Source: Actinomycetota bacterium (GTDB lineage Bacteria; Actinomycetota; Actinomycetes; Mycobacteriales; Mycobacteriaceae). From it: a DNA stretch of 64,000 nt. The stretch lies in NCBI GenBank assembly GCA_018268465.1, contig JAFDWN010000036.1, positions 60,735 through 124,734 on the forward strand, written 5' to 3'. The notes beneath the pieces were generated by a model, which ran no database searches, was not told the DNA's origin, and saw only the letters and a program-made list of their open reading frames with translations. A program made the translations under genes and the position numbers. Positions 1 to 64,000 of the stretch are shown piece by piece (within the stretch, counting starts at the first letter, position 1; every line of letters starts with the position of its first letter).

Positions 1-197
1 CTCACCTCGATGTCGAAGATCAAGTCGGAGAACATCTTTCGGGTATCGTCGATCAGGTCTTGCAGTTCGGCCCGGCCGTGCACCTCGCGGCCTGGCCACC
101 GTCCGGCGAAATCGGCGGACACCGTTTCGGCGGCGATCGGCTCACCCGCCCACAACCGGTGCAACCAACGCTCATAGAGTGCTTGGTGGTTCGTCAT
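1..197 (-). CDS. NTF2-like / SnoaL-like protein, partial (C-terminus outside window)
   Basis: About 65 N-terminal residues are visible, from an ATG at 195-197 on the minus strand. The translation begins MTNHQALYERWLHRLW and continues with a segment resembling the first helices and strand of SnoaL/NTF2-like alpha+beta barrel proteins (a short helix with W-x-G, then F-x-G-R-W and an H-G-R turn before D-L-I-D-D-T-R). Such proteins are small cone-shaped folds used as polyketide cyclases, isomerases or ligand-binding domains, and the specific role cannot be told from this fragment. The gene diverges from the response regulator at 325, leaving about 127 bp for both promoters. The assignment is by fold-like pattern only. 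Confidence 0.55.
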   Translation of the reverse strand, partial: MTNHQALYERWLHRLWAGEPIAAETVSADFAGRWPGREVHGRAELQDLIDDTRKMFSDLIFDIEV

Positions 198-324
198 TCC
201 CGGGATCTACCCACCGGGAACGCCGCGCAAGCGCCGCGGGCATTGCGGGTCCCATGCGGGCCCGGCTGGTTTCCGTTGACGCGGGTCGGGCGCACCGGTT
301 ATTCATGTGCGGGAAGGGATCGCG

Positions 325-978
325 ATGGATTCGCTACGCGTGGTCGTGGCAGACGACGATGTGCTCCTGCGCGAGGGGCTTGCAAGCCTGCTCGACCGGT
401 CCGGGTTCGACGTCGTCGGGCAGGCGCCCGACGCCACCGAACTGCTCACCCTCGTCCGCGACCACAAACCCGATCTGGCCGTCGTCGACATCCGCATGCC
501 ACCGACGCACACCACCGAAGGACTCGACGCGGCGCGAGTGATCCGCGCGGAATCCCCCGAGACGGGGATCCTGGTGCTGTCGGCGCACGTGGAGGTCGAA
601 CACGCGACGGAGCTGCTCGCCAGCGGGCACGCGATCGGCTACCTGCTCAAGACGCGGGTCACCGACGTCGCCGACTTCGTCGACACGCTGGAACGCATCG
701 GCAAAGGCGCGTCGGTGGTGGATCCCGCGCTTGTCCAGGAACTGGTGTCCGCACGCAGACGCGACGACCCGCTGGCGGCGCTGAGCGCCCGCGAACAGGA
801 GGTGCTGATGCTCATGGCCGAGGGGCGGTCCAACGCCGGTATCGCCAGACGGATATGGGTCACCGAGGGCACCGTGGAAAAGCACGTGCGCAGCATCCTG
901 ACCAAACTCGACCTGCAGGAGACCGCCGACGATCACCGTCGGGTCCGGGCGGTGATCACCTACCTGGAGGCTCGTTGA
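325..978 (+). CDS. NarL/FixJ-family response regulator (receiver + LuxR HTH)
   Basis: A 217-residue two-domain response regulator. The receiver has the acidic pocket ADDD near residue 9, the phospho-acceptor Asp55 in VVDIRMPP, the switch Ser in VLSAH and the conserved Lys in GYLLKTR. The C-terminal LuxR/GerE helix-turn-helix runs from LSAREQEVL to EKHVRSILTKL (about residues 150-190). ATG 325 is chosen because GGGAAGGG ends a few bases upstream, although GTG 307 is in frame. The sensor kinase at 1500-3773 is of the HisKA_3 type that pairs with NarL regulators, so it is the likely cognate partner. The 3' end overlaps the convergent receiver-only gene by 23 bp. Confidence 0.9.
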   Translation: MDSLRVVVADDDVLLREGLASLLDRSGFDVVGQAPDATELLTLVRDHKPDLAVVDIRMPPTHTTEGLDAARVIRAESPETGILVLSAHVEVEHATELLASGHAIGYLLKTRVTDVADFVDTLERIGKGASVVDPALVQELVSARRRDDPLAALSAREQEVLMLMAEGRSNAGIARRIWVTEGTVEKHVRSILTKLDLQETADDHRRVRAVITYLEAR

Positions 979-1357
979 CGGGGCGGGCCGCCCCGGCGGT
1001 CGCCTTGGTGACCAGGCCCCGGATCGCCGGTACGGACAGCGCAAACTTCGGCACGAAACCCGCCGCGGGGCTCACCGCGATGAGATCCTCGAAATCCTGC
1101 TCGGAATATGTCGACACCAGGATCACCACGGGCGGCTCGGGCACCACGGGGTCGCGGAGTTCCTTCGCGACGTCGAAGCCGTTGTCCTGACCGAGATCCA
1201 CGTCGACCAGCACCACATCGGGACGGAGCTCACCGCACAGCCGCACCGCGTCGGCCAGATTCGACGCGGTGGCGACCACCGCGATACCCGCGCGCTCGAG
1301 TAAAGCGGTCGCCACGGCGCGGAATTCGGCGCTGTCGTCGACGATCAGACACCGCAC
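956..1357 (-). CDS. Single-domain response regulator (receiver only)
   Basis: About 133 residues consisting of a receiver domain and no output domain. The start MRCLIVDDSAEFR gives the acidic pair; the phospho-acceptor is Asp52 in LVDVDLGQDNGFDV, followed by the switch residues VSTYSEQD and the conserved Lys in FVPKFALSV. GTG 1357 is chosen for the GAGG seven bases upstream and for family fit; earlier in-frame starts add a non-homologous extension. Such CheY-like proteins act as phosphate sinks or protein-protein switches. It is divergent from the kinase at 1500 and convergent, with a 23-bp overlap, to the NarL regulator, so it probably modulates that kinase-regulator pair. Confidence 0.85.
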   Translation of the reverse strand: MRCLIVDDSAEFRAVATALLERAGIAVVATASNLADAVRLCGELRPDVVLVDVDLGQDNGFDVAKELRDPVVPEPPVVILVSTYSEQDFEDLIAVSPAAGFVPKFALSVPAIRGLVTKATAGAARPVNEPPGR

Positions 1358-1499
1358 GGAGCAACCTCGGGAGACACACCAGCCAGCGTGACAGAACCCG
1401 GTTCGGCCGCGCATTACCGCTAACCGGAATCGTCGGGCACCGGCCGGAATGTCCCCGCGCGGCAATATTCACCCTGCTCGCCGACGTTGTACGAAGGTG

Positions 1500-3773
1500 A
1501 TGTCCGAGCGCAACGACCCAGCGCAGACGCGCGGGGTCGCAGACGAGCGGCCGGCGGGTCGTGGCCGGCTCCGCGGGTTTCTGCTGCGCGACACCGAACC
1601 GCCCCTGGCGTTGGGGATCGTGGTGGCCATCGCCGTCATCGCCGGTGAGACGATGCTGGTGTCCGAGCTGAGGACACTGGCTCCCGATCACGCATTCGGG
1701 GCGCTGTTTCTCCTGGGTGTGCTGGTGGTGTCGGCCGGCTGGGGACTTCGGCTGGCCGTCGCCACCTCCTTCGCCAGCATGGTGGCCTACGTGTACTTCC
1801 ACCTCGACGCCGGCGGCTCGATGCTGTCGATGCGCATCGAGGACGCGACGGCCATCGTCATCTTCCTGTCCGTCGCGCTGCTGGCCAACGTCCTGGGCAG
1901 CCAGGCGCGGGTGCGCGCCGTCGAATCCGAACACCGCAGGCGCGAGGCCGACCTGGCGGCCGACCTGGCCAGGTTGATGCTGCAAGCCGGCGACCTGCGC
2001 CCCGCGCTCGACGCCGCGGGTCAGCGCATGGCCGAGGTGCTCGACCTGCGGTTCGCGGTGCTCGAACCCGAAGCAATGACCCCCGCCGACGGGCAGTCGG
2101 CGATCGCGCTCGGCCGGGGAACAACCGCGCCGGGCACACTGCTCGTGCCCGCCGACCTGACCGGGCCCATGCTGCGACGGGTGCAACGACTCGTTCCCGC
2201 GCTCGACGCGCTGCTGGCGGCGGCCCGGGAGCGCGAAGCGATGCACGCCGCGCTGGAAGCCAGCCGCCGGGAACTGGAGAAGTTCTTCGACCTGACCTCC
2301 GACCTGGTCTTCATCGGCGACGGCGGATATCTGCGACGGCTCAACCCGGCGTTCGAGCGGACGTTGGGCTACTCGGCCGGCCAGCTGCTCAGCAAGCCGT
2401 TGATCGACCTGGTGCATCCGGACGACCGCCAGCGCACCGCATGCGTGGTCGGCGCACTGCTGCGCGACGGCGGTTCGGCGCAGTTCGAGAACCGCTGCCT
2501 GCGCAGCGACGGCGCCGAACGCTGGCTGGAGTGGAGTGTGGTGGCCGAAGGCGGGGTGCTCTACGGGGCCGCACGCGACGTCACCGACCGTCGCTGGGAG
2601 CAGGACCGGCTCCGCCGCGCCCAGCGGATGATCGAAGCCAGCCACGCCGAGGTCAGCGCCCTTGCCGCCCAGCAAACGGCACTGCGCCGGGTGGCCACAC
2701 TGGTGGCGGGGGGCGCCGAACCCTCCGAGGTGTATCCGGCCGCGATCGCCGAGTTGTCGCGCGGACTGGGCATCGACCACGTCGTGATGGTCCGCTACGA
2801 CAACGACGATGCGATCGTCGTGCTGGCCGCGCGCCATCCGGCCGGGCCGGCGAAACTGGCGGCCGGAGAACGGTTGCCGCTGGACGAGACGAACATCCTG
2901 GCACGGATGCGCGCCACCGGAAAACCCGCGCGCGCCGACAGTTTCGACGAATCGGACGGGGCGACGGTCGAACGCGTCCGCCGCCTCGGACTGCGGTCCG
3001 GGATGGGGGCGCCCATCGTGGTCGACGGCCGGGTAAGGGGGGCACTGATCATCGGCTCGGCGGCCCCCGAACCGCTGCCACCGGACACCGAGGATCGCAT
3101 CGCCGACTTCGCCGACCTCGTCGCCACCGCCATCGCCAACGCCGAAACCCGGTCCGAGCTCACCGCGTCGCGGGCACGCATCGTGGCGGCGGCCGACCAG
3201 GCCCGACGGAGGTTCGAACGCGACCTGCACGACGGCGCCCAACAGCGACTCGTCTCGCTGGGACTGCAGCTGCGGGCGATCGAGGCGTCGGTCGACGAAT
3301 CCGACGCCGACCTGCGGGCCCGGCTGTCGGAGGTCGTCACCGGCCTGGTCGCGGTGTCGACCGATCTGCAGGAGATCTCCCGCGGGATCCACCCCGCGAT
3401 CCTGTCGCGGGGCGGTCTGGGCCCGGCGATCAAAACCCTCGCGCGGCGCTCTCCCGTGCCGACCACGCTCGACATCCACGTCGACGTCCGACTGCCGGAG
3501 TCGGTGGAGGTGGCCGCGTACTACGTGATCGCCGAGGCGTTGACGAACACCGCCAAACACGCCCAGGCCTCCGAGATCGAGATCGCCGCCCACATCGAGG
3601 ACGGCGCCCTGCACATCCGCATCGGCGACGACGGCGTCGGAGGCGCCGCGGCCGGCTCCGGCTCCGGGCTGATCGGGTTGAAGGACCGGGTGGCCGCCCT
3701 GTCCGGGCGCCTCGACATCTCCAGCCCCGCCGGCGCCGGCACCACATTGCTGGTCACGATCCCGCTGACCTGA
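1500..3773 (+). CDS. Membrane sensor histidine kinase (MASE/DUF4118-like, PAS, GAF, HisKA_3, HATPase)
   Basis: A large sensor kinase of about 757 residues. The N-terminal 35-130 region has four closely spaced hydrophobic segments resembling the KdpD DUF4118 membrane module. A PAS domain follows (ELEKFFDLTSDLVFIGD to AARDVTDRRWEQD), then a GAF domain (ALRRVATLVAGG to ADLVATAIANAE). The HisKA_3 dimerisation box FERDLHDGAQQRL carries the phospho-accepting His at about residue 577, and the ATPase domain has the N box ALTNTAKHA and G boxes DDGVGG and GSGLIGLKDRV. The start is uncertain: ATG 1500, GTG 1497 or ATG 1449 are all in frame. It probably phosphorylates the NarL regulator at 325-978 and perhaps the receiver-only protein at 956-1357. 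Confidence 0.88.
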   Translation: MSERNDPAQTRGVADERPAGRGRLRGFLLRDTEPPLALGIVVAIAVIAGETMLVSELRTLAPDHAFGALFLLGVLVVSAGWGLRLAVATSFASMVAYVYFHLDAGGSMLSMRIEDATAIVIFLSVALLANVLGSQARVRAVESEHRRREADLAADLARLMLQAGDLRPALDAAGQRMAEVLDLRFAVLEPEAMTPADGQSAIALGRGTTAPGTLLVPADLTGPMLRRVQRLVPALDALLAAAREREAMHAALEASRRELEKFFDLTSDLVFIGDGGYLRRLNPAFERTLGYSAGQLLSKPLIDLVHPDDRQRTACVVGALLRDGGSAQFENRCLRSDGAERWLEWSVVAEGGVLYGAARDVTDRRWEQDRLRRAQRMIEASHAEVSALAAQQTALRRVATLVAGGAEPSEVYPAAIAELSRGLGIDHVVMVRYDNDDAIVVLAARHPAGPAKLAAGERLPLDETNILARMRATGKPARADSFDESDGATVERVRRLGLRSGMGAPIVVDGRVRGALIIGSAAPEPLPPDTEDRIADFADLVATAIANAETRSELTASRARIVAAADQARRRFERDLHDGAQQRLVSLGLQLRAIEASVDESDADLRARLSEVVTGLVAVSTDLQEISRGIHPAILSRGGLGPAIKTLARRSPVPTTLDIHVDVRLPESVEVAAYYVIAEALTNTAKHAQASEIEIAAHIEDGALHIRIGDDGVGGAAAGSGSGLIGLKDRVAALSGRLDISSPAGAGTTLLVTIPLT

Positions 3774-3794
3774 CCCGGTCCGCGGGACAACCGA

Positions 3795-3831
3795 TCCCGG
3801 TGGCCTCGACGCACGGCCGAGGCGACCGGGA
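3795..3831. terminator. Hairpin between convergent genes
   Basis: TCCCGGT (3795-3801) pairs with ACCGGGA (3825-3831), and inside it CCTCG (3804-3808) pairs with CGAGG (3818-3822). Outer arms CCGCGGG (3780-3786) and CCCGCGG (3832-3838) can extend the structure. It lies between the stops of the kinase gene (plus) and the small secreted protein gene (minus), so it is a plausible bidirectional terminator. No U-tract follows, which is usual in mycobacteria. Confidence 0.55.
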
Positions 3832-3839
3832 CCCGCGGC

Positions 3840-4088
3840 TCACCGGTGGTGGATGGCGTTGTGGAACAACAGCGTCTCCGGTCCGTAGAACGGGTACTGC
3901 GCCTGATAGTCCACGTCCGGCGGTGTCGCGCTGAGCTGTGCGTTGCCGTCGGTCTGACACACCGTCGACGTGCTGCCGGTGGTGGCGCAGACCGGTCCGG
4001 TGGGTGCGGCCGCGGCCGCCGGAGCGACCGCGATCGCGAGTGCGCCCGCGGCGACGGCCAGTGCGGGGATGAACGACTTGATCGACAT
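3840..4088 (-). CDS. Small secreted hypothetical protein
   Basis: An 82-residue protein with a clear Sec signal peptide: basic N-terminus MSIKSF, a hydrophobic Ala-rich core, and an AAAAAP-type cleavage region near residue 29. The mature part is about 53 residues with two cysteines (PVCATTG and TVCQTDG) that could form one disulfide, and it ends in FYGPETLLFHNAIHHR. It resembles a class of short mycobacterial exported proteins of unknown role. The gene stands alone: it converges on the sensor kinase and is 159 bp downstream of the aminotransferase gene. Confidence 0.75.
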   Translation of the reverse strand: MSIKSFIPALAVAAGALAIAVAPAAAAAPTGPVCATTGSTSTVCQTDGNAQLSATPPDVDYQAQYPFYGPETLLFHNAIHHR

Positions 4089-4247
4089 GGTTCGCGCTAC
4101 TTCCTTGTTGCCGTTGGTATTCCGACAACTCCAGCATCGTCCCGCGGCGCGGCCCCGTCGTCAGCGCTGTCACCCATCTTGCAGGCGGGGCTACCAGCCA
4201 TCGGTGATTACCCGCCAGCCCCCACCCGCTGCCGGGCCGCTGCGAGC

Positions 4248-5294
4248 TCAGGAGGCCAGGGCGTCGAGCAGCCGGTCCAGGTCGTTGTCGTCGTTGTACA
4301 GATGGAATCCGACCCGCACGGCGCCCGCCCGCACCGCCGCACGGATCCCCGCGCTGCGCAGCCGGTCCTCGGCGCCTGCGATGGGCACCGCGACGATCGG
4401 CGAATCCTGCGGCGGCAGCCCCAGTTCGGCACACAGCCGACCGGCCAGCCCCACCGTATGCGCCTGCACCGCGGCCATGTCCAGCGACGCCAGCCACGGC
4501 AGCGTCAGGCTGGCTCCCAGCGCACTGAACCACGACGGTGACGCGTCGAACCGCCGGGCGGTGCCCGCCAGCCGCAGCGGCAACCCGTAGATCGACTGCC
4601 AGGGCGCTTCGCCCGCGTACCAGTTCGCCGCATGCGGTGTCATCGTGGCGGCCACCCTGTCGCTCAACGACATCCACGCGATACCCCGCGGCGCCAACAG
4701 CCATTTGTACGCCGCGGCGGTGGTCACGTCGGCCCACGCCAGATCCAGGCTGCGGGCACCCGCCGCCTGTGTGACGTCGACGACGGTGAGCGTGCCGGTG
4801 CCGGCCACCGCGGCGCGCAGCCCGTCCACGTCGAGCACCGCACCGTCCGCCGACTGCACGAGACTCACGGTGACGACGTCGAAATCGGCCGCGCGCGACA
4901 CCAGCTCGCCGGCAGCCAGTTCGGTCACCGTGACACCGCGGCCGGCTTGCACCGCGAACGGGAAGGTGTCGCTGGTGAATTCACCCGCCAAGGTGGCGAC
5001 GCGGCTGCCGTCGGGAACCGCCGCCGCCACCAGCGCAAGCACCGCCGACACGCTGCCGCCCATCGCCACCGAATCCACCGGCACACCGGCCAAGGCGGCG
5101 TATCCGGCCCTCGCCGCGCGGACGGGTTCGTCGAACGCCACGGGGTCCATCGTCCCGGCCCGCCAGCCGGCCAGGCAGTCCTGCATCGCCCGCACCAGGA
5201 ACTCCGGCGGCAGGCCATAGGTCGGTGTGTTGAGATAACCGTCGGCCGCAGCGAATTCGGCCCCGAACGCCTCCCGCAGCCCGCCGGAGGTCAT
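4248..5294 (-). CDS. Class V aminotransferase-fold PLP-dependent enzyme
   Basis: A 348-residue fold-type I PLP enzyme of the class V aminotransferase / cysteine desulfurase group. The N-terminus DGYLNTPTYGLPP matches the substrate-binding opening of the family; VDVTQAAG contains the Asp that contacts the pyridine nitrogen, and AAYKWLLAPRG holds the Schiff-base Lys. The small-domain Arg/His pattern fits lyases or transaminases acting on small amino acids; the substrate is unknown. The ATG at 5294 overlaps the stop of the DUF4229 gene by one base, implying co-transcription. It resembles EgtE-type lyases, but no other ergothioneine genes are nearby, so that name is not applied. Confidence 0.85.
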   Translation of the reverse strand: MTSGGLREAFGAEFAAADGYLNTPTYGLPPEFLVRAMQDCLAGWRAGTMDPVAFDEPVRAARAGYAALAGVPVDSVAMGGSVSAVLALVAAAVPDGSRVATLAGEFTSDTFPFAVQAGRGVTVTELAAGELVSRAADFDVVTVSLVQSADGAVLDVDGLRAAVAGTGTLTVVDVTQAAGARSLDLAWADVTTAAAYKWLLAPRGIAWMSLSDRVAATMTPHAANWYAGEAPWQSIYGLPLRLAGTARRFDASPSWFSALGASLTLPWLASLDMAAVQAHTVGLAGRLCAELGLPPQDSPIVAVPIAGAEDRLRSAGIRAAVRAGAVRVGFHLYNDDNDLDRLLDALAS

Positions 5295-5665
5295 CAGCGG
5301 GCTGCGCCGGAGGCCTGTTCGTCGGGGTCACCGCGGCGCTGGCCGCCGCCCGCGACCCGGTCGCCGCGGGGCTCGTCACCCCGCAGCCGCGCCCTCAACT
5401 GCTCACGGTCGGCGCGGCGGCGCTCGTCGAACTCGGCGATGCTTGCCGTCGCACGCCTGCGCAGCGGTGCGAACAGCCAGATGCCCAGCGGCAGAGCGAT
5501 CACCAGAGCGAAGAGCATCGCCACCACGATGGGGAACTCGCGCACGCCCACCAGATGTGCCACACCGAAGATCACCGCGGCCACCGCGGCGAACAACAGC
5601 AACCGCGCACCGACGTACGCCAAGACGGCGATGACGAGACGGGACAGGGCCCTACCGTTTGTCAC
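5294..5665 (-). CDS. DUF4229-type small membrane protein
   Basis: A 123-residue protein with two hydrophobic helices (LVIAVLAYVGARLLLF and IVVAMLFALVIALPLG) followed by FAPLRRR, a charged amphipathic region and a disordered Arg/Gly/Asp-rich tail. This is the layout of actinobacterial DUF4229 proteins. I recall an equivalent in M. tuberculosis at Rv0531, which fits the surrounding gene order. Function unknown. It is translationally coupled to the downstream aminotransferase through the overlap at 5294. Confidence 0.75.
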   Translation of the reverse strand: MTNGRALSRLVIAVLAYVGARLLLFAAVAAVIFGVAHLVGVREFPIVVAMLFALVIALPLGIWLFAPLRRRATASIAEFDERRRADREQLRARLRGDEPRGDRVAGGGQRRGDPDEQASGAAR

Positions 5666-5712
5666 GACCCGAGCCTACCGACGACGCGTATATTCGGATC
5701 AAGGAGGTTTTC

Positions 5713-5877
5713 GTGGCGTATTTGCTCCTGACACTCGTCATGGTCGGCTTGGTCTACGTCGGCTGGCGGTTGATGCGTTCGGACGCCGGCCGCCCGAAGA
5801 CGCGCGTCATCGGTCCGGACGACGATCCGGACTTCCTGCGTCGACTCGGCCACGGCGACAACAACCCGCGAACCTGA
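5713..5877 (+). CDS. Small single-pass membrane protein (Rv0530A-like)
   Basis: A 54-residue protein. GTG 5713 is preceded at 5-6 bp by a perfect AAGGAGG (5701-5707), which decides the start over an upstream ATG at 5659. One transmembrane helix (LLLTLVMVGLVYVGWRL) is followed by a polar tail with a DDDPDFLRRL motif. It sits alone on the plus strand between two minus-strand genes and ends 9 bp before the stop of the MinD-like gene. By position it matches the small Rv0530A protein. Function unknown. Confidence 0.75.
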   Translation: MAYLLLTLVMVGLVYVGWRLMRSDAGRPKTRVIGPDDDPDFLRRLGHGDNNPRT

Positions 5878-5886
5878 CGAACGGCG

Positions 5887-7071
5887 TCAGCCCTGGTTCG
5901 GGTTGAGAGGTTGGCGCGCGCCCGTGAACCCGTCGGCCACCACCGCGGCCAGATCGATCAGGGCTTCCCGGGTCTCCGGCTTGAGCCGCTCCAGGCTGAT
6001 CTCGGCACCCTCCTCCAGGTGCGGATCGAACGGCACCAGCCGTACCGCCCGGCACCGGCGGGAGAAATGGTCCACCACCTTCTGCAGATCGACCTTCCCC
6101 GACCGCGGCCGCACCGCGTTGATCACCGCGATCGAGTTGCGCACCATCTCCTGGTGACCGTGCGCGTCGAGCCAGTCCAGCGTCGCCGACGCGCTGCGGG
6201 CACCGTCGACCGATCCCGAGCTGATCACGATCAGCACGTCGGCCTTGGCCAGCACCGCCGACATCGCCGAATGCATCAGCCCGGTGCCGCAGTCGGTGAG
6301 CACCAGGCTGTAGAAGCGCTCCAGCACCTCCAACGTGCGCGCATAGTCGTCGGAGCTGAACGCCTCCGACACCGCGGGATCGCTTTCCGAAGCGAGTACC
6401 TCCAGCCGGCTCGGACCCTGCGAGGTGTAGGCGCGCACGTCGCTGTAGCGCTCGATGCCTTCCGCGTCGCGCAGCAGATGACGCACCGTGGCCGGGGTCT
6501 CCAGCGGCACCTTCTGGCTCAGCGTGCCCCGGTCGGGGTTGGCGTCGACGGCGACCACCCGGTCACCGCGCGTCGAGGCGAAGGTGGCGCCCAGCGTCGC
6601 GGTGATGGTCGTCTTACCCACACCGCCCTTCAGCGACAGCAGCGCGATCCGGTAACACCCCGACAGCGGCTGGCGCACCTGCGTCAGCAGGTCGTTGCGG
6701 CGGGTGGCCTTCTGACCCTCACCGACATTGATCAGCTTGAACGACGCGATGTACAGCCAGCGACGCCAACCCGACGACGGCGCCTGCTGCGGCTCTCCCA
6801 GCAGCGCCGCCGTCGACAGGTCCAGATACGGTGGGGGCAGCTGGACGGGTTCGGTCGGCGGGGCGGCGTGCTGCGGTTGGTGGTCGCCGACCACCGGGAA
6901 ACCGTTCGGCGGCGTCTCGGCCGTCCACTCCGGGGGCGGGGCCGCGTCGGGCCGGGAGCTTTCGGTCACCGCGGGATCGCTGAACCGGTGCTGCGCGCGG
7001 AAACCGGGAGCGGGGGAGTGCCCCGGTTCTTCCCGCTGGTGTCGAGGGTGGTGTTCGCGAGACTCGGACAC
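5887..7071 (-). CDS. MinD/ParA-like ATPase with disordered N-terminus (Rv0530-like)
   Basis: A 394-residue protein. Residues 1-100 are disordered, rich in Pro, His and Glu. The deviant Walker A motif KGGVGKTT is at about 148-155, followed by VVAVDANPDRGTLS (A' motif), then LTDCGTGLMHSAM (Walker B-like) and NAVRPRSGKVD. This is the layout of EspI/FleN-type MinD relatives in mycobacteria. It starts with GTG 7071 and lies downstream of ccsB with a GC-rich inverted repeat between them. The link to cytochrome c maturation is only positional but, as I recall, it is conserved in mycobacteria. Confidence 0.85.
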   Translation of the reverse strand: MSESREHHPRHQREEPGHSPAPGFRAQHRFSDPAVTESSRPDAAPPPEWTAETPPNGFPVVGDHQPQHAAPPTEPVQLPPPYLDLSTAALLGEPQQAPSSGWRRWLYIASFKLINVGEGQKATRRNDLLTQVRQPLSGCYRIALLSLKGGVGKTTITATLGATFASTRGDRVVAVDANPDRGTLSQKVPLETPATVRHLLRDAEGIERYSDVRAYTSQGPSRLEVLASESDPAVSEAFSSDDYARTLEVLERFYSLVLTDCGTGLMHSAMSAVLAKADVLIVISSGSVDGARSASATLDWLDAHGHQEMVRNSIAVINAVRPRSGKVDLQKVVDHFSRRCRAVRLVPFDPHLEEGAEISLERLKPETREALIDLAAVVADGFTGARQPLNPNQG

Positions 7072-7112
7072 GACCTTCTCTCCGTAGACAGTGACTCTGC
7101 CCGACCTTAGCG

Positions 7113-7132
7113 CGCGGCCGGAACCGGCCGCG
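7113..7132. terminator. Perfect GC-rich inverted repeat between ccsB and MinD-like gene
   Basis: CGCGGCCGG (7113-7121), AA, then CCGGCCGCG (7124-7132), 9-bp arms. On the minus strand it lies just after the ccsB stop (7148) and about 40 bp before the MinD-like start (7071). It could be a terminator or attenuator within the operon. The two-base loop is too tight for an ideal hairpin, so it may be a DNA operator instead. Confidence 0.4.
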
Positions 7133-7147
7133 GGAACGGCGCGGACG

Positions 7148-8140
7148 CTAGCTGACGCCGGCGTACGAATGCAGTCCGGCGGTCACCAGGTTGATGAAGA
7201 ACAGGTTGAACACCATCGCGACGAAACCGGCGATGTTGATCCAGGCAGCCTTGCGATCCCGCCAGCCCGCCGTCGAGCGGGCGTGCAGATAGGCCGCGTA
7301 GATGACCCACGCGATGAACGACACCGTCTCCTTGGGATCCCAGCCCCAGTACCGGCCCCAGGCCTCCTCAGCCCAGATCGCGCCGAAGATCACACCGAAA
7401 CCGAACACCGGGAACGCGAAGATCGTGGTGCGGTAGGCGATGCGGTCCAGCGTCTGCGCGTCGGGCAGCCGCGCCACGATGCCCGCGAACGTGCCGCTGC
7501 GACCCGGATCGGCCAACGGCGACATCTTGAGCAGGAACAGAATGCTCGCCACACCGGCAACGAGGAACACCCCCGATCCCAGGCTGACCACCGACACGTG
7601 GATGGGCAGCCAGTAGGACTGCAGTGCGGGCATCACCGGCGCGGCGTGCGCATACAGCCACCGGCCCGACACCGTCAACAGGATGAGCACCGGGATCAGC
7701 ACGAACACCCACAACGCGCGGTACTGCGGTTTGCGCAACACCACGATCGCCGCGATCAGACCCGAGAAGCACGTCAGGTTGATGAACTCGTACATGTTGC
7801 CCCACGGCACCCGGGACGTCGCCAGGCCGCGCAGCACGATGCAGGCCAGCAACAACGCCGTCCCGAGGTAGACCAGCGACAGTCCGGCACGCCCCACCCG
7901 CTCGTCGAACGGGCGCGCGGGGGCCGCGCTCACCAATCCGGGCGTCGCGCTGTCGGCCGTGACCGCGCCACCCTGGGCATAGGATCCCGCCCCGACCAAC
8001 TCGCGACTGTCGACCTTGCGGCCGCGGCTGAACGCCAACTCGACCGCCAGCAACAACAGCGCCACCACCAGCACGACGACCGACGAAGTGAACGCCCAGT
8101 CGGAATAGCGGGACAACCCCAGGTCGATCTCGGTGTTCAT
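7148..8140 (-). CDS. ccsB: Cytochrome c biogenesis protein CcsB/CcsA (WWD heme handler)
   Basis: A 330-residue polytopic membrane protein of system II cytochrome c maturation. The tryptophan-rich WWD motif is seen as EEAWGRYWGWDPKET, flanked by transmembrane helices with conserved His residues (PIHVSVV, YLHARST, GLHSYAG) that bind heme. With ResB it exports heme and ligates it to apocytochromes on the outer face of the membrane. It is the last gene of the run 11261 to 7148 (thioredoxin-like, ccdA, resB, ccsB), with 31 bp after resB. It corresponds to Rv0529. Confidence 0.93.
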   Translation of the reverse strand: MNTEIDLGLSRYSDWAFTSSVVVLVVALLLLAVELAFSRGRKVDSRELVGAGSYAQGGAVTADSATPGLVSAAPARPFDERVGRAGLSLVYLGTALLLACIVLRGLATSRVPWGNMYEFINLTCFSGLIAAIVVLRKPQYRALWVFVLIPVLILLTVSGRWLYAHAAPVMPALQSYWLPIHVSVVSLGSGVFLVAGVASILFLLKMSPLADPGRSGTFAGIVARLPDAQTLDRIAYRTTIFAFPVFGFGVIFGAIWAEEAWGRYWGWDPKETVSFIAWVIYAAYLHARSTAGWRDRKAAWINIAGFVAMVFNLFFINLVTAGLHSYAGVS

Positions 8141-8171
8141 GCGCGATCCGCCTCCGCTACTCGCTGGCTCC

Positions 8172-9842
8172 TCATACGACCCTCTCCCGCGACGGCTCCG
8201 GTGCGGTGTCCAAACCCTCCAGCAGCCGCCGGGTCAGCCGTTCGAACTCGTCGCCCCATCCGGAATTGTCGGTACGGGCCAACCCACCGAACTCGACGCT
8301 CACGGTACCCGGACCAGCCGGGACGATCCGAATCCAAACCCGGAGGCGGCGCACCACCAGCGACACCAGCAGTCCGCCCATCATCGTCAGCGCGAACACC
8401 AGCACCCACACCTGCGCCGGATCGTGCGACACCTGCACGTTGACGAACGGCACGGCGCCGTCGAACCTGACCACGGTGCCGTCCTCGAGCCGGGTCTCCT
8501 CACCCGCGCGCAGATTGACCCGCGCCATCTTGGTCAGCCGCTCCTGGCCGATCAGCCGCGGATCCAGGTCGAAGATCGACTGCGGCCTGCCGGTGTCCAG
8601 GCCGGTGTCGCCGCGATAGATGTCGACCGCCACGGCGGGGTCGTTCATCGCCGGGAAACTCGACGACAGCAGCGTGCCGTGCAGCTGGGCCGTCGGTGCG
8701 AACAAACCCTGCACCGCGATCTGGTGCTGCCGGCGTTCGTCGGGATCGGGATAGGTGCCCGCCGGCGGATCGACCCGGATCACCCCCGACGACAACAGCG
8801 TCATCGGATCGTCGGGCCGGAACTGCATCGTCGACGTGCGCGACTGCCCGTCGGGGAAGGTCACCGTGAACGTCGGCGCATACCCGTGCCCCTGCAGGTA
8901 GATGCGGTCCCCGCCGACCCGCAGCGGGTGGTTCACCTCCAGCCGGTAGGGCCGCCACGTGTTGGTGGCCAGGTCGTCGCCGGCCTGGTACTCGATATCG
9001 GAGGAGAACGACGTCGCCTGACCCGAGTCCAGGTACCGGGCGTCGAAATTGTTGACCCGCAGACAGATCGGGGTCAGGGAGGTGCCGTCGACGGTATTGC
9101 CCGCGCGGAAGGAGTCGAACACCGCCGGCGACGCCGAGCAGAACCCGGGCCCGCCGTTGGCGATGACGATGACGTTGCCCTCGTAGCCGAACAGTTTGCC
9201 CGCGGCGACCGCGACGAGCAGACCCAGCAGCGAGAAGTGGAAGACGATGTTGCCGAATTCGCGCAGGAACCCCTTCTCGGCGGAGATCTCCACGGCGGCG
9301 CCCTCGGGCGACTCCGGCCCGGTCGCGCGGGTGACCCTGCGCCACCCGCGCAGCCGCCCCGCCACGGTCCCGGCGACCGCCTCCTGTTCGCCCCTGACCA
9401 GCACCGTGTGGTGTTTGGGAAGCCGGCCGAGGTTGCGCGGCGCGGACACCGGTTCGGCCCGCATGCTGCGGACGTGCTCGATCATCCGTGGGGTCAGGCA
9501 GCCCACCAGCGAGATGAACAGCAGCGCGTAGATCGCGGTGAACCAGAAACTGGAGAACACGTCGAACGCCTGCAGCCGGTCCAGCAGCGGGCCGAGTGTC
9601 GGGCGCTGGGCGATGTACTCGGCGACCTTGCCCTCGTTGAGGCTGCGCTGCGGCAGCAGCGCGCCGGGGATGGCGGCCAGCGCGAGCAGGAACAGCAGCA
9701 CCAGCGCCGTGCCCATCGACGTCAGCGTGCGCCACGTGTTGCGGACGTACGCCCCGCCCTTCCGGCCGAGCAGACGCAAAGGTCCCCCTGGAGGCGGGCT
9801 TTCGGGGACTTCCGCGTCTGCTCGCGGGGAGGAGGTGACCAT
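8172..9842 (-). CDS. resB: Cytochrome c biogenesis protein ResB/Ccs1
   Basis: A 556-residue ResB-family protein. It has three N-terminal hydrophobic helices (TALVLLFLLALAAIPG; SSFWFTAIYALLFISLVG; VFHFSLLGLLVAVAAG), a large extracytoplasmic domain from about residue 250 to 450, and a final helix (VLVFALTMMGGLLVSLVV). The typical PQRSLNEGKV loop follows helix 1. It partners CcsB in heme delivery to apocytochrome c. Its ATG overlaps the ccdA stop by one base (9842), showing operon structure. Corresponds to Rv0528. Confidence 0.93.
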   Translation of the reverse strand: MVTSSPRADAEVPESPPPGGPLRLLGRKGGAYVRNTWRTLTSMGTALVLLFLLALAAIPGALLPQRSLNEGKVAEYIAQRPTLGPLLDRLQAFDVFSSFWFTAIYALLFISLVGCLTPRMIEHVRSMRAEPVSAPRNLGRLPKHHTVLVRGEQEAVAGTVAGRLRGWRRVTRATGPESPEGAAVEISAEKGFLREFGNIVFHFSLLGLLVAVAAGKLFGYEGNVIVIANGGPGFCSASPAVFDSFRAGNTVDGTSLTPICLRVNNFDARYLDSGQATSFSSDIEYQAGDDLATNTWRPYRLEVNHPLRVGGDRIYLQGHGYAPTFTVTFPDGQSRTSTMQFRPDDPMTLLSSGVIRVDPPAGTYPDPDERRQHQIAVQGLFAPTAQLHGTLLSSSFPAMNDPAVAVDIYRGDTGLDTGRPQSIFDLDPRLIGQERLTKMARVNLRAGEETRLEDGTVVRFDGAVPFVNVQVSHDPAQVWVLVFALTMMGGLLVSLVVRRLRVWIRIVPAGPGTVSVEFGGLARTDNSGWGDEFERLTRRLLEGLDTAPEPSRERVV

Positions 9843-10633
9843 CAGATCGGCAGCCGGACATCAGAGACGAAGGCGTCACGCACCCAGGACACGAAGTCGT
9901 TCCAGAGCCCGGTGACCAGCGCGACGCCCACCAGTATCAGCAGCACCCCGCCGAAGATCTGGATCGTCCTGGCGTGCCGGCGCAGCCATCCCATGCCCTC
10001 CACCGCGCGGGCCGAACCGAAGGCCAGCGCCACGAACGGGATGCCGAGCCCCAGGCAGTACGCGATCACCAGAACTACGCCGCGGGCGACGTTGCTGCCC
10101 TCGGTGGCCGAGGCCACCGCGATCACCCCCGTCAGCGTCGGCCCCAGACACGGCGTCCAGCCCAGCCCGAACACCGCACCGAGCAGCGGCGCACCCGCCA
10201 GCGTCGACACCTGACGCGGTGTGAACCGCACCTGGCGCTGCAAGGCCGGGACGAAACCCACGAACACCAGCCCCATCACGATCGTCACGACCCCGCCGAT
10301 GCGCTGCAACAGGAGCTGATTGGTGATCAGCTGGGTCGTCATCCCCAGCACCGCCACGGTGCCGAGCACGAACACCGCGGTGAATCCGGCGACGAACAGT
10401 GCCGCCGCACCCGCCACCCGCAGCCGTGCGCCGCGGCGCACCGCGACCTGACCCGCGGCGGAGTCGGCGGAGTCGTTCGGGTCGACGCCGACCACGGCCG
10501 CAAGATACGACAGATAGCCGGGCACCAGCGGCACCACACACGGCGATGCGAAGGACACCAGCCCGGCCAGGACGGAGACACCCAGCGCCATCAGCAGCGG
10601 CCCGGCGGCGGCGATCTCGGCGAAACCGGTCAT
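9842..10633 (-). CDS. ccdA: Thiol-disulfide transporter CcdA
   Basis: A 263-residue, six-helix DsbD-transmembrane/CcdA protein. The paired redox cysteines are visible in FASPCVVPLVPGYLSY (helix 1) and GWTPCLGPTL (helix 4), each with the family's Pro neighbour. It carries electrons from cytoplasmic thioredoxin across the membrane to the extracytoplasmic thioredoxin-like protein encoded just upstream, keeping apocytochrome cysteines reduced. The start codon is one base past the stop of that gene. An insertion of about 20 polar residues (VDPNDSADSAAG) follows helix 1. Corresponds to Rv0527. Confidence 0.93.
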   Translation of the reverse strand: MTGFAEIAAAGPLLMALGVSVLAGLVSFASPCVVPLVPGYLSYLAAVVGVDPNDSADSAAGQVAVRRGARLRVAGAAALFVAGFTAVFVLGTVAVLGMTTQLITNQLLLQRIGGVVTIVMGLVFVGFVPALQRQVRFTPRQVSTLAGAPLLGAVFGLGWTPCLGPTLTGVIAVASATEGSNVARGVVLVIAYCLGLGIPFVALAFGSARAVEGMGWLRRHARTIQIFGGVLLILVGVALVTGLWNDFVSWVRDAFVSDVRLPI

Positions 10634-10634
10634 C

Positions 10635-11261
10635 TCAGCCGGCCGCCTTCCCGGTGCCCGCCCCCGCGTCCTCCTCGGCCGCGAGGCGCTCCACGACCGG
10701 CTGGAGATCCTCGACCAGCAGTTCGCGCAGGAAGACCGCCGCGACCCGGTGCTGGCGGTCCAGCACCACGGTCGACGGGATGACCGTCGTCGGATACTTG
10801 CCGCCGAACGCGATCAGGGTGCGCATCGGCGGGTCGTAGATCGACGGGAAGGTGATATCGCGGTCGGTGACGAAGTCGACGGCGGCGTCGCGGTTGTTGT
10901 CGCGGACATCGATACCGAGGAACGCCACACCCTGGTCCCGGGTGGCGTCGTAGACCTGCTGCAGATGCGGCATCTCCGTGCGGCACGGTGCGCACCACTG
11001 CCCCCACACGTTGATCACCACGACCTTGCCCGCGAAGTCGTCCAGCGACAAGGTCGTGGACGGGTCCAGCAGGGCCGGACCCGAGATCGGACCCGGGCGG
11101 CCACGACTGTCCGGCGGGTCGTAGAAGATGTCGGTCTTGCCGCCCGGCGCGACGAATTCGAAGGTGCCGCCCTGGGCGACGGCGTCGTCGCCGGTGGCGC
11201 AGCCCGAAACCAGCGCGGCGAACACCGCCGCGACGGCACAGACACCGGCGAACCGCTTCAC
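10635..11261 (-). CDS. TlpA/ResA-like thioredoxin lipoprotein
   Basis: A 208-residue protein with a lipoprotein signal (LVSGC lipobox, Cys at about residue 21) and a TlpA/ResA thioredoxin fold. The redox motif is WGQWCAPCRTEMP, the cis-Pro region is TTVIPSTVVLD, and TFPSIYDP is a typical insert. It should reduce the CXXCH cysteines of apocytochromes outside the membrane, receiving electrons from CcdA. The GTG start overlaps the stop of the phosphatase gene (GTGA, 11258-11261). Corresponds to Rv0526. Confidence 0.9.
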   Translation of the reverse strand: MKRFAGVCAVAAVFAALVSGCATGDDAVAQGGTFEFVAPGGKTDIFYDPPDSRGRPGPISGPALLDPSTTLSLDDFAGKVVVINVWGQWCAPCRTEMPHLQQVYDATRDQGVAFLGIDVRDNNRDAAVDFVTDRDITFPSIYDPPMRTLIAFGGKYPTTVIPSTVVLDRQHRVAAVFLRELLVEDLQPVVERLAAEEDAGAGTGKAAG

Positions 11262-11878
11262 CGGCCCGCCGGCTCGCTGTAGCTGACGTCGACGAGGGTG
11301 TCGCCGTCATAGGTGAACGACGTCAACGACGCCACCGAGCATTCGCGGGATCGCGGGTCGTGCCACAACCGCCGTCCGGTCAGCGCCAGCCGCAGCGTCC
11401 ACACCGGCAACTGGTGGCTGACGCACACGGCCTCGTGGCCGGCCGCGCGGGCCCGCGCCTTGTCGAGCGCGGTGATCATCCGCGCCGCGACGTCCTTGTA
11501 CGGTTCGCCCCACGACGGGGTGAACGGGTTACGCAGCTGCCACCACACCCGCGGGTCGCGCCATGCGCCGTCCCCCGGTGAGATACGCCTGCCCTCGAAG
11601 AAGTTGGCCGACTCGATCAGGTCGGGATCGGTCTCGATGTCCAGGCCGTGGCGCGCGGAGATCGGTGTCGCCGTCTCCTGAGCACGCTGCAGCGGCGAGG
11701 CCACCACCAGCACGATGTCCCTGTCGGCCAGCGCGTCGGCGACCGCCTGCGCCTGTGCCTGCCCCTTGTCCGACAGCCGGTACCCGGGCAGCCGGCCGTA
11801 GAGGATGCCCGACGGGTTGTACACCTGCCCGTGGCGCATCACGTGCACCGTCGTCAGCCGGCCGGACGGTTCGCTCAT
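11258..11878 (-). CDS. Histidine phosphatase superfamily protein
   Basis: A 206-residue member of the phosphoglycerate mutase-like histidine phosphatases. The catalytic RHG box is [13 protein letters not shown] near residue 15, the second Arg is in [10 protein letters not shown], and the second catalytic His is in [10 protein letters not shown]. It lacks the features of true gpm enzymes, so a broad or unknown phosphatase role is likely. The ATG overlaps the hemL stop (ATGA, 11875-11878) and its 3' end overlaps the thioredoxin lipoprotein start, so it bridges heme synthesis and cytochrome c assembly in one transcript. Corresponds to Rv0525. Confidence 0.88.
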
Positions 11879-13197
11879 GCGGGTGCGCTCGCTTCGGCCG
11901 CAGCGCGGGCGGCGGCGGGCAGGGCCGCGGCGATCCGGCCGAAGGCGTCGTCGTCCAGCGCCGCCGAGACGAACCACGCCTCGAAGGCGCTGCACGGCGG
12001 GTAGACCCCGGCCTCCAGCAGCGCGTGGAAGAACGGCGGGAAACGCCAGGTCTCACTGGCGCGCGCGGCGGCGAAGTCCGTCACCGGCTCCTCACGGAAG
12101 AACACACTGAGCATGTTGCCCGCCCGCTGCACCCGGTGGGCCACACCTGCCGCGGTCAGCGCCTCGGTGAGCAACCCGTGCAGACGGCCGGCATTGGCGT
12201 CCAGCGCCGTGTAGACCGCGTCGTCGGCGGCGCGCAGCGTGGCCAGGCCCGCAGCCATCGCAACCGGATTGCCCGACAGGGTGCCCGCCTGATACACCGG
12301 CCCCAGCGGGGCCAGCCGCCCCATCACGTCGGCCCGGCCGCCGAATGCCGCGGCGGGCAGCCCCCCGCTCATCACCTTGCCGAACGTGAACAGATCGGCG
12401 TCGACGGGATCGAGGCCGTACCAGCCCGCCCGGCTGACCCGGAACCCCGTCATCACCTCGTCGAGGATGAGCAGCGCACCGTGCTCGACGGTGACCCGGC
12501 GCAGCGCGGCGTTGAAACCCGCCAGCGGCGGAACCGTGCCCATGTTGCCGGGGCTGGCCTCGGTGATGACGGCGGCGATCTCGTCCCCGAAGCGGCCGAA
12601 CACCTCGTCGAGCGCGGCGACGTTGTTGTAGGGCAGCACGATGGTGTCGGCCGTCGCGGCGCCGGTCACCCCCGGTGACGACGGCAGCCCCAGGGTGGCG
12701 ACACCCGAGCCCGCGTCGGCGAGCAATGCGTCGCTGTGACCGTGGTAGCAGCCCGCGAATTTGACGATCTTGGCGCGGCCGGTGAATCCGCGGGCCAGCC
12801 GGATCGCGCTCATCGTCGCCTCGGTTCCCGAGTTGACCAGGCGCAATCGCTCGACGGGTGCGACCCTGGCGATGATCTCCCGGGCCAGTTCCGTCTCCGC
12901 GGGGGTGGGCGCACCGAACGACAACCCGTCCGCGGCGACCCGTTGCACCGCGTCGACGACGGCCGGATGCGCGTGACCCAGGATCATCGGGCCCCAGGAG
13001 CACACCAGGTCGACGTAGCGGTTCCCGTCGGCGTCGGTCAGCCAGCAGCCGCGAGCCGAGGTGATGAACCTCGGCGTGCCCCCGACCGCGCTGAATGCCC
13101 GCACCGGCGAGTTCACTCCGCCGGGAATGACCTCGCAGGCATCGTGGTAGAGCCGCGCCGATGTGTCCGTACCGGCTGCGACGTGATCGGCACGCAT
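11875..13197 (-). CDS. hemL: Glutamate-1-semialdehyde 2,1-aminomutase
   Basis: A 440-residue class III PLP enzyme that converts glutamate-1-semialdehyde to 5-aminolevulinate, the second step of the C5 tetrapyrrole pathway after HemA. Family signatures include [11 protein letters not shown] near the N-terminus, [17 protein letters not shown] for phosphate binding, and the Schiff-base Lys in [21 protein letters not shown] 13197 is chosen; an in-frame GTG six bases upstream is less likely. It begins the operon running through the phosphatase and cytochrome c maturation genes. It lies far from hemBDCA because the accessory island 13.2-25.3 kb intervenes. Confidence 0.95.
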
Positions 13198-13231
13198 GGC
13201 CACCAGTGTCCCAGCACGCCCGCAGGCGTCA

Positions 13232-13246
13232 ACTACAGGGTGTAGT
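13232..13246. promoter_or_regulatory. Dyad in the hemL upstream region
   Basis: ACTACA (13232-13237), GGG, then TGTAGT (13241-13246) form a perfect 6-bp-arm dyad 35-49 bp upstream of the hemL start. On the minus strand it is followed directly by TTGACG, which could be a -35 element. This arrangement suggests an operator over the hemL promoter. The regulator is unknown. Confidence 0.4.
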
Positions 13247-13287
13247 GGCGGTCCTCGCGGGGGCACGCGCACGGGCCGACGGACGGC

Positions 13288-13606
13288 ATGCAGCTACCGC
13301 TGCGACTGGCGCGCCTCAATCGTCACGTCACCAGCCCGATCCTGCGGCGGTGGGCTCGGACGGGTCCCGACAAGGGGCATTCCCGAACACGTCGGCCGCA
13401 AATCGGGCAAACCGTACCGCACGCCCCTGACCGTGTCCCCCACGCAGGACGGCGTCGCGAACGTGGTGGCCGCAGGCGGCGCGCAGATGCAACGGCGCGG
13501 CCCGACGTTCGGGGTGGCCGATCCCAGGGTGGTGCCGCGAGCGCAGGCCGCGCCGCTCGTCCCGGATCGCTGGCGACCGATATTCGACCGGCTTTCCTTC
13601 GCCTAG
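13288..13606 (+). pseudogene. Remnant of a deazaflavin (F420)-dependent nitroreductase-family gene
   Basis: Two frames together resemble the Ddn-like family. Frame 1 from ATG 13288 reads [19 protein letters not shown], like the family N-terminus. After about 13370 the similarity moves to the frame ending at TAG 13606: PEHVGRKSGKPYRTPLTV, then GVANVVAAGGAQMQRRG and FGVADPRVV, all typical of F420-dependent reductases. Between the last two blocks the expected core is too short. So the gene has at least one frameshift and an internal deletion. It is the first sign of disturbance at the hemL boundary of the island. Confidence 0.7.
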
Positions 13607-13845
13607 GCCGTTCTGCTCACCCGGACCGGTTAACCGGCGCATAATTCTCGTCGCCGGGAATATCACCGCGTCACCGGAGAAATTGTGGCGCCCTACAAAA
13701 GAAGCGTTAATTCGCGCGCCGCACAGCCGGCCGGCATTGCCGCACAGCGCCGGGCAAAGCCCTCGCCTGCATCACGTAACCGGTTGCACAAGAGGGATAT
13801 TCGCCACTTCAGACCCCCGCTTCGGTATGCCCTTCCAGTCGATGA
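13607..13845. other. Non-coding stretch upstream of the lipid cluster
   Basis: No convincing gene was seen. Base composition is noticeably richer in A+T than the flanking genes. It holds a 12-bp palindrome CCGGTTAACCGG (13626-13637) and a related AACCGGTT (13778-13785). These shared AACCGG cores could be protein-binding sites, but they are also short enough to be chance. Confidence 0.4.
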
Positions 13846-13874
13846 TTGACGGCCTCGGCCGCGCTGACTATCAT
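13846..13874 (+). promoter_or_regulatory. Putative SigA-type promoter of the lipid cluster
   Basis: TTGACG (13846-13851) and TATCAT (13869-13874) are separated by 17 bp, a near-consensus housekeeping promoter. Transcription would start near 13881, giving a leader of about 83 nt before the GTG at 13964. The leader contains the dyad at 13905-13928. Confidence 0.55.
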
Positions 13875-13904
13875 TGCCCGCAATAACGCTGGGTTAAGAG
13901 TTTC

Positions 13905-13928
13905 TGCGTCACGCAAATACATGACGCA
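13905..13928. promoter_or_regulatory. Inverted repeat (candidate operator) in the cluster leader
   Basis: TGCGTCA (13905-13911) and TGACGCA (13922-13928) are perfect inverted copies with a 10-bp AT-rich spacer, giving 17 bp between arm centres. It lies about 24-48 nt after the predicted transcription start and 35 bp before the first gene. The spacing suits a dimeric helix-turn-helix repressor acting as a roadblock. No regulator gene is present in the cluster itself. Confidence 0.5.
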
Positions 13929-13963
13929 TCGATCAGCTTGTCCCGAGCGAACAGGGGTGCTTC

Positions 13964-14743
13964 GTGACGGCGTCGATTGCTGAATTCCTGCAATCCAGCG
14001 AACGAATCGAAGCCGACGAACTCAAGACGTTCCACGGATTCACCGGACTGCACGGCGGCTTGGCCGTGGCTGCGCTCATCCGCCGGATGCGACAGCTGGT
14101 GCCGCCCGAGCGCCGTCTCGTCAGCGTCACCGCCCACTTCATCCGCCCGCTGGCCGGCCCCATCACGGTTGCCGCCGACGTGGTCAGGAACGGCAGCCGC
14201 GTGACGGTCGCCTCCGCGACCGCATCCACCCAGTCCGGGACCGGTGTCACCGCCACCGCCATCTTCGGTGTCACAGCCAAGCGCGACGTCACGGTGTTCG
14301 GGCCCGCGATGCCGACCGGCATCGCGGGCATCTCCGAGGCCGAGATCGTGCGGATCCCGGCCGAGTTCATCCCCATCGCAGCCCGCATGGAGATCCGCGC
14401 GGCCACACCCGCACTGCCCTACAGCGGGTCGGCCGAGGCGATCCTGTGCGGTTGGGTTCGGCTCAAGGACGACGTGCCCGATGCCGACGAGCGGATCACG
14501 ATCCTCGCCGACGCCCTGGCACCGTCCTACACGGCGCTGCTCACCGACCTCTACGCGGTACCGACGGTCGAGATGTCGGTTCAGCTGTCCGGACGCGGCG
14601 CCGACACGCGCTTCGAGTGGGCCCTGGTGCGGGCGGCCACGACATCGGCCGACGCCCACGGGTATGTGCGGGAAACGATCGACGTGTGGGCGGAAGGAGG
14701 CGACCACCTGGCGAGCTGTTCGCAGCTCCGATTCGTGCGGTAG
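13964..14743 (+). CDS. TesB-like acyl thioesterase (double hotdog)
   Basis: A 259-residue protein resembling the TesB / acyl-CoA thioesterase family with two hotdog folds. The N-terminal half has TFHGFTGLHGGLAVAALIRRM and VSVTAHFIRPLAGP; the C-terminal half has MSVQLSGRG and ASCSQLRFVR. The start GTG 13964 is preceded by AGGGG. It is the first gene of the cluster and lies 15 bp before the FAAL gene. It may release or edit acyl-ACP or acyl-CoA intermediates. The catalytic Asp/Gln/Thr set was not pinned down by eye, so a non-catalytic or dehydratase-like role is not excluded. Confidence 0.75.
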   Translation: MTASIAEFLQSSERIEADELKTFHGFTGLHGGLAVAALIRRMRQLVPPERRLVSVTAHFIRPLAGPITVAADVVRNGSRVTVASATASTQSGTGVTATAIFGVTAKRDVTVFGPAMPTGIAGISEAEIVRIPAEFIPIAARMEIRAATPALPYSGSAEAILCGWVRLKDDVPDADERITILADALAPSYTALLTDLYAVPTVEMSVQLSGRGADTRFEWALVRAATTSADAHGYVRETIDVWAEGGDHLASCSQLRFVR

Positions 14744-14758
14744 CGGGAAGGGGCCGAC

Positions 14759-16426
14759 GTGCCTGGTCTCGAGAACATCGTTGACGTCCTGTGCGCCAGA
14801 TCCACCTCCACGGACCTGGCGTACGTGTTCCTCGCTGACGGCACCGCGGCCAGTGAGACCCGGTGGACGTTCGCCGACACCGCCGCCCACACCGACGCGC
14901 TCGCGGCGCAGCTGCACGATCGGGGGGTGCGGGCCGGCGACCGGGTGCTCCTGGCCGTCAACCCCGGGCTGCGCTACATCGCCGCACTGTTCGGCGCGAT
15001 GCGACTCGGCGCCGTCCCCGTGCCGTGTTACCCGCCGCTGCGCACCAAGGACATCCACCGATTCTCGGCCATCACCGACGACTGCACACCCTCGATGATC
15101 GTCACCGACCCGATGTACGCCGACCGGGTGGCGGGACTGGCGTGTGGTGGCGTGCTCCGCACCGACGAGACGCCGGCCACGGCCCCGACGTCGCCGCCGC
15201 GGGTGTCGATCTCGCCGACCGATCGGGCGCTGATCCAGTACACGTCGGGCTCGACCGGGACACCCAAAGGGGTCTGTCTGACCCACAGCAACCTGGTGAG
15301 CAATTGTGCGGCGCTCGGGCGGAGTATGGGTGAACAGCCCGGGCGCATCGGCCTGTCGTGGTTGCCGCCCTACCACGACATGGGGCTACTCGGCACGATC
15401 GTGCTGTCGCTGTATCACGGATGGCCGCTCGTCCTGATGTCACCGCTGCATTTCGTGCAGCGGCCGCGCCGCTGGCTGGAGGCGATCACCGACTACCGCG
15501 TGTCCGTCACGGTCGGCCCCAACTTTTCGCTGGATCTGTGCGCCGCGGCGCTTCGCGACGACACCTCGGACGGTGCGGGCGAACTCGACCTCTCCACGGT
15601 GCGGCACCTGTATTGCGGCGCGGAGCCGATCAGCGCCGACACGCTGGAACGCTTCGGCGCGGCGACCGCGCCGCTGGGGTTCGACATGGCCGCCCTGATC
15701 CCCTGCTACGGGATGGCAGAAGCGACGCTTTTCGTCGCGGGCAGGCGCGCGGGCACCGGCTACCGCGCCGCGTCGCACGGCACCAACGCCGCCGTCGTCA
15801 GCTGCGGCACCGTCGACAGCGCACACACGGTACGCATCGTCGATCCCGCCACCCGAACACCCGCTGCGGACGGGCAGGTCGGCGAGATCTGGGTGTCGGG
15901 CCCCAGTGTCGCCGCCGGCTACCACGACAATCCGGAGCTGACCGACGAAGTCTTCCACGCCCGCCTCGCCGGGCAATCGGGGCAGTACCTCCGCACGGGG
16001 GACCTCGGATTCATCCGCGACGGCGAACTGTTCGTCACCGGCAGGATCAAGGATCTGATCATCGTCAGCGGCAGGAACATCTACCCGCAGGACGTGGAGG
16101 CAGCCGCGCTGCGGGCGGATCCGTCGCTGCGGACCGCCGCCGCGTTCGCCATTCCCGGCGCCGGCACCGAAGCCCTCTGCGTGCTGGCCGAGTCCACCCA
16201 TGCGGCGATGTCCGCCGAACGCCACTCGGCGGCACAGCAGGCCGTGCGCACCGCGATCACCGCGGAATTCGGTGTCGCACCGCATATCCGGATCTGCCCG
16301 AGACGAACCATCCCCACCACGACCAGCGGCAAAGTCCGCAGGCAGGAGGCCAGGACGATGTATCTGGCGAATCGGTTGCCGCCCGTGACTCCCGACGCAC
16401 CCGCAGCACGAGGGCGGCCGGCATGA
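14759..16426 (+). CDS. Fatty acyl-AMP ligase (FAAL), first copy
   Basis: A 555-residue ANL-superfamily enzyme of the FAAL branch, which adenylates a fatty acid and passes it to an ACP rather than to CoA. The P-loop-like motif YTSGSTGTPKG is at about residue 161, SWLPPYHDMGLLG is typical of FAALs, and CYGMAEATLFV, LRTGDLGF and GRIKDLIIVSGRNIYPQDVE (about 428) follow. The catalytic Lys is in TTTSGKVRRQ near 524. GTG 14759 has GGAAGGGG upstream. The stop overlaps the next start (ATGA at 16423-16426). It is the best candidate to load the ACP at 18380. Confidence 0.92.
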   Translation: MPGLENIVDVLCARSTSTDLAYVFLADGTAASETRWTFADTAAHTDALAAQLHDRGVRAGDRVLLAVNPGLRYIAALFGAMRLGAVPVPCYPPLRTKDIHRFSAITDDCTPSMIVTDPMYADRVAGLACGGVLRTDETPATAPTSPPRVSISPTDRALIQYTSGSTGTPKGVCLTHSNLVSNCAALGRSMGEQPGRIGLSWLPPYHDMGLLGTIVLSLYHGWPLVLMSPLHFVQRPRRWLEAITDYRVSVTVGPNFSLDLCAAALRDDTSDGAGELDLSTVRHLYCGAEPISADTLERFGAATAPLGFDMAALIPCYGMAEATLFVAGRRAGTGYRAASHGTNAAVVSCGTVDSAHTVRIVDPATRTPAADGQVGEIWVSGPSVAAGYHDNPELTDEVFHARLAGQSGQYLRTGDLGFIRDGELFVTGRIKDLIIVSGRNIYPQDVEAAALRADPSLRTAAAFAIPGAGTEALCVLAESTHAAMSAERHSAAQQAVRTAITAEFGVAPHIRICPRRTIPTTTSGKVRRQEARTMYLANRLPPVTPDAPAARGRPA

Positions 16427-17364
16427 GCACGAATTCCCCTGTCTCCCAGCGGCCCGGCGCTCCGCTCCCACCTGCGCGCGACGTCCTGGCCTCTCGTCTG
16501 GCCTACCTGACCGTCGGCCTGCCGACACTCGGCACCGCGGGCGCCGTCGCCTACGCGCTCTACGACGGCGTCACCGCCTGCGACATCGCACTGTTCGCCG
16601 CGATGTACCTTGTCACCGCGCTGGGCGTGGAGGCGGGTCTGCACCGGTACTTCACCCACCGATCGTTCGACGCATCCGAACCCATGAAGGTTTTCCTGGC
16701 CGTCACCGGCTCGATGGCGGCCCAGGGGCCGGTGGTGTTCTGGGTCGCCAATCACCGGCTGCACCATGCTTTCGCCGACACCGACCGCGACCCCCATTCA
16801 CCTCAACCCCGGGGACCGGGCGTGCGGGGCCGGCTGAAGGGTTTGTGGCACGGCCACGTCGGCTGGCTCTTCGACGTGAAGAAGATCGACTGGAGCCGCC
16901 ACACCCGCGACTGGCTGGCCGACCGGCGGGTGATGAAGATCAACGCCCACTACTTCACGCTGGTGCTGGCGGGCATCCTCCTTCCCGGTGTGATCGGCCT
17001 GGCGGCAACACAATCCGTGCACGGTCTGATCGGCGGAATCCTCTGGGGCGGGTTCGCCAGGATCTTCGCCCTCGACCACGCGACGTGGGCGGTGAACTCG
17101 CTGGGACACACAATCGGCAACCGGGAGTTCCCGGTGCGCGACGAGAGCCGCAACATCGGCGCACTGGCACCGCCCACCCTGGGCGGATCGTGGCACAACA
17201 ACCACCACGCCAGACCGGCACTGGCCCAGACCCGAAGGCACTGGTGGCAACTCGACCTCGCCGGCGAGTTCATCCGACTGGTCGACCACCTCGGCCTGGT
17301 CCGTAACGTGCACTACGCCGAGACACCGGACCGCGCCCCCGGACCGGAGAGGACCGCATCATGA
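16423..17364 (+). CDS. Membrane fatty acyl desaturase, SCD-like (first)
   Basis: A 313-residue di-iron membrane desaturase of the acyl-CoA/acyl-ACP delta-9 (SCD-like) family. The histidine boxes are HRYFTH (about 74), HRLHH (about 112) and HNNHH (about 258), with the extra ligand motif NSLGH. Four hydrophobic segments (for example IALFAAMYLVTALGVEAG and LVLAGILLPGVIGLA) hold the fold. It overlaps the FAAL stop and the next desaturase start by 4 bp each, so expression is tightly coupled. In this setting it probably acts on an ACP-bound chain, introducing or converting a double bond. Confidence 0.92.
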   Translation: MSTNSPVSQRPGAPLPPARDVLASRLAYLTVGLPTLGTAGAVAYALYDGVTACDIALFAAMYLVTALGVEAGLHRYFTHRSFDASEPMKVFLAVTGSMAAQGPVVFWVANHRLHHAFADTDRDPHSPQPRGPGVRGRLKGLWHGHVGWLFDVKKIDWSRHTRDWLADRRVMKINAHYFTLVLAGILLPGVIGLAATQSVHGLIGGILWGGFARIFALDHATWAVNSLGHTIGNREFPVRDESRNIGALAPPTLGGSWHNNHHARPALAQTRRHWWQLDLAGEFIRLVDHLGLVRNVHYAETPDRAPGPERTAS

Positions 17365-18377
17365 ACGTCGAAACCGGCCGCCGGCAACAAATTCCGCAGC
17401 TGCGCGAAGAATCGCTTGCGCGGGTGATCGTGCAGCTGAGCCCCAAGAGCGCGCGCGCCAAACGCATCGTCGCCCTCGTCACGATCGGCGTGCCCGCGAT
17501 CGGGTTCGTCATCGCGCTCTATCTGGTGTTCACCGGGAGGGCGACCGCGCTGGACTACGCCATGTTCGTGGTGTTCTACGTGATCCAGATGTTCGGCACG
17601 ACCATCGGTTTCCACCGCTACGCGGCGCACAAATCGTTCAAGACCTCCCGGTTCTTCGAAGGGGTGCTGATGATCACCGGATCGATGGCGCTGGAGGGAC
17701 CACTGACCTTCTGGGTGAGCACCCACCGCCGCCACCACCGCTTCGCCGACGAACCGGGCGACCCGCACTCCCCCAACCTGAGCGGCGCCGGGCTGGCCGG
17801 ACACCTCAAAGGCCTGTGGTACGCCCACATTCCATGGATGTTCAGCGACCAGGAGTCACGGGCCAATGTCTTCGCCCGCGACGTCCTCCGCGACCGCTGC
17901 CTCTACAACTACAGCCGAACCTATCCCCTCTGGGCGCTGCTGAGCCTGCTGCTGCCCGCGCTGGCGGGTTTCCTGATCGGCGGCACCGCGGCCGCCGCAT
18001 TCTCCGCCTTCGTCTTCGGCGGCCTCGCACGGGTGTTCGTCGCGAACCAGGCGGCTTGGTGCGTGGGATCGGTCAGCCACATGTTCGGCTCCCGCCCGTT
18101 CGCCACCAGGGACAACAGTGCCAACAACTGGCCCGTGGCCATCCTCACGTTCGGCGAGGGCCTACAGAACAACCACCACGCCTTCCCCGGTGCGTATCGG
18201 CATGGAATGCGTTGGTGGGAACCCGATGTCAGCGGCTGGGTCCTGAGCCTGCTGGCGCGCGCCGGGATCGTCTGGGATCTGCGCATGCCCGATCGGGACA
18301 CCATCGCCGGACGGATGCGGCGCAATTCGCCGCCCGCCGCAACGACCCCGCATCCCCACCCCGCCGACGGAGGCTGA
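17361..18377 (+). CDS. Membrane fatty acyl desaturase, SCD-like (second)
   Basis: A 338-residue paralogue of the preceding desaturase. Histidine boxes are HRYAAH (about 85), HRRHH (about 121) and QNNHH (about 269), with SVSHMFG as the fourth ligand region. The last box begins with Gln rather than His, which is also seen in some SCD-type enzymes. It has a basic N-terminal extension (about 35 residues) and a Pro/His-rich C-terminal tail. Its ATG overlaps the previous stop (17361-17364), and the ACP gene begins 2 bp after its stop. Paired SCD-like desaturases are expected where several successive unsaturations are built into one chain. Confidence 0.92.
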   Translation: MNVETGRRQQIPQLREESLARVIVQLSPKSARAKRIVALVTIGVPAIGFVIALYLVFTGRATALDYAMFVVFYVIQMFGTTIGFHRYAAHKSFKTSRFFEGVLMITGSMALEGPLTFWVSTHRRHHRFADEPGDPHSPNLSGAGLAGHLKGLWYAHIPWMFSDQESRANVFARDVLRDRCLYNYSRTYPLWALLSLLLPALAGFLIGGTAAAAFSAFVFGGLARVFVANQAAWCVGSVSHMFGSRPFATRDNSANNWPVAILTFGEGLQNNHHAFPGAYRHGMRWWEPDVSGWVLSLLARAGIVWDLRMPDRDTIAGRMRRNSPPAATTPHPHPADGG

Positions 18378-18379
18378 CC

Positions 18380-18667
18380 ATGTTCGGACGTACGAAGACA
18401 CCAGCCATCCAAGGGCCGCTCACCAACGACTCGCTGCGCGCCTGGCTGGTCACCGAACTGGCCAGGCGGGTCAAATGCGCCGAGACAGACGTGGATACCG
18501 CCAAACCGTTCGATGCGTACGGCCTGGATTCCCGCACCGCGGTGCAGGTCTCGGGCGCCTTGGAGAAGGTCGTGGAACGACGGCTGTCCCCGGCGATCCT
18601 GTTCGAGCACGAGACCATCGACGATCTGGCCGACTACCTCACCCGCGAACTGCGGCTGAGCAACTGA
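18380..18667 (+). CDS. Acyl carrier protein
   Basis: A 95-residue stand-alone carrier protein. The phosphopantetheine site is Ser in AYGLDSRTAVQVSG; the usual DSL triad is DSR here. Downstream LSPAILFEHETIDDLADYL matches the helix III-IV region of PKS-type ACPs rather than the housekeeping AcpM. ATG 18380 lies in an AGGCTGACC context with GGAGG 5' of it. Set between the second and third desaturase genes, it is likely the tether on which the chain is desaturated, charged by a FAAL of the same operon. Confidence 0.9.
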   Translation: MFGRTKTPAIQGPLTNDSLRAWLVTELARRVKCAETDVDTAKPFDAYGLDSRTAVQVSGALEKVVERRLSPAILFEHETIDDLADYLTRELRLSN

Positions 18668-18674
18668 CCCTGCC

Positions 18675-19751
18675 ATGACCGTGTCCACGACCCCGATCGA
18701 GCCCGACCCGCGATATCTTGATTTCCTCGAGAAGAGCAACGCGATCGCGGGTGAGAAACTCGCGGCCGCGATCCCCAGGGAGTACATGCAACCCTCCGTC
18801 GCGCACGGACTCGCCGGGTTCGGGGTGAGTGCCGCACTGTACGGCGGATCCGTGGCCGCGATAGCCGTCCTGGACCGCTGGTATCTCAGCGTGCCGTTCA
18901 TCGTCGCCGCGGGCCTGGGCGGCTGGGGCCTGCACTGCATCGGCCACGACTGCGGGCACGGCTCCTTCTCGCGCAGCCGGCGTCTCAACGTCGCCGTCGG
19001 GCACCTGTCCCTGCTGCCGCTGCTGTACCCGTTCCACGCATGGCGGCACGTGCACAACTGGCACCACGCACACACCAACAGCCTCGAATTGGACACCGAC
19101 TGGCGGCCGATCCCCGAAGCGGTGTACCGCCGTATGCCACTTCGGCACCGGGTGCTCTACGTGAGCATGCGAACCTGGGCGGTGTGGGCCGGATCGGTGA
19201 ACTACTGGGCCCAGTCGGCCTTCCGGCCGTCCTTCTTCCCGAAGCGCGAGACGCGGCGCGAAGTGCGCCGCTCCATCTGGTTCGTCACCGTGGCGGGCGG
19301 CGCCTATCTCACAACGCTGACCTACCTCACCGGCTGGCAGGGACTGTTGCTGTGTTTCGCGGCGCCATGGCTGGCCATCCACGCCTGGTTCAGCATCACC
19401 ACCCTGATGCACCACAGTTCCGAGGACATTCCGTATCTGCCGCAACAACACTGGACCCGCAATGCCAGCAGGCTGTTGGTGACCACCGACTACGAATATC
19501 CCCGGTGGCTGCTGTACCTCACGCACAACATCTCGCTACACACCGCTCACCACGTGGCACCCAGCATCCCGTACTACAACCTGCGCAAAGCTCAGGCGGT
19601 GCTGCGCGAGCAGTACCCGGATATGGTGCGGATCGAGCGGGCCGATGTGCGGAAACTCTGGTCCATTCTGCGTAAATGCCGGTTCTACGACCCGATTTCG
19701 GGTTTGTACTCCACCCGCCCGATGCGCCGCGCCGGAGGCGGCGCGACATGA
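18675..19751 (+). CDS. Membrane fatty acid desaturase, FADS/DesA-like (third)
   Basis: A 358-residue di-iron desaturase of a different branch from the two upstream. It has HDCGH (about 91), HNWHHAHT (about 126) and HTAHH (about 290), the pattern of delta-12 desaturases and plant or bacterial acetylenases. Two pairs of hydrophobic helices flank these boxes. It starts 7 bp after the ACP gene and ends with an ATGA overlap to the hydrolase. In known alkyne pathways this branch supplies the terminal or delta-12 acetylenase; that role is inferred from context here. Confidence 0.92.
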   Translation: MTVSTTPIEPDPRYLDFLEKSNAIAGEKLAAAIPREYMQPSVAHGLAGFGVSAALYGGSVAAIAVLDRWYLSVPFIVAAGLGGWGLHCIGHDCGHGSFSRSRRLNVAVGHLSLLPLLYPFHAWRHVHNWHHAHTNSLELDTDWRPIPEAVYRRMPLRHRVLYVSMRTWAVWAGSVNYWAQSAFRPSFFPKRETRREVRRSIWFVTVAGGAYLTTLTYLTGWQGLLLCFAAPWLAIHAWFSITTLMHHSSEDIPYLPQQHWTRNASRLLVTTDYEYPRWLLYLTHNISLHTAHHVAPSIPYYNLRKAQAVLREQYPDMVRIERADVRKLWSILRKCRFYDPISGLYSTRPMRRAGGGAT

Positions 19752-20584
19752 CCGGAACCTCGTGCGCGGCGGCCGTCCTCGCGCGGGCGCACCGGCTGCT
19801 GCCCGGAACCTGCCGGTCGGTGCACACCGCGATGTTCGTCGACACACGCGCACTGGGAACCGTCCCCGACGACATGTGCCCCCTCGGCGCGCGACCCGTC
19901 GCGCTGACCGGGGTGCCGCGGGTAGCCACGGCATACGTGTGGGGATCGCACGACGCGACGGTGCTGGCCCTGCACGGCTGGGGCACCGACAGCACCGCAA
20001 TGTCCCCCGTGGTGAGGGCGGCCACGGCGCACGGCGAGTCGGCGGTGTGCTTCGACGCCCCCGGCCACGGCATCTCACCGGGCCGCCAAGCCACCATCAC
20101 CGAGTACGCCCGCGCGACCACCGAAGTCCTCCAACGCTTTCCGGGGATCCACACGATCGTCGCGCATTCCCTCGCAGCACTGGCAGCCATCTCCGCGGTC
20201 ACCGAATACGGACATGGGCGGGTTCGCAACGTCGTTCTCCTGGCCCCGGCGTGTTCGCTGTCGGTCGTGCTCGAGCGATGGTCCCGCCAACGGCGCCTGC
20301 GACGCCCGGTGATCGACGGCATCTATCGTGAGCTGGCGGACCGCGACGGTATTCCCGTGTCGCACTGGGATATCCGCACGTTAGGTGTGCCGGCTTCGGT
20401 GCGGCTACTGCTGCTGCACGACCCCACCGACGACGTGGTGCCGATCGACGACTCGTACGCGATCGCCGCCGCGACGGACACCGACGTCGCCCGGACACGC
20501 CCGGGCACCGGACATCACGGCATCGTCGGCAGCGACGAGATGCGCGCCGTCCTGGCCGCCTGCCTGACCGCGTCGTCGCAGTAA
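19748..20584 (+). CDS. Alpha/beta hydrolase (likely thioesterase of the cluster)
   Basis: A 278-residue alpha/beta hydrolase. The oxyanion region is LALHGWGTDS, the nucleophile elbow is AHSLAAL (Ser at about 140, with Ala in place of the usual Gly before it), the acid is in LLHDPTDDVVP and the His is in GTGHHGIVG. The start overlaps the third desaturase (19748-19751). Position after FAAL-des-des-ACP-des suggests it releases the finished acyl chain from the ACP. A lipase or haloperoxidase-like function is the alternative. Confidence 0.85.
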   Translation: MTGTSCAAAVLARAHRLLPGTCRSVHTAMFVDTRALGTVPDDMCPLGARPVALTGVPRVATAYVWGSHDATVLALHGWGTDSTAMSPVVRAATAHGESAVCFDAPGHGISPGRQATITEYARATTEVLQRFPGIHTIVAHSLAALAAISAVTEYGHGRVRNVVLLAPACSLSVVLERWSRQRRLRRPVIDGIYRELADRDGIPVSHWDIRTLGVPASVRLLLLHDPTDDVVPIDDSYAIAAATDTDVARTRPGTGHHGIVGSDEMRAVLAACLTASSQ

Positions 20585-20605
20585 CCGCACAGGAAGGTGA
20601 CCCGC

Positions 20606-22351
20606 ATGCAGGTGCTCGAATCGTCGGTGCCCGCCGCGTTGGAGGCACACGCCGCCCAGCAGCCCACCACGACGGCCGTCACATACGTCGACTACGAAGC
20701 GGATTGGAGCGGCTTCACCGAAAGCCTGACCTGGTCACAACTACACCAGCGGGCGGGCACCGTCGCCCACGAACTCAGCCTGTGCGCCGCCCCCGGCGAT
20801 CGAGCGTTGATCCTCGCCCCCCAGGGGCTGGACTACGTCGTCGCATTCCTGGGAGCACTGCGCGCTGGCTTGCTCGCCGTTCCGATGTGGGTGCCGCAGG
20901 CCGGTGGCGGCGACGTCGGCGTCACCTCGGTGCTGCGCGACACATCGCCGTCGGTCATCTTCACCACCTCGGCGGCGGCGGGTGCGGTCGCCGACTGCCT
21001 ACCCGCCCGCCACGGCGGTCCGGCGGTCATCGAGGCCGACATGCTCGACCCCGATGCGCCAGGAGGTGCTGTCGGCGGCCCCGACCGCTGGACCGGCGCC
21101 GCGTACCTGCAGTACACCTCCGGCTCGACGCGGCAGCCGGCCGGAGTCGTGGTGTCACACAAGAATCTGGTGTCGAACTTCACCCATGTGCTCAACGACT
21201 ACTTCGCGGCGTTCGGCAAGTCCGTCCCCCGCGACACCACCGTGGTGTCATGGGTTCCGCTGTACCACAACATGGGATTGTTCCTGGGTATCTGCGCGCC
21301 GATCCTGTCCGGCATATCGACCGTGCTGACCAGTCCGGTGGCGTTCCTGCAACGACCCGCGCGGTGGATGCAATTGCTGGCCACTCACTCCCGGTCCTTC
21401 TCCCCAGCGCCGAATTTCGCACTCGAGCTCGCCCGCCGGATGACCACGGACGACGATATGGCCGGCCTCGACCTGGGCGGCATACTCGGGATCGTCTGCG
21501 GCGGCGAGAGGATCCACGCCACCACCGTCGAGGCCTTCACCGACCGGTTCGCCCGTTTCAACCTGCCGCCTTCGACGGTCCTGCCGTCGTACGGACTGGC
21601 CGAAGCCACCGTCTACGTGGCGACCCGCCGACCCGGCGCGGCGCCGCGGATCGTGCGGTTCGACCCCGACGAACTGGCGGCAGGCCACGCGCGCACCCGC
21701 ACCGACGGTGCCGGTATCGCGTCGATCAGCTACGGCGTCCCGCGCGCGCCGCTGGTCCGGATCGTCGACCCCGATACCGCCGCCGAGTGCGCGGCCGGGA
21801 CGATCGGCGAGATCTGGGTGCACGGGGACAACGTCACCGCCGGTTACTGGCACCACCGCGAGCACGCCGGGGACACGTTCGCCGCGCATCTAGAACACCC
21901 CTCCGAAGGCACACCCGGCGAACCGTGGCTGCGCACCGGCGATCTCGGTGTGATCGTCGACGATGAGCTGTTCGTCATGGGCCGCATCAAAGACCTGGTG
22001 ATCGTCGACGGACGCAACCACTACCCCGACGACATCGAGGCGACGATCAGGGTGATCACCGGCGGCCGGGTCGCCGCGATCTCGGTGCCGGCGCAGGACT
22101 CCGAACAACTCGTCACCGTCGTCGAATTCCAGCCACCCGACGGCGACGAAGCAGCGGCGACACTGCGCGCGGTCGCCCGCGAGATCATGGCCGCGGTCGC
22201 GAAATCACACGGGTTGCATATCGCGGATCTCGTTCTGGTGGCGCCGTTCTCGATCCCGACGACGGCGAGCGGCAAGATCCGGCGGTCGGCCTGCGCCGAG
22301 CAGTACCGCGCGGGCGGATTCGCCCGCCTCGACGGCGACCAGCAGTCCTGA
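20606..22351 (+). CDS. Fatty acyl-AMP ligase (FAAL), second copy
   Basis: A 581-residue FAAL-type ligase. Motifs are YTSGSTRQPAGVVVSHKNL (about 170), SWVPLYHNMGLFLG, SYGLAEATVYVATRRPG, LRTGDLGVI and GRIKDLVIVDGRNHYPDD (about 459), with the catalytic Lys in TTASGKIRRS near 556. ATG 20606 is chosen because AAGGTGA lies six bases upstream. In the ATP-binding loop the usual PKG is PAG, so the Lys is lost, which may affect catalysis. The gene follows the hydrolase by 21 bp and ends the cluster. It may load a second substrate, or activate the product for transfer elsewhere. Confidence 0.9.
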   Translation: MQVLESSVPAALEAHAAQQPTTTAVTYVDYEADWSGFTESLTWSQLHQRAGTVAHELSLCAAPGDRALILAPQGLDYVVAFLGALRAGLLAVPMWVPQAGGGDVGVTSVLRDTSPSVIFTTSAAAGAVADCLPARHGGPAVIEADMLDPDAPGGAVGGPDRWTGAAYLQYTSGSTRQPAGVVVSHKNLVSNFTHVLNDYFAAFGKSVPRDTTVVSWVPLYHNMGLFLGICAPILSGISTVLTSPVAFLQRPARWMQLLATHSRSFSPAPNFALELARRMTTDDDMAGLDLGGILGIVCGGERIHATTVEAFTDRFARFNLPPSTVLPSYGLAEATVYVATRRPGAAPRIVRFDPDELAAGHARTRTDGAGIASISYGVPRAPLVRIVDPDTAAECAAGTIGEIWVHGDNVTAGYWHHREHAGDTFAAHLEHPSEGTPGEPWLRTGDLGVIVDDELFVMGRIKDLVIVDGRNHYPDDIEATIRVITGGRVAAISVPAQDSEQLVTVVEFQPPDGDEAAATLRAVAREIMAAVAKSHGLHIADLVLVAPFSIPTTASGKIRRSACAEQYRAGGFARLDGDQQS

Positions 22352-22370
22352 CGATGCGGAGTGGACGGGC

Positions 22371-22853
22371 TCAGGCCTGCCAGGTGAGCACGTCGCCCTG
22401 CTGTGCGGTCATCACGGTGCCCGGCATCACCCGCAGCCGGTAGGGCGTCAGCCGCAATGCGGCGAACTGGTCGGATGTCGGGCCGCCGGCCCACAGCGGA
22501 ATGATGGCGGGGTCGTAGCCGACCGGTGCGGGTGCGCCGGCGAACTTGTGCCACACCTCGGTGCGGGTCTCGTCGTCGAGGTACCACTCGACGAGGCAGT
22601 CGGCGCTGCATGTGTCGTGGCTGGGCGTCCAGTAGCTCACCGACACATAGGGGTGCACAGCGAGGTGCTCGCGTTTGATCGCGGTGGGCGCCGTGGCGAC
22701 CCAGCCCAGCAGGTCCGTGCCGTCCCACTCCCAGATCGGGTGCAGGATGCGGCTGCGCGGCTTGCCGTCACCGTCCACGGTGGCCACCGACGACCACACG
22801 ATGGAATGCGCCATGCCGATGAATGCGGGTGCGATCTGGTCCAGGGGCGTCAT
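22371..22853 (-). CDS. Pyridoxamine 5'-phosphate oxidase-fold protein
   Basis: A 160-residue split-barrel flavin/F420-binding protein. The signature region is MAHSIVWSSVATVDGDGKPRSR, leading to HPIWEWDGTDLLGWV and ISYWTP-like strands (VSVSYWTPSHDTCSADC). Mycobacteria have many such proteins, which use FMN, F420 or heme, and the cofactor cannot be told here. ATG 22853 fits the family start; longer forms add a non-homologous stretch. It converges on the second FAAL gene (19 bp apart) and has no obvious operon partner. Confidence 0.8.
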   Translation of the reverse strand: MTPLDQIAPAFIGMAHSIVWSSVATVDGDGKPRSRILHPIWEWDGTDLLGWVATAPTAIKREHLAVHPYVSVSYWTPSHDTCSADCLVEWYLDDETRTEVWHKFAGAPAPVGYDPAIIPLWAGGPTSDQFAALRLTPYRLRVMPGTVMTAQQGDVLTWQA

Positions 22854-22935
22854 GCCAACCCATCCTGCCCGCAGCGCAGTGACCGCATGCGAGACCCGGC
22901 TGGATCGGTGACCGTGCCCGCGTCGAGGGCGACGT

Positions 22936-22968
22936 TTTGCAGGCAAAGTGCGAGTGGACGCCTGCAAA
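22936..22968. repeat. Perfect 9-bp-arm inverted repeat between eutC and the oxidoreductase gene
   Basis: TTTGCAGGC (22936-22944) and GCCTGCAAA (22960-22968) are perfect inverted copies around a 15-bp spacer GTGCGAGTGG-containing loop. It starts 27 bp after the eutC stop and 83 bp before the oxidoreductase start. It could terminate the eut transcript, or it may be a copy of a dispersed palindromic element. Confidence 0.55.
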
Positions 22969-22994
22969 GCGTTGATCTCGGTGGGGTGGGGTGC

Positions 22995-23756
22995 TTATTC
23001 GAGTGTGAGCGTCGGCCCCGTCGCCAGTTCGGCGCGCGACGTGTCCTTCAGGTCGACGCCGGAGCGACCCAGTGCCCGCGCCCCCGCGACCAGACCTGCG
23101 GCCACCCGTGCGGCATCGGCGTAGCCCAGCCCTTGTGGGTGGATGTTGGAGATGCAGTTGCGGTCGGCATCGGTGCGCCCCGGCGCGGGCAGGTGCGTCA
23201 AATAGATACCGAGGCTGTCGGCGACCGACAGCCCGGGCCGCTCACCGATTACGACGAGGAGCGTCCGCACCCCCATCCGCCCGCCGATATGGTCCCCGAG
23301 TGCCACCCGGGCCTGGGTCGCGATGACGGGCGGGGCGATCGTGTAGCGCTCCCCCAGCGCCGCCGCGAGGGCCGTCAACAAACCCACCCCGTGATCTGCG
23401 AGGGCCCGCGGCGACAATCCGTCGGCCAGCACGATGCCGACGTCGGCGGCACCCGCGGGCACCCCGTCGAGAGTGGCGGGCCGCCTGCCGAGGTCGGGGC
23501 GGCGCAGGTACTCCCCGCGGCCCTTCGCCAGGCTGGCCACCACGGCGGGCTCGCCGAGCCCGACGCCGGCCACCTGCGCGGCGAACGCGGGCACGTCGAG
23601 CGGGATGTGCACGGCGTCCCGCGCCGCGGCGTGCGCCACACTGAACTCCAGCACCCGGTTGGTGGGCAGCGCGTTGCCGGCCCGGCCCAGCCCGATCCGC
23701 GACTGCGTGGTCAGCCGCAGCCGATCCCAGAACTCCTGCGCCGCCGGGGTGCTCAC
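22995..23756 (-). CDS. eutC: Ethanolamine ammonia-lyase small subunit
   Basis: A 253-residue EutC, the light chain of the adenosylcobalamin-dependent enzyme that splits ethanolamine to acetaldehyde and ammonia. Family signatures include RIGLGRAGNALPTNRVLEFSVAHAAARDAV in the N-terminal part, VIVLADGLS-like IVLADGLSPRA, GERPGLSVADSLGIYLTH and NCISNIHPQGL. The GTG start overlaps the eutB stop (GTGA, 23753-23756), ensuring 1:1 synthesis. It is shorter than the enterobacterial subunit because the extended N-terminus is missing. Confidence 0.93.
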   Translation of the reverse strand: MSTPAAQEFWDRLRLTTQSRIGLGRAGNALPTNRVLEFSVAHAAARDAVHIPLDVPAFAAQVAGVGLGEPAVVASLAKGRGEYLRRPDLGRRPATLDGVPAGAADVGIVLADGLSPRALADHGVGLLTALAAALGERYTIAPPVIATQARVALGDHIGGRMGVRTLLVVIGERPGLSVADSLGIYLTHLPAPGRTDADRNCISNIHPQGLGYADAARVAAGLVAGARALGRSGVDLKDTSRAELATGPTLTLE

Positions 23757-25192
23757 GCGCCGACCTTGGCCGTCAGGGCCCGCAGCGGCGACTGGTCGAC
23801 GTCGACGGGCAGCACCCGGCCGCGCGCGTCGCTCATCCCCAGCCCGCGCAGCCACGCCTCGAACTCCGGGGCCGGCCGCAGTCCGAGCACCTGACGGGCA
23901 TACAGGGCGTCGTGGAACGACAGGCTCTGATAGCCCAGCATGACGTCGTCGGCGCCGGGCACGGCGATGACGAACGCCACCCCCGCCGCCCCCAGCAGCG
24001 TCACCAGGGTGTCCATATCGTCCTGGTCGGCCTCGGCGTGGTTGGTGTAGCACACGTCCACCCCCATCGGCAGGCCAAGCAGCTTGCCGCAGAAGTGGTC
24101 CTCCAGCCCCGCCCGGATGATCTGCTTACCGTCGTAGAGGTACTCCGGACCGATGAACCCGACCACCGTGTTGACCAGCAGCGGTTCGAGGTCGCGGGCC
24201 ACGGCGTAGGCACGGGTCTCCAGGGTCTGCTGATCGACGGGCAGGCCGCCGACGCCGAGATGGGCGCCCGAGCTCAGCGCCGAACCCTGCCCGGTCTCCA
24301 GGTACATGACGTTGTCGCCGACGGTGCCGCGGTTCAGCGACCGGCCCGCCGCCAGCCCCTCCCGCAGCAGTGCGATGTCCACACCGAAGGCGGCGTTGGC
24401 GCCCTGTGTGCCCGCCACCGACTGGAACACCAGGTCGACGGGGGCACCGCGCTCGATGAGGCCGATCGTCGTGGTGACGTGGGACAGCACGCACGACTGG
24501 GTGGGGATGGCGTAGCGGGCGCGGATGTCGTCGAGCAGATGCAGCAGATCCGCGGTGGCCTCCGGAGAGTCGGTGGCCGGGTTGATGCCGATGACGGCGT
24601 CACCGCAGCCCAGCAGCAGCCCGTCGAGCGTGGCCGCGGCGATCCCGCGCGGGTCGTCGGTCGGATGGTTCGGCTGCAACCGGGTGGCCAGGGTGCCCGG
24701 GGTGCCGATGGTGGTGCGGAACGCCGCGTGGACCCGCATCGCGTGAGCGGCCGCGATGAGGTCCTGGTTGCGCATGATCTTGCTGACCGCCGCGGCCATC
24801 TCCGGGGTGATGGCCGGGGACACCGCGGCGATGGTCGCGGCGGCGGCCTGCGGATCCGGACCCGCGGCGACGTCCAGCAGCCAGTCGCGCAGACCGCCCA
24901 CGGTCAGATGGGAGATGCGCTGGAAGGCGGTCCGGTCGTGGCTGTCCACGATCAGCCGGGTGACCTCGTCCTCCTCGTAGCCGACGACCATCTCCTCGAG
25001 GAACACGTCGAGGCCCACGTCGGCCAGCGCCCACTGGGCCGCCGCGCGTTCGGCGTCCGACGACGCCGCGCAACCCGCGAGTTCGTCGCCGGAACGCCGC
25101 GGCGTGGCCTTCGCCATCAGGTCGATCAGGCCGTTGAAGCTGTGGGTCACCCCACCGACACGGGCGGCGTATGGCTTCAGTCGGGCAGACAT
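23753..25192 (-). CDS. eutB: Ethanolamine ammonia-lyase large subunit
   Basis: A 479-residue EutB, the TIM-barrel catalytic heavy chain. Recognisable segments include FNGLIDLMAKATPRRSGD, RLQPNHPTDDPRGI, LLGCGDAVIGINPATDS, VFQSVAGTQGANAAFGVD, LETGQGSALSSGAHLG and GVDVCYTNHAEADQDDMD, all characteristic of the family. It needs adenosylcobalamin. No microcompartment shell, reactivase (eutA), permease or aldehyde dehydrogenase gene is present in the window, so this is the minimal catabolic form found in actinobacteria. It probably gives nitrogen and acetyl units from phospholipid ethanolamine. Confidence 0.95.
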   Translation of the reverse strand: MSARLKPYAARVGGVTHSFNGLIDLMAKATPRRSGDELAGCAASSDAERAAAQWALADVGLDVFLEEMVVGYEEDEVTRLIVDSHDRTAFQRISHLTVGGLRDWLLDVAAGPDPQAAAATIAAVSPAITPEMAAAVSKIMRNQDLIAAAHAMRVHAAFRTTIGTPGTLATRLQPNHPTDDPRGIAAATLDGLLLGCGDAVIGINPATDSPEATADLLHLLDDIRARYAIPTQSCVLSHVTTTIGLIERGAPVDLVFQSVAGTQGANAAFGVDIALLREGLAAGRSLNRGTVGDNVMYLETGQGSALSSGAHLGVGGLPVDQQTLETRAYAVARDLEPLLVNTVVGFIGPEYLYDGKQIIRAGLEDHFCGKLLGLPMGVDVCYTNHAEADQDDMDTLVTLLGAAGVAFVIAVPGADDVMLGYQSLSFHDALYARQVLGLRPAPEFEAWLRGLGMSDARGRVLPVDVDQSPLRALTAKVGA

Positions 25193-25215
25193 CTGCGCGA
25201 GGGTAGGCCGACGAT

Positions 25216-25253
25216 GTAACGCGACCTTGCAAGTGACGTGTCGCCGGTGTTAC
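25216..25253. promoter_or_regulatory. Imperfect inverted repeat upstream of eutB
   Basis: GTAAC (25216-25220) and GTTAC (25249-25253), with inner arms GCGAC (25221-25225) and GTCGC (25240-25244), form an imperfect dyad 24-61 bp upstream of the eutB start. It may be an operator or a leader hairpin. No cobalamin riboswitch box was recognised in this 137-bp gap. Confidence 0.35.
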
Positions 25254-25329
25254 GGCGCCGCCCGGATGCCGCAACGAGGGTCCGTCGACAGATCAAAGCC
25301 GTCCGTACCCAACCGATTTCAGCGCGACG

Positions 25330-25581
25330 TCAGGGTGACGGCTGCCCGCCCCGGCGCAGCCGCGCCACCCCCAGCACACCCAGCACACCCGCCGCGGTGG
25401 CCAGCAGGAATGCCAGCGCCAGCAACGGTTGGGAGTACACCACCGATATCGTCGACGGCTCGCCGGGCAGGATCGGCCCGACCGCGACCACCGACCTGGC
25501 GGCCATCCAGCTCGCCGCGCATCCGCCCGCGAAGGCCAGCGCAAGCAGCAGTTCGACCGCGGCGCGGCGCCGGTTCCTCAC
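25330..25581 (-). CDS. Small two-helix membrane protein
   Basis: An 83-residue protein with two transmembrane helices (AVELLLALAFAGGCAASWMAA and PLLALAFLLATAAGVLGVLGV) and short basic ends. GTG 25581 overlaps the upstream stop (GTGA, 25578-25581). It is the last of four small membrane proteins trailing hemB and probably matches Rv0514. Function unknown; the constant association with the hem operon in mycobacteria is positional evidence only. Confidence 0.75.
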   Translation of the reverse strand: MRNRRRAAVELLLALAFAGGCAASWMAARSVVAVGPILPGEPSTISVVYSQPLLALAFLLATAAGVLGVLGVARLRRGGQPSP

Positions 25582-26054
25582 GACGCCCGCCCGTCGAGGA
25601 CTTCGACCAGCGCCGCGCGCAGCTCCCGATGCCGGCGCGCCCACGCCTGAGCGGTGCGGCCGTTGGTCAGTCGCAGCCCGATGCCGGTGCGCCCCTTGGG
25701 AACCCCGCTGAGCTCACCCAGCGCCCGGGCCGACTGCCACGTGGGCTTCTCGGATCCCTCCGGCGCGGGATAGATGCGCACGATCTCCTCGGTCCGGATG
25801 GTCTCCGCACCCTGCCGCAACGCCTCGGGGGTCAACTCCACCGACGTGTGCATGCGCGCCGCCTTCACCTGCACGGCCAGGAAACCCGACACCAGCACCA
25901 GGATGATCGACGGCACCAGCGGCTGCAGCCCGTACCCGACCGACATCTGGATCAGCGTCATCGCGCCCGCCGACGCCGGACCGACGAGAACCCACGCCCA
26001 ACTCGCCCCGGGCTCACGGAACAGCACCGTCGCCGGCGCGCTCGCCGCACTCAC
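25578..26054 (-). CDS. Membrane protein with cytoplasmic domain, function unknown
   Basis: About 158 residues from GTG 26054. Two hydrophobic helices (WAWVLVGPASAGAMTLIQM and LVPSIILVLVSGFLAVQV) precede a beta-rich C-terminal part with RTEEIVRIYP, GRTGIGLRLTNGR and HRELRAALVEVL. That pattern resembles a PH-like domain following a membrane hairpin, as in DUF3093-type actinobacterial proteins, but the match is loose. It overlaps the following gene by 4 bp. The start is uncertain because upstream in-frame codons exist. Confidence 0.65.
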   Translation of the reverse strand: MSAASAPATVLFREPGASWAWVLVGPASAGAMTLIQMSVGYGLQPLVPSIILVLVSGFLAVQVKAARMHTSVELTPEALRQGAETIRTEEIVRIYPAPEGSEKPTWQSARALGELSGVPKGRTGIGLRLTNGRTAQAWARRHRELRAALVEVLDGRAS

Positions 26055-26073
26055 CGGCGATCCGCCCGCACGG

Positions 26074-26520
26074 TCATCGCGCCCGCTCGTGATACCAGGC
26101 ACCGGCCGCGGGCCGCGTCCACAGCACGACGCTGACGAGGATCGGCACCAATGCCAGCAGCACCACGGCCTGGGCAACGCCCGCCAGCACTGCGATCACC
26201 CCCAGCACCGCGACGGTCGCCAGCGCCAAGGCAAGCAGGGCGCGCCGGTACCTGGGATCACCGCGACGCGCGCGCCCGCCCAGGAATGCCAGGGCCCCGC
26301 CGGCCAGGATCGCACCCACGCCCATACCGCGGTACACGACGAGGTACGTGCGCACCCGGTCGTCGTCCACCGACGACGTGATGGCGCGGCGCGCGGCGTC
26401 GAAAGTGACGGTGGTGGCGAGCAGACCGCCGAGGATCAGCATCACCGCACCGGCGAGCAGCACCCAGAAGGCGACGTCGACGATTCGGGGCCGGGGCGAC
26501 GGCGACGGCGTTGCGGTCAT
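26074..26520 (-). CDS. Four-helix membrane protein, function unknown
   Basis: A 148-residue protein with four hydrophobic segments (VAFWVLLAGAVMLILGGLLA, VGAILAGGALAFLGG, ALLALALATVAVLGVIAVLAG and VVLLALVPILVSVVLW). A short loop TTVTFDAARRAITSSVDDDRVR lies between helices 1 and 2. It is similar in plan to the adjacent 135-residue protein, so the two may be ancient paralogues. It lies 20 bp after that gene in the same transcript as hemB. Confidence 0.7.
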   Translation of the reverse strand: MTATPSPSPRPRIVDVAFWVLLAGAVMLILGGLLATTVTFDAARRAITSSVDDDRVRTYLVVYRGMGVGAILAGGALAFLGGRARRGDPRYRRALLALALATVAVLGVIAVLAGVAQAVVLLALVPILVSVVLWTRPAAGAWYHERAR

Positions 26521-26540
26521 GGTCGGGCCAGCCTAACGCG

Positions 26541-26948
26541 TCAACGGGTGAAGAAATCGTGCGCGTCCTTGCGGTGCAGCAGGTAGATCCCGCCCAGGAT
26601 CAGCACCGAACCGACGATCGCGGCCGCGGCATACACGAATGCGGCGGCGGCATAACGGTCGGCGGTGAACAGGCTCGTCGCGGTGTACACGACCGACGCG
26701 AAACCGCCGCCGGTGAGCAGGGTCCTGGCCCATCGGTAGCCGTGCCGCATGAGGATCATGAACGTCACCACCAGTGCGACGACCACCACCAGGAACACCG
26801 CCGAAAGTGCGTAGACGACCGCGGGTGTGCCCCGCTGCGATGTGACCAGGTCCACGCAGTACGCGATCACCATCAGCGGCAACCCCACCACCCACAGCCA
26901 GAAGCCGGTGTCGACGTCGGGCGGCCGGGTCTGCTGCTGGTCGGTCAC
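26541..26948 (-). CDS. Four-helix membrane protein in the hem operon
   Basis: A 135-residue protein with four hydrophobic helices, the first being FWLWVVGLPLMVIAYCVDL and the last IVGSVLILGGIYLLHRKDA. The GTG start overlaps the hemB stop (GTGA, 26945-26948), so translation is coupled to hemB. It has no recognisable catalytic motif. Position suggests equivalence to the membrane protein gene Rv0513 or its neighbour. A role in heme or porphyrin handling is possible but unsupported. Confidence 0.72.
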   Translation of the reverse strand: MTDQQQTRPPDVDTGFWLWVVGLPLMVIAYCVDLVTSQRGTPAVVYALSAVFLVVVVALVVTFMILMRHGYRWARTLLTGGGFASVVYTATSLFTADRYAAAAFVYAAAAIVGSVLILGGIYLLHRKDAHDFFTR

Positions 26949-27922
26949 GCCAGCCAGCCGGCGACGTCGGCGGCCCAGTAGGTCAGCACGATGTCGGCGC
27001 CGGCCCGGCGGATACTCGTCAGCGTCTCCAGCGCGACGGTCGGGCCGTCGATCCAGCCGTTGGCGGCGGCAGCGGTGATCATCGCGTACTCGCCGGAAAC
27101 CTGGTAGGCGGCGACGGGCACCGGGGAGTGTTCGGCGGCCGAGCGGACCACGTCGAGATACGCCATGGCCGGCTTCACCATCACCATGTCGGCGCCCTCG
27201 TCGATATCCAGCAGCACCTCGTGCAGCGCCTCGCGGGCATTGCCCGGATCCTGCTGGTAGGTGCGGCGGTCACCACGCAGACTCGATCCCACCGCTTCCC
27301 GGAACGGGCCGTAGAACCCAGAGGCGAATTTGGCGGCGTAGGCCAGGATGGCGACGTCGGCATGACCCGCCGCGTCCAGACCGTCCCGGATGGCGGCCAC
27401 CTGACCGTCCATCATCCCGCTGGGCCCGACCACATGCGCACCGGCTTCGGCTTGTGCCACAGCCAGTTCCACATACCGGGCGTTGGTGGCGTCATTGTCG
27501 ACCCTGCCGGCGCCGTCGAGCACGCCGCAGTGGCCGTGGTCGGTGAACTCGTCGAGGCAGGTGTCGGCCATCAGCACAGTCGCGGTCCCGAGGTCGTCGG
27601 CCAGATCACGCAGCGCGACGTTGAGGATGCCGTCGGGGGCGACGCCGACCGATCCGGATGCGTCCTTGTCCTCCCCGCGCGGGACACCGAACAACATCAA
27701 GCCGCCGACGCCCGCGGCGACCGCGTCCGCGGCCGCGCGGCGCAGCGAGTCGCGGGTGTGCTGAACCACCCCGGGCATGGAGCTGATCGGCGTGGGTGCG
27801 TCGATGCCGTCGGCGACGAACATCGGCAGCACCAGGTGTCGCGGCTCCAGCGTGGTCTGGGCGACCAGACGCCGCATCGCCGGCGTCGTGCGCAGCCGCC
27901 GCGGGCGGTGGCGTGGAAACAC
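26945..27922 (-). CDS. hemB: Delta-aminolevulinic acid dehydratase (porphobilinogen synthase)
   Basis: A 325-residue TIM-barrel enzyme that joins two 5-aminolevulinates to porphobilinogen. The two active-site lysines are in LAYAAKFASGFYGPF and MVMVKPAMAYLD. The metal site reads DTCLDEFTDHGHCG: the first and third cysteines of the zinc type are kept but the middle one is Asp, an intermediate between zinc and magnesium forms. GTG 27922 gives the family start FPRHRPRRLR. It follows hemD by 17 bp and is overlapped by the membrane protein gene. Corresponds to Rv0512. Confidence 0.95.
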   Translation of the reverse strand: MFPRHRPRRLRTTPAMRRLVAQTTLEPRHLVLPMFVADGIDAPTPISSMPGVVQHTRDSLRRAAADAVAAGVGGLMLFGVPRGEDKDASGSVGVAPDGILNVALRDLADDLGTATVLMADTCLDEFTDHGHCGVLDGAGRVDNDATNARYVELAVAQAEAGAHVVGPSGMMDGQVAAIRDGLDAAGHADVAILAYAAKFASGFYGPFREAVGSSLRGDRRTYQQDPGNAREALHEVLLDIDEGADMVMVKPAMAYLDVVRSAAEHSPVPVAAYQVSGEYAMITAAAANGWIDGPTVALETLTSIRRAGADIVLTYWAADVAGWLA

Positions 27923-27939
27923 TCGCGGATCCCCCGGCG

Positions 27940-29607
27940 CTACCGGCGGCGGCTCTTCTTGCGCGGCGGAGGCAGCGCGCCCTCCGCCCGCAGCCGAGCG
28001 GCGTGCTCGGCCAGCGCCTCCACCAGCGGTCCGACCGCGGCCACCTCGGGCTGCACGTCGACACGCAGCCCGAACTCCGCCGCCGTCTCGGCCGTCTTGG
28101 GACCGATGCAGGCGACGATGGTCCGCGCGTGCGGCTTGCCGGCGATACCCACCAGGTTGCGCACCGTCGAACTCGACGTGAAGCACACCGCGTCGAATCC
28201 GCCGGTCTTGATCATCTCGCGGGTATGCGCGGCCGGCGGCGCGGCGCGCACGGTGCGGTAGGCGGTGACGTCCTCGATCTCCCAGCCGCGTTCCCGCAGA
28301 CCTTCGGCAAGCGTTTCGGTGGCGATGTCCGCGCGGGGCAGCAGCACCCGGTTGACCGGGTCGAAGATGTCGTCGAATGGCGGGAACTCGTCGAGCAGCC
28401 CCAGCGAGGACTGCTCACCCGACGGCACCAGCTCCGGGTTGATCCCGAATGCCCGCACCCGGTCGGCCGTGGCCTGTCCGACGCACGCGATCTTCACGCC
28501 GGAGAACGCGCGGGCGTCCAGGCCGAATTCGTTGAACTTGTCCCACACGGCCCGCACGGCGTTGGTGGAGGTGAACACCACCCACTGGAAGCGACCGTCC
28601 ACCAGTCCCTTGACCGCACGCTCCATCTGCGCAGGGCTGCGCGGGGGCTCGACGGCGATGGTCGGCACCTCGATCGGCAGGGCCCCGTGGCCGACCAGCT
28701 TGTCGCTCATCTCGCCGGCCTGGTCCTTGGTGCGCGGCACCAGCACCGTCCAGCCGTACAGCGCGCGGCTCTCCCACCAGTTCAGCTTGGCGCGGTTGGC
28801 CACCGTCTTGCCGATGGTCACCACGAGCGGCCCGGCGGGTTCACCGGCGGCGCCGAGCGCGTTCTTGTCCGTCAGCCCGCTCAGCGTGGTCTCCAGCGAC
28901 TTCTGCTGGCAGGTGGTGCCGTGCTCGGTGACCACACACGCGGTGGTGTCGGCCAGGCCGTACTCGATCAGCGTGCGGGCGGCATCGGGCAGATGCGAGG
29001 CCGTGGCGCGCAGGATCAGCGGCCCGGGCGCGGCGGCCAGCGCCGCCCAGTCGACGTCACCGCGAACGTCGGCCACGGTGTGTGACGACCCGAGCGGCAA
29101 CCCGCCGTAGGCCGGCACGGCGGTGGTGTCGGGCAGGCCGGGCACCACTTCGAAGTTCAGGTGGGTCTTCGACAGCGCGGTCACCTCGGTGATCACCGCA
29201 TCGACCGACAGCGGGTCGCCGGCCACCAGCCGCACCACGTCGGCGCCGGTACGCGCCTCGGCGGCCAGGGTCTTGGCCACCTCGGCCGGATCGCCCAGCG
29301 CGGGCCGGACGTCGGGACCGCCGGGAATGGTCGGTGCCGCGGTGTTGTCCGCGTCGGGATCGCCGGCGTCCCCCTTGGCCGCGACGTCCGGCAGCGGGCC
29401 GGACGGCGGCGGCAGGGCGGTGCCCACCAGCGCCAGCACGGCCTCGGGCACGTCGGGGTCGGTGAAGACGAGCGCGGCGTGGGCGAGTACGGTGCGCGCC
29501 CGCGTCGTCAACAGGCCCGGGTCACCGGGACCCGCGCCAACGAACGTGATGCGGCCGGGCTTCGGCTTGCGCCCCCGCCCGCTCTCTTGCCGAGTCATCT
29601 CTGTCAC
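27940..29607 (-). CDS. hemD: Fused SUMT-like methyltransferase / uroporphyrinogen-III synthase
   Basis: A 555-residue fusion. The N-terminal part (about 17-265) has the tetrapyrrole methyltransferase fold (FVGAGPGDPGLLTTRA, then VVPGLPDTTAVPAYGG), with a roughly 50-residue Pro/Asp-rich insert. Its GDP box is VVRLVAGDPLSVDAV rather than the usual GGDPFxFGRG, so activity is doubtful. The C-terminal part (about 280-535) is uroporphyrinogen-III synthase (VLVPRTKDQAGEMS, FTSTNAVRAVWDKF, FTSSSTVRNLVG). It closes hydroxymethylbilane to uroporphyrinogen III. It ends in a basic RKKSRRR tail. Corresponds to Rv0511. Confidence 0.92.
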   Translation of the reverse strand: MTEMTRQESGRGRKPKPGRITFVGAGPGDPGLLTTRARTVLAHAALVFTDPDVPEAVLALVGTALPPPSGPLPDVAAKGDAGDPDADNTAAPTIPGGPDVRPALGDPAEVAKTLAAEARTGADVVRLVAGDPLSVDAVITEVTALSKTHLNFEVVPGLPDTTAVPAYGGLPLGSSHTVADVRGDVDWAALAAAPGPLILRATASHLPDAARTLIEYGLADTTACVVTEHGTTCQQKSLETTLSGLTDKNALGAAGEPAGPLVVTIGKTVANRAKLNWWESRALYGWTVLVPRTKDQAGEMSDKLVGHGALPIEVPTIAVEPPRSPAQMERAVKGLVDGRFQWVVFTSTNAVRAVWDKFNEFGLDARAFSGVKIACVGQATADRVRAFGINPELVPSGEQSSLGLLDEFPPFDDIFDPVNRVLLPRADIATETLAEGLRERGWEIEDVTAYRTVRAAPPAAHTREMIKTGGFDAVCFTSSSTVRNLVGIAGKPHARTIVACIGPKTAETAAEFGLRVDVQPEVAAVGPLVEALAEHAARLRAEGALPPPRKKSRRR

Positions 29608-29649
29608 TCCGCTCCACCAGCTCAGTGCCTAGTTGCACTCGTCACGCGG

Positions 29650-30591
29650 TCACCCGCGCTCAGCGCGCGTGCGATCCGGCATGAGGTCACGTGCACCCAG
29701 GTCGAACAACTCCGCGGCCACCGAGATACCGAGCTCTCGGGCCCGCTCCGGTGTTCCGATCCCGGACGCACGGATCACGTCGGATCCGTCCACCGCCGCC
29801 ACGCAGCCGCGTAGCGACAGCTCCTCGAAGACACGACCGTCCTCATCGATCGACTCGACCACCTCGGCGATCGCGCCCACCGGTGCGGAACATCCCGCCT
29901 CCAGTTCGGCCAGCAGGGCTCGCTCCGCGGTGACCGCGGCCCGGCTGTCGGCGTCGTCCAACTCCGCCAACACATCCGCCAGACCGGTGTCACCGCTGCG
30001 ACACTCGACCGCAAGCGCCCCCTGCGCCGGCGCCGGCAACATCTGTACCGGCTCCAGCGTCTCGGTGACTGCGTCGAGGCGTCCGATGCGGGCCAAGCCC
30101 GCCCGGGCCACCACGACGGCGTCGAGATCGCCGCTGCTTACCCTGTTCAACCTGGTATCTAGGTTGCCTCGTAGGGGGCGGATTTCCAAACCGAGACCCA
30201 GTGCTCTAAGCTGTGCGGCCCGTCGCGGGCTCGACGTACCGATCACGGACCCGGCCGGCAATTCGCCCAGCACGAGTCCGTCCCTGGCCACCAGGGCGTC
30301 GCGGACGTCCGCGCGGGGCGGAATGGCGGCGATGACGAACCGCGGGTCGGCAGCGGTGGGCAGATCCTTGTACGAGTGCACGGCCATGTCGACGAGGCCG
30401 TCGTGGATCGCCTCGCGCAGCGCGGCGGTGAAAACCCCGATCCCGATCTCCTCGATCGGTTTGCTGGAACGGTCGCCGTCGGTCGCGATGATGACCAGTT
30501 CGGCGGGGTGGCCACGGGAGATCAGGGCGTCCATGACGAGGCCGGCCTGCGTCGTCGCCAACAGGCTGCCCCGGGTGCCGATCCGGATCAC
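29650..30591 (-). CDS. hemC: Hydroxymethylbilane synthase (porphobilinogen deaminase)
   Basis: A protein of about 313 residues that polymerises four porphobilinogens. Family blocks are [51 protein letters not shown] and [14 protein letters not shown]; the dipyrromethane cofactor Cys is in [14 protein letters not shown] 30591 is preferred, with TGGGGAC upstream and the expected family N-terminus. In-frame TTG 30612 and GTG 30606 would add 7 or 5 residues. It lies between hemA and hemD in the operon. Corresponds to Rv0510. Confidence 0.95.
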
Positions 30592-30615
30592 CGTGTCCCC
30601 AGCCACCGGCAAGCT

Positions 30616-31980
30616 CTACTCACTCTTATCGAGATCGGTTGCCACCAAAGGCAATTCGCCTGCGGCGACAGCATCGACCGCCTGCGGGTCGAGTTCGAAC
30701 AGCTCACGCAACGCCTCGGCGTAGCTATCGCCGCCCGGCGCGCTGGCGAGCTGTTTGACCCGCACGGTCGGGGCGTGCAGCAGCTTGTCGACCACCCGGC
30801 GGACGGTTTTGGCCACCTCGTCGCGGTGTGCCGCATCCAGCTCGGGCAGGCGGTTGTCCAGCCGCAGCAGCTCCGCCTCGACCACGTCGGCGGCCCGTTG
30901 CCGCAACGCCGTGACCGTCGGGGTGACCTCGGCCATCCGCTGCCCGGTCAGGTAGGCGGCAACCTCCGCGGCCACGATCGTGCGGGCGGCCTCGGCATCC
31001 GATGCGGCCGCCCGGGCCGACGGCTCCCGCTGGATGCGGTCCATGTCGACGACGTACACGCCGGGCAGTCCGGCGATCGCGGGGTCGACGTCGCGGGGCA
31101 TCCCGAGGTCGCAGATGACCAGCTGGTGCTGCTCGGAGCGGCCCGCCAGCGCTCGGTGCACGTCGGCGAGGGAGACCACCGGCCGCACCGCCCCGGTGGA
31201 ACACACCACCACGTCGGCGTCGGCCAGTACGGCCGCCATGTGGTCCAGCGCGTGCGCGTCGGCCCGCACACCCTGTTCGCGCAGGTTGTGCGCGAGCCGG
31301 CGGGCGCGGGGCAGCGACCGGTTCACCACGTGCACATTGGCGACCCCCGCCCGTACCAGGTGTTTGCCGGCCAGAGCGCCCATCGAACCCGCACCGACCA
31401 CCACGGCGGTGGCGCCGGCCAGACCGGCGGCGGGGCAGCCGCGGGGCGCCAGCTTCGTCTCGGCCATGCCCAGCGCGACGGACACCACCGAGGCGCCGGC
31501 GGCGTCGATTCCCGTCTCGGCGTGCACGCGTTTGCCGACCGACAGTGCGCGCTGCGCGAGTTCGTGCAGGGTGCGCCCGACGGTGTGGTTGGCCTCGGCC
31601 GCGGCGTAGGCACGGCGGACCTGGCCGAGGACCTGCCGTTCGCCGATCACCGCCGAGTCCAGACCGGACGTGACCGCGAACAGATGCTCGACGGCGGCTT
31701 CCGCGTAGCGCACGTAGGCGTATTTCGTCAGGTCGTTCAGCGACATCCCGGAATGTTCGGAGAGCACCTGCCCGATCACCGACAGGCCGCCGTGGAACGC
31801 CTCGACGACCGCGTAGACCTCGACCCGGTTGCACGTCGAGAGCACCATCGCCTCGGTCACCAGGGAGGATTGCAGCACCTGGTCGACGATCTTGGCCTGA
31901 TCGGACTCGTCGGTACTCAACTGCTCGAGCACCGACACCGGCGCGCTGCGGTGTGAAACCCCGAAGAGGAGTACGCTCAC
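30616..31980 (-). CDS. hemA: Glutamyl-tRNA reductase
   Basis: A 454-residue enzyme that reduces glutamyl-tRNA to glutamate-1-semialdehyde, the first committed step of tetrapyrrole synthesis. The catalytic Cys50 is in [14 protein letters not shown], the tRNA/substrate region is [19 protein letters not shown], the NADPH site is [16 protein letters not shown], and [11 protein letters not shown] is typical. The C-terminal dimerisation helices are complete. It begins with GTG 31980 and heads hemA-hemC-hemD-hemB plus four membrane genes. Corresponds to Rv0509. Confidence 0.96.
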
Positions 31981-32049
31981 GGCTCCATCACCACGTCAAA
32001 CAAGGTAATCGCTGTGCGGGTCGGCGACCAAATTGAGCCACGTGATGTA

Positions 32050-32376
32050 TCACTCGCCAGCACCGGCGAGGTCGGCCCGCAGTCGCGGCTCGTCCACCTC
32101 CCAGTAACTGTGCTCGGCCCCGTTCAGTAGCACCACCGGCAGCAGATCGCCGAACTGCGCGCGCAGGGCCGGCCGGCCTTCCGCCGCGGCGGCGTCGACG
32201 TCGACGAGGGTGAGAGCAAAGTCCAGTTCACCGGCCAGCCCGGCCAACTGGCGCGCCGCGGTCTCGCACAGGTGACACCCCGCACGTGTCAGCAATGTCA
32301 CCGCCGGCCGGTTCGGCGTCGCCGGCGCTGGCCCCGGCGCCGCTCCCGGCGGTGTCCCCGCACTCTGGTCGTCCAC
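32050..32376 (-). CDS. Glutaredoxin-like thioredoxin-fold protein
   Basis: A 108-residue protein. After a Pro/Ala-rich N-terminus of about 24 residues it has a glutaredoxin-type fold, LLTRAGCHLCETAARQ containing the CHLC redox pair, and a cis-Pro region LLPVVLLNG followed by YWEVDEPRL. This matches the DUF836 group of small redox proteins. It starts with GTG 32376, 70 bp upstream of hemA, and diverges from the HAD phosphatase gene with 38 bp between them. It corresponds to Rv0508. Confidence 0.85.
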   Translation of the reverse strand: MDDQSAGTPPGAAPGPAPATPNRPAVTLLTRAGCHLCETAARQLAGLAGELDFALTLVDVDAAAAEGRPALRAQFGDLLPVVLLNGAEHSYWEVDEPRLRADLAGAGE

Positions 32377-32414
32377 ACCGCCAGTATCCGCATCCGGTGC
32401 CCTACTGTTGATTC

Positions 32415-33341
32415 GTGTCCGATGACGGGGGTACGGAGGCCGACCTGGACAGCCTGGATCAGGTCCTCGCCGGGGAGGCGAGCGCGCAGGCCGCGGTGAC
32501 GGATCTGGCCGCCGACGTCACCGGGACCGCGGAGCCGGCCGCCGTCTCGCCGCCGCCGCCACCGCCGCCCGATCTCACCGCGGCCGCGTTCTTCGATGTC
32601 GACAACACCCTGGTGCACGGTTCGTCGCTGGTGCATTTCGCTCGCGGCCTGGCCGCGCGGGATTACTTCACCTACGGCGACCTGGGCCGGTTCATCTATG
32701 CGCAGGCCAAATTCCAGCTGACCGGGCGCGAGAACAGCGACGACGTCGCCGCCGGCCGACGCAAAGCGCTGGCGTTCATCGAGGGCCGCTCCACCGCGGA
32801 GCTGGTGGCGCTCGGTGAGGAGATCTACGACGAGATCATCGCCGACAAGATCTGGCCGGGCACCCGGGCATTGGCGCAGATGCATCTCGACGCGGGTCAG
32901 CAGGTGTGGCTGGTCACCGCCACCCCCTACGAGCTGGCCGCCACCATCGCCAAACGGCTGGGTCTGACGGGGGCGCTGGGGACGGTGGCCGAATCGGTGG
33001 ACGGCGTGTTCACCGGCAGGCTCGTCGGCGACATCCTGCACGGCAGCGGCAAGGCCCACGCGGTGCGTTCACTGGCGATTCGCGAAGGGCTCAACCTGCG
33101 CCGCTGCACGGCGTACTCCGACAGCTACAACGACGTGCCGATGCTCTCGCTGGTCGGCACCGCGGTGGCGATCAACCCCGACGGGGCGCTGCGCGACCTG
33201 GCCCGGGAGCGCGGGTGGGAGGTGCGTGATTTCCGCACCGCGCGCAAAGCCGCCCGGATCGGTGTTCCGTCGGCGCTGGCGCTGGGGGCGCTGGGCGGAG
33301 CGCTGGCGGCGGTGGTGTCGCACCGCCAGGGCGGGCGATGA
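32415..33341 (+). CDS. HAD-IB family hydrolase (SerB1-like)
   Basis: A 308-residue HAD-superfamily IB hydrolase. A disordered N-terminus with a run of prolines precedes motif [17 protein letters not shown], with the nucleophile Asp61. Motif II is [12 protein letters not shown], and motifs III/IV are HGSGKAHAV and [12 protein letters not shown]. The C-terminus has one hydrophobic segment ([15 protein letters not shown]). Relatives are annotated as SerB1, but the cap resembles broad HAD-IB enzymes acting on lipid or sugar phosphates, so phosphoserine specificity is not asserted. Corresponds to Rv0505c. Confidence 0.88.
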
Positions 33342-33412
33342 GCGCTTGCGCCGCGATGAGCGCTTGCGCGAAGAGCCCTCGATGAAGAGCAGAGGGTTCC
33401 AATGAGCGCTTG
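33336..33412. repeat. Short direct repeats after the HAD gene
   Basis: CGATGAGCGCTTGCG occurs at 33336-33350 and 33354-33368 (18-bp period), and a third partial copy ATGAGCGCTTG lies at 33402-33412. A weak hairpin CCCTC (33376-33380) / GAGGG (33392-33396) sits between them. Such GAGCG-rich tails are common between mycobacterial genes. Their role is unclear. Confidence 0.6.
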
Positions 33413-33459
33413 ATAAGCTCGCGGCCCAATGCAGTTTTCACGTGGGAGCGCCTCCAGCC

Positions 33460-33999
33460 ATGGCCATCGCTGACGACATCATCGGAACGCACTACCGGTA
33501 CCCGGACTACTTCGAGGTCGACCGGGAGAAGATCCGCGAGTTCGCGCGTGCGGTCAAGGACGACCATCCCGCGCACTTCGACGAGGATGCGGCGCAGGAA
33601 TGCGGTTCCGACACGCTCATCGCATCGCTGACGTTCCTGGCGGTGGCGGGCCGGCGGGTGCAGCTGGAGATCTTCAACCAGTTCGACGTGCCGATCAACC
33701 TGGCGCGGGTGCTGCACCGCGACCAGAAGCTGATCTACCACCGCCCGATCGTGGCCGGCGACAAGTTGTTCTTCGATTCGTACCTGGACTCGGTGATCGA
33801 ATCCCACGGCACGGTGATCAGCGAAGTCCGCGCCGAGGTCACCGATGCCAACGGCGAACCCGTGATGACGAGCATCGTCACCATGCTCGGCGAGGCGACC
33901 CACCCCGGGGAAGCCGACGAGGTGAGTTCGCAGATCGCCGCGGCGCGCGACGCCGCGCTGGCCAAGTTCGTGGCCGGACAGAACGCCCCGAAGGGTTAG
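33460..33999 (+). CDS. MaoC/FAS1-type dehydratase-like hotdog protein (Rv0504c-like)
   Basis: A 179-residue single-hotdog protein. The N-terminus [31 protein letters not shown] matches the FAS1-like dehydratase N-terminal family that includes the HadA and HadC subunits of mycolic acid synthesis. The central part [20 protein letters not shown] is the typical hotdog strand region. The catalytic Asp/His pair belongs to HadB-type partners, so this alone may be a substrate-binding subunit. ATG 33460 is chosen. Its 3' end overlaps the convergent acyltransferase gene by 4 bp. Confidence 0.85.
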
Positions 34000-35066
34000 C
34001 CGAAGAACATGTTGCGACGGCCGGCCAGCAGCTGATACAGGGTCTGCTGGATGGTCTCGCGCACCTGGTCGGTGAGTTCGAACGTCACCATCGGATCGTC
34101 GGCCGCCGAGTCCTCGTAGTCGGCGGTCGGAATCGGCTCGCCGAACTGGATGTGCCATTTCGACGGCAGGGGCACCAGCCCGAACGGGCCCGCAAGCGGG
34201 AACAACGGGGTGATCGGGAAGTACGGCAGGCCGAGCACCCGCGCCAGCAGTTTGACGTCGGCGATCATCGGATAGATCTCCTCGGAGCCGACGATCGAGC
34301 ACGGCACGATCGGCGCCTTGGTGCGCAGCGCCGCGGACACGAACCCGCCCCGGCCGAACCGCTGCAGCTTGTAGCGGTCCTTGAAGTGTTTGCCGAGACC
34401 TTTGTAGCCCTCGGGGAAGACCGCGGTCAGTTCACCCGCGGCCAGCAGACGGTGTGCGTCGGGAATGCACGCCATGGTGTGGCCTGCCTTGCGCGCCGCC
34501 TGCCCGAGCACCGGCATGTCGAACACCATGTCGGCGGCCAGCAGTCGCAGATCGCGATGGGTCGGGTGGTTGTCGTGCACCGCCACGGCGGTCATCAGAC
34601 CGTCGAATGGCAGCACCCCCGCGTGGTTGGCTACCACGAGCGCTGCGCCGGTCTCCGGCAGATTCTCGATGCCGCTGACCTCCACCCGGAACCACGAATT
34701 GAACAGCACCCGCATCAACGGCAGGAAGACCGCATTGTTGAGGTGCCGGTCGAATCCGAACTCGTCGACGGTGTAGTCGCCGGACATTCGTCTGCGGACG
34801 AATTCGGCGACCGCGGAGATGTTCTTCGCGAGTTCCGTCGGCGTGTCGTCGACGGGCGTGTCGGTGGCGCCGCGCCGCTGATCGATCTCCCTGACCACCG
34901 CGGCGATCTGTTCGGCCGACGCCCGGCCGCCCGGATCGGTCAGCAGGGACGGATGTCTGCGCGCACTCTCCGTTCGCTGGCCGGCCCGCCGAGCAGCCGA
35001 CGCTCTATTCGAATTCGCATGCAGCGGAATAACTTTCGCCTTGGGTTCAACCGCCAAATTAGACAC
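33996..35066 (-). CDS. PlsC-family acyltransferase (Rv0502-like)
   Basis: A 356-residue acyltransferase of the lysophospholipid / 1-acylglycerol-phosphate family. A disordered basic N-terminus of about 60 residues precedes [29 protein letters not shown], in which NHAGVLPFD is the catalytic His/Asp box, and [14 protein letters not shown] is the FPEG substrate box. It starts with GTG 35066. In M. tuberculosis the mycolate cyclopropane synthase cmaA2 lies next to this gene; here it is absent and the dehydratase gene abuts directly. It probably acts in membrane phospholipid synthesis. Confidence 0.88.
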
Positions 35067-35096
35067 CTTCTCCCACCCCGGAATTTGAGACTGGAT

Positions 35097-36206
35097 CTAA
35101 CGTCCCCATCGCTGCGCCGCCGCCACGGCGCGACTCTCCACTGAGCGTACCCATCGAGGGTCGATGATCGGAGTCAATCCACGGCCACGGACGTAATCGT
35201 CGAAAGCCTCGACGGTCGTCCACTTCGGCGTGTAGCCGAGGTCGTTTCGCATTCGCGCGGTGTCCATCACCCGGCCATAACGCAGGTAATTGACCTGTTC
35301 CCGGTCGATTTCGGTGTAGCTGGCGTGCACCACCGAATTCACCGCCCACAACGCCGGTCGCGGCACCGGCAGTCCAATGCGGCCCGACCTGCGAATCGCC
35401 TGGGACATCATCATCACGCCGGAGGCTCCGACGTTGAACGTTCCCGCGCGGCCGGACACGGTCGCGTGTTCGAGCGCACCGAGTGCGTCCTGTTCGTGCA
35501 GCAACTGCAGCCGGGCATCATGCCCGACGATCGTCGGCACCACCGGGCCCGCGAGGAACCGCGACAGCGCGGTGTCCATTCCCGGCCCGATCATGTTGGC
35601 CAGCCGCAGTATCGTGACCGCGATGTCGGGGCGACGCCGGCCCAGGCCGCGCAGATAACCCTCGATGTCGATGCTGTCCCTGGCGAAACCCTCGCCCGGC
35701 GGCCGGCGCGCACTGCTGTCCTCGGTGAACAGCACCGGATCGCGGGAGCTCGATCCGTACACCTCGGAGGTGGACTTGAGCACCACCCGGCGCACCGACG
35801 GCGCCTTCTGGCACGCCGCGAACAACTGGATGGCGCCCATCACGTTGAGTTCCTTCAGCGTCGCCCGCCCGCCCGAGCGGGGAGCGTAGGACGCCGCGGC
35901 GGCGTGCACGACCGTGTCGACGTCGCCGTTCCGGATCACCTTGGCGATGAACGGGTTCCGGATGTCGGCGCGGACGAACTCGGCGCGCCCCATCCGGCGC
36001 AGCAGATCCTTGCTGGGCGCGATCGCGTCGACCGCGATGATGTGGTTGATCAGCGGGTTCTGGGCCAGCCGGGCGACCAGGTAGCCGCCGAGGAACCGGC
36101 ACGCCCCGGTAACCAGGACCACCTTCGGATAGTTCGCCGCGTCGCCCGTGCCGGAACCGGTGGACCCGGCGTTCTGACGCCCGCCGGGGCGACCCTCGGA
36201 ATCCAT
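35097..36206 (-). CDS. NAD-dependent epimerase/dehydratase (GalE2-like)
   Basis: A 369-residue extended SDR. The Rossmann motif is VVLVTGACRFLGGYLVARL (with Ala-Cys where TGGAGFIG is usual), followed by VRADIRN and VVHAAAASYAPRS. The expected YxxxK dyad is not evident: the region reads SIDIEGYLRGLG. This argues for an atypical SDR or a sugar-nucleotide binding role rather than a standard UDP-galactose epimerase. ATG 36206 is adopted over GTG 36209. It lies 30 bp upstream of the acyltransferase in the same direction. Corresponds to Rv0501 (galE2). Confidence 0.85.
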   Translation of the reverse strand: MDSEGRPGGRQNAGSTGSGTGDAANYPKVVLVTGACRFLGGYLVARLAQNPLINHIIAVDAIAPSKDLLRRMGRAEFVRADIRNPFIAKVIRNGDVDTVVHAAAASYAPRSGGRATLKELNVMGAIQLFAACQKAPSVRRVVLKSTSEVYGSSSRDPVLFTEDSSARRPPGEGFARDSIDIEGYLRGLGRRRPDIAVTILRLANMIGPGMDTALSRFLAGPVVPTIVGHDARLQLLHEQDALGALEHATVSGRAGTFNVGASGVMMMSQAIRRSGRIGLPVPRPALWAVNSVVHASYTEIDREQVNYLRYGRVMDTARMRNDLGYTPKWTTVEAFDDYVRGRGLTPIIDPRWVRSVESRAVAAAQRWGR

Positions 36207-36279
36207 CACGTCAGCCTATCGGCCCGCAACGACAGGTACTTGCCGAGCGGCTGCGAGCTACGTGTCGAGCGCCTGAAAG

Positions 36280-36381
36280 TTACTTGCCGAGTTTTCTGCG
36301 CTGCACCCGGGTGCGACGAAGCAGCTTGCGGTGCTTCTTCTTCGACATGCGCTTACGCCGCTTCTTGATGACTGAACCCAT
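36280..36381 (-). CDS. Small ribosomal subunit protein bS22 (AURKAIP1/COX24 domain)
   Basis: A 33-residue, extremely basic protein: [12 protein letters not shown], then [12 protein letters not shown] and QRRKLGK at the C-terminus. It was missed by length thresholds but is unmistakable. It matches the tiny mycobacterial 30S protein bS22 that binds near the decoding centre, equivalent to Rv0500B. The stop is TTA at 36280-36282 read on the minus strand and the ATG is at 36379-36381. It lies 74 bp upstream of the galE2-like gene and 137 bp downstream of the excisionase-like gene. Confidence 0.93.
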
Positions 36382-36518
36382 GAACTCCGCTTACCTAGCT
36401 CTTCGCATTCCACGCAGTTCCGCCCATGCGGAACTGAACTCGACCCGGTCACCTTACCCGGGTGCCCCGATCGAAGCGAAAACACCCGCCCGGTGCCGGC
36501 CGTTCCCGCCGCGGCGAC

Positions 36519-36776
36519 TCAACCGGCGTCGAAGTACGACGTCTCCAACAGGTCGTGGACGGCCTTCGCATGCACCCGGAACGACCGGCCGACGCGGACT
36601 GCGGGCAGTTCGCCGTTGTGCACAAGCCGGTACACCGTCATCTTGCTGACTCTCATCAGCGACGCCACTTCGGCGACGGTGAGAAATTGAGCTCGTGGCG
36701 GCTGTCCGTCGGCAGCGCCACCATCCCGCTTGCCGCCAGCCGAATCCCGTGCCGATGGCCCGTTCATAGACGTCAT
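36519..36776 (-). CDS. Excisionase-family helix-turn-helix protein (Rv0500A-like)
   Basis: An 85-residue protein whose C-terminal 55 residues form a winged HTH of the excisionase/MerR class: QFLTVAEVASLMRVSKMTVYRLVHNGELPAVRVGRSFRVHAKAV, given here only as a description of the region near residues 30-75. The N-terminus is disordered. ATG 36776 is selected by family length; an in-frame ATG at 36767 is possible. No phage genes are nearby, so it is a chromosomal DNA-binding protein conserved next to proC in mycobacteria. Confidence 0.88.
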   Translation of the reverse strand: MTSMNGPSARDSAGGKRDGGAADGQPPRAQFLTVAEVASLMRVSKMTVYRLVHNGELPAVRVGRSFRVHAKAVHDLLETSYFDAG

Positions 36777-36916
36777 CGCAACCCAATCCATCAGGCCCGG
36801 GCCGTTCCAGCGGCTTCCCCACCGCTGGCACGAAACCCGTGCATACAACGAGGAGAATAGCGGGACCAATGGGGTTACTGCGACGGGTGTGGGGTAATCC
36901 GTCGAAAAAACCTGAA

Positions 36917-37801
36917 CTACTGTGGTGTAATTCCCAGCTGCGCGGAGCGGAGCTTGGCGGCCTCGACGGCGTCGGCCACCGCCGCACGCAACCCGCCCCG
37001 TTCGAGTTCACGCAGGCCAGCGGCCGTGGTGCCGCCCGGCGAGGTGACCGTGGCCCGCAGCTGCGCGGCAGTGGTGTCGATGGCGGTGCCCAGCGCCACA
37101 TCCCCCGACGGGTTGGCCTCGTCCAGGCGCTCCAACAACATCGCCGCCGAACCCGCCATGGTTTGCACGACCAGATCGGTGGAGACCGAACGGGTCAGCC
37201 CCGCCGCCACCCCGGCATCCACGAGCGCCTCGACCATCAGGAAGAAGTAGGCCGGGCCCGAGCCCGACACCGCGGTCACCGCGTCCAGTTGTGCTTCGGC
37301 AACGGTGAGCACACCGCCCACCGAGTGGAAGATCGCCGACGCCTCCTTGAGATGCTCGGCGGTCGCGAACCGGCCGGCGGCCAGGGCGCTGACGCCGCCG
37401 CCGACAACCACCGGAGCATTGGGCATAACCCGGATGACGGGTGAGCCCGCGGGCAGTTTGGCCTCGTAGAACGCGGTGGTGACACCGGCGGCGATGGTCA
37501 CGAAAACCTGCTCGGCGGTGTCGGTCTCGGCATGCGCGGCGGCGTCGGCGACTTCGCTGACCACGGGGTCGACGTCGGTGGGTTTGACCGCGACGATGAC
37601 GAAGCGGGCGTTCTCCGCGGCGTCGGCCACCGAGGTCACGAACACCGAGTACCGCTCCGACAGGTATTTGGCGCGGTCGGCGTTCTTCTCCGCCACCACC
37701 AGGTCCTTGACCTGCCTGCCGGACCGCAGCAGCCCGGACAGCAGCGCCTCGCCCATACTTCCGCCGCCGATGATCGCGATTCTGGCCATGGCGCACAGCA
37801 T
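36917..37801 (-). CDS. proC: Pyrroline-5-carboxylate reductase
   Basis: A 294-residue enzyme reducing pyrroline-5-carboxylate to proline. The NAD(P)-binding motif is ARIAIIGGGSMGEALLSGL, and VIRVMPNAPVVVGGGVSA, AVSGSGPAYFFLMVEAL and TSPGGTTAAGLRELE are family signatures of the active site and dimer interface. ATG 37801 gives the MLCAMARIAI start that matches the recalled M. tuberculosis protein; ATG 37789 is an alternative. It lies 82 bp after the TIM-barrel gene on the same strand. Corresponds to Rv0500. Confidence 0.94.
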   Translation of the reverse strand: MLCAMARIAIIGGGSMGEALLSGLLRSGRQVKDLVVAEKNADRAKYLSERYSVFVTSVADAAENARFVIVAVKPTDVDPVVSEVADAAAHAETDTAEQVFVTIAAGVTTAFYEAKLPAGSPVIRVMPNAPVVVGGGVSALAAGRFATAEHLKEASAIFHSVGGVLTVAEAQLDAVTAVSGSGPAYFFLMVEALVDAGVAAGLTRSVSTDLVVQTMAGSAAMLLERLDEANPSGDVALGTAIDTTAAQLRATVTSPGGTTAAGLRELERGGLRAAVADAVEAAKLRSAQLGITPQ

Positions 37802-37883
37802 TGCATGTCGGCGCCCACGGACGTGATTCCCGGGGTGGCCGGGGCCGCCCGTCGCACCGCCGCGCCAGGCATTCGCACTCCCG

Positions 37884-38729
37884 TCAGCGCAGCAGGTGTG
37901 CCCTGGCGAACTGCAGGGATTCGGTGAGCAGCTCGTCGCGCTCGGCGGCGGTCCGCGCACCCGAGGTGGTGACCTCCAGGATCACGTGACCGCTGAAGTC
38001 GCTGTTGGCCAGCGTCTGGCACACCTCGACGGTGGGCTGGGTGCCGCGCCCGGGCACCAGATGTTCGTCGGTGGACGCACCGCTGCCGTCGCACAGGTGC
38101 AGGTGCACCAAGCCGTCGCCCATCCGCTGGGCCATGTCGACGGCGTCGGTGCCCGCGGTGGCGGTGTGGGAGAGATCCAGCGTGTAGTGGGCGTGGTTGC
38201 CGTCCAGCGGGTCGTAGGACGGGGCGAACGCGGAGATACCGGGTCCGGGCCTGCCACCGCGTTTACGCATCCGCTCGATGGACGTCTGGCCCGCGCCGAA
38301 GAACCGGTCGGCCCGGAACGGAAACATGTTCTCCACCGCGACCAGGACGTCGCTGCCGGCTTCCAGCTCGGCAACCTGATCGCTGAACCCCTCCGCGTAG
38401 CGCCGCTGCCACCGGAAGGGTGGATGCACCACCACCGTCTGGGCGCCGAGCGTTTCGGCGGCCCGCACGCTGCGCTCCAGTTTCGTGATCGGGTTGGCCC
38501 CCCACACCCGCTGCGAGATCAGCAGGCACGGCGCATGCACGGACAGCACGGGCACGTCGTAGCGTTCGGACAGCCTCGCGACGGCCTCCATGTCCTGGCT
38601 GACCGATTCGGCCCACACCATGAGTTCGACGCCGTCGTAACCCAGGCGAGCGGCGCTCTCGAAGGCGGCTTCGGTCCTCAGGGGATAGACGGAGGCCGTC
38701 GACAGACCGACCTTGATGGCTGGGCGCAC
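37884..38729 (-). CDS. Sugar phosphate isomerase/epimerase-like TIM barrel (Rv0498-like)
   Basis: A 281-residue xylose-isomerase-like TIM barrel. It starts VGLSTASVYPLRTEAAFESAARLGYDGVELM, with metal-ligand candidates Glu in VELM, His in LSVHAPCL and VVVHPPF, Glu in VAVENMFP, Asp/His in LDLSHTATAG and His in LVHLHLCDG, plus the final Glu in ILEVTTSG. The metal site looks intact, so an isomerase, epimerase or endonuclease IV-like activity is likely; the substrate is unknown. GTG 38729 start. Eight bp separate it from the upstream membrane protein gene. Confidence 0.85.
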   Translation of the reverse strand: MRPAIKVGLSTASVYPLRTEAAFESAARLGYDGVELMVWAESVSQDMEAVARLSERYDVPVLSVHAPCLLISQRVWGANPITKLERSVRAAETLGAQTVVVHPPFRWQRRYAEGFSDQVAELEAGSDVLVAVENMFPFRADRFFGAGQTSIERMRKRGGRPGPGISAFAPSYDPLDGNHAHYTLDLSHTATAGTDAVDMAQRMGDGLVHLHLCDGSGASTDEHLVPGRGTQPTVEVCQTLANSDFSGHVILEVTTSGARTAAERDELLTESLQFARAHLLR

Positions 38730-38736
38730 CGCGCCC

Positions 38737-39909
38737 CTAGCCGGACTGCAGCAGCGCCAGCGGCCCCAGCGTCACCAGCGCGCCGACCGCCACCGCGATC
38801 AGGGTGCTGCCGATGTCCTCCGTCTTGCGCACCACCCGCACACCGACCACCAATCCGAGTATCACCAGCACCGAGAGCACCAGCGCGACGATGTTGTTCC
38901 ACTTCCACAACTGGTCGAAAGCCACGAACAGGCCGGCGCCGAGGGCGACCGCAACGACACACTGCCCCACCACGACGGCGCCGTGCACCAGGGTCGACGA
39001 CTTCGTGGCCGGGCTCTGCTCGTCGGATTCGTCGTCGTCGGTGTCCCGGTCCGCCTCGTCGGCATCGTCGAGGTCGGCGGCGTCGTCGCCCAGATCGATG
39101 TCCTCCGGGCCGATGTCGCCGCGCCGGCGGGCGATGTCGTCGGCGACGGACTGGCCGCCGAACAGCGGATCTTGGGACGAGCGCAGATAGGACGGCAGTT
39201 CGTCGGCGTCGGCGGCGTCGTCGGGCGTGGCGGCCTCGGGCGCGGCGTCGTCGTCGTAGTCGACCTCGGGCTCTTCGAGGTCCAGTGCACCGTCGAGCGA
39301 GTCGTCGTCGTCGGCGACCGGGTCGGGGCTCATCTCCTCCGCCCCGCCGGAGGTCTCCGGCGTGCGCGCCGGGCGGCGGCGCTGCGGGGTGAAGTCCAGC
39401 GGCTCCGGCTCGGCGTCGCGCGCCTCCAGATGGGCGGCGTATTCGGCGACGGCGTCGGCGTAGTCGTCGTCATCGGTGTCGGTGCCGGATGGGGCCTCGG
39501 TGTCGGACGGGGTCTCGGTGTCGGCGGCGTCGGAATGCTCGACCGGGACGTCCTCGGCGGTCTGCGCGCCCGCCCCGTTGGTGTGCACCGTGTCGAGGTG
39601 TCCGGCCGGCGGCGGAGCGTCGGAATCCGCAGGCGCGGCGGTGTCCGTCGCGGCGGACTGGGCAGCCTCGGCGGGTTCGGGACGCTCTCCCGGCTTCTCG
39701 GGGGGCTGCTCGGGCGCCTTCTGGGCGGGTTTGACGTCGGCGGTGACGATGGGGATCTCGCCGGTCAGCTCCGCGACGGTGACGGCGTCGGCGTTGCCCC
39801 GGCGGCGGCGCCGCCGCCCACCCACGGGTGGAGCGCCGATCGTGCCGTTCTTAGCCAGCAACTCCGCGACCGAAATGGGGCGAGTGCTGCTGTTGTCTGG
39901 TCCTGTCAT
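38737..39909 (-). CDS. Acidic low-complexity membrane protein (Rv0497-like)
   Basis: A 390-residue protein with three parts: residues 1-40 with the short motif RPISVAELLAKNGTIG and a [10 protein letters not shown] basic patch; about 230 residues of acidic, Asp/Glu/Pro/Ala-rich disorder; and a C-terminal membrane domain of three to four helices (VHGAVVVGQCVVAVALGAGLFVAF, VALVLSVLVILGLVVGV, LIAVAVGALVTLGPLALL). The VAELLxKNG motif recurs in mycobacterial cell-envelope and divisome-associated proteins. Function unknown. Confidence 0.8.
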   Translation of the reverse strand: MTGPDNSSTRPISVAELLAKNGTIGAPPVGGRRRRRRGNADAVTVAELTGEIPIVTADVKPAQKAPEQPPEKPGERPEPAEAAQSAATDTAAPADSDAPPPAGHLDTVHTNGAGAQTAEDVPVEHSDAADTETPSDTEAPSGTDTDDDDYADAVAEYAAHLEARDAEPEPLDFTPQRRRPARTPETSGGAEEMSPDPVADDDDSLDGALDLEEPEVDYDDDAAPEAATPDDAADADELPSYLRSSQDPLFGGQSVADDIARRRGDIGPEDIDLGDDAADLDDADEADRDTDDDESDEQSPATKSSTLVHGAVVVGQCVVAVALGAGLFVAFDQLWKWNNIVALVLSVLVILGLVVGVRVVRKTEDIGSTLIAVAVGALVTLGPLALLQSG

Positions 39910-39942
39910 TGTGTGCTGCCTCTGGGCCTTACCACTCGGTTC

Positions 39943-40000
39943 TGTCGGCGCCGGTGCGCTTCCGGTCGTGATGTCGGCGCCGGTGCGCCTCGGGTCCTGA
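39943..40000. repeat. 29-bp tandem duplication
   Basis: Two adjacent 29-bp units (39943-39971 and 39972-40000) both begin TGTCGGCGCCGGTGCGC and end with GGTC-TGA; they differ at three positions. They fill the gap between the ppx-like gene stop and the acidic membrane protein start. Upstream of a start codon they could alter expression as a simple variable-number repeat. Confidence 0.75.
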
Positions 40001-40003
40001 CAC

Positions 40004-40969
40004 TCAGCGTCCCCGTACGGACGTCTCCACCAAGGCGGTTCCGTCGGCTTCGCTGTCGAGTTTCCGCAGAATCAGGCCCTCCCGCAACGCCCACGGGCAA
40101 ATGTCGACGGACTCGATCGACAACGCGCGCATACTCGCCTCGGCGACCAGGGCGCCGGCCACGATCTGTGGCGCCCGCTCGGCACTCACCCCTTCCAACT
40201 CCGCACGGTCAGCCGCGGTCATCCTAGAGATGAATGCTATGAGCTGCCTTAATCCGGTCGCCGTCAGCGTCCGTTTGACACGCGGTCCCGCCCCGGACGG
40301 GGCCGCGCCGGTCAGCCGGGCCAGCGACCGGAACGTCTTGGACGTGGCCACCGTGAGGTCGGGGGTGCCACCGTCGAGCATCACCGCACCGGCCTCGGCC
40401 AGCTCGGTGGCCAGCCAGTCGCGCAACACCGCGATGCGGCGCCGGCCCGGCGGGTCGTCGGGCAGCCACTCCCGCGTCAACCGGCCCGCACCCAGCGGCA
40501 ACGACAACGCGACCTCGGGTTCCTCGTCGACGCCGTTGGACAGTTCCAAGGATCCGCCACCGATGTCGATGTTGATGATCCGGCCCGCGCTCCAGCCGTA
40601 CCAGCGCCGCACCGCCAGGAACGTCAGACGGGATTCGTCGACCCCGCTGAGCACCTGCAACTCCACCCCGGTCTCCGCGCGGACCCTGGCGAGCACATCC
40701 TCGGAGTTGCGCGCGTCACGCACCGCGGAGGTGGCGAACGCCATCAGCTCGGCGCAGCCGGAACTGGCGGCGATCTTGGCGAATTCGTCGATCGTGTCGA
40801 TGAGGGCGTCCGCACCCTTGCGCGTCAGCTTTCCCGAGTTGTCGATGGCCTCCGCGAGACGCAGTGCGGCCTTGGTGGAACTCATCGGCGTCGGGTGCCC
40901 GCCGCGCCGCGCATCCACCACCAAGAGGTGGACCGTGTTACTACCGACGTCCAGCACGCCCAATCGCAC
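40004..40969 (-). CDS. Ppx/GppA-family phosphatase
   Basis: A 321-residue ASKHA-fold exopolyphosphatase / guanosine pentaphosphatase relative. The phosphate loop 1 is LGVLDVGSNTVHLLVVD, the catalytic region is FATSAVRDARNSEDV, the second loop is NIDIGGGSLELS, and LSLPLGAGRLTREW is conserved. It lacks the C-terminal HD-like domains of E. coli Ppx, as in the short actinobacterial form. It may degrade polyphosphate or (p)ppGpp, which is notable with a PPK2 gene at 63 kb and RegX3-SenX3 phosphate sensing at 42 kb. Corresponds to Rv0496. Confidence 0.9.
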   Translation of the reverse strand: MRLGVLDVGSNTVHLLVVDARRGGHPTPMSSTKAALRLAEAIDNSGKLTRKGADALIDTIDEFAKIAASSGCAELMAFATSAVRDARNSEDVLARVRAETGVELQVLSGVDESRLTFLAVRRWYGWSAGRIINIDIGGGSLELSNGVDEEPEVALSLPLGAGRLTREWLPDDPPGRRRIAVLRDWLATELAEAGAVMLDGGTPDLTVATSKTFRSLARLTGAAPSGAGPRVKRTLTATGLRQLIAFISRMTAADRAELEGVSAERAPQIVAGALVAEASMRALSIESVDICPWALREGLILRKLDSEADGTALVETSVRGR

Positions 40970-41126
40970 GGAAACAACCTAGCTGGCGGGATGCGCGTCG
41001 GGAAAAACGCCGGGCCGGGCGGTCGGGAAAACACCCGAGCGGGAGGTGGAACGCCACCGGGGACACGGCTGTGAAAAACGGCGCGCCCGACCCGGGCGCG
41101 GAGGGGGTCGTCTACCGTGGAAACCC

Positions 41127-41912
41127 GTGACAGCCTGGTCTGCCGATCACCCCGGCGAGGTGGAACTGGACTTCGCCCGCGAGTGGGTGGAGTTCTTCGA
41201 CCCGGACAATCCCGAACACGTCATCGCCGCCGATATGACATGGCTGCTGTCGCGCTGGACGTGTGTGTTCGGAACCCCGGCATGCCGCGGGACCGTGGCG
41301 GGGCGGCCCGACGACGGGTGCTGTTCACACGGCGCGTTTCTGTCCGACGACGACGACCGCGCCCGGCTCGACGATGCGGTCAAACAGCTCACCGACGACG
41401 ATTGGGAGTTCCGGGACAAAGGCCTCGGCAAGAAGGGCTACCTGGAGATGGACGAGTACGACGGCAAACCCAATCTCCGCACCCGAAAGTACCGGGGCGC
41501 CTGCATCTTTCTGAACCGGCCCGGCTTCGGTGCGGGCGCCGGATGCGCGCTGCACACCAAGGCCCTGCAACTGGGTGTCGAACCGCTGAGCATGAAACCC
41601 GACGTGTGCTGGCAGCTGCCCGTCCGGCGCACTCAGGAGTGGGTCACCCGGCCCGACGGGTCGGAGATCCTCAAGACGACCATCACCGAATACGACCGGC
41701 GCGGCTGGGGTGAGGGCGGCGCGGATCTGCACTGGTACTGCACCGGGGACCCCGCCGCGCACGTCGGCGCGAGGGCGGTGTGGGAGTCCTACGGCCCCGA
41801 ACTCACCGAACTGCTCGGTGAGAAGGCCTACGCCGAGCTGGCCGCGATCTGCAAGCGGCGCAGCGGATTGGGACTCATCGCCGTCCATCCCGCCACGCGG
41901 GCCGCCGAGTGA
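41127..41912 (+). CDS. Conserved cysteine-rich protein of unknown function (Rv0495c-like)
   Basis: A 261-residue soluble protein from GTG 41127. Cysteines are clustered: [43 protein letters not shown] and [11 protein letters not shown], and a late HWYCTGD. The pattern suggests a metal centre, similar in spirit to YkgJ-type cysteine cluster proteins, but the exact fold was not recognised. It diverges from the ppx-like gene (157-bp gap) and converges on regX3. An upstream in-frame GTG at 41046 would add 27 Arg-rich residues and looks artefactual. Confidence 0.8.
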
Positions 41913-42020
41913 CCCGATGAGCACGGCCCTTTCCGCCCGCGAGCAGTCGCAAAAGGCCCGCTAAACAGCCCATTTGGGGTGCTTTCCCGTCCGCTCGCGG
42001 CGGCGGGAGGAAGGCCGGGG

Positions 42021-42707
42021 TCAGCCTTCCAGCTTGTAGCCCAGGCCGCGCACCGTCACCAGATGCACCGGGTTGGCGGGGTCGGCTTCGATCTTCGACC
42101 GCAGCCTCTTGACGTGCACGTCGAGGGTCTTGGTGTCTCCGACGTAGTCCGCACCCCATACCCGATCGATCAACTGCCCACGGGTGAGTACCCGGCCGCT
42201 GTTGCGCATCAGGTATTCGAGCAGGTCGAATTCCTTGAGCGGCAACGTGATCGGCTCACTGTTGACGCTGACCACGTGGCGTTCGACGTCCATCCGCACG
42301 GGGCCGGCCTCCAGCACACCGTCACCGATTCCGGTGTCGTCGGATTCGCTGCCGCGCCGCAGCACCGCACGGATCCGCGCGATCAGCTCGCGCGCGGAAT
42401 ACGGCTTGGTGACGTAGTCGTCGGCGCCGAGCTCCAGGCCGACGACCTTGTCGATCTCGCTGTCACGTGCGGTCACCATGATGACCGGCACGCTGGAGCG
42501 CGACCGCAGCTGTTTGCAGACGTCGGTTCCGCTCATACCGGGCAGCATCAGATCCAGCAGCACGATGTCGGCACCCGACCGGTCGAATTCGGCGAGCGCG
42601 GACGGCCCGTCGGCGACCACGGTCGCCTCGAAACCCTCCTTGCGCAGCAGAAATGCCAGGGGATCGGCCAGGGACTCCTCGTCCTCCACGATCAACACAC
42701 TGGTCAT
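42021..42707 (-). CDS. regX3: Response regulator RegX3
   Basis: A 228-residue OmpR/PhoB-family regulator that controls phosphate-starvation genes in mycobacteria. The receiver has the acidic pair in LIVEDEESL, Asp52 in IVLLDLMLPGMSG, the switch Thr in VTARDSE and Lys in DYVTKPYSARELI. The winged-helix output domain contains LPLKEFDLLEYLMRNSGRVLTRGQLIDRVWG and TLDVHVKRLRSKIE. ATG 42707. It follows senX3 by only 17 bp, so the intergenic MIRU repeats known in M. tuberculosis are absent here. Confidence 0.96.
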   Translation of the reverse strand: MTSVLIVEDEESLADPLAFLLRKEGFEATVVADGPSALAEFDRSGADIVLLDLMLPGMSGTDVCKQLRSRSSVPVIMVTARDSEIDKVVGLELGADDYVTKPYSARELIARIRAVLRRGSESDDTGIGDGVLEAGPVRMDVERHVVSVNSEPITLPLKEFDLLEYLMRNSGRVLTRGQLIDRVWGADYVGDTKTLDVHVKRLRSKIEADPANPVHLVTVRGLGYKLEG

Positions 42708-42724
42708 CGGTCTTGCGTGTCCTC

Positions 42725-43894
42725 TCATTCGTCCGATGAGTCATCGGTTTCGGGGTAGGCCGGGATCGACAAGGTGAACGTCGACCCCGTTCCCGGCTGA
42801 CTCCACAGCCGGATGGAACCGTTGTGATTGGCTACGACATGTTTGACGATCGCCAGGCCAAGACCGGTGCCGCCGGTGGCCCGCGACCGGGCCTGGTCGA
42901 CCCGGAAGAACCGTTCGAAGACGCGTTCCTGGTCGGCCCTGGCGATCCCGATGCCCCGGTCGGTGACCGCGATCTCGACGTTCGCCCCACGCCGCCGCCT
43001 GCTGATCGACACCGCGGTTCCCTTGGGTGAGTAGGCGATCGCGTTGGAGATCAGATTCGCCAGCGCCGTCACCAGCAAGGTCTGGTCGCCCAGCACCCGG
43101 TAGCCGGTCGGTGCGTCGGTGGTGATGGCGATGTCGGCGTTGTCGGCGGCGACCTTGTGGCGCGACAGGGCCTCGGCCACCACGGTGTCGACGTCGACGT
43201 CCTCCAGGTCGGGTAGCCGTTCGCCGCCCTGCAGCCGCGACAACTCGATCAACTCGCCGACCATGTTGGCCAGCCGGTGGGATTCGGCGACCATCTTCTC
43301 GGAGAAGTGCCGCACGGTCTCGGGGTCGTCGGACGACGCCAGCAGCGCCTCGGCCAGCACCCCCATCGCCCCGACCGGGGTTTTCAGCTCATGGCTCACG
43401 TTGGCGACGAAGTCGCGCCGCGTCGCTTCCATCCGCGCGTGTTCGGACTGGTCGTCGACGTACACGACGGCGAAGCGGCGGTCGTCCTCGGTGAGCAGCC
43501 GTACATGCCCGCGCACCGACAGGCCGACCCGGCCGGGATTGTGGCGTTTACGCGGCGCGAGGTCGAGGTCGACGTCCTCGCCGGTGGCCAGGGTCCGCTC
43601 GGCGGCCAGCCAGGCGCGGTCGTCGAGCAGCCGGTCGCGGACCAGGCCCAGCTCACGGGCCCGGTCGTTGGTGTAGACGACGTCACGGAAGGTGTCGACC
43701 ACGACGATGCCCACCGGCGATGCCGAGACGATGTGCGCCAGCATCTGCGACACGGTGAGCCCGCCCTCCTCGGCGAGCTTGCGGCGGCGGCGCTCCGCGA
43801 AGCACGGCGCCAGCCGCGCCCCGAGCGCGGCGCCGACGGACACGGCGAGAAGCGCCACCACTGCCACCAACAGCAGCGCCGACACCTCACTCAC
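42725..43894 (-). CDS. senX3: Sensor histidine kinase SenX3
   Basis: A 389-residue membrane kinase, partner of RegX3. It has a short N-terminal transmembrane helix pair ([20 protein letters not shown] and following), a PAS-like region ([20 protein letters not shown]), the phospho-accepting His168 in [15 protein letters not shown], and the ATPase N box [10 protein letters not shown] with [20 protein letters not shown] and [13 protein letters not shown] 43894 is chosen to give the MSEVSALLL start; the ORF extends upstream without homology. Signals pass from the Pst phosphate uptake system to RegX3 through it. Confidence 0.96.
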
Positions 43895-44031
43895 GCGAAA
43901 ATCGTACGCATTCGGTGAACGCCATCCCAGCAGCGTGCAGCCGAATCGGGACAAGTCACAGACTCAGGACCAGGTATTCGCGGTGCGTTCACCCGGTGTT
44001 CGCCCGCGAACCGCGGGCGCGCCGGCCGGCG

Positions 44032-44781
44032 CTATTTGGCGGCGCCCTGGGCGGCGACGGCGGCGGCGCCCGCCGCCGCGGCCTCCGGGTCCAGATAGGT
44101 GCCGCCGGCGACCGTGGGCCGCAGGTCGCCGTCCAGGTCGTAGCGCAGGGGGATGCCCGTCGGGATGTTGAGGCTGACGACGTCCTCGTCGGACATGCCG
44201 TCGAGGTATTTCACCAGCGCCCGCAGGGAGTTGCCGTGCGCGGCGATCACCACCGTCTTACCGGCCTGCAGATCCGGCACGATCACCTCGGTGAAGTACG
44301 GCACGAAGCGGGCCACCACGTCGGCCAGGCATTCGGTCAGCGGGCCGCCGCCGATGTCGGCGTAGCGCGGATCGGCGTCCTGGCTGTAGGTGCTGCCCTT
44401 CTCGATGGGCGGCGGCGGGGTGTCGTAGCTGCGCCGCCACGCCATGAACTGTTCCTCGCCGTACTTGGCCTTGGTCTCGGCCTTGTCCAGGCCCTGCAGC
44501 GCGCCGTAGTGGCGCTCGTTGAGCCGCCAGTCGCGGTGTACGGGGATCCACAGCCGGTCGGCCTTGTCCAGCGCGATGTTCGCGGTGGTGATCGCCCTGC
44601 GCAGCAGCGACGTGTAGAGCACGTCGGGTTGTTTGTCTTCGGCGGCGATCAGCTCACCGGCGCGGACGGCCTCGGCCCTGCCCTTGTCGGTGAGGTCGAC
44701 GTCGACCCAGCCGGTGAAAAGATTCAGCGCATTCCATTCGCTCTCGCCGTGGCGAAGCAGGATCAGCGTGGAGTCAGCCAT
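44032..44781 (-). CDS. gpmA: 2,3-bisphosphoglycerate-dependent phosphoglycerate mutase
   Basis: A 249-residue dPGM of glycolysis and gluconeogenesis. The phosphohistidine loop is [20 protein letters not shown] (His11 region), with [32 protein letters not shown] and the second catalytic His in [16 protein letters not shown] 44781. A C-terminal Ala-rich tail follows. It is upstream of senX3 on the same strand with 137 bp between. Named gpm1 in M. tuberculosis (Rv0489). Confidence 0.95.
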
Positions 44782-44937
44782 GGCACCGATCCTCTCACGG
44801 GCCGCCTGCGAGCGGAGGTTTGTACCGAGTACCTCCCGTCGCAAAACTCGAGTACGCAGCTACCCTTGGGCCCACCCCCGATTCGGGCACACCATCGGTG
44901 CGTCCGAATCATTCGTTCATCACAGGGGGTATGAACC

Positions 44938-45879
44938 ATGACCAGCGCAACGCACACCAACCACGTCACCGACTACGAGGTGCCGGGACTGTCCGGCCCG
45001 TCCGAGGACGCCGCGGCGGCCACCGAATTCGAGTCGCCCAACGGGCTGGACCTGAACAATCCCGACCCCGACACCGAGGTCGTCAACGCCGCCGCGGCAC
45101 CGCCGGCGGGTGGTGAGACGGAGGCGGGTGAACCGGCCGGCGGCGACGTCGCGGGGTTGCCGGCCTTCGACGCGATCGTCGGCAGCTACCCCGAACTGGC
45201 CGATATCGCCGAGGTCGTCATCCCACCCGACGAACGCGTCCGGATCCAGAACACGTCGGTGTACCCGTGGTCGGCGATCTGCGCCCTGCGCATCACCGCC
45301 AACGACGGCCGCCAGTTCATCGGGACCGGGTGGCTGATCAGCCCGCGCACCGTCATCACCGCCGGGCACTGCGTGTTCATGCACGACGCGGGCGGCTGGG
45401 CGCGGTCGATCACCGTCACCCCGGGTTGCAACGACGCGGCCCAGCCGTTCGGGTCCCGTGTCGGGACGTCGCTGCGCAGCGTGACGGGCTGGGTCAGCAG
45501 TAAGAACCGCGAGCACGACTACGGGGCGATCATCCTGTCGGCGCCGTTCGATCGGTTCCCCGGCTCGTTCGGGTTCGCGACGCGCGACGACGCGTTCCTG
45601 CTCAACGCCGCGTTGAATCTGTCCGGCTATCCCGGCGACAAGGGCGGCCGACAGCAGTGGTTCATGGCTCAGCGGCCCAAGTCGGTGTCGGCACGGGTGA
45701 TCACGTACAACATCGACACCTTCGGTGGTCAGAGCGGTTCGCCGGTGTGGGTACTGCAGAACGGCAACCGCCACGCAGTCGGCGTGCACACCAACGGCAG
45801 CGGGTCGGGTAACTCGGCGACCAGGATCACCAGCGGCGTCTTCGACAGGCTGCAGAGTTGGAAGAGTCTGGGGGCGTAG
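44938..45879 (+). CDS. Trypsin-like serine peptidase (glutamyl endopeptidase-like)
   Basis: A 313-residue S1 peptidase. After an acidic, disordered stretch of about 95 residues the catalytic domain shows the His in VITAGHCVFMHD (about 144), Asp in REHDYGAIIL (about 194) and nucleophile Ser in FGGQSGSPVW (about 266). The GQSGSP form and overall spacing resemble the V8/glutamyl endopeptidase branch. There is no signal peptide, so the protein is either cytoplasmic or exported by another route. It starts at ATG 44938 after an AGGGGG site and has no counterpart in the recalled M. tuberculosis order (Rv0488 lies there). Confidence 0.85.
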   Translation: MTSATHTNHVTDYEVPGLSGPSEDAAAATEFESPNGLDLNNPDPDTEVVNAAAAPPAGGETEAGEPAGGDVAGLPAFDAIVGSYPELADIAEVVIPPDERVRIQNTSVYPWSAICALRITANDGRQFIGTGWLISPRTVITAGHCVFMHDAGGWARSITVTPGCNDAAQPFGSRVGTSLRSVTGWVSSKNREHDYGAIILSAPFDRFPGSFGFATRDDAFLLNAALNLSGYPGDKGGRQQWFMAQRPKSVSARVITYNIDTFGGQSGSPVWVLQNGNRHAVGVHTNGSGSGNSATRITSGVFDRLQSWKSLGA

Positions 45880-45883
45880 GGAT

Positions 45884-46126
45884 TTGACGGTCGTCGCATT
45901 CCGGGATTCGGCCGGGCGCCCGTTGTCCGATGCCATCGTCGGCATCGTCGCGGCGCCCGGCGAATTCCACGACATCGCCATGGTCACCGATGTTCACGGT
46001 GAAATACGTTTCACACCAACACAATTCGGCGACTACGAGTTCGGCGTGCACGTCGGCGGGCAGAGCCGCACCGTGGTGGTGCGCATCGCGAGCGCCGACG
46101 CACGGCTGACCGTCGCCGTGACGTAG
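45884..46126 (+). CDS. Small carboxypeptidase-regulatory-like (beta-sandwich) protein
   Basis: About 80 residues from TTG 45884, just 4 bp after the protease stop, so translation is probably coupled. The sequence FRDSAGRPLSDAIVGIV, then TDVHGEIRFTP and GDYEFGVHVGGQSRTVVVRI, has the Gly-turn pattern of carboxypeptidase regulatory-like / CnaB-type beta-sandwich domains. It has no signal peptide. It may bind or regulate the protease. No ATG or GTG exists nearby, so the TTG start is the best available; the gene is short and could be mis-started. Confidence 0.65.
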   Translation: MTVVAFRDSAGRPLSDAIVGIVAAPGEFHDIAMVTDVHGEIRFTPTQFGDYEFGVHVGGQSRTVVVRIASADARLTVAVT

Positions 46127-46132
46127 ACCGGC

Positions 46133-46651
46133 TCAGCCTGGGTTCGGCTCGTCGTCGTCGATGAGGTGTTCGAAGGCCCGCAGATTCCGTAGCGACTCGC
46201 CGCGCGCCACCCGCCACGCCCATTCCTTCTGGATCGACGAGCGGAAACCCAACTCCAGCAACGTGTTGAAGTCGTTGTCGACCGCTTCGAGCACTTGCCC
46301 GAGGATCCGGTCCACCTCGTCGGCGCTCACCGTCTCGAGCGCCATCCGGCCCACCAGGTAGATGTCGCCGACGTTGTCGAGGGTATAGGCAACCCCGTAG
46401 AGCCGCCGGTTGCGTTTCAGCAGGAACCGGTAGACGCCTTCGTGGTTCTCGTCGGGTCTGCGGCAGACGAACGCCTCGATCCGCACCGAATGCTCACCGA
46501 TGGACAGGATGGTGTTGGTCACCAACCTGCGCTCCCCCGGCAGTTCGACGACGATTCCCGGCAGCCCACCGTGTGCGCCCTCGTGATGGGTGTAGGTCAG
46601 CTCGTGGGCGGTGAGGGTGTCCTCGATCAGCTGCCGCACCCGCGTGCTCAC
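46133..46651 (-). CDS. YbjN-domain protein (Rv0487-like)
   Basis: A 172-residue YbjN-type protein, a fold related to type III secretion chaperones. The N-terminal helix [14 protein letters not shown] leads to a beta-sheet ([35 protein letters not shown]) and a helical end ([24 protein letters not shown]). GTG 46651 overlaps the mshA stop (46648-46651), so it is co-translated with mycothiol synthase gene mshA. A chaperone-like role is implied by the fold only. Corresponds to Rv0487. Confidence 0.88.
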
Positions 46652-48021
46652 GTCCGCACGCCCCGGCGCATGGAGAAGCGGCGGCCGTTGCGCGGCACCG
46701 CGACGTCGCGGCCCGGATGGCTGCGCCGGTAATCGCCGATCGCGCGTGCGTAGCTGGCCAGCAGGGCGTCGACCGTGTGCGCCCACGAGAACCCCGCCGC
46801 GTGGTCGACGGCGGCACGGCTCAACGCGAGCGGGTCGCGGCGCAGCACCTCGTCAATGGTCCGCGCCCAGTCGTCGATGTCGTGGCCGTCGACCAGCGCT
46901 CCGCTGACCCCGTCGCGCACCGCGACGGGAAGACCACCCACGGCGGCGGCCACCACCGGCGTTCCGCAGGCCTGCGCCTCCACGGCCACCAGTCCGAACG
47001 ACTCGGAGTAGCTGGGCACGGCGACCAGGTCGGCTGCCCGGTACACTCCGACGAGGTCCGCGCGCGACTGCGGCGGCAGGAACGTCACCCGCTCGGTGAT
47101 ACCCAGCTCCGCGGCCAGCGCCGCCAGCGCGTCGGGAGCCTGCAACCCGCTGCCCGACGGCCCGCCCGCGACGAGCACCCGCACGCCGGGCAGTTTCGCC
47201 GCCGCGCGCAGCAGGATGTCGGGGGCCTTCAGGGGCTGGATCCTGCCGACGAAGGCGACGACCCGCTCGTCGCGGGCCAGGCCGAGCGCGGCGCGCGCGG
47301 CCTGCCGGTCGCCGGGGGTGAACGTGTCCAGATCGACCCCCGGATGCACCACGTCGATCCGGTCGGGATCGGCGTGGTGCAGTGAGACCAGTTGGTGCGC
47401 TTCGTGTTCGGTGTTGACGATCAGGCGATCGGCCTCGTCGACCACCTGCTGTTCGCCCACCGCGCGCAGCGGAGGTTCCGGCGCATCGCCGTCCGCCAGC
47501 GCCGCGTTCTTCACCGCGGCCAGGGTGTGGGCGGTGTGCACCAGCGGCACCGCCCACCGGTCCCTGGCCAGCCACCCGACCTGACCCGACAGCCAGTAGT
47601 GGGAGTGCACGACGTCGTAGTAGCCGGGTTCGTGGGTGGCTTCGGCACGCAGCACGCCCGCGGTGAACGCGCACAGCTGAGTCGGCAGGTCGTTCTTGTC
47701 CAGACCCTCGAACGGACCGGCCACCACGTTGCGCACCAGTACGCCGGGGGCCACCGGCACGATCGGCTGGTCCGTCGAGGAGGTCGCCCTGGTGAAGATC
47801 TCCACCTCGACACCGCGGCGCGCCATCTGCAGCGCCGTCTGCAGCACGTAGACGTTCATCCCCCCGGCGTCGCCGGTGCCCGGCTGGGCCAGCGGAGAGG
47901 TGTGCACGGACACCACCGCCACCCGCCGGGGCAATGGGAGACCGGCACCATCGGGCCGGGCCGGCACCCCGGCATCGGACGTCGGCACCGGAAGGCCGGT
48001 CGGGTCGCTGGCACGCCGCAC
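46648..48021 (-). CDS. mshA: D-inositol-3-phosphate glycosyltransferase MshA
   Basis: A 457-residue GT4 glycosyltransferase catalysing the first step of mycothiol synthesis (UDP-GlcNAc + inositol 1-phosphate). Signatures include [75 protein letters not shown] and [26 protein letters not shown] 48021 is the only plausible start before the divergent N-terminal region; the family N-terminus is variable. Mycothiol is the main thiol of actinobacteria, so this fixes the taxonomic group. Corresponds to Rv0486. Confidence 0.96.
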
Positions 48022-48094
48022 CCAGCCATCTTTGCACTCGTCCCGCAACGCCCTGATCGGGCGTGCACCGTGGCGGTGCGGCCGGGGCCGACGG

Positions 48095-49381
48095 TCAGGC
48101 CGTGGCCTCCGGGCGGCGGGCCAGCGCGCGGCGCATCGCACCGATCGGGTCGGCATAGATCCCGCCGAGGGACACCACGCCGGCGCCGGCTTCCTGGACG
48201 CGGTTACCGAACGCGGTGACCCGGATATCGCGGGGCGCCAGCACCGAGCGGGCCGCGAATGCCTGCTCGACCTGGGCCATCGTCTCCGGGTATTCGGTGA
48301 AGGCCTGGCCGCCGACGACGAGGTCGTCGGGATTGAGCAGATCGCGCAGCAACGCGACGGCCTCGCCGAGCACCCGGGCGCGTTCGCCGAGCAGCTCACG
48401 GGCCCGCTGATCGCCCTGCCGGGCCGCGCGCAGCACCGCCGACAGCGTCGACGCCGGACCCTCGGCCGGGACGACCCGCAGCTTGCGCGCCGCGGTCAGC
48501 ACCGCCTCGTCACTCACGGTCGACTCGAGCAGACCGCCCCCGCCGAGCAGGTCGGAATGCGCGGGTAGGGCGGCGATGGTGCCGGGTCCGCTGGCAGGTG
48601 AATGCACCCGCCCACCGATCGACAGGGCGTAGCCGACCGTCTCGCGGGCGTACACGTACAGACTCGTCGGCGATTGCCCGGCGGCCAGCCCGCCGCCGCG
48701 GCCAGCCGCGTCGGCGCCGCGCAGGCGGCGGACGCCCAGCAGCAGTTCGGCGCCCGCCATCGCGTCGACGTGGGAGGCCATCGACACCGGCAGCCCCAGC
48801 GCGTCGGCGAGCACCGGCCCGACCGGGGCGTCCGACCAACCCAGCCGCGCGTGGTCGAGATGGCCTGCGACACCGTCGACGACGCCGCCGGCGGCCACGC
48901 CGACCCACAGCGGGCGGCGCCGGTGCCACCGGCTGAGGTAGCGGCGCGCACTGCCGGCCAGCGACGCCAGCGCGGCGTCCTGGGAACCGCGCGGCGTGGG
49001 CGTCTCGACGACGTCGAGGGTGCGCCCGAACAGGTCGGTGGCCACGATGCTGGTGGTGCGCGCGCCGATGTGCAGTCCCAGCGTCAGGTACGGCTCGTGG
49101 TTGACCTCGACCGGCACCCGCGGACGCCCGATCGCCCCGGATATGGCGAGGTCGGCGCGCTCGCGCAGGACACCGGCCTCCAGCAGCGCGGTGACCTGCC
49201 GGTTCACCGTCGCGATGCTCAGTTGGGTGACCTTGGCGATGGTGTCGCGGGCGATCGGCCCGCGGGTCCGCGCGGCGGCGAAGACCGACGCCGCGGCGGC
49301 GTCGGCCACCCGCAGCGACGGGGCGATGATGTGGTGGCGGGCAAGAGCGGGCCGCTGACGAATGGCGGTAGTGGTACGCAC
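48095..49381 (-). CDS. ROK-family transcriptional regulator (Rv0485-like)
   Basis: A 428-residue ROK protein with an N-terminal MarR-like HTH ([36 protein letters not shown]) and a sugar-kinase-like fold ([21 protein letters not shown], then [10 protein letters not shown] and LVVGGQAF). The kinase ATP-binding residues are degenerate, and the zinc motif of true ROK repressors is not evident. In M. tuberculosis this protein regulates pe/ppe genes. It lies 73 bp before the mshA start on the same strand and diverges from the SDR gene, with an inverted repeat in the shared 196-bp gap. Confidence 0.9.
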
Positions 49382-49557
49382 GGGGGTGTCCTTCGGAGAA
49401 GTCGGCGGTGGGCGGTGGCCACACCCGGCGACTCAGCGGGACGAGTTGAGGGTCCCCGGCTCGGTCAGGCGCGGCAGGATGCGCGGCGACAACAACACGC
49501 GCGCAGCGCCGAGATGCTCAACGCCCGGCCAGTCCGATACACACGAAGAACTTAGCA

Positions 49558-49575
49558 CGCCAACTAAGGTTGGCG
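49558..49575. promoter_or_regulatory. Perfect 7-bp-arm dyad over the SDR ribosome-binding region
   Basis: CGCCAAC (49558-49564), TAAG, then GTTGGCG (49569-49575) form a perfect dyad ending 2 bp before the SDR start codon. It lies in the 196-bp gap between the ROK regulator gene (minus) and the SDR gene (plus). Placement over the start suggests an operator, perhaps of the ROK protein itself, that could block the SDR. Confidence 0.5.
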
Positions 49576-49577
49576 AC

Positions 49578-50339
49578 ATGACGACGCCCCACGCCCAGAA
49601 GCGAGTCGCGGTGGTCACCGGAGCCAGTGCCGGTATCGGTGAAGCGACCGCGAAAACACTTGCCTCACAAGGGTTCCACGTGGTCTGCGTGGCACGTCGC
49701 GCGGAACTCGTCGAGGCGCTGGCCGCCGAGATCGACGGCACCGCCGTTGTGGCCGACGTCACAGACGGTGACGCCGTGGCGGCCCTGGCCGAACGCCTGG
49801 ACCGTGTCGACGTGTTGGTCAACAACGCGGGCGGCGCCAGGGGCCTGGCGCCGGTGGCCGACGCCGACCTCGAGCACTGGCGCTGGATGTGGGAGACGAA
49901 TGTGCTGGGCACGCTGCGGATCACCCGCGCCCTGCTGCCCAAGCTGCTCGCGTCGGGTGACGGGCTGATCGTCACCGTCACCTCGATCGCGGCCCTGGAG
50001 ACCTACGACAACGGCGGCGGATACACCTCGGCGAAACACGCCCAGGGCGTCCTGCATCGCACGCTGCGCGGCGAACTGCTCGGAAAACCGGTGCGGCTCA
50101 CCGAGATTGCGCCCGGAATGGTCAAGACGGATTTCTCGTTACGCCGCTTCGGCGGCGACGAGGCACGCGCCGACGCCGTCTACGCCGGAGTCACCCCGCT
50201 GGTGGCCGACGACATCGCCGACGTCATCGGGTTCGTCGCGTCCCGGCCGCCGCACGTCGACCTGGATCTCATCGTGATCCGTCCCCGCGATCAGGTCAGC
50301 GGGGGCCGGATCAACCGCCGGCCGGCGCCGGAGCGGTAG
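49578..50339 (+). CDS. Short-chain dehydrogenase/reductase (Rv0484c-like)
   Basis: A 253-residue classical SDR. The cofactor motif is [17 protein letters not shown], followed by [10 protein letters not shown] and the catalytic set S-Y-K in [21 protein letters not shown]. The C-terminal [26 protein letters not shown] matches the YdfG/serine dehydrogenase-like subgroup. ATG 49578. The 3' end overlaps the convergent L,D-transpeptidase gene by 29 bp. Substrate unknown. Confidence 0.9.
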
Positions 50340-51624
50340 ACGGGGTCGTTGTCGGGGTGCCCGACAGGGTCGGCGCGTCCGACGGGGTGGCGGGCGCGCT
50401 GGCCGGGATACCCGACGGCGGCTGCTGCGCCGACAGCGCCGACATCGCCGTCCACTCCGGCCAGTCGATGGCCCAGTCCCAGATGTCGCCGTCGGCGTAG
50501 GACAGGTCGATGCGGGTGCCGGTGACCTCCACCGGGTCGCCGTACATCGCGGTGTTGAAGTACTGCTCAGCGTCCTCCAGCGACAGGTTGATGCAGCCGT
50601 TGGTGACGTTGGTGTTGCCCTGGGCGCCGAGGCTCGCGGGGTTGGCGTGGATGAACTCGCCGTTGTTGGAGATGCGCACCGCGAACCGCTCCCGGACGTT
50701 GGCGTAGCCGGCCGCCGGGTTGGTCATGTAGAAATCCTCGTATTTCTCCGTCACCACGTGGATGCCGCTGCGGGTGACGTTGCGGTCGAGGTCGCCCTCG
50801 CCGTAGCTGCAGGCGAAATCCATGATCACGCCGTCGTCGGTGACCACCTGGATGCGGTGGCTGGACGCCTCGGCCTTGACGACCTGGCGCCGCCCGATGC
50901 TGAAGTCCAGCGTGGAGTCCTGCGCGCCGAAGGCGCCGTCGCCGAACGGCACCCCGTAGAGCGGCGCCTCGACACGCACGGTGGTGCCCACCGGGAGGTA
51001 CTCCCGGCTGCGCCAATGCACCCGAGATCCCGCGGCCTCGTCGGGCAGCCAGGCCCAGCCGCCCTCCACCGGCGGGGCGGTGACGACCTTGAGCGCCTTC
51101 TCCACCGACGCCTTGTCGCTGATCGGCGCGTCGAACTGCAGGATGATGGGCGCCGCGACGCCGACGACCTGGCCGTCGGCGAGCTGGAACTGACCGTTCA
51201 CCTCGACGGCCGGGGTGAGGGTGGTGAAGGCGCCCTCCACGGGCACGGCCTTACCGTCGTGGCCGACCACCGAACCCGCCCACGTGTAGGTGACGCCGTA
51301 GCCGAGGGGTTCGGCGATGGTGTAGGACGTGCGGTCCCGGTTGACGGTGCCCGCGACGACCTTGCCATCGGGGTTGGTCAGCGTCAGCCGCTGGATCCAG
51401 CCGTCACTGACCTCGACGCCGACGGGGGCGGTGGGGGCGACGTCGGTGGCACCGTCGGACGGTGTGACGGTCACGGCGGGAGCGGCGGGCGGCTTGTCGG
51501 CATCCGACGCGGTGGTGGACCCACTGGCACAGGCGGCCAGCGCGCCGGGTGCGATCACCCCGACCGCCAGAGCGGTCAGCGCACGGCGCCGGGTGATCGG
51601 CGACGGCATGCTGGCTGGGCTCAC
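50311..51624 (-). CDS. lprQ: L,D-transpeptidase lipoprotein (LprQ / LdtMt5-like)
   Basis: A 437-residue lipoprotein with a lipobox LAACAS near residue 33, two Ig-like domains (for example [25 protein letters not shown] and the following) and a YkuD domain. The catalytic motif is [11 protein letters not shown] and [12 protein letters not shown], in which Cys is the nucleophile; the usual Ser/His before GC is Asn. A Pro/Ala/Thr tail ends the protein. It forms 3-3 crosslinks in peptidoglycan. GTG 51624 may be leaderless: TACCCT lies 8 nt upstream as a possible -10. Corresponds to Rv0483. Confidence 0.92.
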
Positions 51625-51639
51625 GTATAGCCAGGGTAC

Positions 51640-52701
51640 CTACACCGAGCACCCGATCAGGACCGGCTCGGGTGTGAGTTCGATCCCGAAAGCGCCGCGC
51701 ACACCGTCTCGGACGCGCCTGGCCAGGGCGATCACGTCGGCGGCGGTGGCGTGGCCGCGGTTGGTCAGCGCCAGCGCATGCTTGGTCGACAGCCGGGCCG
51801 GGGCGCCCGCACCGGGGAAACCCTTGCCGAATCCGGCCCGCTCCACCAGCCAGCCCGCGGCCAGCTTCACGCCGCCGGGGGCGGGATAGTTCGGGACGGG
51901 CCCGCCCACGCGTGCCGCCAGCCGCTCGAAGTCGGCGCGGGCCACGACGGGATTGGTGAAGAACGACCCCACGCTCCAGGTGTCGTAATCCGCGTCGTCG
52001 AGCACCATGCCCTTGCCGCTGCGCAGCGCCAGGACCGCCGCCCTGACCCGGTGCGGGTCGGCGTGCGAGCCGGGTTCGGCGTCGAGTGCGGCCGTCAGCT
52101 CGCCGTATCGCAGCGGCGCGCTGCGGCCCGCGGGGTCCAGGGCGAACTCCACTTCGAGCACGACGGCGGCGTCGGAGTGTTTCAGCACGCTGGTGCGGTA
52201 GCCGAAGCGCAGCGACTCGGGGGTCACCCAGTGGTCGAGCCCGCTGCGCCGGTCCAGCAGCCGCACCCGCCGGATGGTGTCGGCGACCTCCGCGCCGTAG
52301 GCGCCGACGTTCTGCACGGGGGTGGCGCCCGCCGAACCGGGTATGCCGGACAGGCATTCCAGCCCACCCAGCCCATGCGTCAGCGCGGCCACGACGACGT
52401 CGTCCCACACCGCACCGGCCCCGGCCCGCAGGACGGCGCCCTCGACGTGGATCTCGGCGTTGGCGACCCGCACCACGGTGAGGTCGTCGAGGTCGTCGGC
52501 CAGCACCACGTTGGACCCGCCGCCGAGCACCAGGACACGGCCCGGACCGTCGGTGCCCAGCGCACGCAGCACACCGACCAGCTGGGCGGTGTCCCGGCAG
52601 GTGATCACGCGATCGGCGGCCGGCCCGACCCGCAGCGTGGTCAGCGGGGCCAACGGTACGGATTCGGCGACCGCCACACCGGCGACGAACGAACTGACCA
52701 C
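51640..52701 (-). CDS. murB: UDP-N-acetylmuramate dehydrogenase
   Basis: A 353-residue FAD enzyme that reduces UDP-GlcNAc-enolpyruvate to UDP-MurNAc. Signatures: [29 protein letters not shown] (FAD binding), [33 protein letters not shown], and [22 protein letters not shown] with the C-terminal Glu in [14 protein letters not shown] 52701. The gene diverges from the DUF2505 gene with only 26 bp between starts. It lies 15 bp upstream of the L,D-transpeptidase gene, forming a cell-wall pair. Corresponds to Rv0482. Confidence 0.96.
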
Positions 52702-52727
52702 GGCCCGTAACGGTAGCCTGACCAGCT

Positions 52728-53240
52728 ATGCCGCGTTCATTCGACATGGCCACCGACTACGACGGCAGCGTCGAACAGGTGCACCGGGCGTTCGGCGAGG
52801 AGCCGTACTGGCTGGCCCGGCTCGCCGATTCGGGCGCCGACGAGGCCCGGCTCGACTCGTTGCGCGTCGGTGGTGACGGCGCCATCGACGTCGTCACCAC
52901 CCAGGTCCTGCGCGCCGACCGACTGCCGGGGGTGGTCTCCCAGTTCTATCGCGGCGATCTCACCATCACCCGCGAGGAGACGTGGGGCCCGATCCGCGAC
53001 GGCCGTGCGTCCGGCACGATCGCCGGCGCCATCCCCGGGGCACCCGCCTCGCTGACCGCGGCGATGCAGCTCGGGCCGAAGGCGTCCGGCACCGGCGCCC
53101 GCCAGGAGTTCACGGTCACCGTGGAGGTCCGGGTTCCGCTCGTCGGCGGCAAGATCGAGGATTTCATCGGCAAGGGCCTGCTCGACCTGCTCATCGCCGA
53201 ACAGCGTTTCACCACGGTGTGGATCACGGAAAACGCCTGA
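52728..53240 (+). CDS. DUF2505-domain protein (Rv0481c-like)
   Basis: A 170-residue protein with a START/SRPBCC-like pattern: SFDMATDYDGSVEQVHRAF opening helix, then VDVVTTQVLRADRLP, a central LTITREETWGPIRDG and a final amphipathic helix LLDLLIAEQRFTTVW. This is the actinobacterial DUF2505 family, likely a lipid-binding cavity protein. ATG 52728, divergent from murB. It is followed by a methyltransferase gene with a small overlap. Function unknown. Confidence 0.85.
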   Translation: MPRSFDMATDYDGSVEQVHRAFGEEPYWLARLADSGADEARLDSLRVGGDGAIDVVTTQVLRADRLPGVVSQFYRGDLTITREETWGPIRDGRASGTIAGAIPGAPASLTAAMQLGPKASGTGARQEFTVTVEVRVPLVGGKIEDFIGKGLLDLLIAEQRFTTVWITENA

Positions 53241-54034
53241 CCGGGCGTGCGGGCACGTCGGCACCGGTCGGGCAACTCACCCGCGGCACCACCGGGCACA
53301 ACCGGCTGCGCCGCAGCGACCGTTGGCTGGTCCACACCTCCCGGGTGCGCACGGCGTTGCAGGCGGCCGCTGATCCGCTCGTCGTCGATCTGGGTTTCGG
53401 CGCGCTACCGGTGACCACGCTGGAACTCGCGGCCCGACTTCAGACGGTGCGGGCCGACGTCCGGGTGGTCGGTCTGGAGATTCATCCCGATCGGGTCCGC
53501 ACCGCCCGCGCCGCCACCACCGAGGTCGAGTTCGCGGTGGGCGGTTTCGAGCTGGCGGGACTGCGGCCGGTGCTGGTGCGGGCGTTCAACGTGCTGCGGC
53601 AGTACCCCATCGAGGCGGTGGCGGGGGCGTGGGAGTTGGTGCGGCGGCAGCTGGCGCCGGGCGGACTGCTTGTCGACGGCACCTGCGACGAGTTGGGCCG
53701 CCGGTGTGCGTGGGTGCTGCTCGACACCGCCGGCCCGGTCAGCCTGACTCTGGCGTGCGACCCGTTCGCGGTGGAACGCCCGTCGGATCTGGCCGAACGG
53801 CTGCCGAAGGTGCTGATCCACCACAACGTCGAAGGCCAGCCGGTCCACACCCTGCTCGCCGCCGCGGACCGGGCGTGGGCCAGTTCCGCCGGACACGGCG
53901 TGTACGGGCCGCGGGTGCGCTGGCGGGCGATGCTGGACATGCTGCGCCACGAGGGCTACCCGGTCGCGCCACCCCGCCGCAGGATGCGCGACGGGGTGCT
54001 CACCGTCCCGTGGGCGCTGGTGGCCCCGACCTGA
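53219..54034 (+). CDS. SAM-dependent methyltransferase-fold protein
   Basis: About 271 residues. The SAM-binding motif is DPLVVDLGFGALPVTTLELAARL, followed by VVGLEIHPDRV and a post-motif LVDGTCDELGRRCAWVLL. It looks like a small class I methyltransferase acting on an unknown substrate. The start is uncertain: GTG 53219 overlaps the DUF2505 gene by 22 bp, while CTG 53237 in a CTGA stop-start overlap is also possible. It ends 19 bp before a strong hairpin. Confidence 0.75.
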   Translation: MDHGKRLTGRAGTSAPVGQLTRGTTGHNRLRRSDRWLVHTSRVRTALQAAADPLVVDLGFGALPVTTLELAARLQTVRADVRVVGLEIHPDRVRTARAATTEVEFAVGGFELAGLRPVLVRAFNVLRQYPIEAVAGAWELVRRQLAPGGLLVDGTCDELGRRCAWVLLDTAGPVSLTLACDPFAVERPSDLAERLPKVLIHHNVEGQPVHTLLAAADRAWASSAGHGVYGPRVRWRAMLDMLRHEGYPVAPPRRRMRDGVLTVPWALVAPT

Positions 54035-54052
54035 CGCGCGGCCCCACCGGCA

Positions 54053-54090
54053 TTTCGGCAGGGCTCGTGGCGAGTAGCACCCTGCTGAAA
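54053..54090. terminator. Strong bidirectional hairpin terminator
   Basis: TTTCGGCAGGG (54053-54063) pairs with CCCTGCTGAAA (54080-54090) over 11 bp with one G-U, with an inner CTCG/CGAG pair. T-rich and A-rich ends give U-tracts in both directions. It lies between the convergent methyltransferase and symporter genes. Confidence 0.8.
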
Positions 54091-54114
54091 AGCCAGTGTC
54101 AGCCGATGGGAGGG

Positions 54115-55659
54115 TTACACCGGATCGGGTTCGGGCCTGCGGGCCAGCACCAGGTCGTCGTGCTCGATGGCCTCGGCGGTCTCGTCCAGCGCATCGTCGA
54201 CGTCCTGCGCCACCTGGATGTCGAGGCCGCGGATGTGCGCCGGCGGGGTTGCGAGCGACACCGCGACGTAGGTGGCGAGCCCGGCCGCGAAGGCGATGAA
54301 CGTCGGCCAGCCGTCGAAGGAGGGCCCGATCAGCCCGTTCTCGATGTAGAGGATGGTGTTCTCCACCCCGAACATCGTCGGCGTCAGGACGAACAGCCCG
54401 ATTCGCACCACGAAGCCGACGACCATCGCGGCGATGGCGGCTTTCGTCGTGCCCCGGCGCCACACCAGACCCAGCACGAACGGCACGACGAGGCAGGCCA
54501 GCATCAGGTCGAAGGCGAGGGTGAGCAGGATGCCGGTCTGCTTGACGTAGATGGCGAACACGATCGAGAACAGCGTCATGGGCACCATCGCGATGCGGGT
54601 GGCGCGCAGCAACGGGTCGGCCTGGCCGGGCACATGCACCCGCCGCACCCCGCCGAGGTTGCGCACGCACACGTTGGAGATGGCGAGGATGGCGCCGTTC
54701 GCGGTGCTCATCGACGCGCCGACGAGGCCGCACAGCACGAGCACCGTCAGGCCGATCGGTGCGTAATGGTCGAGCAGCACGAACAGCACCGGCCCGTCGA
54801 GCTCTTCGGGCAGGAACGAATGCGCGGCCAGCACCACCAGGCCGAACGGCACGCAGATCAGCGCGGTGCCGGTGGCCGCGGAGAAGCAGGCCTTGCGGGC
54901 GGCTTCGGGGTTCTTCGCGGCGAACACCCGCTGCATGAAGTCGATCGCGACGATGTCGCCGATGCCGAGCGCGATGAGCGTCGCCCAGTTGATGACGGCA
55001 CCCTGCGCGGGATCCGTCAGCTGCCCGAGGGCGAACGGGCCGGTGCCTTCGGCGATGTTGATGCCGTGGGTGGAGGACATCCAGATGAACAGGCCGACGG
55101 CCCCGACAAGGATCAGCGCCATCTGGATGATCGCGGTGTACGCGTCGGCGATGAGTCCGCCGGTTCCGGTGTAGGCGACCGCGATCGCCGCGATGAGGAC
55201 CACGCCGAGCCAGTAGGGCATGCCGAGGAAGTAGTTGAACAGGAAGCCGCCCGCGACCAGGTTCCCGGCGACGAGCATGCAGAACGCGACGGCGAGCAGC
55301 ACGGAGGCGCCGACCTCGACCGATCGGCCGAACCGCAGCCGGTAGTAGTCGGGGAACGACGTCAGACCCATCCGGTTCATGGGTTTGGCGAAGAAGATGC
55401 CGGTGATGGTCAGGCACAGGGCCAGGCCCAGCGGCAGGCAGGCGCCCGCCCAGAAGCCGAATTCGAAGGCGAGATCGGTGTTGCCCAGGGTCGCGTTGGT
55501 GTCGACCGACGCCCCCATCAGGGCACCGCCCACCAGCCAGAAGGGCAGCATGCGGCCGCCGACGAGGAAGTTCGAACTGTCTCCCTCGATCTTCTTGGAT
55601 ACGTAGAAACCGACGAGGACGACCACGGCAATGCTGATGCCGACGCCGAGAAGGATCAT
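54115..55659 (-). CDS. Sodium:solute symporter (likely guanidine-linked)
   Basis: A 514-residue SSS-family transporter (SLC5-like) with about 13 hydrophobic helices, starting MILLGVGISIAVVVLVGFYVSK. Family cues include GGRMLPFWLVGGALMGASVDTNATLGN, GFWAGACLPLGLALC and GASMSTANGAILAISNV. ATG 55659 with AGGAG seven bases upstream. Sequence alone would suggest a urea, proline or monocarboxylate carrier, but the guanidine-I riboswitch in its leader argues for import of guanidine or a related cation. It is divergent from the ureohydrolase gene. Confidence 0.88.
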   Translation of the reverse strand: MILLGVGISIAVVVLVGFYVSKKIEGDSSNFLVGGRMLPFWLVGGALMGASVDTNATLGNTDLAFEFGFWAGACLPLGLALCLTITGIFFAKPMNRMGLTSFPDYYRLRFGRSVEVGASVLLAVAFCMLVAGNLVAGGFLFNYFLGMPYWLGVVLIAAIAVAYTGTGGLIADAYTAIIQMALILVGAVGLFIWMSSTHGINIAEGTGPFALGQLTDPAQGAVINWATLIALGIGDIVAIDFMQRVFAAKNPEAARKACFSAATGTALICVPFGLVVLAAHSFLPEELDGPVLFVLLDHYAPIGLTVLVLCGLVGASMSTANGAILAISNVCVRNLGGVRRVHVPGQADPLLRATRIAMVPMTLFSIVFAIYVKQTGILLTLAFDLMLACLVVPFVLGLVWRRGTTKAAIAAMVVGFVVRIGLFVLTPTMFGVENTILYIENGLIGPSFDGWPTFIAFAAGLATYVAVSLATPPAHIRGLDIQVAQDVDDALDETAEAIEHDDLVLARRPEPDPV

Positions 55660-55679
55660 GCGGAGCTCCTGTGATGCGC

Positions 55680-55798
55680 TGGAGTCTCCCGGGCTTTTCT
55701 CCCGCCGTGGAACGGTCATGCATCGGTGCCGGCCGTCTGCGTCTCTCGGACCAGACCCGGCGATCGACAACCACCGCCGGCGGAACCCTAGACGCGCC
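55680..55798 (-). ncRNA. Guanidine-I (ykkC) riboswitch in the symporter leader
   Basis: Read on the minus strand, the hallmark ykkC blocks occur in order and spacing: CTAGGGTTCCG (55791-55781), CTGGTCCGAGAG (ending 55743) and ACGGCGGGA then AAAAGCCCGGGAGA (55708 to 55685). These match the consensus I know for the guanidine-I aptamer. The 3' end is about 14 nt from the symporter Shine-Dalgarno AGGAG (55670-55666), so control is probably at translation. Members of this class sense free guanidine. Confidence 0.9.
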
Positions 55799-55944
55799 CC
55801 ACACGTGAATGTGAGTCGTCATCATGAAAGACCCGACCCGTTACGCCGAGGGGCGCGCACTGTTAACGGATCGTTTCCATCAGCGCTGGACAGGGATTCG
55901 GGGCCGTGCCAACAATGACCGCAGGGACCGGGCGACCCGGCCCC
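55799..55944. other. Central part of the 340-bp divergent regulatory region
   Basis: No gene was seen. It must contain the minus-strand promoter of the symporter and the plus-strand promoter of the ureohydrolase. Short features include TGTTAACG near 55861 and a GC-rich stretch before 55945. No assured -10/-35 pair could be fixed by eye. Confidence 0.5.
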
Positions 55945-55986
55945 CCGGACGAGGTGCGTCGTACCCGGTCAGCGACAAGACGGCGC
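55945..55986 (+). ncRNA. Guanidine-III (ykkC-III) riboswitch in the ureohydrolase leader
   Basis: CCGGACGAGGTGCG (55945-55958), TACCCGGTCAG (55962-55972) and ACAAGACGGCGC (55975-55986) match the guanidine-III aptamer of Thermobifida as I remember it, with one substitution and one inserted base. The pseudoknot forms on paper: CCGG 55945-55948 with CCGG 55965-55968, and GCGTCGT 55956-55962 with ACGGCGC 55980-55986 (one G-U). The SD TGAGGAG (55988-55994) follows at once, so the switch likely controls translation from GTG 56000. Confidence 0.9.
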
Positions 55987-55999
55987 GTGAGGAGCGCTC

Positions 56000-57175
56000 G
56001 TGTCCCCCGACCAACCCGGCCGGCCCGACCCCGCACTGCCCAACGCCGAGGGCGCGTGGGCGCAGCAGGCCGAGGCCGAACTCTCCGATTACCGCGAACG
56101 CGAGGAGATCGAACGCTCGCTGACCTACGGGTTGCAGGCCGCCCCGACCATCAACGACCGCACCATCTCGACGTTCGTCCGCGGTGAGAAGCCTCATTTC
56201 GCCGGTGAGCGCGGCACGTTCCTGAAATGCCCGTTCGTCGAGGATGTCAACGAGGTCGACGACGCCGAGGTGGCGATCTTCGGGGTACCGCTCGATGCCG
56301 GAGCCACCTACCGCCCGGGCACCCGCTTCGGGCCGCAGGGCATCCGCCGGTCCACCAATCTGTTCGGCACCTACAACTACGAGTCCGGCGTCGATCTGCG
56401 CGAACAGCTCAACATGGTCGACATCGGTGACGTGTTCACGATCCCGGGCAATCTGGAGAAGTCCTTCGATCAGATCAGCCAGGCCATGGCGCACGTCGTG
56501 CAGAAGGGTGTGGTGCCGGTGATCCTCGGCGGCGACCACTCGATCGGCTTCCCGACGATCCGCGGGATGGCGCCCTACCTGGACGGCAACGTCGGCATCA
56601 TCCACTTCGACCGCCACGTCGACACCCAGGAGACCGACCTCGACGAGCGGATGCACACCACCCCGTGGTTCCACGCCACGAACATCAAGAACGCGCCGGC
56701 GACCAACCTGGTGCAGATCGGCATCGGCGGCTGGCAGAGCCCCCGCGCGGGGGTGAAGGTGGGCCGCGAACGCAAGTCCACGGTGATCACCGTCGGTGAC
56801 GTGGAGCGGGTCGGCGTCGAGAAGATAGCCGAGATGGCCCTGGAAATCGCCTGGAAGGACGCCAAGGCGGTGTACCTGTCGTTCGACATCGACGTCATCG
56901 ACGCCGGTTTCGTACCCGGCACCGGATGGCCCGAACCCGGCGGCCTGCTCCCCCGCGAGGCACTGAACCTGGTCAAGATGGTCTCCGCGCCCGGCCTGGC
57001 CGGCATCGAGGTCGTCGAATGCTCACCGCCCTACGACTGGGCGGAGCAGACCGCGCTGCTGAGTTCGCGGGTGATCCTGGACAGCCTGGCCGCCCAGGTG
57101 CGGTCCGGCAAGCTCGGGAACAAGGCCGCGTCGCTGAAACGTCATGCGTGGGGGCCCGCACCGACCCAGGGTTAG
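56000..57175 (+). CDS. Ureohydrolase, agmatinase family; probable guanidine hydrolase
   Basis: A 391-residue binuclear metal ureohydrolase. Metal ligands: GGDHSIG (about 177), IIHFDRHVDT (about 203) and LSFDIDVID (about 294). HFDRHVD differs from the HFDAHxD of typical agmatinase, and an N-terminal extension of about 60 residues precedes the usual start. Both traits, plus DERMHTTPWFHATN, recall the nickel-dependent guanidine hydrolase group. Start GTG 56000, with TGAGGAG and the guanidine-III riboswitch directly upstream. Expected reaction: guanidine to urea and ammonia. Agmatinase or guanidinobutyrase remain alternatives. Confidence 0.88.
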   Translation: MSPDQPGRPDPALPNAEGAWAQQAEAELSDYREREEIERSLTYGLQAAPTINDRTISTFVRGEKPHFAGERGTFLKCPFVEDVNEVDDAEVAIFGVPLDAGATYRPGTRFGPQGIRRSTNLFGTYNYESGVDLREQLNMVDIGDVFTIPGNLEKSFDQISQAMAHVVQKGVVPVILGGDHSIGFPTIRGMAPYLDGNVGIIHFDRHVDTQETDLDERMHTTPWFHATNIKNAPATNLVQIGIGGWQSPRAGVKVGRERKSTVITVGDVERVGVEKIAEMALEIAWKDAKAVYLSFDIDVIDAGFVPGTGWPEPGGLLPREALNLVKMVSAPGLAGIEVVECSPPYDWAEQTALLSSRVILDSLAAQVRSGKLGNKAASLKRHAWGPAPTQG

Positions 57176-57184
57176 TCTGGGCCC

Positions 57185-58012
57185 ATGCGGATCGCGCTGG
57201 CGCAGATCGTTTCCGGAACCGACCCCGCGGCCAATCTGGACCTGGTCGAGGAGTACACGCGCCGGGCCGCGGACGCCGGCGCCGCACTGGTGGCGTTCCC
57301 CGAAGCGACCATGTGTCGCTTCGGGGTGCCGCTGGGTCCCGTCGCCGAACCGCTCGACGGCCGGTGGGCGTCGGGCGTGCGGTCGATCGCCGCGCAGACC
57401 GGCGTGGTGGTCGTCGCGGGCATGTTCGTGCCAAGCGGTCCGGACGATCCCGCCGGACGTGTGTACAACACCCTGATCGCCGCCGGGCCGGGCGTGGACA
57501 CCCACTATCACAAGATCCACCTTTACGACGCCTACGGATTCACCGAATCTCGCACCGTCGCACCGGGTTTCGAGCCCGTCATCATCGACGTGGGTGGTGT
57601 GGAGGTGGGTTTGACCACCTGTTACGACATTCGGTTCCCGGAGTTGTACGTCGAGTTGGCCCGCCGCGGGGCAGCCGTGATCACCGTGCACGCGTCGTGG
57701 GGTTCGGGCCCGGGCAAACTGGAGCAGTGGACGCTGCTGGCCCGGGCCCGCGCCCTGGACACCACGGGATTCATCGCGGCGGTCGATCAGGGCTATCCGG
57801 GCGACGAGGTCGCCGCCAGCGGACCGACGGGGGTGGGCGGCAGTCTGGTCGCCACGCCCACCGGCGGGGTGCTCAGCGCCGCCGGTGACGATCCGCAGCT
57901 CCTCGTCGCCGATATCGACCTCGACGCCGCGAAACGCGCCAGGGACACCATCGCGGTGCTGCACAACCGCTCCGGGTTCGCCCGCGTCGGTAAGGCAGAA
58001 TCGCGGGCGTGA
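57185..58012 (+). CDS. Carbon-nitrogen hydrolase / nitrilase superfamily amidase (Rv0480c-like)
   Basis: A 275-residue nitrilase-fold amidase. The catalytic triad is visible: Glu in LVAFPEATMC, Lys in HYHKIHLYDAYGF and Cys in GLTTCYDIRFPEL. It resembles omega-amidase / Nit proteins that repair or recycle deaminated glutamine, glutathione or related amides. It starts 9 bp after the ureohydrolase stop, so it is probably co-transcribed, and ends with a GTGA overlap to the next gene. The core position corresponds to Rv0480c; the cassette upstream is an insertion relative to M. tuberculosis. Confidence 0.9.
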   Translation: MRIALAQIVSGTDPAANLDLVEEYTRRAADAGAALVAFPEATMCRFGVPLGPVAEPLDGRWASGVRSIAAQTGVVVVAGMFVPSGPDDPAGRVYNTLIAAGPGVDTHYHKIHLYDAYGFTESRTVAPGFEPVIIDVGGVEVGLTTCYDIRFPELYVELARRGAAVITVHASWGSGPGKLEQWTLLARARALDTTGFIAAVDQGYPGDEVAASGPTGVGGSLVATPTGGVLSAAGDDPQLLVADIDLDAAKRARDTIAVLHNRSGFARVGKAESRA

Positions 58013-58887
58013 CCGATCCCTGGGCCCGTCCGGCTGACCACGCTTCATCCGCAGCCCCGCCCGCCCAACCCCAGCACCAATACCCACCGGGCTACCCCGC
58101 GCAGCCGTCCGGTCAACCGCCGACGAAGGGCTCGTCACTGCCGGTGAAGATCAAGAACCTGTTCCGCGATCCGCTCTCGATCGTCCTGGTCGTCGTCATC
58201 GTGCTCGCCCTGACGGCGGCGGGTCTGCTGGCCGGGGAGCTCTATGCGCGCAATCGCGCCGACGACATCGTCGCCAGGGTCGTCGAATGCGTGGTGCAGG
58301 ACCAGGCCTCGGCGTCGTTCGGCGCGCTGCCGCCGTTCCTGCTGCAGCATATGACCGGGCACTACACCAACATCCACATCGAGTCGGCAGGCAATCAGGT
58401 GCGGCAGGCCAAGGGTATGAAGGTCAACCTCACGATCAACGACGTCCGCCTGGAGGACACCGCCGACGCCAGCGGCACGGTGGGGTCGATCACCGCCGAC
58501 ATCACCTGGTCGGCCGACGGCATCAAGCAGACGCTGCAGAACTCGATCCCGCTGGTCGGTAGCTTCGTCACGGGTGTGACCACCAACCCGTCGGACGGCA
58601 CCATCGAATTGCAGGGTGCGCTGGGCAGCATCACCGCCAAACCCGCGGTCGTCGACAACGGCATCGACCTGGAGGTCACCAACCTCAGCGGCCTCGGTTT
58701 CACCCTGCCGCGCGAGGTCGTGCAGCCGGCGCTGGACACGTTCAGCGCGCAGCTGACGAAGAACTATCCGATGGGTATCCACGCCGACAGCGTGCAGGTC
58801 ACCGACAGCGGTGTGATCAGCCGGTTCTCCACGCAGAATGCGTCGATCCCGAAGAGCAACGACGACCCCTGCTTCGCGGGGCTCTGA
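58009..58887 (+). CDS. DUF2993 membrane-anchored protein (Rv0479c-like)
   Basis: A 292-residue protein. A Pro/Gln-rich cytoplasmic N-terminus of about 45 residues leads to one transmembrane helix (PLSIVLVVVIVLALTAAGLLAGELY) and an external LmeA-like DUF2993 domain (for example HYTNIHIESAGNQVRQAKGMKVNLTINDVRLED) thought to bind membrane lipids. Its GTG overlaps the amidase stop (58009-58012). LmeA-type proteins support mannan and envelope synthesis. It ends at 58887, 3 bp before the convergent gene stop. Confidence 0.85.
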   Translation: MTDPWARPADHASSAAPPAQPQHQYPPGYPAQPSGQPPTKGSSLPVKIKNLFRDPLSIVLVVVIVLALTAAGLLAGELYARNRADDIVARVVECVVQDQASASFGALPPFLLQHMTGHYTNIHIESAGNQVRQAKGMKVNLTINDVRLEDTADASGTVGSITADITWSADGIKQTLQNSIPLVGSFVTGVTTNPSDGTIELQGALGSITAKPAVVDNGIDLEVTNLSGLGFTLPREVVQPALDTFSAQLTKNYPMGIHADSVQVTDSGVISRFSTQNASIPKSNDDPCFAGL

Positions 58888-58890
58888 GGT

Positions 58891-59307
58891 TCAGAACGGT
58901 TCTTCGGTGCCGCCGGGGTTGCAGGCGGCGGCCAGCATGTCGGTGGCGTCGACCTCGGGCCGCCACGGTTCGAGGTTCCAGCTGACCTTGCCGGGCTGGG
59001 CGAATTCGGCGAGTTGCCAGTGGCAGGCGAACTGTTCGTGCATGCCGGGCAGTTCGGCGTCCGGGGAGAGCCGCAGTACCTCGGCCCAGGCCTCGGCGGC
59101 CTGGTCGCCGGTGCGCAGCCGGGCCGCGGCGGCGCGGCCCGCCGCGGTCGGGTAGACGCGCAGGCTGGACAGGTCGCCCCACTTCGCCCATTCGACGTGG
59201 TCGATGTAGGGCGGGCCGGGGACGGGATCGGCGGCCGCGAGGGGCGCGGCGCCCACACATGCGGTGGCCGCGGCCGTCGCGACGGCCGCGGCGAGGATTC
59301 GGCGCAT
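58891..59307 (-). CDS. Secreted DUF2599 protein (Rv0477-like)
   Basis: A 138-residue exported protein with a Sec signal peptide MRRILAAAVATAAATACVGAAPLAAADP, cleaved near AAADP. The mature part has YIDHVEWAKWGDLSSLRVYPTAAGR, typical of DUF2599, and ends with a pair of Cys (HEQFACHWQL and AAACNPGG) that may form a disulfide. ATG 59307. Five bp separate it from the DUF2516 gene. Function unknown; probably acts in the cell wall. Confidence 0.87.
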   Translation of the reverse strand: MRRILAAAVATAAATACVGAAPLAAADPVPGPPYIDHVEWAKWGDLSSLRVYPTAAGRAAAARLRTGDQAAEAWAEVLRLSPDAELPGMHEQFACHWQLAEFAQPGKVSWNLEPWRPEVDATDMLAAACNPGGTEEPF

Positions 59308-59311
59308 CCGG

Positions 59312-59587
59312 CTACCGGGACTTGCCCTGGATTTCGAGGATCTTGGGCCGGACGTCGACGAGGTAGACGCCGGCGGCGACAGCTGCGATGGCGACACCGG
59401 TGATGCCGAGCACCAGCGCGAGTAGCGTGGCGACACCGAGAATCACCAGCCACACCGGCTTCGTCAGCTTGTCGGCGGCGGTGAACGCATCCGGCCGCTG
59501 CATCGCCGCGTGTACGAACGCGTACACCGCGGTGATCAGCACCGCAATCTGCAAAACGAAAAGGACGGTACCCACAACCTGGCTCAC
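59312..59587 (-). CDS. DUF2516 membrane protein (Rv0476-like)
   Basis: A 91-residue protein of the actinobacterial DUF2516 family with two or three hydrophobic helices ([40 protein letters not shown] and [17 protein letters not shown]). GTG 59587. It lies 42 bp after hbhA on the same strand. It is conserved next to hbhA in mycobacteria, which suggests a shared envelope role, but no activity is known. Confidence 0.87.
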
Positions 59588-59629
59588 AGTTAGTAAGCCT
59601 ATGCGGGCACCGTCCCTAGCGTCGAGCGA

Positions 59630-60343
59630 CTACTTCTGGGTGACCTTCTTGGCCGGGGCGGCCTTCTTCACCGGGGCGACCTTCTTGGCCGGGGCCTTGC
59701 GGGCCGGGGCGCGCTTCACCGCGGCGCCGACCTTCTCGGCGGCCTCTTCGACGGCGACCTCGGCATCCAGCGCGGCCTCGTCGACCTTGCCGGGGAGCTC
59801 GACGCCGACCAGCTTGGCGGCGCGCTCACCGACCGCGCGGGTCTGCGCGGCGACGGCACCGAGGGCGTCCTGGGTCAGCTCGACCGCCTGGTCGGTGTAA
59901 CCCTCCACCCGCGAGGCGGCTTCCTCGAGGGCAGGCTGGGTGCGCAGGCGCTCGATGGCGGCCTCGCCGCGTTCGACCAGCTTGGCGTACGTGGCCTGGG
60001 CCTGCTCGGCGTAGCCTTCGGCGACCTTGCGCAGCTCGTCGGCGGTCAGCTTGTCCTGGAGTTCGCCGAACTGCTTGGGCAGGTCCTCCTGCAGCTTGGT
60101 GAATCGGCTGGGGATGTCTTCCTGCAGCTTGGTCAGCCGCTCACGGGTCTCGTCGACGCGCGCGGTCAGCGCGGCACGACGCTCCTCGGCACGGGCGCTG
60201 GCATCGGTGCGGGCCTCTTCGGCACGCTCACGCAGGGTGGCGACGATTTCGTTGACGGTCGCCAGTGCCAGATCGGCGGCGCCGACGGCGGCCAGCAGCG
60301 GGGCCTTCAGGTCGTCAATGGTGGGTTGGGTCTTCTCGGTCAT
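59630..60343 (-). CDS. hbhA: Heparin-binding hemagglutinin HbhA
   Basis: A 237-residue, mostly helical surface protein. A long coiled coil (about residues 10-195, e.g. [19 protein letters not shown] and [17 protein letters not shown]) precedes a Lys/Pro/Ala-rich C-terminus ([18 protein letters not shown]) that binds heparan sulfate and is methylated in pathogens. The tail here is short, as in environmental species. ATG 60343 overlaps the stop of the regulator gene. It has been linked to lipid inclusions and adhesion. Corresponds to Rv0475. Confidence 0.94.
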
Positions 60344-60837
60344 TGCGCACTCCCTTCCTGGAGTTTCTGGGTGTCTTCGGTGTTGTCGTCGGACGTGTCA
60401 AGCGATGGGACGTCGGACGTGGCTAACGACGGGTCGATCTGGAGTTGGTCAGGCGTCTGCTCCTCACTCGGCGCTTCGTTCTGCTGCCGGAACGATGCAT
60501 AGATGTCGAGCAGCACCTGCTTCTGCCGCTCGGTGATCGTGGTGTCGTTGACGATGGCGTCGCGGACCTCGCTGGCCTCGCTGGGTTCGAGAATCCCGGC
60601 GCGGACGTAGAGGACTTCCGCGGACAATCGCAACGCCTTGGCGATCTGGTTGAGCACGTCGGCCGACGGTTTGCGCAGCCCCCGCTCGATCTGGCTGAGG
60701 TAGGGGTTGCTCACACCCGCCTTCTCGGCGAGTTGGCGCACCGAGACCTGCGCGGCTTCGCGCTGGGCGCGGATGAAGCTGCCGATGTCCTGTGCCGCGT
60801 TGTGGACGACCGCGGCGAGGTTCTCGTCTTGTGACAT
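60340..60837 (-). CDS. XRE-family helix-turn-helix regulator (Rv0474-like)
   Basis: A 165-residue regulator. The HTH_3 domain is at residues 20-80 ([39 protein letters not shown]), followed by [11 protein letters not shown], a helical segment [20 protein letters not shown] and an acidic, Ser/Asp-rich tail. Its stop overlaps the hbhA start (60340-60343), so it is in one operon with hbhA and likely autoregulates it. ATG 60837 with AGAGGGGG-type sequence upstream. Corresponds to Rv0474. Confidence 0.9.
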
Positions 60838-60924
60838 CTGCAGCCCCCTCTCGGGTTATCCGGTTTGTGCCTGACCCAAGCGTAAGCCGCAGTGCTAACT
60901 ATTGCAAGCACTAGTTAGCGCAGG

Positions 60925-62292
60925 TCAGAACAGTATCTGCGCCACCGTGTAGATCACCAGGCCCGCCAGGGCGCCCACGACGGTGCCGTTGATCCGGATA
61001 AACTGCAGGTCACGCCCCACATGGAGTTCGATGCGGCGGCTGGCCTCGGCCGCGTCCCACCGTTCGACGGTCTCGGTGATGATCGCTGTGATTTCCGTCC
61101 CATACTCGCTGACCAGGTGCTGAGCGGCGCGGACGATCCAGTTGTCGACCTTGTCCCGCAGGTCCGCGTCGTCGCGCACCGATTCGCCGATACGCATCAC
61201 CGAATCCGCGATGCGGGTGCGCAGCGCCGAGGACGGGTCGTCGACGGATTCGAGGATGATCCGTTTGGCCGCGGTCCACGCGGTCTCCGCGGCGCGGGCG
61301 ACCTCGTCGCGGGACATGATCTGTTCCTTGACGTTCTCCGCACGCTGGATCGTCGCCTCGTCGTGTTGCAGATCGTCCGCGAACTCGAACAGGAACCGGG
61401 TCGCCGACCGTCGCAGTTCGTGGTCGGGATTACGCCGCACCTTGTCGGTGAAGTCCATGAGTTCGCGGTGGATGCGGTCTCCGACGAAGTGGTCCATCCA
61501 GCGCGGCGACCAGGTCGGCGAGTCCTTCTCGACGACCCGCTCGATGATCTCGCCCGCACCCAGCGACCATTGGAAGGCCCGGTCGCACAGCAACTGGATG
61601 AGCGCCTCCTGGCGCCCCTCGGCCAGCAGCGAGGCCAGCACCCGGCCGATCGGCGGACCCCACTGCGGTTCGGCGATGCGTTTGATGATCATGCGGTCCA
61701 GCACGTGCTGGATGTCCTCGTCGCGCAGCATTTCCACGAGGACCCGCAGGACGTGTGACGTCTCGGCGGCCACCCGTTGGGCGTGCACCGGCTCGGACAG
61801 CCATTTGCCCAGCCGGCCCGCGACCTCGGCGCCGCGCAGCTTGGTCTCCACGACCTGCGGGGACATGAAGTTCTCCCGCACGAAGGTGCCCAAACCCTCG
61901 CCGAGCTGGTCTTTCTTGCGTTTGATGATGGCGGTGTGCGGGATCGGGATGCCCAGCGGGTGTTTGAACAGCGCGGTGACGGCGAACCAGTCGGCCAGCG
62001 CGCCCACCATGCCCGCCTCGGCGGCGGCTCGCACGTATCCGACCCAGGCGGCCGCGCCGTTGGCCTGGGCCCATGTGCAGACCAGAAAGATCACCGTGGC
62101 GCCGAGCAGGAAGCTCAGCGCCACGACTTTCATCCGCCGCAGCCCGCGCAGCCGTTCGGCGTCCGCCGCGGAATCGGCGCCCGCAAGCGCCTCGGCGAAC
62201 GACGCGCGGGGTCGCGTCGGGCCGGTGTCCCGGGAGGGTCCGCGGGGGTGCCCGTCCGTCGTGCGATGTGCCACGCGTCCATCATCCGCCAT
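60925..62292 (-). CDS. DUF445 membrane protein (Rv0473-like)
   Basis: A 455-residue DUF445 protein. It has a transmembrane helix near the N-terminus (KVVALSFLLGATVIFLVCTW), the conserved AAEAGMVGALADWFAVTALFKHPLGIPIPHTAIIKRKKDQLGEGLG block, a long helical central region, and a second helix at the very C-terminus (GTVVGALAGLVIYTVAQIL). ATG 62292 is picked by family length; longer forms add non-homologous residues. Function unknown, possibly envelope or sporulation-like roles in other phyla. Corresponds to Rv0473. Confidence 0.88.
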   Translation of the reverse strand: MADDGRVAHRTTDGHPRGPSRDTGPTRPRASFAEALAGADSAADAERLRGLRRMKVVALSFLLGATVIFLVCTWAQANGAAAWVGYVRAAAEAGMVGALADWFAVTALFKHPLGIPIPHTAIIKRKKDQLGEGLGTFVRENFMSPQVVETKLRGAEVAGRLGKWLSEPVHAQRVAAETSHVLRVLVEMLRDEDIQHVLDRMIIKRIAEPQWGPPIGRVLASLLAEGRQEALIQLLCDRAFQWSLGAGEIIERVVEKDSPTWSPRWMDHFVGDRIHRELMDFTDKVRRNPDHELRRSATRFLFEFADDLQHDEATIQRAENVKEQIMSRDEVARAAETAWTAAKRIILESVDDPSSALRTRIADSVMRIGESVRDDADLRDKVDNWIVRAAQHLVSEYGTEITAIITETVERWDAAEASRRIELHVGRDLQFIRINGTVVGALAGLVIYTVAQILF

Positions 62293-62377
62293 CGCGGTGG
62301 TGCGCCGGTCCCACAAGCCTTCCGTCCGTGATCGGCCGTAGTATTCAGGGCAACTGAGGGAATGGACGACGGCGACA

Positions 62378-63085
62378 GTGGCACAACAGACACCCCCGGT
62401 GACGGTCAAGACCGACGGACGAAAGCGGCGCTGGCACCAGCACAAGGTGGAGCGCCGCAACGAATTGGTGGACGGCACTCTCGAAGCGATCCGCACTCGC
62501 GGCAGCAACGTCAGCATGGATGAGATCGCCGCGGAGATCGGGGTGTCGAAGACGGTGCTCTACCGCTATTTCGTCGACAAGAACGACCTGACCACCGCGG
62601 TGATGATGCGCTTCGCTCAGACCACCCTCATCCCCAACATGGCCGCGGCCCTGAGTTCGAACCTCGACGGCTATGACCTCACCCGCGAGATCATCAAGGT
62701 CTACGTCGAGACCGTGGCCAACGAGCCGGAACCGTACCGGTTCGTGATGGCCAACAGCTCGGCCAGCAAGAGCAAGGTGATCGCCAGTTCCGAGCAGATC
62801 ATCGCCCGGATGCTCGCGGTGATGCTGCGCCGCCGCATGGCCGAGGTCGGTATGGACACCCACGGTGTCGAGCCCTGGGCCTTCCTCATCGTCGGCGGCG
62901 TGCAATTGGCGACGCATTCGTGGATGTCACACCCCCGGATGACTTCCGACGAACTGATCGACTACCTGACGATGCTGTCGTGGAACGCGCTGTGCGGCAT
63001 CGTCGAAGTCGGCGGATCTTTGGAGAAGTTCCGCGAAGGACCCCACCCGTCGCCGATTCTCCCGCCACAATTGCTCGGACGATGA
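62378..63085 (+). CDS. TetR-family transcriptional regulator (Rv0472c-like)
   Basis: A 235-residue TetR repressor. The DNA-binding domain is RNELVDGTLEAIRTRGSNVSMDEIAAEIGVSKTVLYRYFVDKNDL, near residues 27-72, and the C-terminal part is an all-helical ligand-binding domain. GTG 62378. It diverges from the DUF445 gene (85 bp) and its stop overlaps the PPK2 gene (ATGA, 63082-63085), so it is co-transcribed with it. Ligand unknown. Corresponds to Rv0472c. Confidence 0.92.
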   Translation: MAQQTPPVTVKTDGRKRRWHQHKVERRNELVDGTLEAIRTRGSNVSMDEIAAEIGVSKTVLYRYFVDKNDLTTAVMMRFAQTTLIPNMAAALSSNLDGYDLTREIIKVYVETVANEPEPYRFVMANSSASKSKVIASSEQIIARMLAVMLRRRMAEVGMDTHGVEPWAFLIVGGVQLATHSWMSHPRMTSDELIDYLTMLSWNALCGIVEVGGSLEKFREGPHPSPILPPQLLGR

Positions 63086-63960
63086 GCACACATTCGAACG
63101 AATCCTCCGATCTGCCCGCCCTCTGGTCCCACGAGCCGAGTTCCGTGCTGGCCTTCCGGACCGGCGACACCGTCGCCGACATCGACCCCAGCGCCACACC
63201 GGGTTTCCGGGGCTCCAAGAGCGATGCGCCGCTCCTGCAGACCGAACGCAACATCCGCCTGGCCGGACTGCAGGAGATGCTGTACGCCAACAGCCGAAGC
63301 GGTGATCGCCGTTCCCTGCTGCTGGTGCTGCAGGGTATGGACACCGCCGGTAAGGGCGGCATCGTCAAACACGTCATGGGAGCGGCGAATCCGCAAGGCA
63401 TCCGCTACACCGCATTCGGCAAGCCCACCGAGGAGGAGCTGTCACACCATTTTCTGTGGCGGATCCGCAAGGCGCTCCCCCCGGCCGGCAGCATCGGCGT
63501 CTTCGACCGATCGCATTACGAGGATGTGCTGATCGTGCGGGTGCACAACCTGGTGCCGCCCGACGTGTGGGAACCGCGCTACGACGAAATCAATGCCTTC
63601 GAGCGCGAACTCACCGACTCCGGAACCACCATCGTGAAGGTGGCGATGTTCCTGTCGCTCAAGGAACAGAAGAAGCGGCTGGCCGAACGGCTGCAGCGGC
63701 CGGAGAAATACTGGAAGTACAACCCCGCCGACATCGACGAGCGGCTCAAGTGGCCGCTCTACCAAGAGGCCTACCAGGCGCTGCTGGATCGCACCTCGAC
63801 CGATTACGCGCCGTGGTACGTGGTGCCGTGCGACAGGAAGTGGTACAGCAGACTGGCGATCACCGAACTGCTGATTGAGGCGCTCAAAGGGTTCAACATG
63901 TCGTGGCCGCCACCGGAATTCGACGTGGAGGTGGAGAAGAAACGCCTTGCGACCGCGTGA
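63082..63960 (+). CDS. PPK2-family polyphosphate:nucleotide phosphotransferase
   Basis: A 292-residue PPK2. The Walker A motif is VLQGMDTAGKGG (about residues 83-94), the base/phosphate lid region is YTAFGKPTEEELSHHFLWRIRKALP, and Walker B is IGVFDRSHYEDVL (about 141). EKYWKYNPADIDERLKWPLYQEAY is the class-typical end. It transfers phosphate between polyphosphate and nucleotides; the class (AMP or NDP specificity) is not decided by eye. ATG 63082 overlaps the TetR stop. It completes a polyphosphate theme with the ppx-like gene at 40 kb. Confidence 0.92.
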   Translation: MSTHSNESSDLPALWSHEPSSVLAFRTGDTVADIDPSATPGFRGSKSDAPLLQTERNIRLAGLQEMLYANSRSGDRRSLLLVLQGMDTAGKGGIVKHVMGAANPQGIRYTAFGKPTEEELSHHFLWRIRKALPPAGSIGVFDRSHYEDVLIVRVHNLVPPDVWEPRYDEINAFERELTDSGTTIVKVAMFLSLKEQKKRLAERLQRPEKYWKYNPADIDERLKWPLYQEAYQALLDRTSTDYAPWYVVPCDRKWYSRLAITELLIEALKGFNMSWPPPEFDVEVEKKRLATA

Positions 63961-64000
63961 CGACGAGCGTGCGAGGGACGAGCGCGCGAGGAGTCGCGCC
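63961..64000. repeat. GAGCG-rich intergenic tail
   Basis: After the PPK2 stop the window ends in GACGAGCGTGCGAGG and GACGAGCGCGCGAGG, two near-identical units spaced 17 bp apart. This is the same style of GAGCG repeat as at 33336-33412. The next gene lies outside the window. Confidence 0.5.

Follow-up and report, generated by a model that had tools for sequence, protein, structure and literature searches.

A rubredoxin-less polyyne-type gene cluster with a second fatty acyl-AMP ligase in a small number of mycobacteria

Polyynes are reactive, antibiotic-like fatty acids with runs of triple bonds, and no report of a mycobacterial polyyne was found in the open-licence literature searched. An eight-gene group lying within a 64-kb stretch of DNA (64,000 nucleotides, hereafter the window) raises the question of whether a mycobacterium may make such a compound. 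The group is best read as a rubredoxin-less actinobacterial polyyne cluster, present in few mycobacteria, the core of which would make a conjugated polyynoic acid on an acyl carrier protein; we assign this reading a probability of about 0.85. Production of a polyyne by the strain is what we infer from the encoded enzymes.

The eight genes occupy positions 13964-22351 of the + strand. They encode, in order, TE, a hotdog-type acyl thioesterase of 259 aa (13964..14743; Pfam 4HBT_3 and 4HBT_3C); FAAL1, a fatty acyl-AMP ligase of 555 aa assigned to the polyyne branch (14759..16426; Pfam AMP-binding and tree); DES1, an SCD-like membrane desaturase with all three histidine boxes (16423..17364; Pfam, tree and motifs); DES2, an SCD-like desaturase with an altered metal site (17361..18377; starred DES2 branch and SCD1 alignment); ACP, a stand-alone acyl carrier protein (18380..18667; PP-binding and sequence); DES3, a FADS-like desaturase and the most specific marker of the cluster (18675..19751; Pfam, tree and specificity); HYD, an alpha/beta hydrolase and putative polyyne thioesterase with Ser141 (19748..20584; Pfam and HSL motif); and FAAL2, a second, FadD21/23/28-like fatty acyl-AMP ligase that is a mycobacterial addition (20597..22351; Pfam AMP-binding and NCBIfam PRK05850). 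All three desaturases match Pfam FA_desaturase. The earlier note had described the same eight-gene set and extent, and both stand, as all frames are open on the + strand and the Pfam classes agree. Its wording that the genes mostly overlap by 4 bp is slightly generous. Such overlaps are certain at three of the seven junctions (FAAL1/DES1, DES1/DES2 and DES3/HYD), while the DES2/ACP junction overlaps by 4 bp only if ACP starts at TTG 18374; the ATG at 18380, which agrees with the starts of orthologues, leaves a gap of 2 bp. The remaining intergenic gaps measure 15, 7 and 12 bp.

The left flank of the cluster holds a class-III aminotransferase, which we take to be hemL, a histidine-phosphatase-family gene, a redoxin and a DsbD_TM gene. 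The right flank, all on the opposite strand, holds a weak PNPOx match, EutC and EutB and, further on, ALAD and HemD. The cluster has a G+C content of 68.4%, against 69.6% for the remainder of the window, and no tRNA was found within the 64 kb. Frames longer than 500 aa in the window and in 20 kb on either side yielded no ketosynthase start or active-site pattern, in keeping with the earlier claim that no ketosynthase is present. The attribution to a mycobacterium is likewise supported, the host genome belonging to the same genus as that of M. hubeiense (G013).

A seven-gene polyyne cassette was defined by Mullins et al. 2021 (PMC8406139), and the order FAAL-2xFAD-ACP-FAD-H/TE-Rd was given by Lin et al. 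2022 (PMC9098870). Named genomes were scanned by DES3 alignment, which returned 53 loci with DES3 52-76% identical, two of them in mycobacterial records and others in, for example, Pseudomonas protegens, Collimonas, Burkholderia, Streptomyces and Actinomadura; the scan used two peptide patterns, so that clusters without them are missed and the window's own record may be absent. Gene order was compared across 57 loci: that of the window, those of four further mycobacteria, one from another genome of the same taxonomic order and 51 named loci. L053 and L054 come from genomes already represented by L043 and L044, and L008 from the species of L064, and these three were left aside. The rows are not independent, as a single genome supplies both L072 and L074, which are nearly identical. 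The order FAAL-DES-DES-ACP-DES-HYD recurs in 44 of the 57 loci, including Pseudomonas protegens and Collimonas, and the identification of this inner run as the polyyne core is thus upheld. Six loci carry the five-gene core followed by a P450 in place of HYD, a P450-type polyyne cluster having been described by Mullins et al. (PMC8406139). Seven are incomplete or cut by a contig end; one of these seven, L098 (Nocardia colli), is uncut yet shows no DES1. TE lies directly 5' of FAAL1 in 20/57 loci. DES3 and HYD form a single frame in six Pseudomonas loci and in Billgrantia (7 of the 15 loci tested), which fits the published didomain PgnH. The S. griseofuscus chromosome carries its two cluster copies (L072 and L074) near both record ends, probably in terminal repeats.

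Two described clusters are among the closest to that of the window. The cluster on a Streptomyces goshikiensis plasmid (L008) and its Streptomyces kin share the order TE-FAAL-DES-DES-ACP-DES-HYD, but have a rubredoxin, a P450 and an MFS transporter after this run and no FAAL2; DES3 and DES2 there are 62% and 55% identical to those of the window. On the same plasmid (L008, 1-10070) the core adjoins DAHP synthase, pabB, two AMP-binding, FAD and aminotransferase genes, neighbours that hint at an aromatic partner for the polyyne. The protegencin (pgn) cluster of Pseudomonas protegens shares FAAL-DES-DES-ACP-DES-HYD (DES3 52-53% and DES2 54% identical to the window), but differs in having DES3 and HYD in one frame, a rubredoxin and no FAAL2. 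As of 2021, according to Mullins et al. (PMC8406139), a gene cluster had yet to be linked to any actinobacterial polyyne. The same study kept two Mycobacteriaceae without rubredoxin in the polyyne clade as an exception, so the polyyne core in mycobacteria is not new. Their cassettes come from the same family and may be from the same species as loci compared here, and the portion of that text available to us holds no mention of a second FAAL or of varied placement. The window has a polyyne-branch FAAL, a stand-alone ACP, three orthologous desaturases and HYD after DES3, all in the typical order, and lacks a rubredoxin gene within the cluster. Since PMC8406139 retains such exceptions in the clade, the cluster is filed as a variant and not as a typical member. 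New here are its rarity, its differing neighbours, the location of rubredoxin elsewhere in the genome and the placement of FAAL2 after HYD.

The trees against other homologues that the earlier note had proposed were run in part, as quick searches with several long branches, covering neither the mycobacterial genomes G703 and G747 nor, by name, JamABC, Cay and Cnn. A starred branch separates 49 polyyne-cluster FAALs, among them FAAL1 of the window, from 13 other FAALs. FAAL1 groups with M. hubeiense and an uncultured Mycolicibacterium within a starred set of 30 actinobacterial rows, and lies nearer to the Burkholderia and Collimonas rows than to those of Pseudomonas. Cepacin and collimonin are C16-derived (PMC9098870) and protegencin is C18 (PMC8406139); taken with the position of FAAL1, the C16 origin of the former two gives a weak hint that palmitate may be its substrate. 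The FAALs of four desaturase-ACP-FAAL loci whose alkyne role is assumed (L009, L010, L012 and L013) fall outside the polyyne branch. Catalytic motifs are conserved in FAAL1, ACP and HYD. The pantetheine serine of ACP lies in YGLDS (codon 18530-18532), the DS being kept, in listed variants, in 54 of 56 rows, and the HSL motif of HYD is kept, in listed variants, in 39 of 49.

In the desaturase tree DES1 and DES2 are separate from the ordinary SCD-type desaturases included. The DES2 proteins form one starred branch, and DES1 of the window falls within a starred set of 16 actinobacterial DES1 proteins, DES1 overall not forming one branch. In the DES3 tree the three mycobacterial rows stand together (support 100, starred) and join the actinobacteria (support 90, not starred). 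An ordinary SCD- or DesA-type identity was rejected on the separate branches and the DES2 motif. A single-alkyne cassette of the jamABC type was rejected as well, such cassettes being defined with one desaturase (PMC8406139) where the window has three. All three desaturases are required in Pseudomonas and Trinickia, and in Trinickia the thioesterase also (PMC8406139). DES3 is specific to the cluster, no match above 20.6 bits being obtained in those of 20 searched genomes that lack it. Ordinary SCD-type desaturases of the order are about 40% identical to DES2, and in the match list for 397 genomes nothing exceeds 50% apart from the window's own DES2 and that of G543 (58%), a genome with a P450-type cluster. 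DES2 was matched in 4 of 198 genomes of the genus, the fourth match being a desaturase of the ordinary kind (35% identical); within the window's genome it matched nothing besides DES1 and itself.

The metal site of DES2 departs from that of SCD1 at two positions. Gln-269 (codon 18165-18167) aligns with the first histidine of the SCD1 HNYHH motif in the third histidine box, and Gly-236 (codon 18066-18068) aligns with an SCD1 asparagine four residues before another histidine. The former position is Gln in 54/54 DES2 rows and the latter is Gly or Ala in 54/54 (53 Gly, 1 Ala), whereas the DES1 counterparts are His and Asn in 51/51 rows, counted from 52 with the L082 row, identical to its DES2, left out. 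Two further mycobacterial loci carry the same DES2 residues. The box was found in 34 of 35 outgroup desaturases, one row giving no match, and these always have His at the DES2 Gln position. By counting, the two positions would correspond to SCD1 H294 and N261, provided that the neighbouring histidine is H265. We take H294 to be one of nine iron-binding histidines and N261 presumably to matter. H265 is a named iron ligand of SCD1, in which nine histidines bind two irons (PMC10359943). A literature search found no description of the Gln/Gly change, and the two altered residues are a possible sequence marker for polyyne clusters. The FAAL1, DES2 and DES3 trees, together with this 54/54 change, support the polyyne-type interpretation that the earlier note had offered, the product being deduced from the genes.

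The cluster is rare in the genus. DES3 occurs in 5 of 396 genomes, themselves a sample of a larger genus, and in 3 of 361 among the better assemblies. The five are those of the window, M. hubeiense, a metagenome bin (G041), G703 and G747. The six-gene core is present in every one of them, with DES3 in the other four 66-77% identical to that of the window, and TE was matched in two, the window and M. hubeiense. The annotated flanks differ throughout. The window's cluster lies among hem and eut genes, that of M. hubeiense among SDR and AMP-ligase genes and that of G041 among glycosyltransferase and SIS genes; G703 has complex I genes there, and G747 a methyltransferase and a short-chain fatty acid transporter. 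Rarity and differing flanks suggest that the cluster may have spread by transfer or undergone repeated loss. In G041 (L044, 4994-8584) glycosyltransferase-like, Pfam-less and SIS-domain genes immediately precede the core and share its strand. Another mycobacterium, G023, has an SCD-like desaturase near a FAAL (L045, 2955-7976); both branch with plasmid loci of Pseudonocardia and Thalassospira (L010 and L012), which read desaturase-ACP-methyltransferase-P450-hydrolase-FAAL, and this type is possibly a separate kind of alkyne or modified-lipid cluster.

No rubredoxin gene was matched in any of the five mycobacterial loci. Each of the five genomes has two rubredoxin genes elsewhere, the window's pair lying on another contig. 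Polyyne accumulation was significantly lower in a mas cluster without its rubredoxin gene masJ (PMC9098870). The genome of G543 has no rubredoxin gene, and rubredoxin may thus be dispensable in some polyyne systems. Nor was a Streptomyces-type MFS transporter or P450 matched at the window's locus. In M. hubeiense (L043, 14134-15435) FAAL2 is followed, on its own strand, by a P450 gene with a possible tailoring role; hence not every mycobacterial cluster is without a nearby P450.

FAAL2 is, from its sequence, a mycobacterial FadD23-class (FadD21/23/28-like) enzyme, different from FAAL1. It scores 862 bits against NCBIfam PRK05850 (cut-off 775) and 656 bits against FadD23, while its 778 and 766 bits with the FadD21 and FadD28 models lie under their cut-off of 1100. 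Of 148 genomes searched in the genus, 143 have a member of this class (E 1e-150). FAAL2 directly follows HYD in four of the five mycobacterial loci, G703 being the exception, and in none of the 52 non-mycobacterial loci; a candidate in L055 was rejected, being a fragment of 45 bits where the contig stops. Identity between the window's copy and the other cluster copies is 57-61%, and some non-cluster homologues are similarly close (L116 59%, L130 61%). A single clade of three cluster copies was not rejected (p-AU 0.523). In a 24-row tree, its rows chosen from those at hand, the four cluster copies fall on one side of a branch from 20 other rows with support of 76.8, not starred, and single recruitment is thus not proven. 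FadD21/23/28-class FAALs commonly, not universally, have a partner PKS, but the FAAL2 of the window adjoins none. The ketosynthase start pattern occurs in the fetched stretch of 7 of 10 FAAL2 homologues from the genus; L163 and L165 show no such pattern, and L166 has a long PKS-like frame by eye. It was found near none of the cluster copies, which suggests that FAAL2 plausibly acts for an acceptor in trans.

In the proposed pathway FAAL1 would adenylate a preformed fatty acid, presumably C16 or C18, and load it onto ACP. DES1, DES2 and DES3 would together convert the ACP-bound chain to conjugated triple bonds, probably with a terminal alkyne, and HYD would release the polyynoic acid. Electrons would probably be drawn from the rubredoxins encoded elsewhere in the genome. 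FAAL2 would serve an acceptor encoded at another site, either by re-activating the released acid or by providing a second acyl chain, a step that is the least certain of the pathway and is put forward tentatively. The missing local rubredoxin, the missing Streptomyces-type MFS transporter and P450 and the lower yield on masJ loss are counted against the pathway, as are the split placement of DES1 and the long branches of the quick trees. Two further readings of the locus are improbable. The same kinds of enzyme might give a polyunsaturated or singly alkynyl chain in place of a polyyne, for the sequence does not reveal the product and one multienzyme system is reported to yield a tetrayne, a triyne or a diynyl allene depending on the pathway (PMC8406139). 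Yet the window has all three desaturases of the polyyne set, where single-alkyne cassettes have one, and its DES2 has the residue change seen in every polyyne DES2 row. An equally slim chance attaches to a silent or decaying cluster, which would accord with the missing rubredoxin, P450 and transporter and with the rarity among the genomes sampled (5/396); against this, the eight frames are open, the checked motifs are intact, and the six-gene core persists in five genomes divergent enough for DES3 to be 66-77% identical.

Two other readings concern the fate of the acid. It may be released from the cell as a free antimicrobial, the way it is in Pseudomonas and Burkholderia, with FAAL2 a passenger or a recycler of shed acid, and we give this somewhat less than an even chance. 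The core is orthologous to clusters with free polyynoic acid products such as protegencin, no PKS lies beside FAAL2, and one mycobacterial locus of the five lacks FAAL2; but no Streptomyces-type MFS transporter was matched at the window's locus, and FAAL2 comes right after HYD in the other four loci despite their different neighbours, so that it is probably kept for a purpose. A role for the mycobacterial acid as a building block, passed by FAAL2 to a PKS or other acceptor encoded elsewhere for alkyne-tipped envelope lipids and not secreted as an antibiotic, is somewhat less likely again. In G703 a divergent P450, AMP ligase, ABC transporter, hydrolase, ACP and KS-AT-ACP set adjoins the core (L150, 13707-20000; L152, 1618-4617), and its AMP ligase has nothing above 56% identity among the matches listed from 248 genomes. 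This set could replace FAAL2 in its job; it is a single case that could be coincidence.

With an eight-gene operon in hand, the question of mycobacterial polyynes becomes directly testable. The residue changes in DES2 pose the concrete question of how the triple bonds are made, and if FAAL2 does route the product into lipids, mycobacteria would have a natural class of click-reactive lipids.
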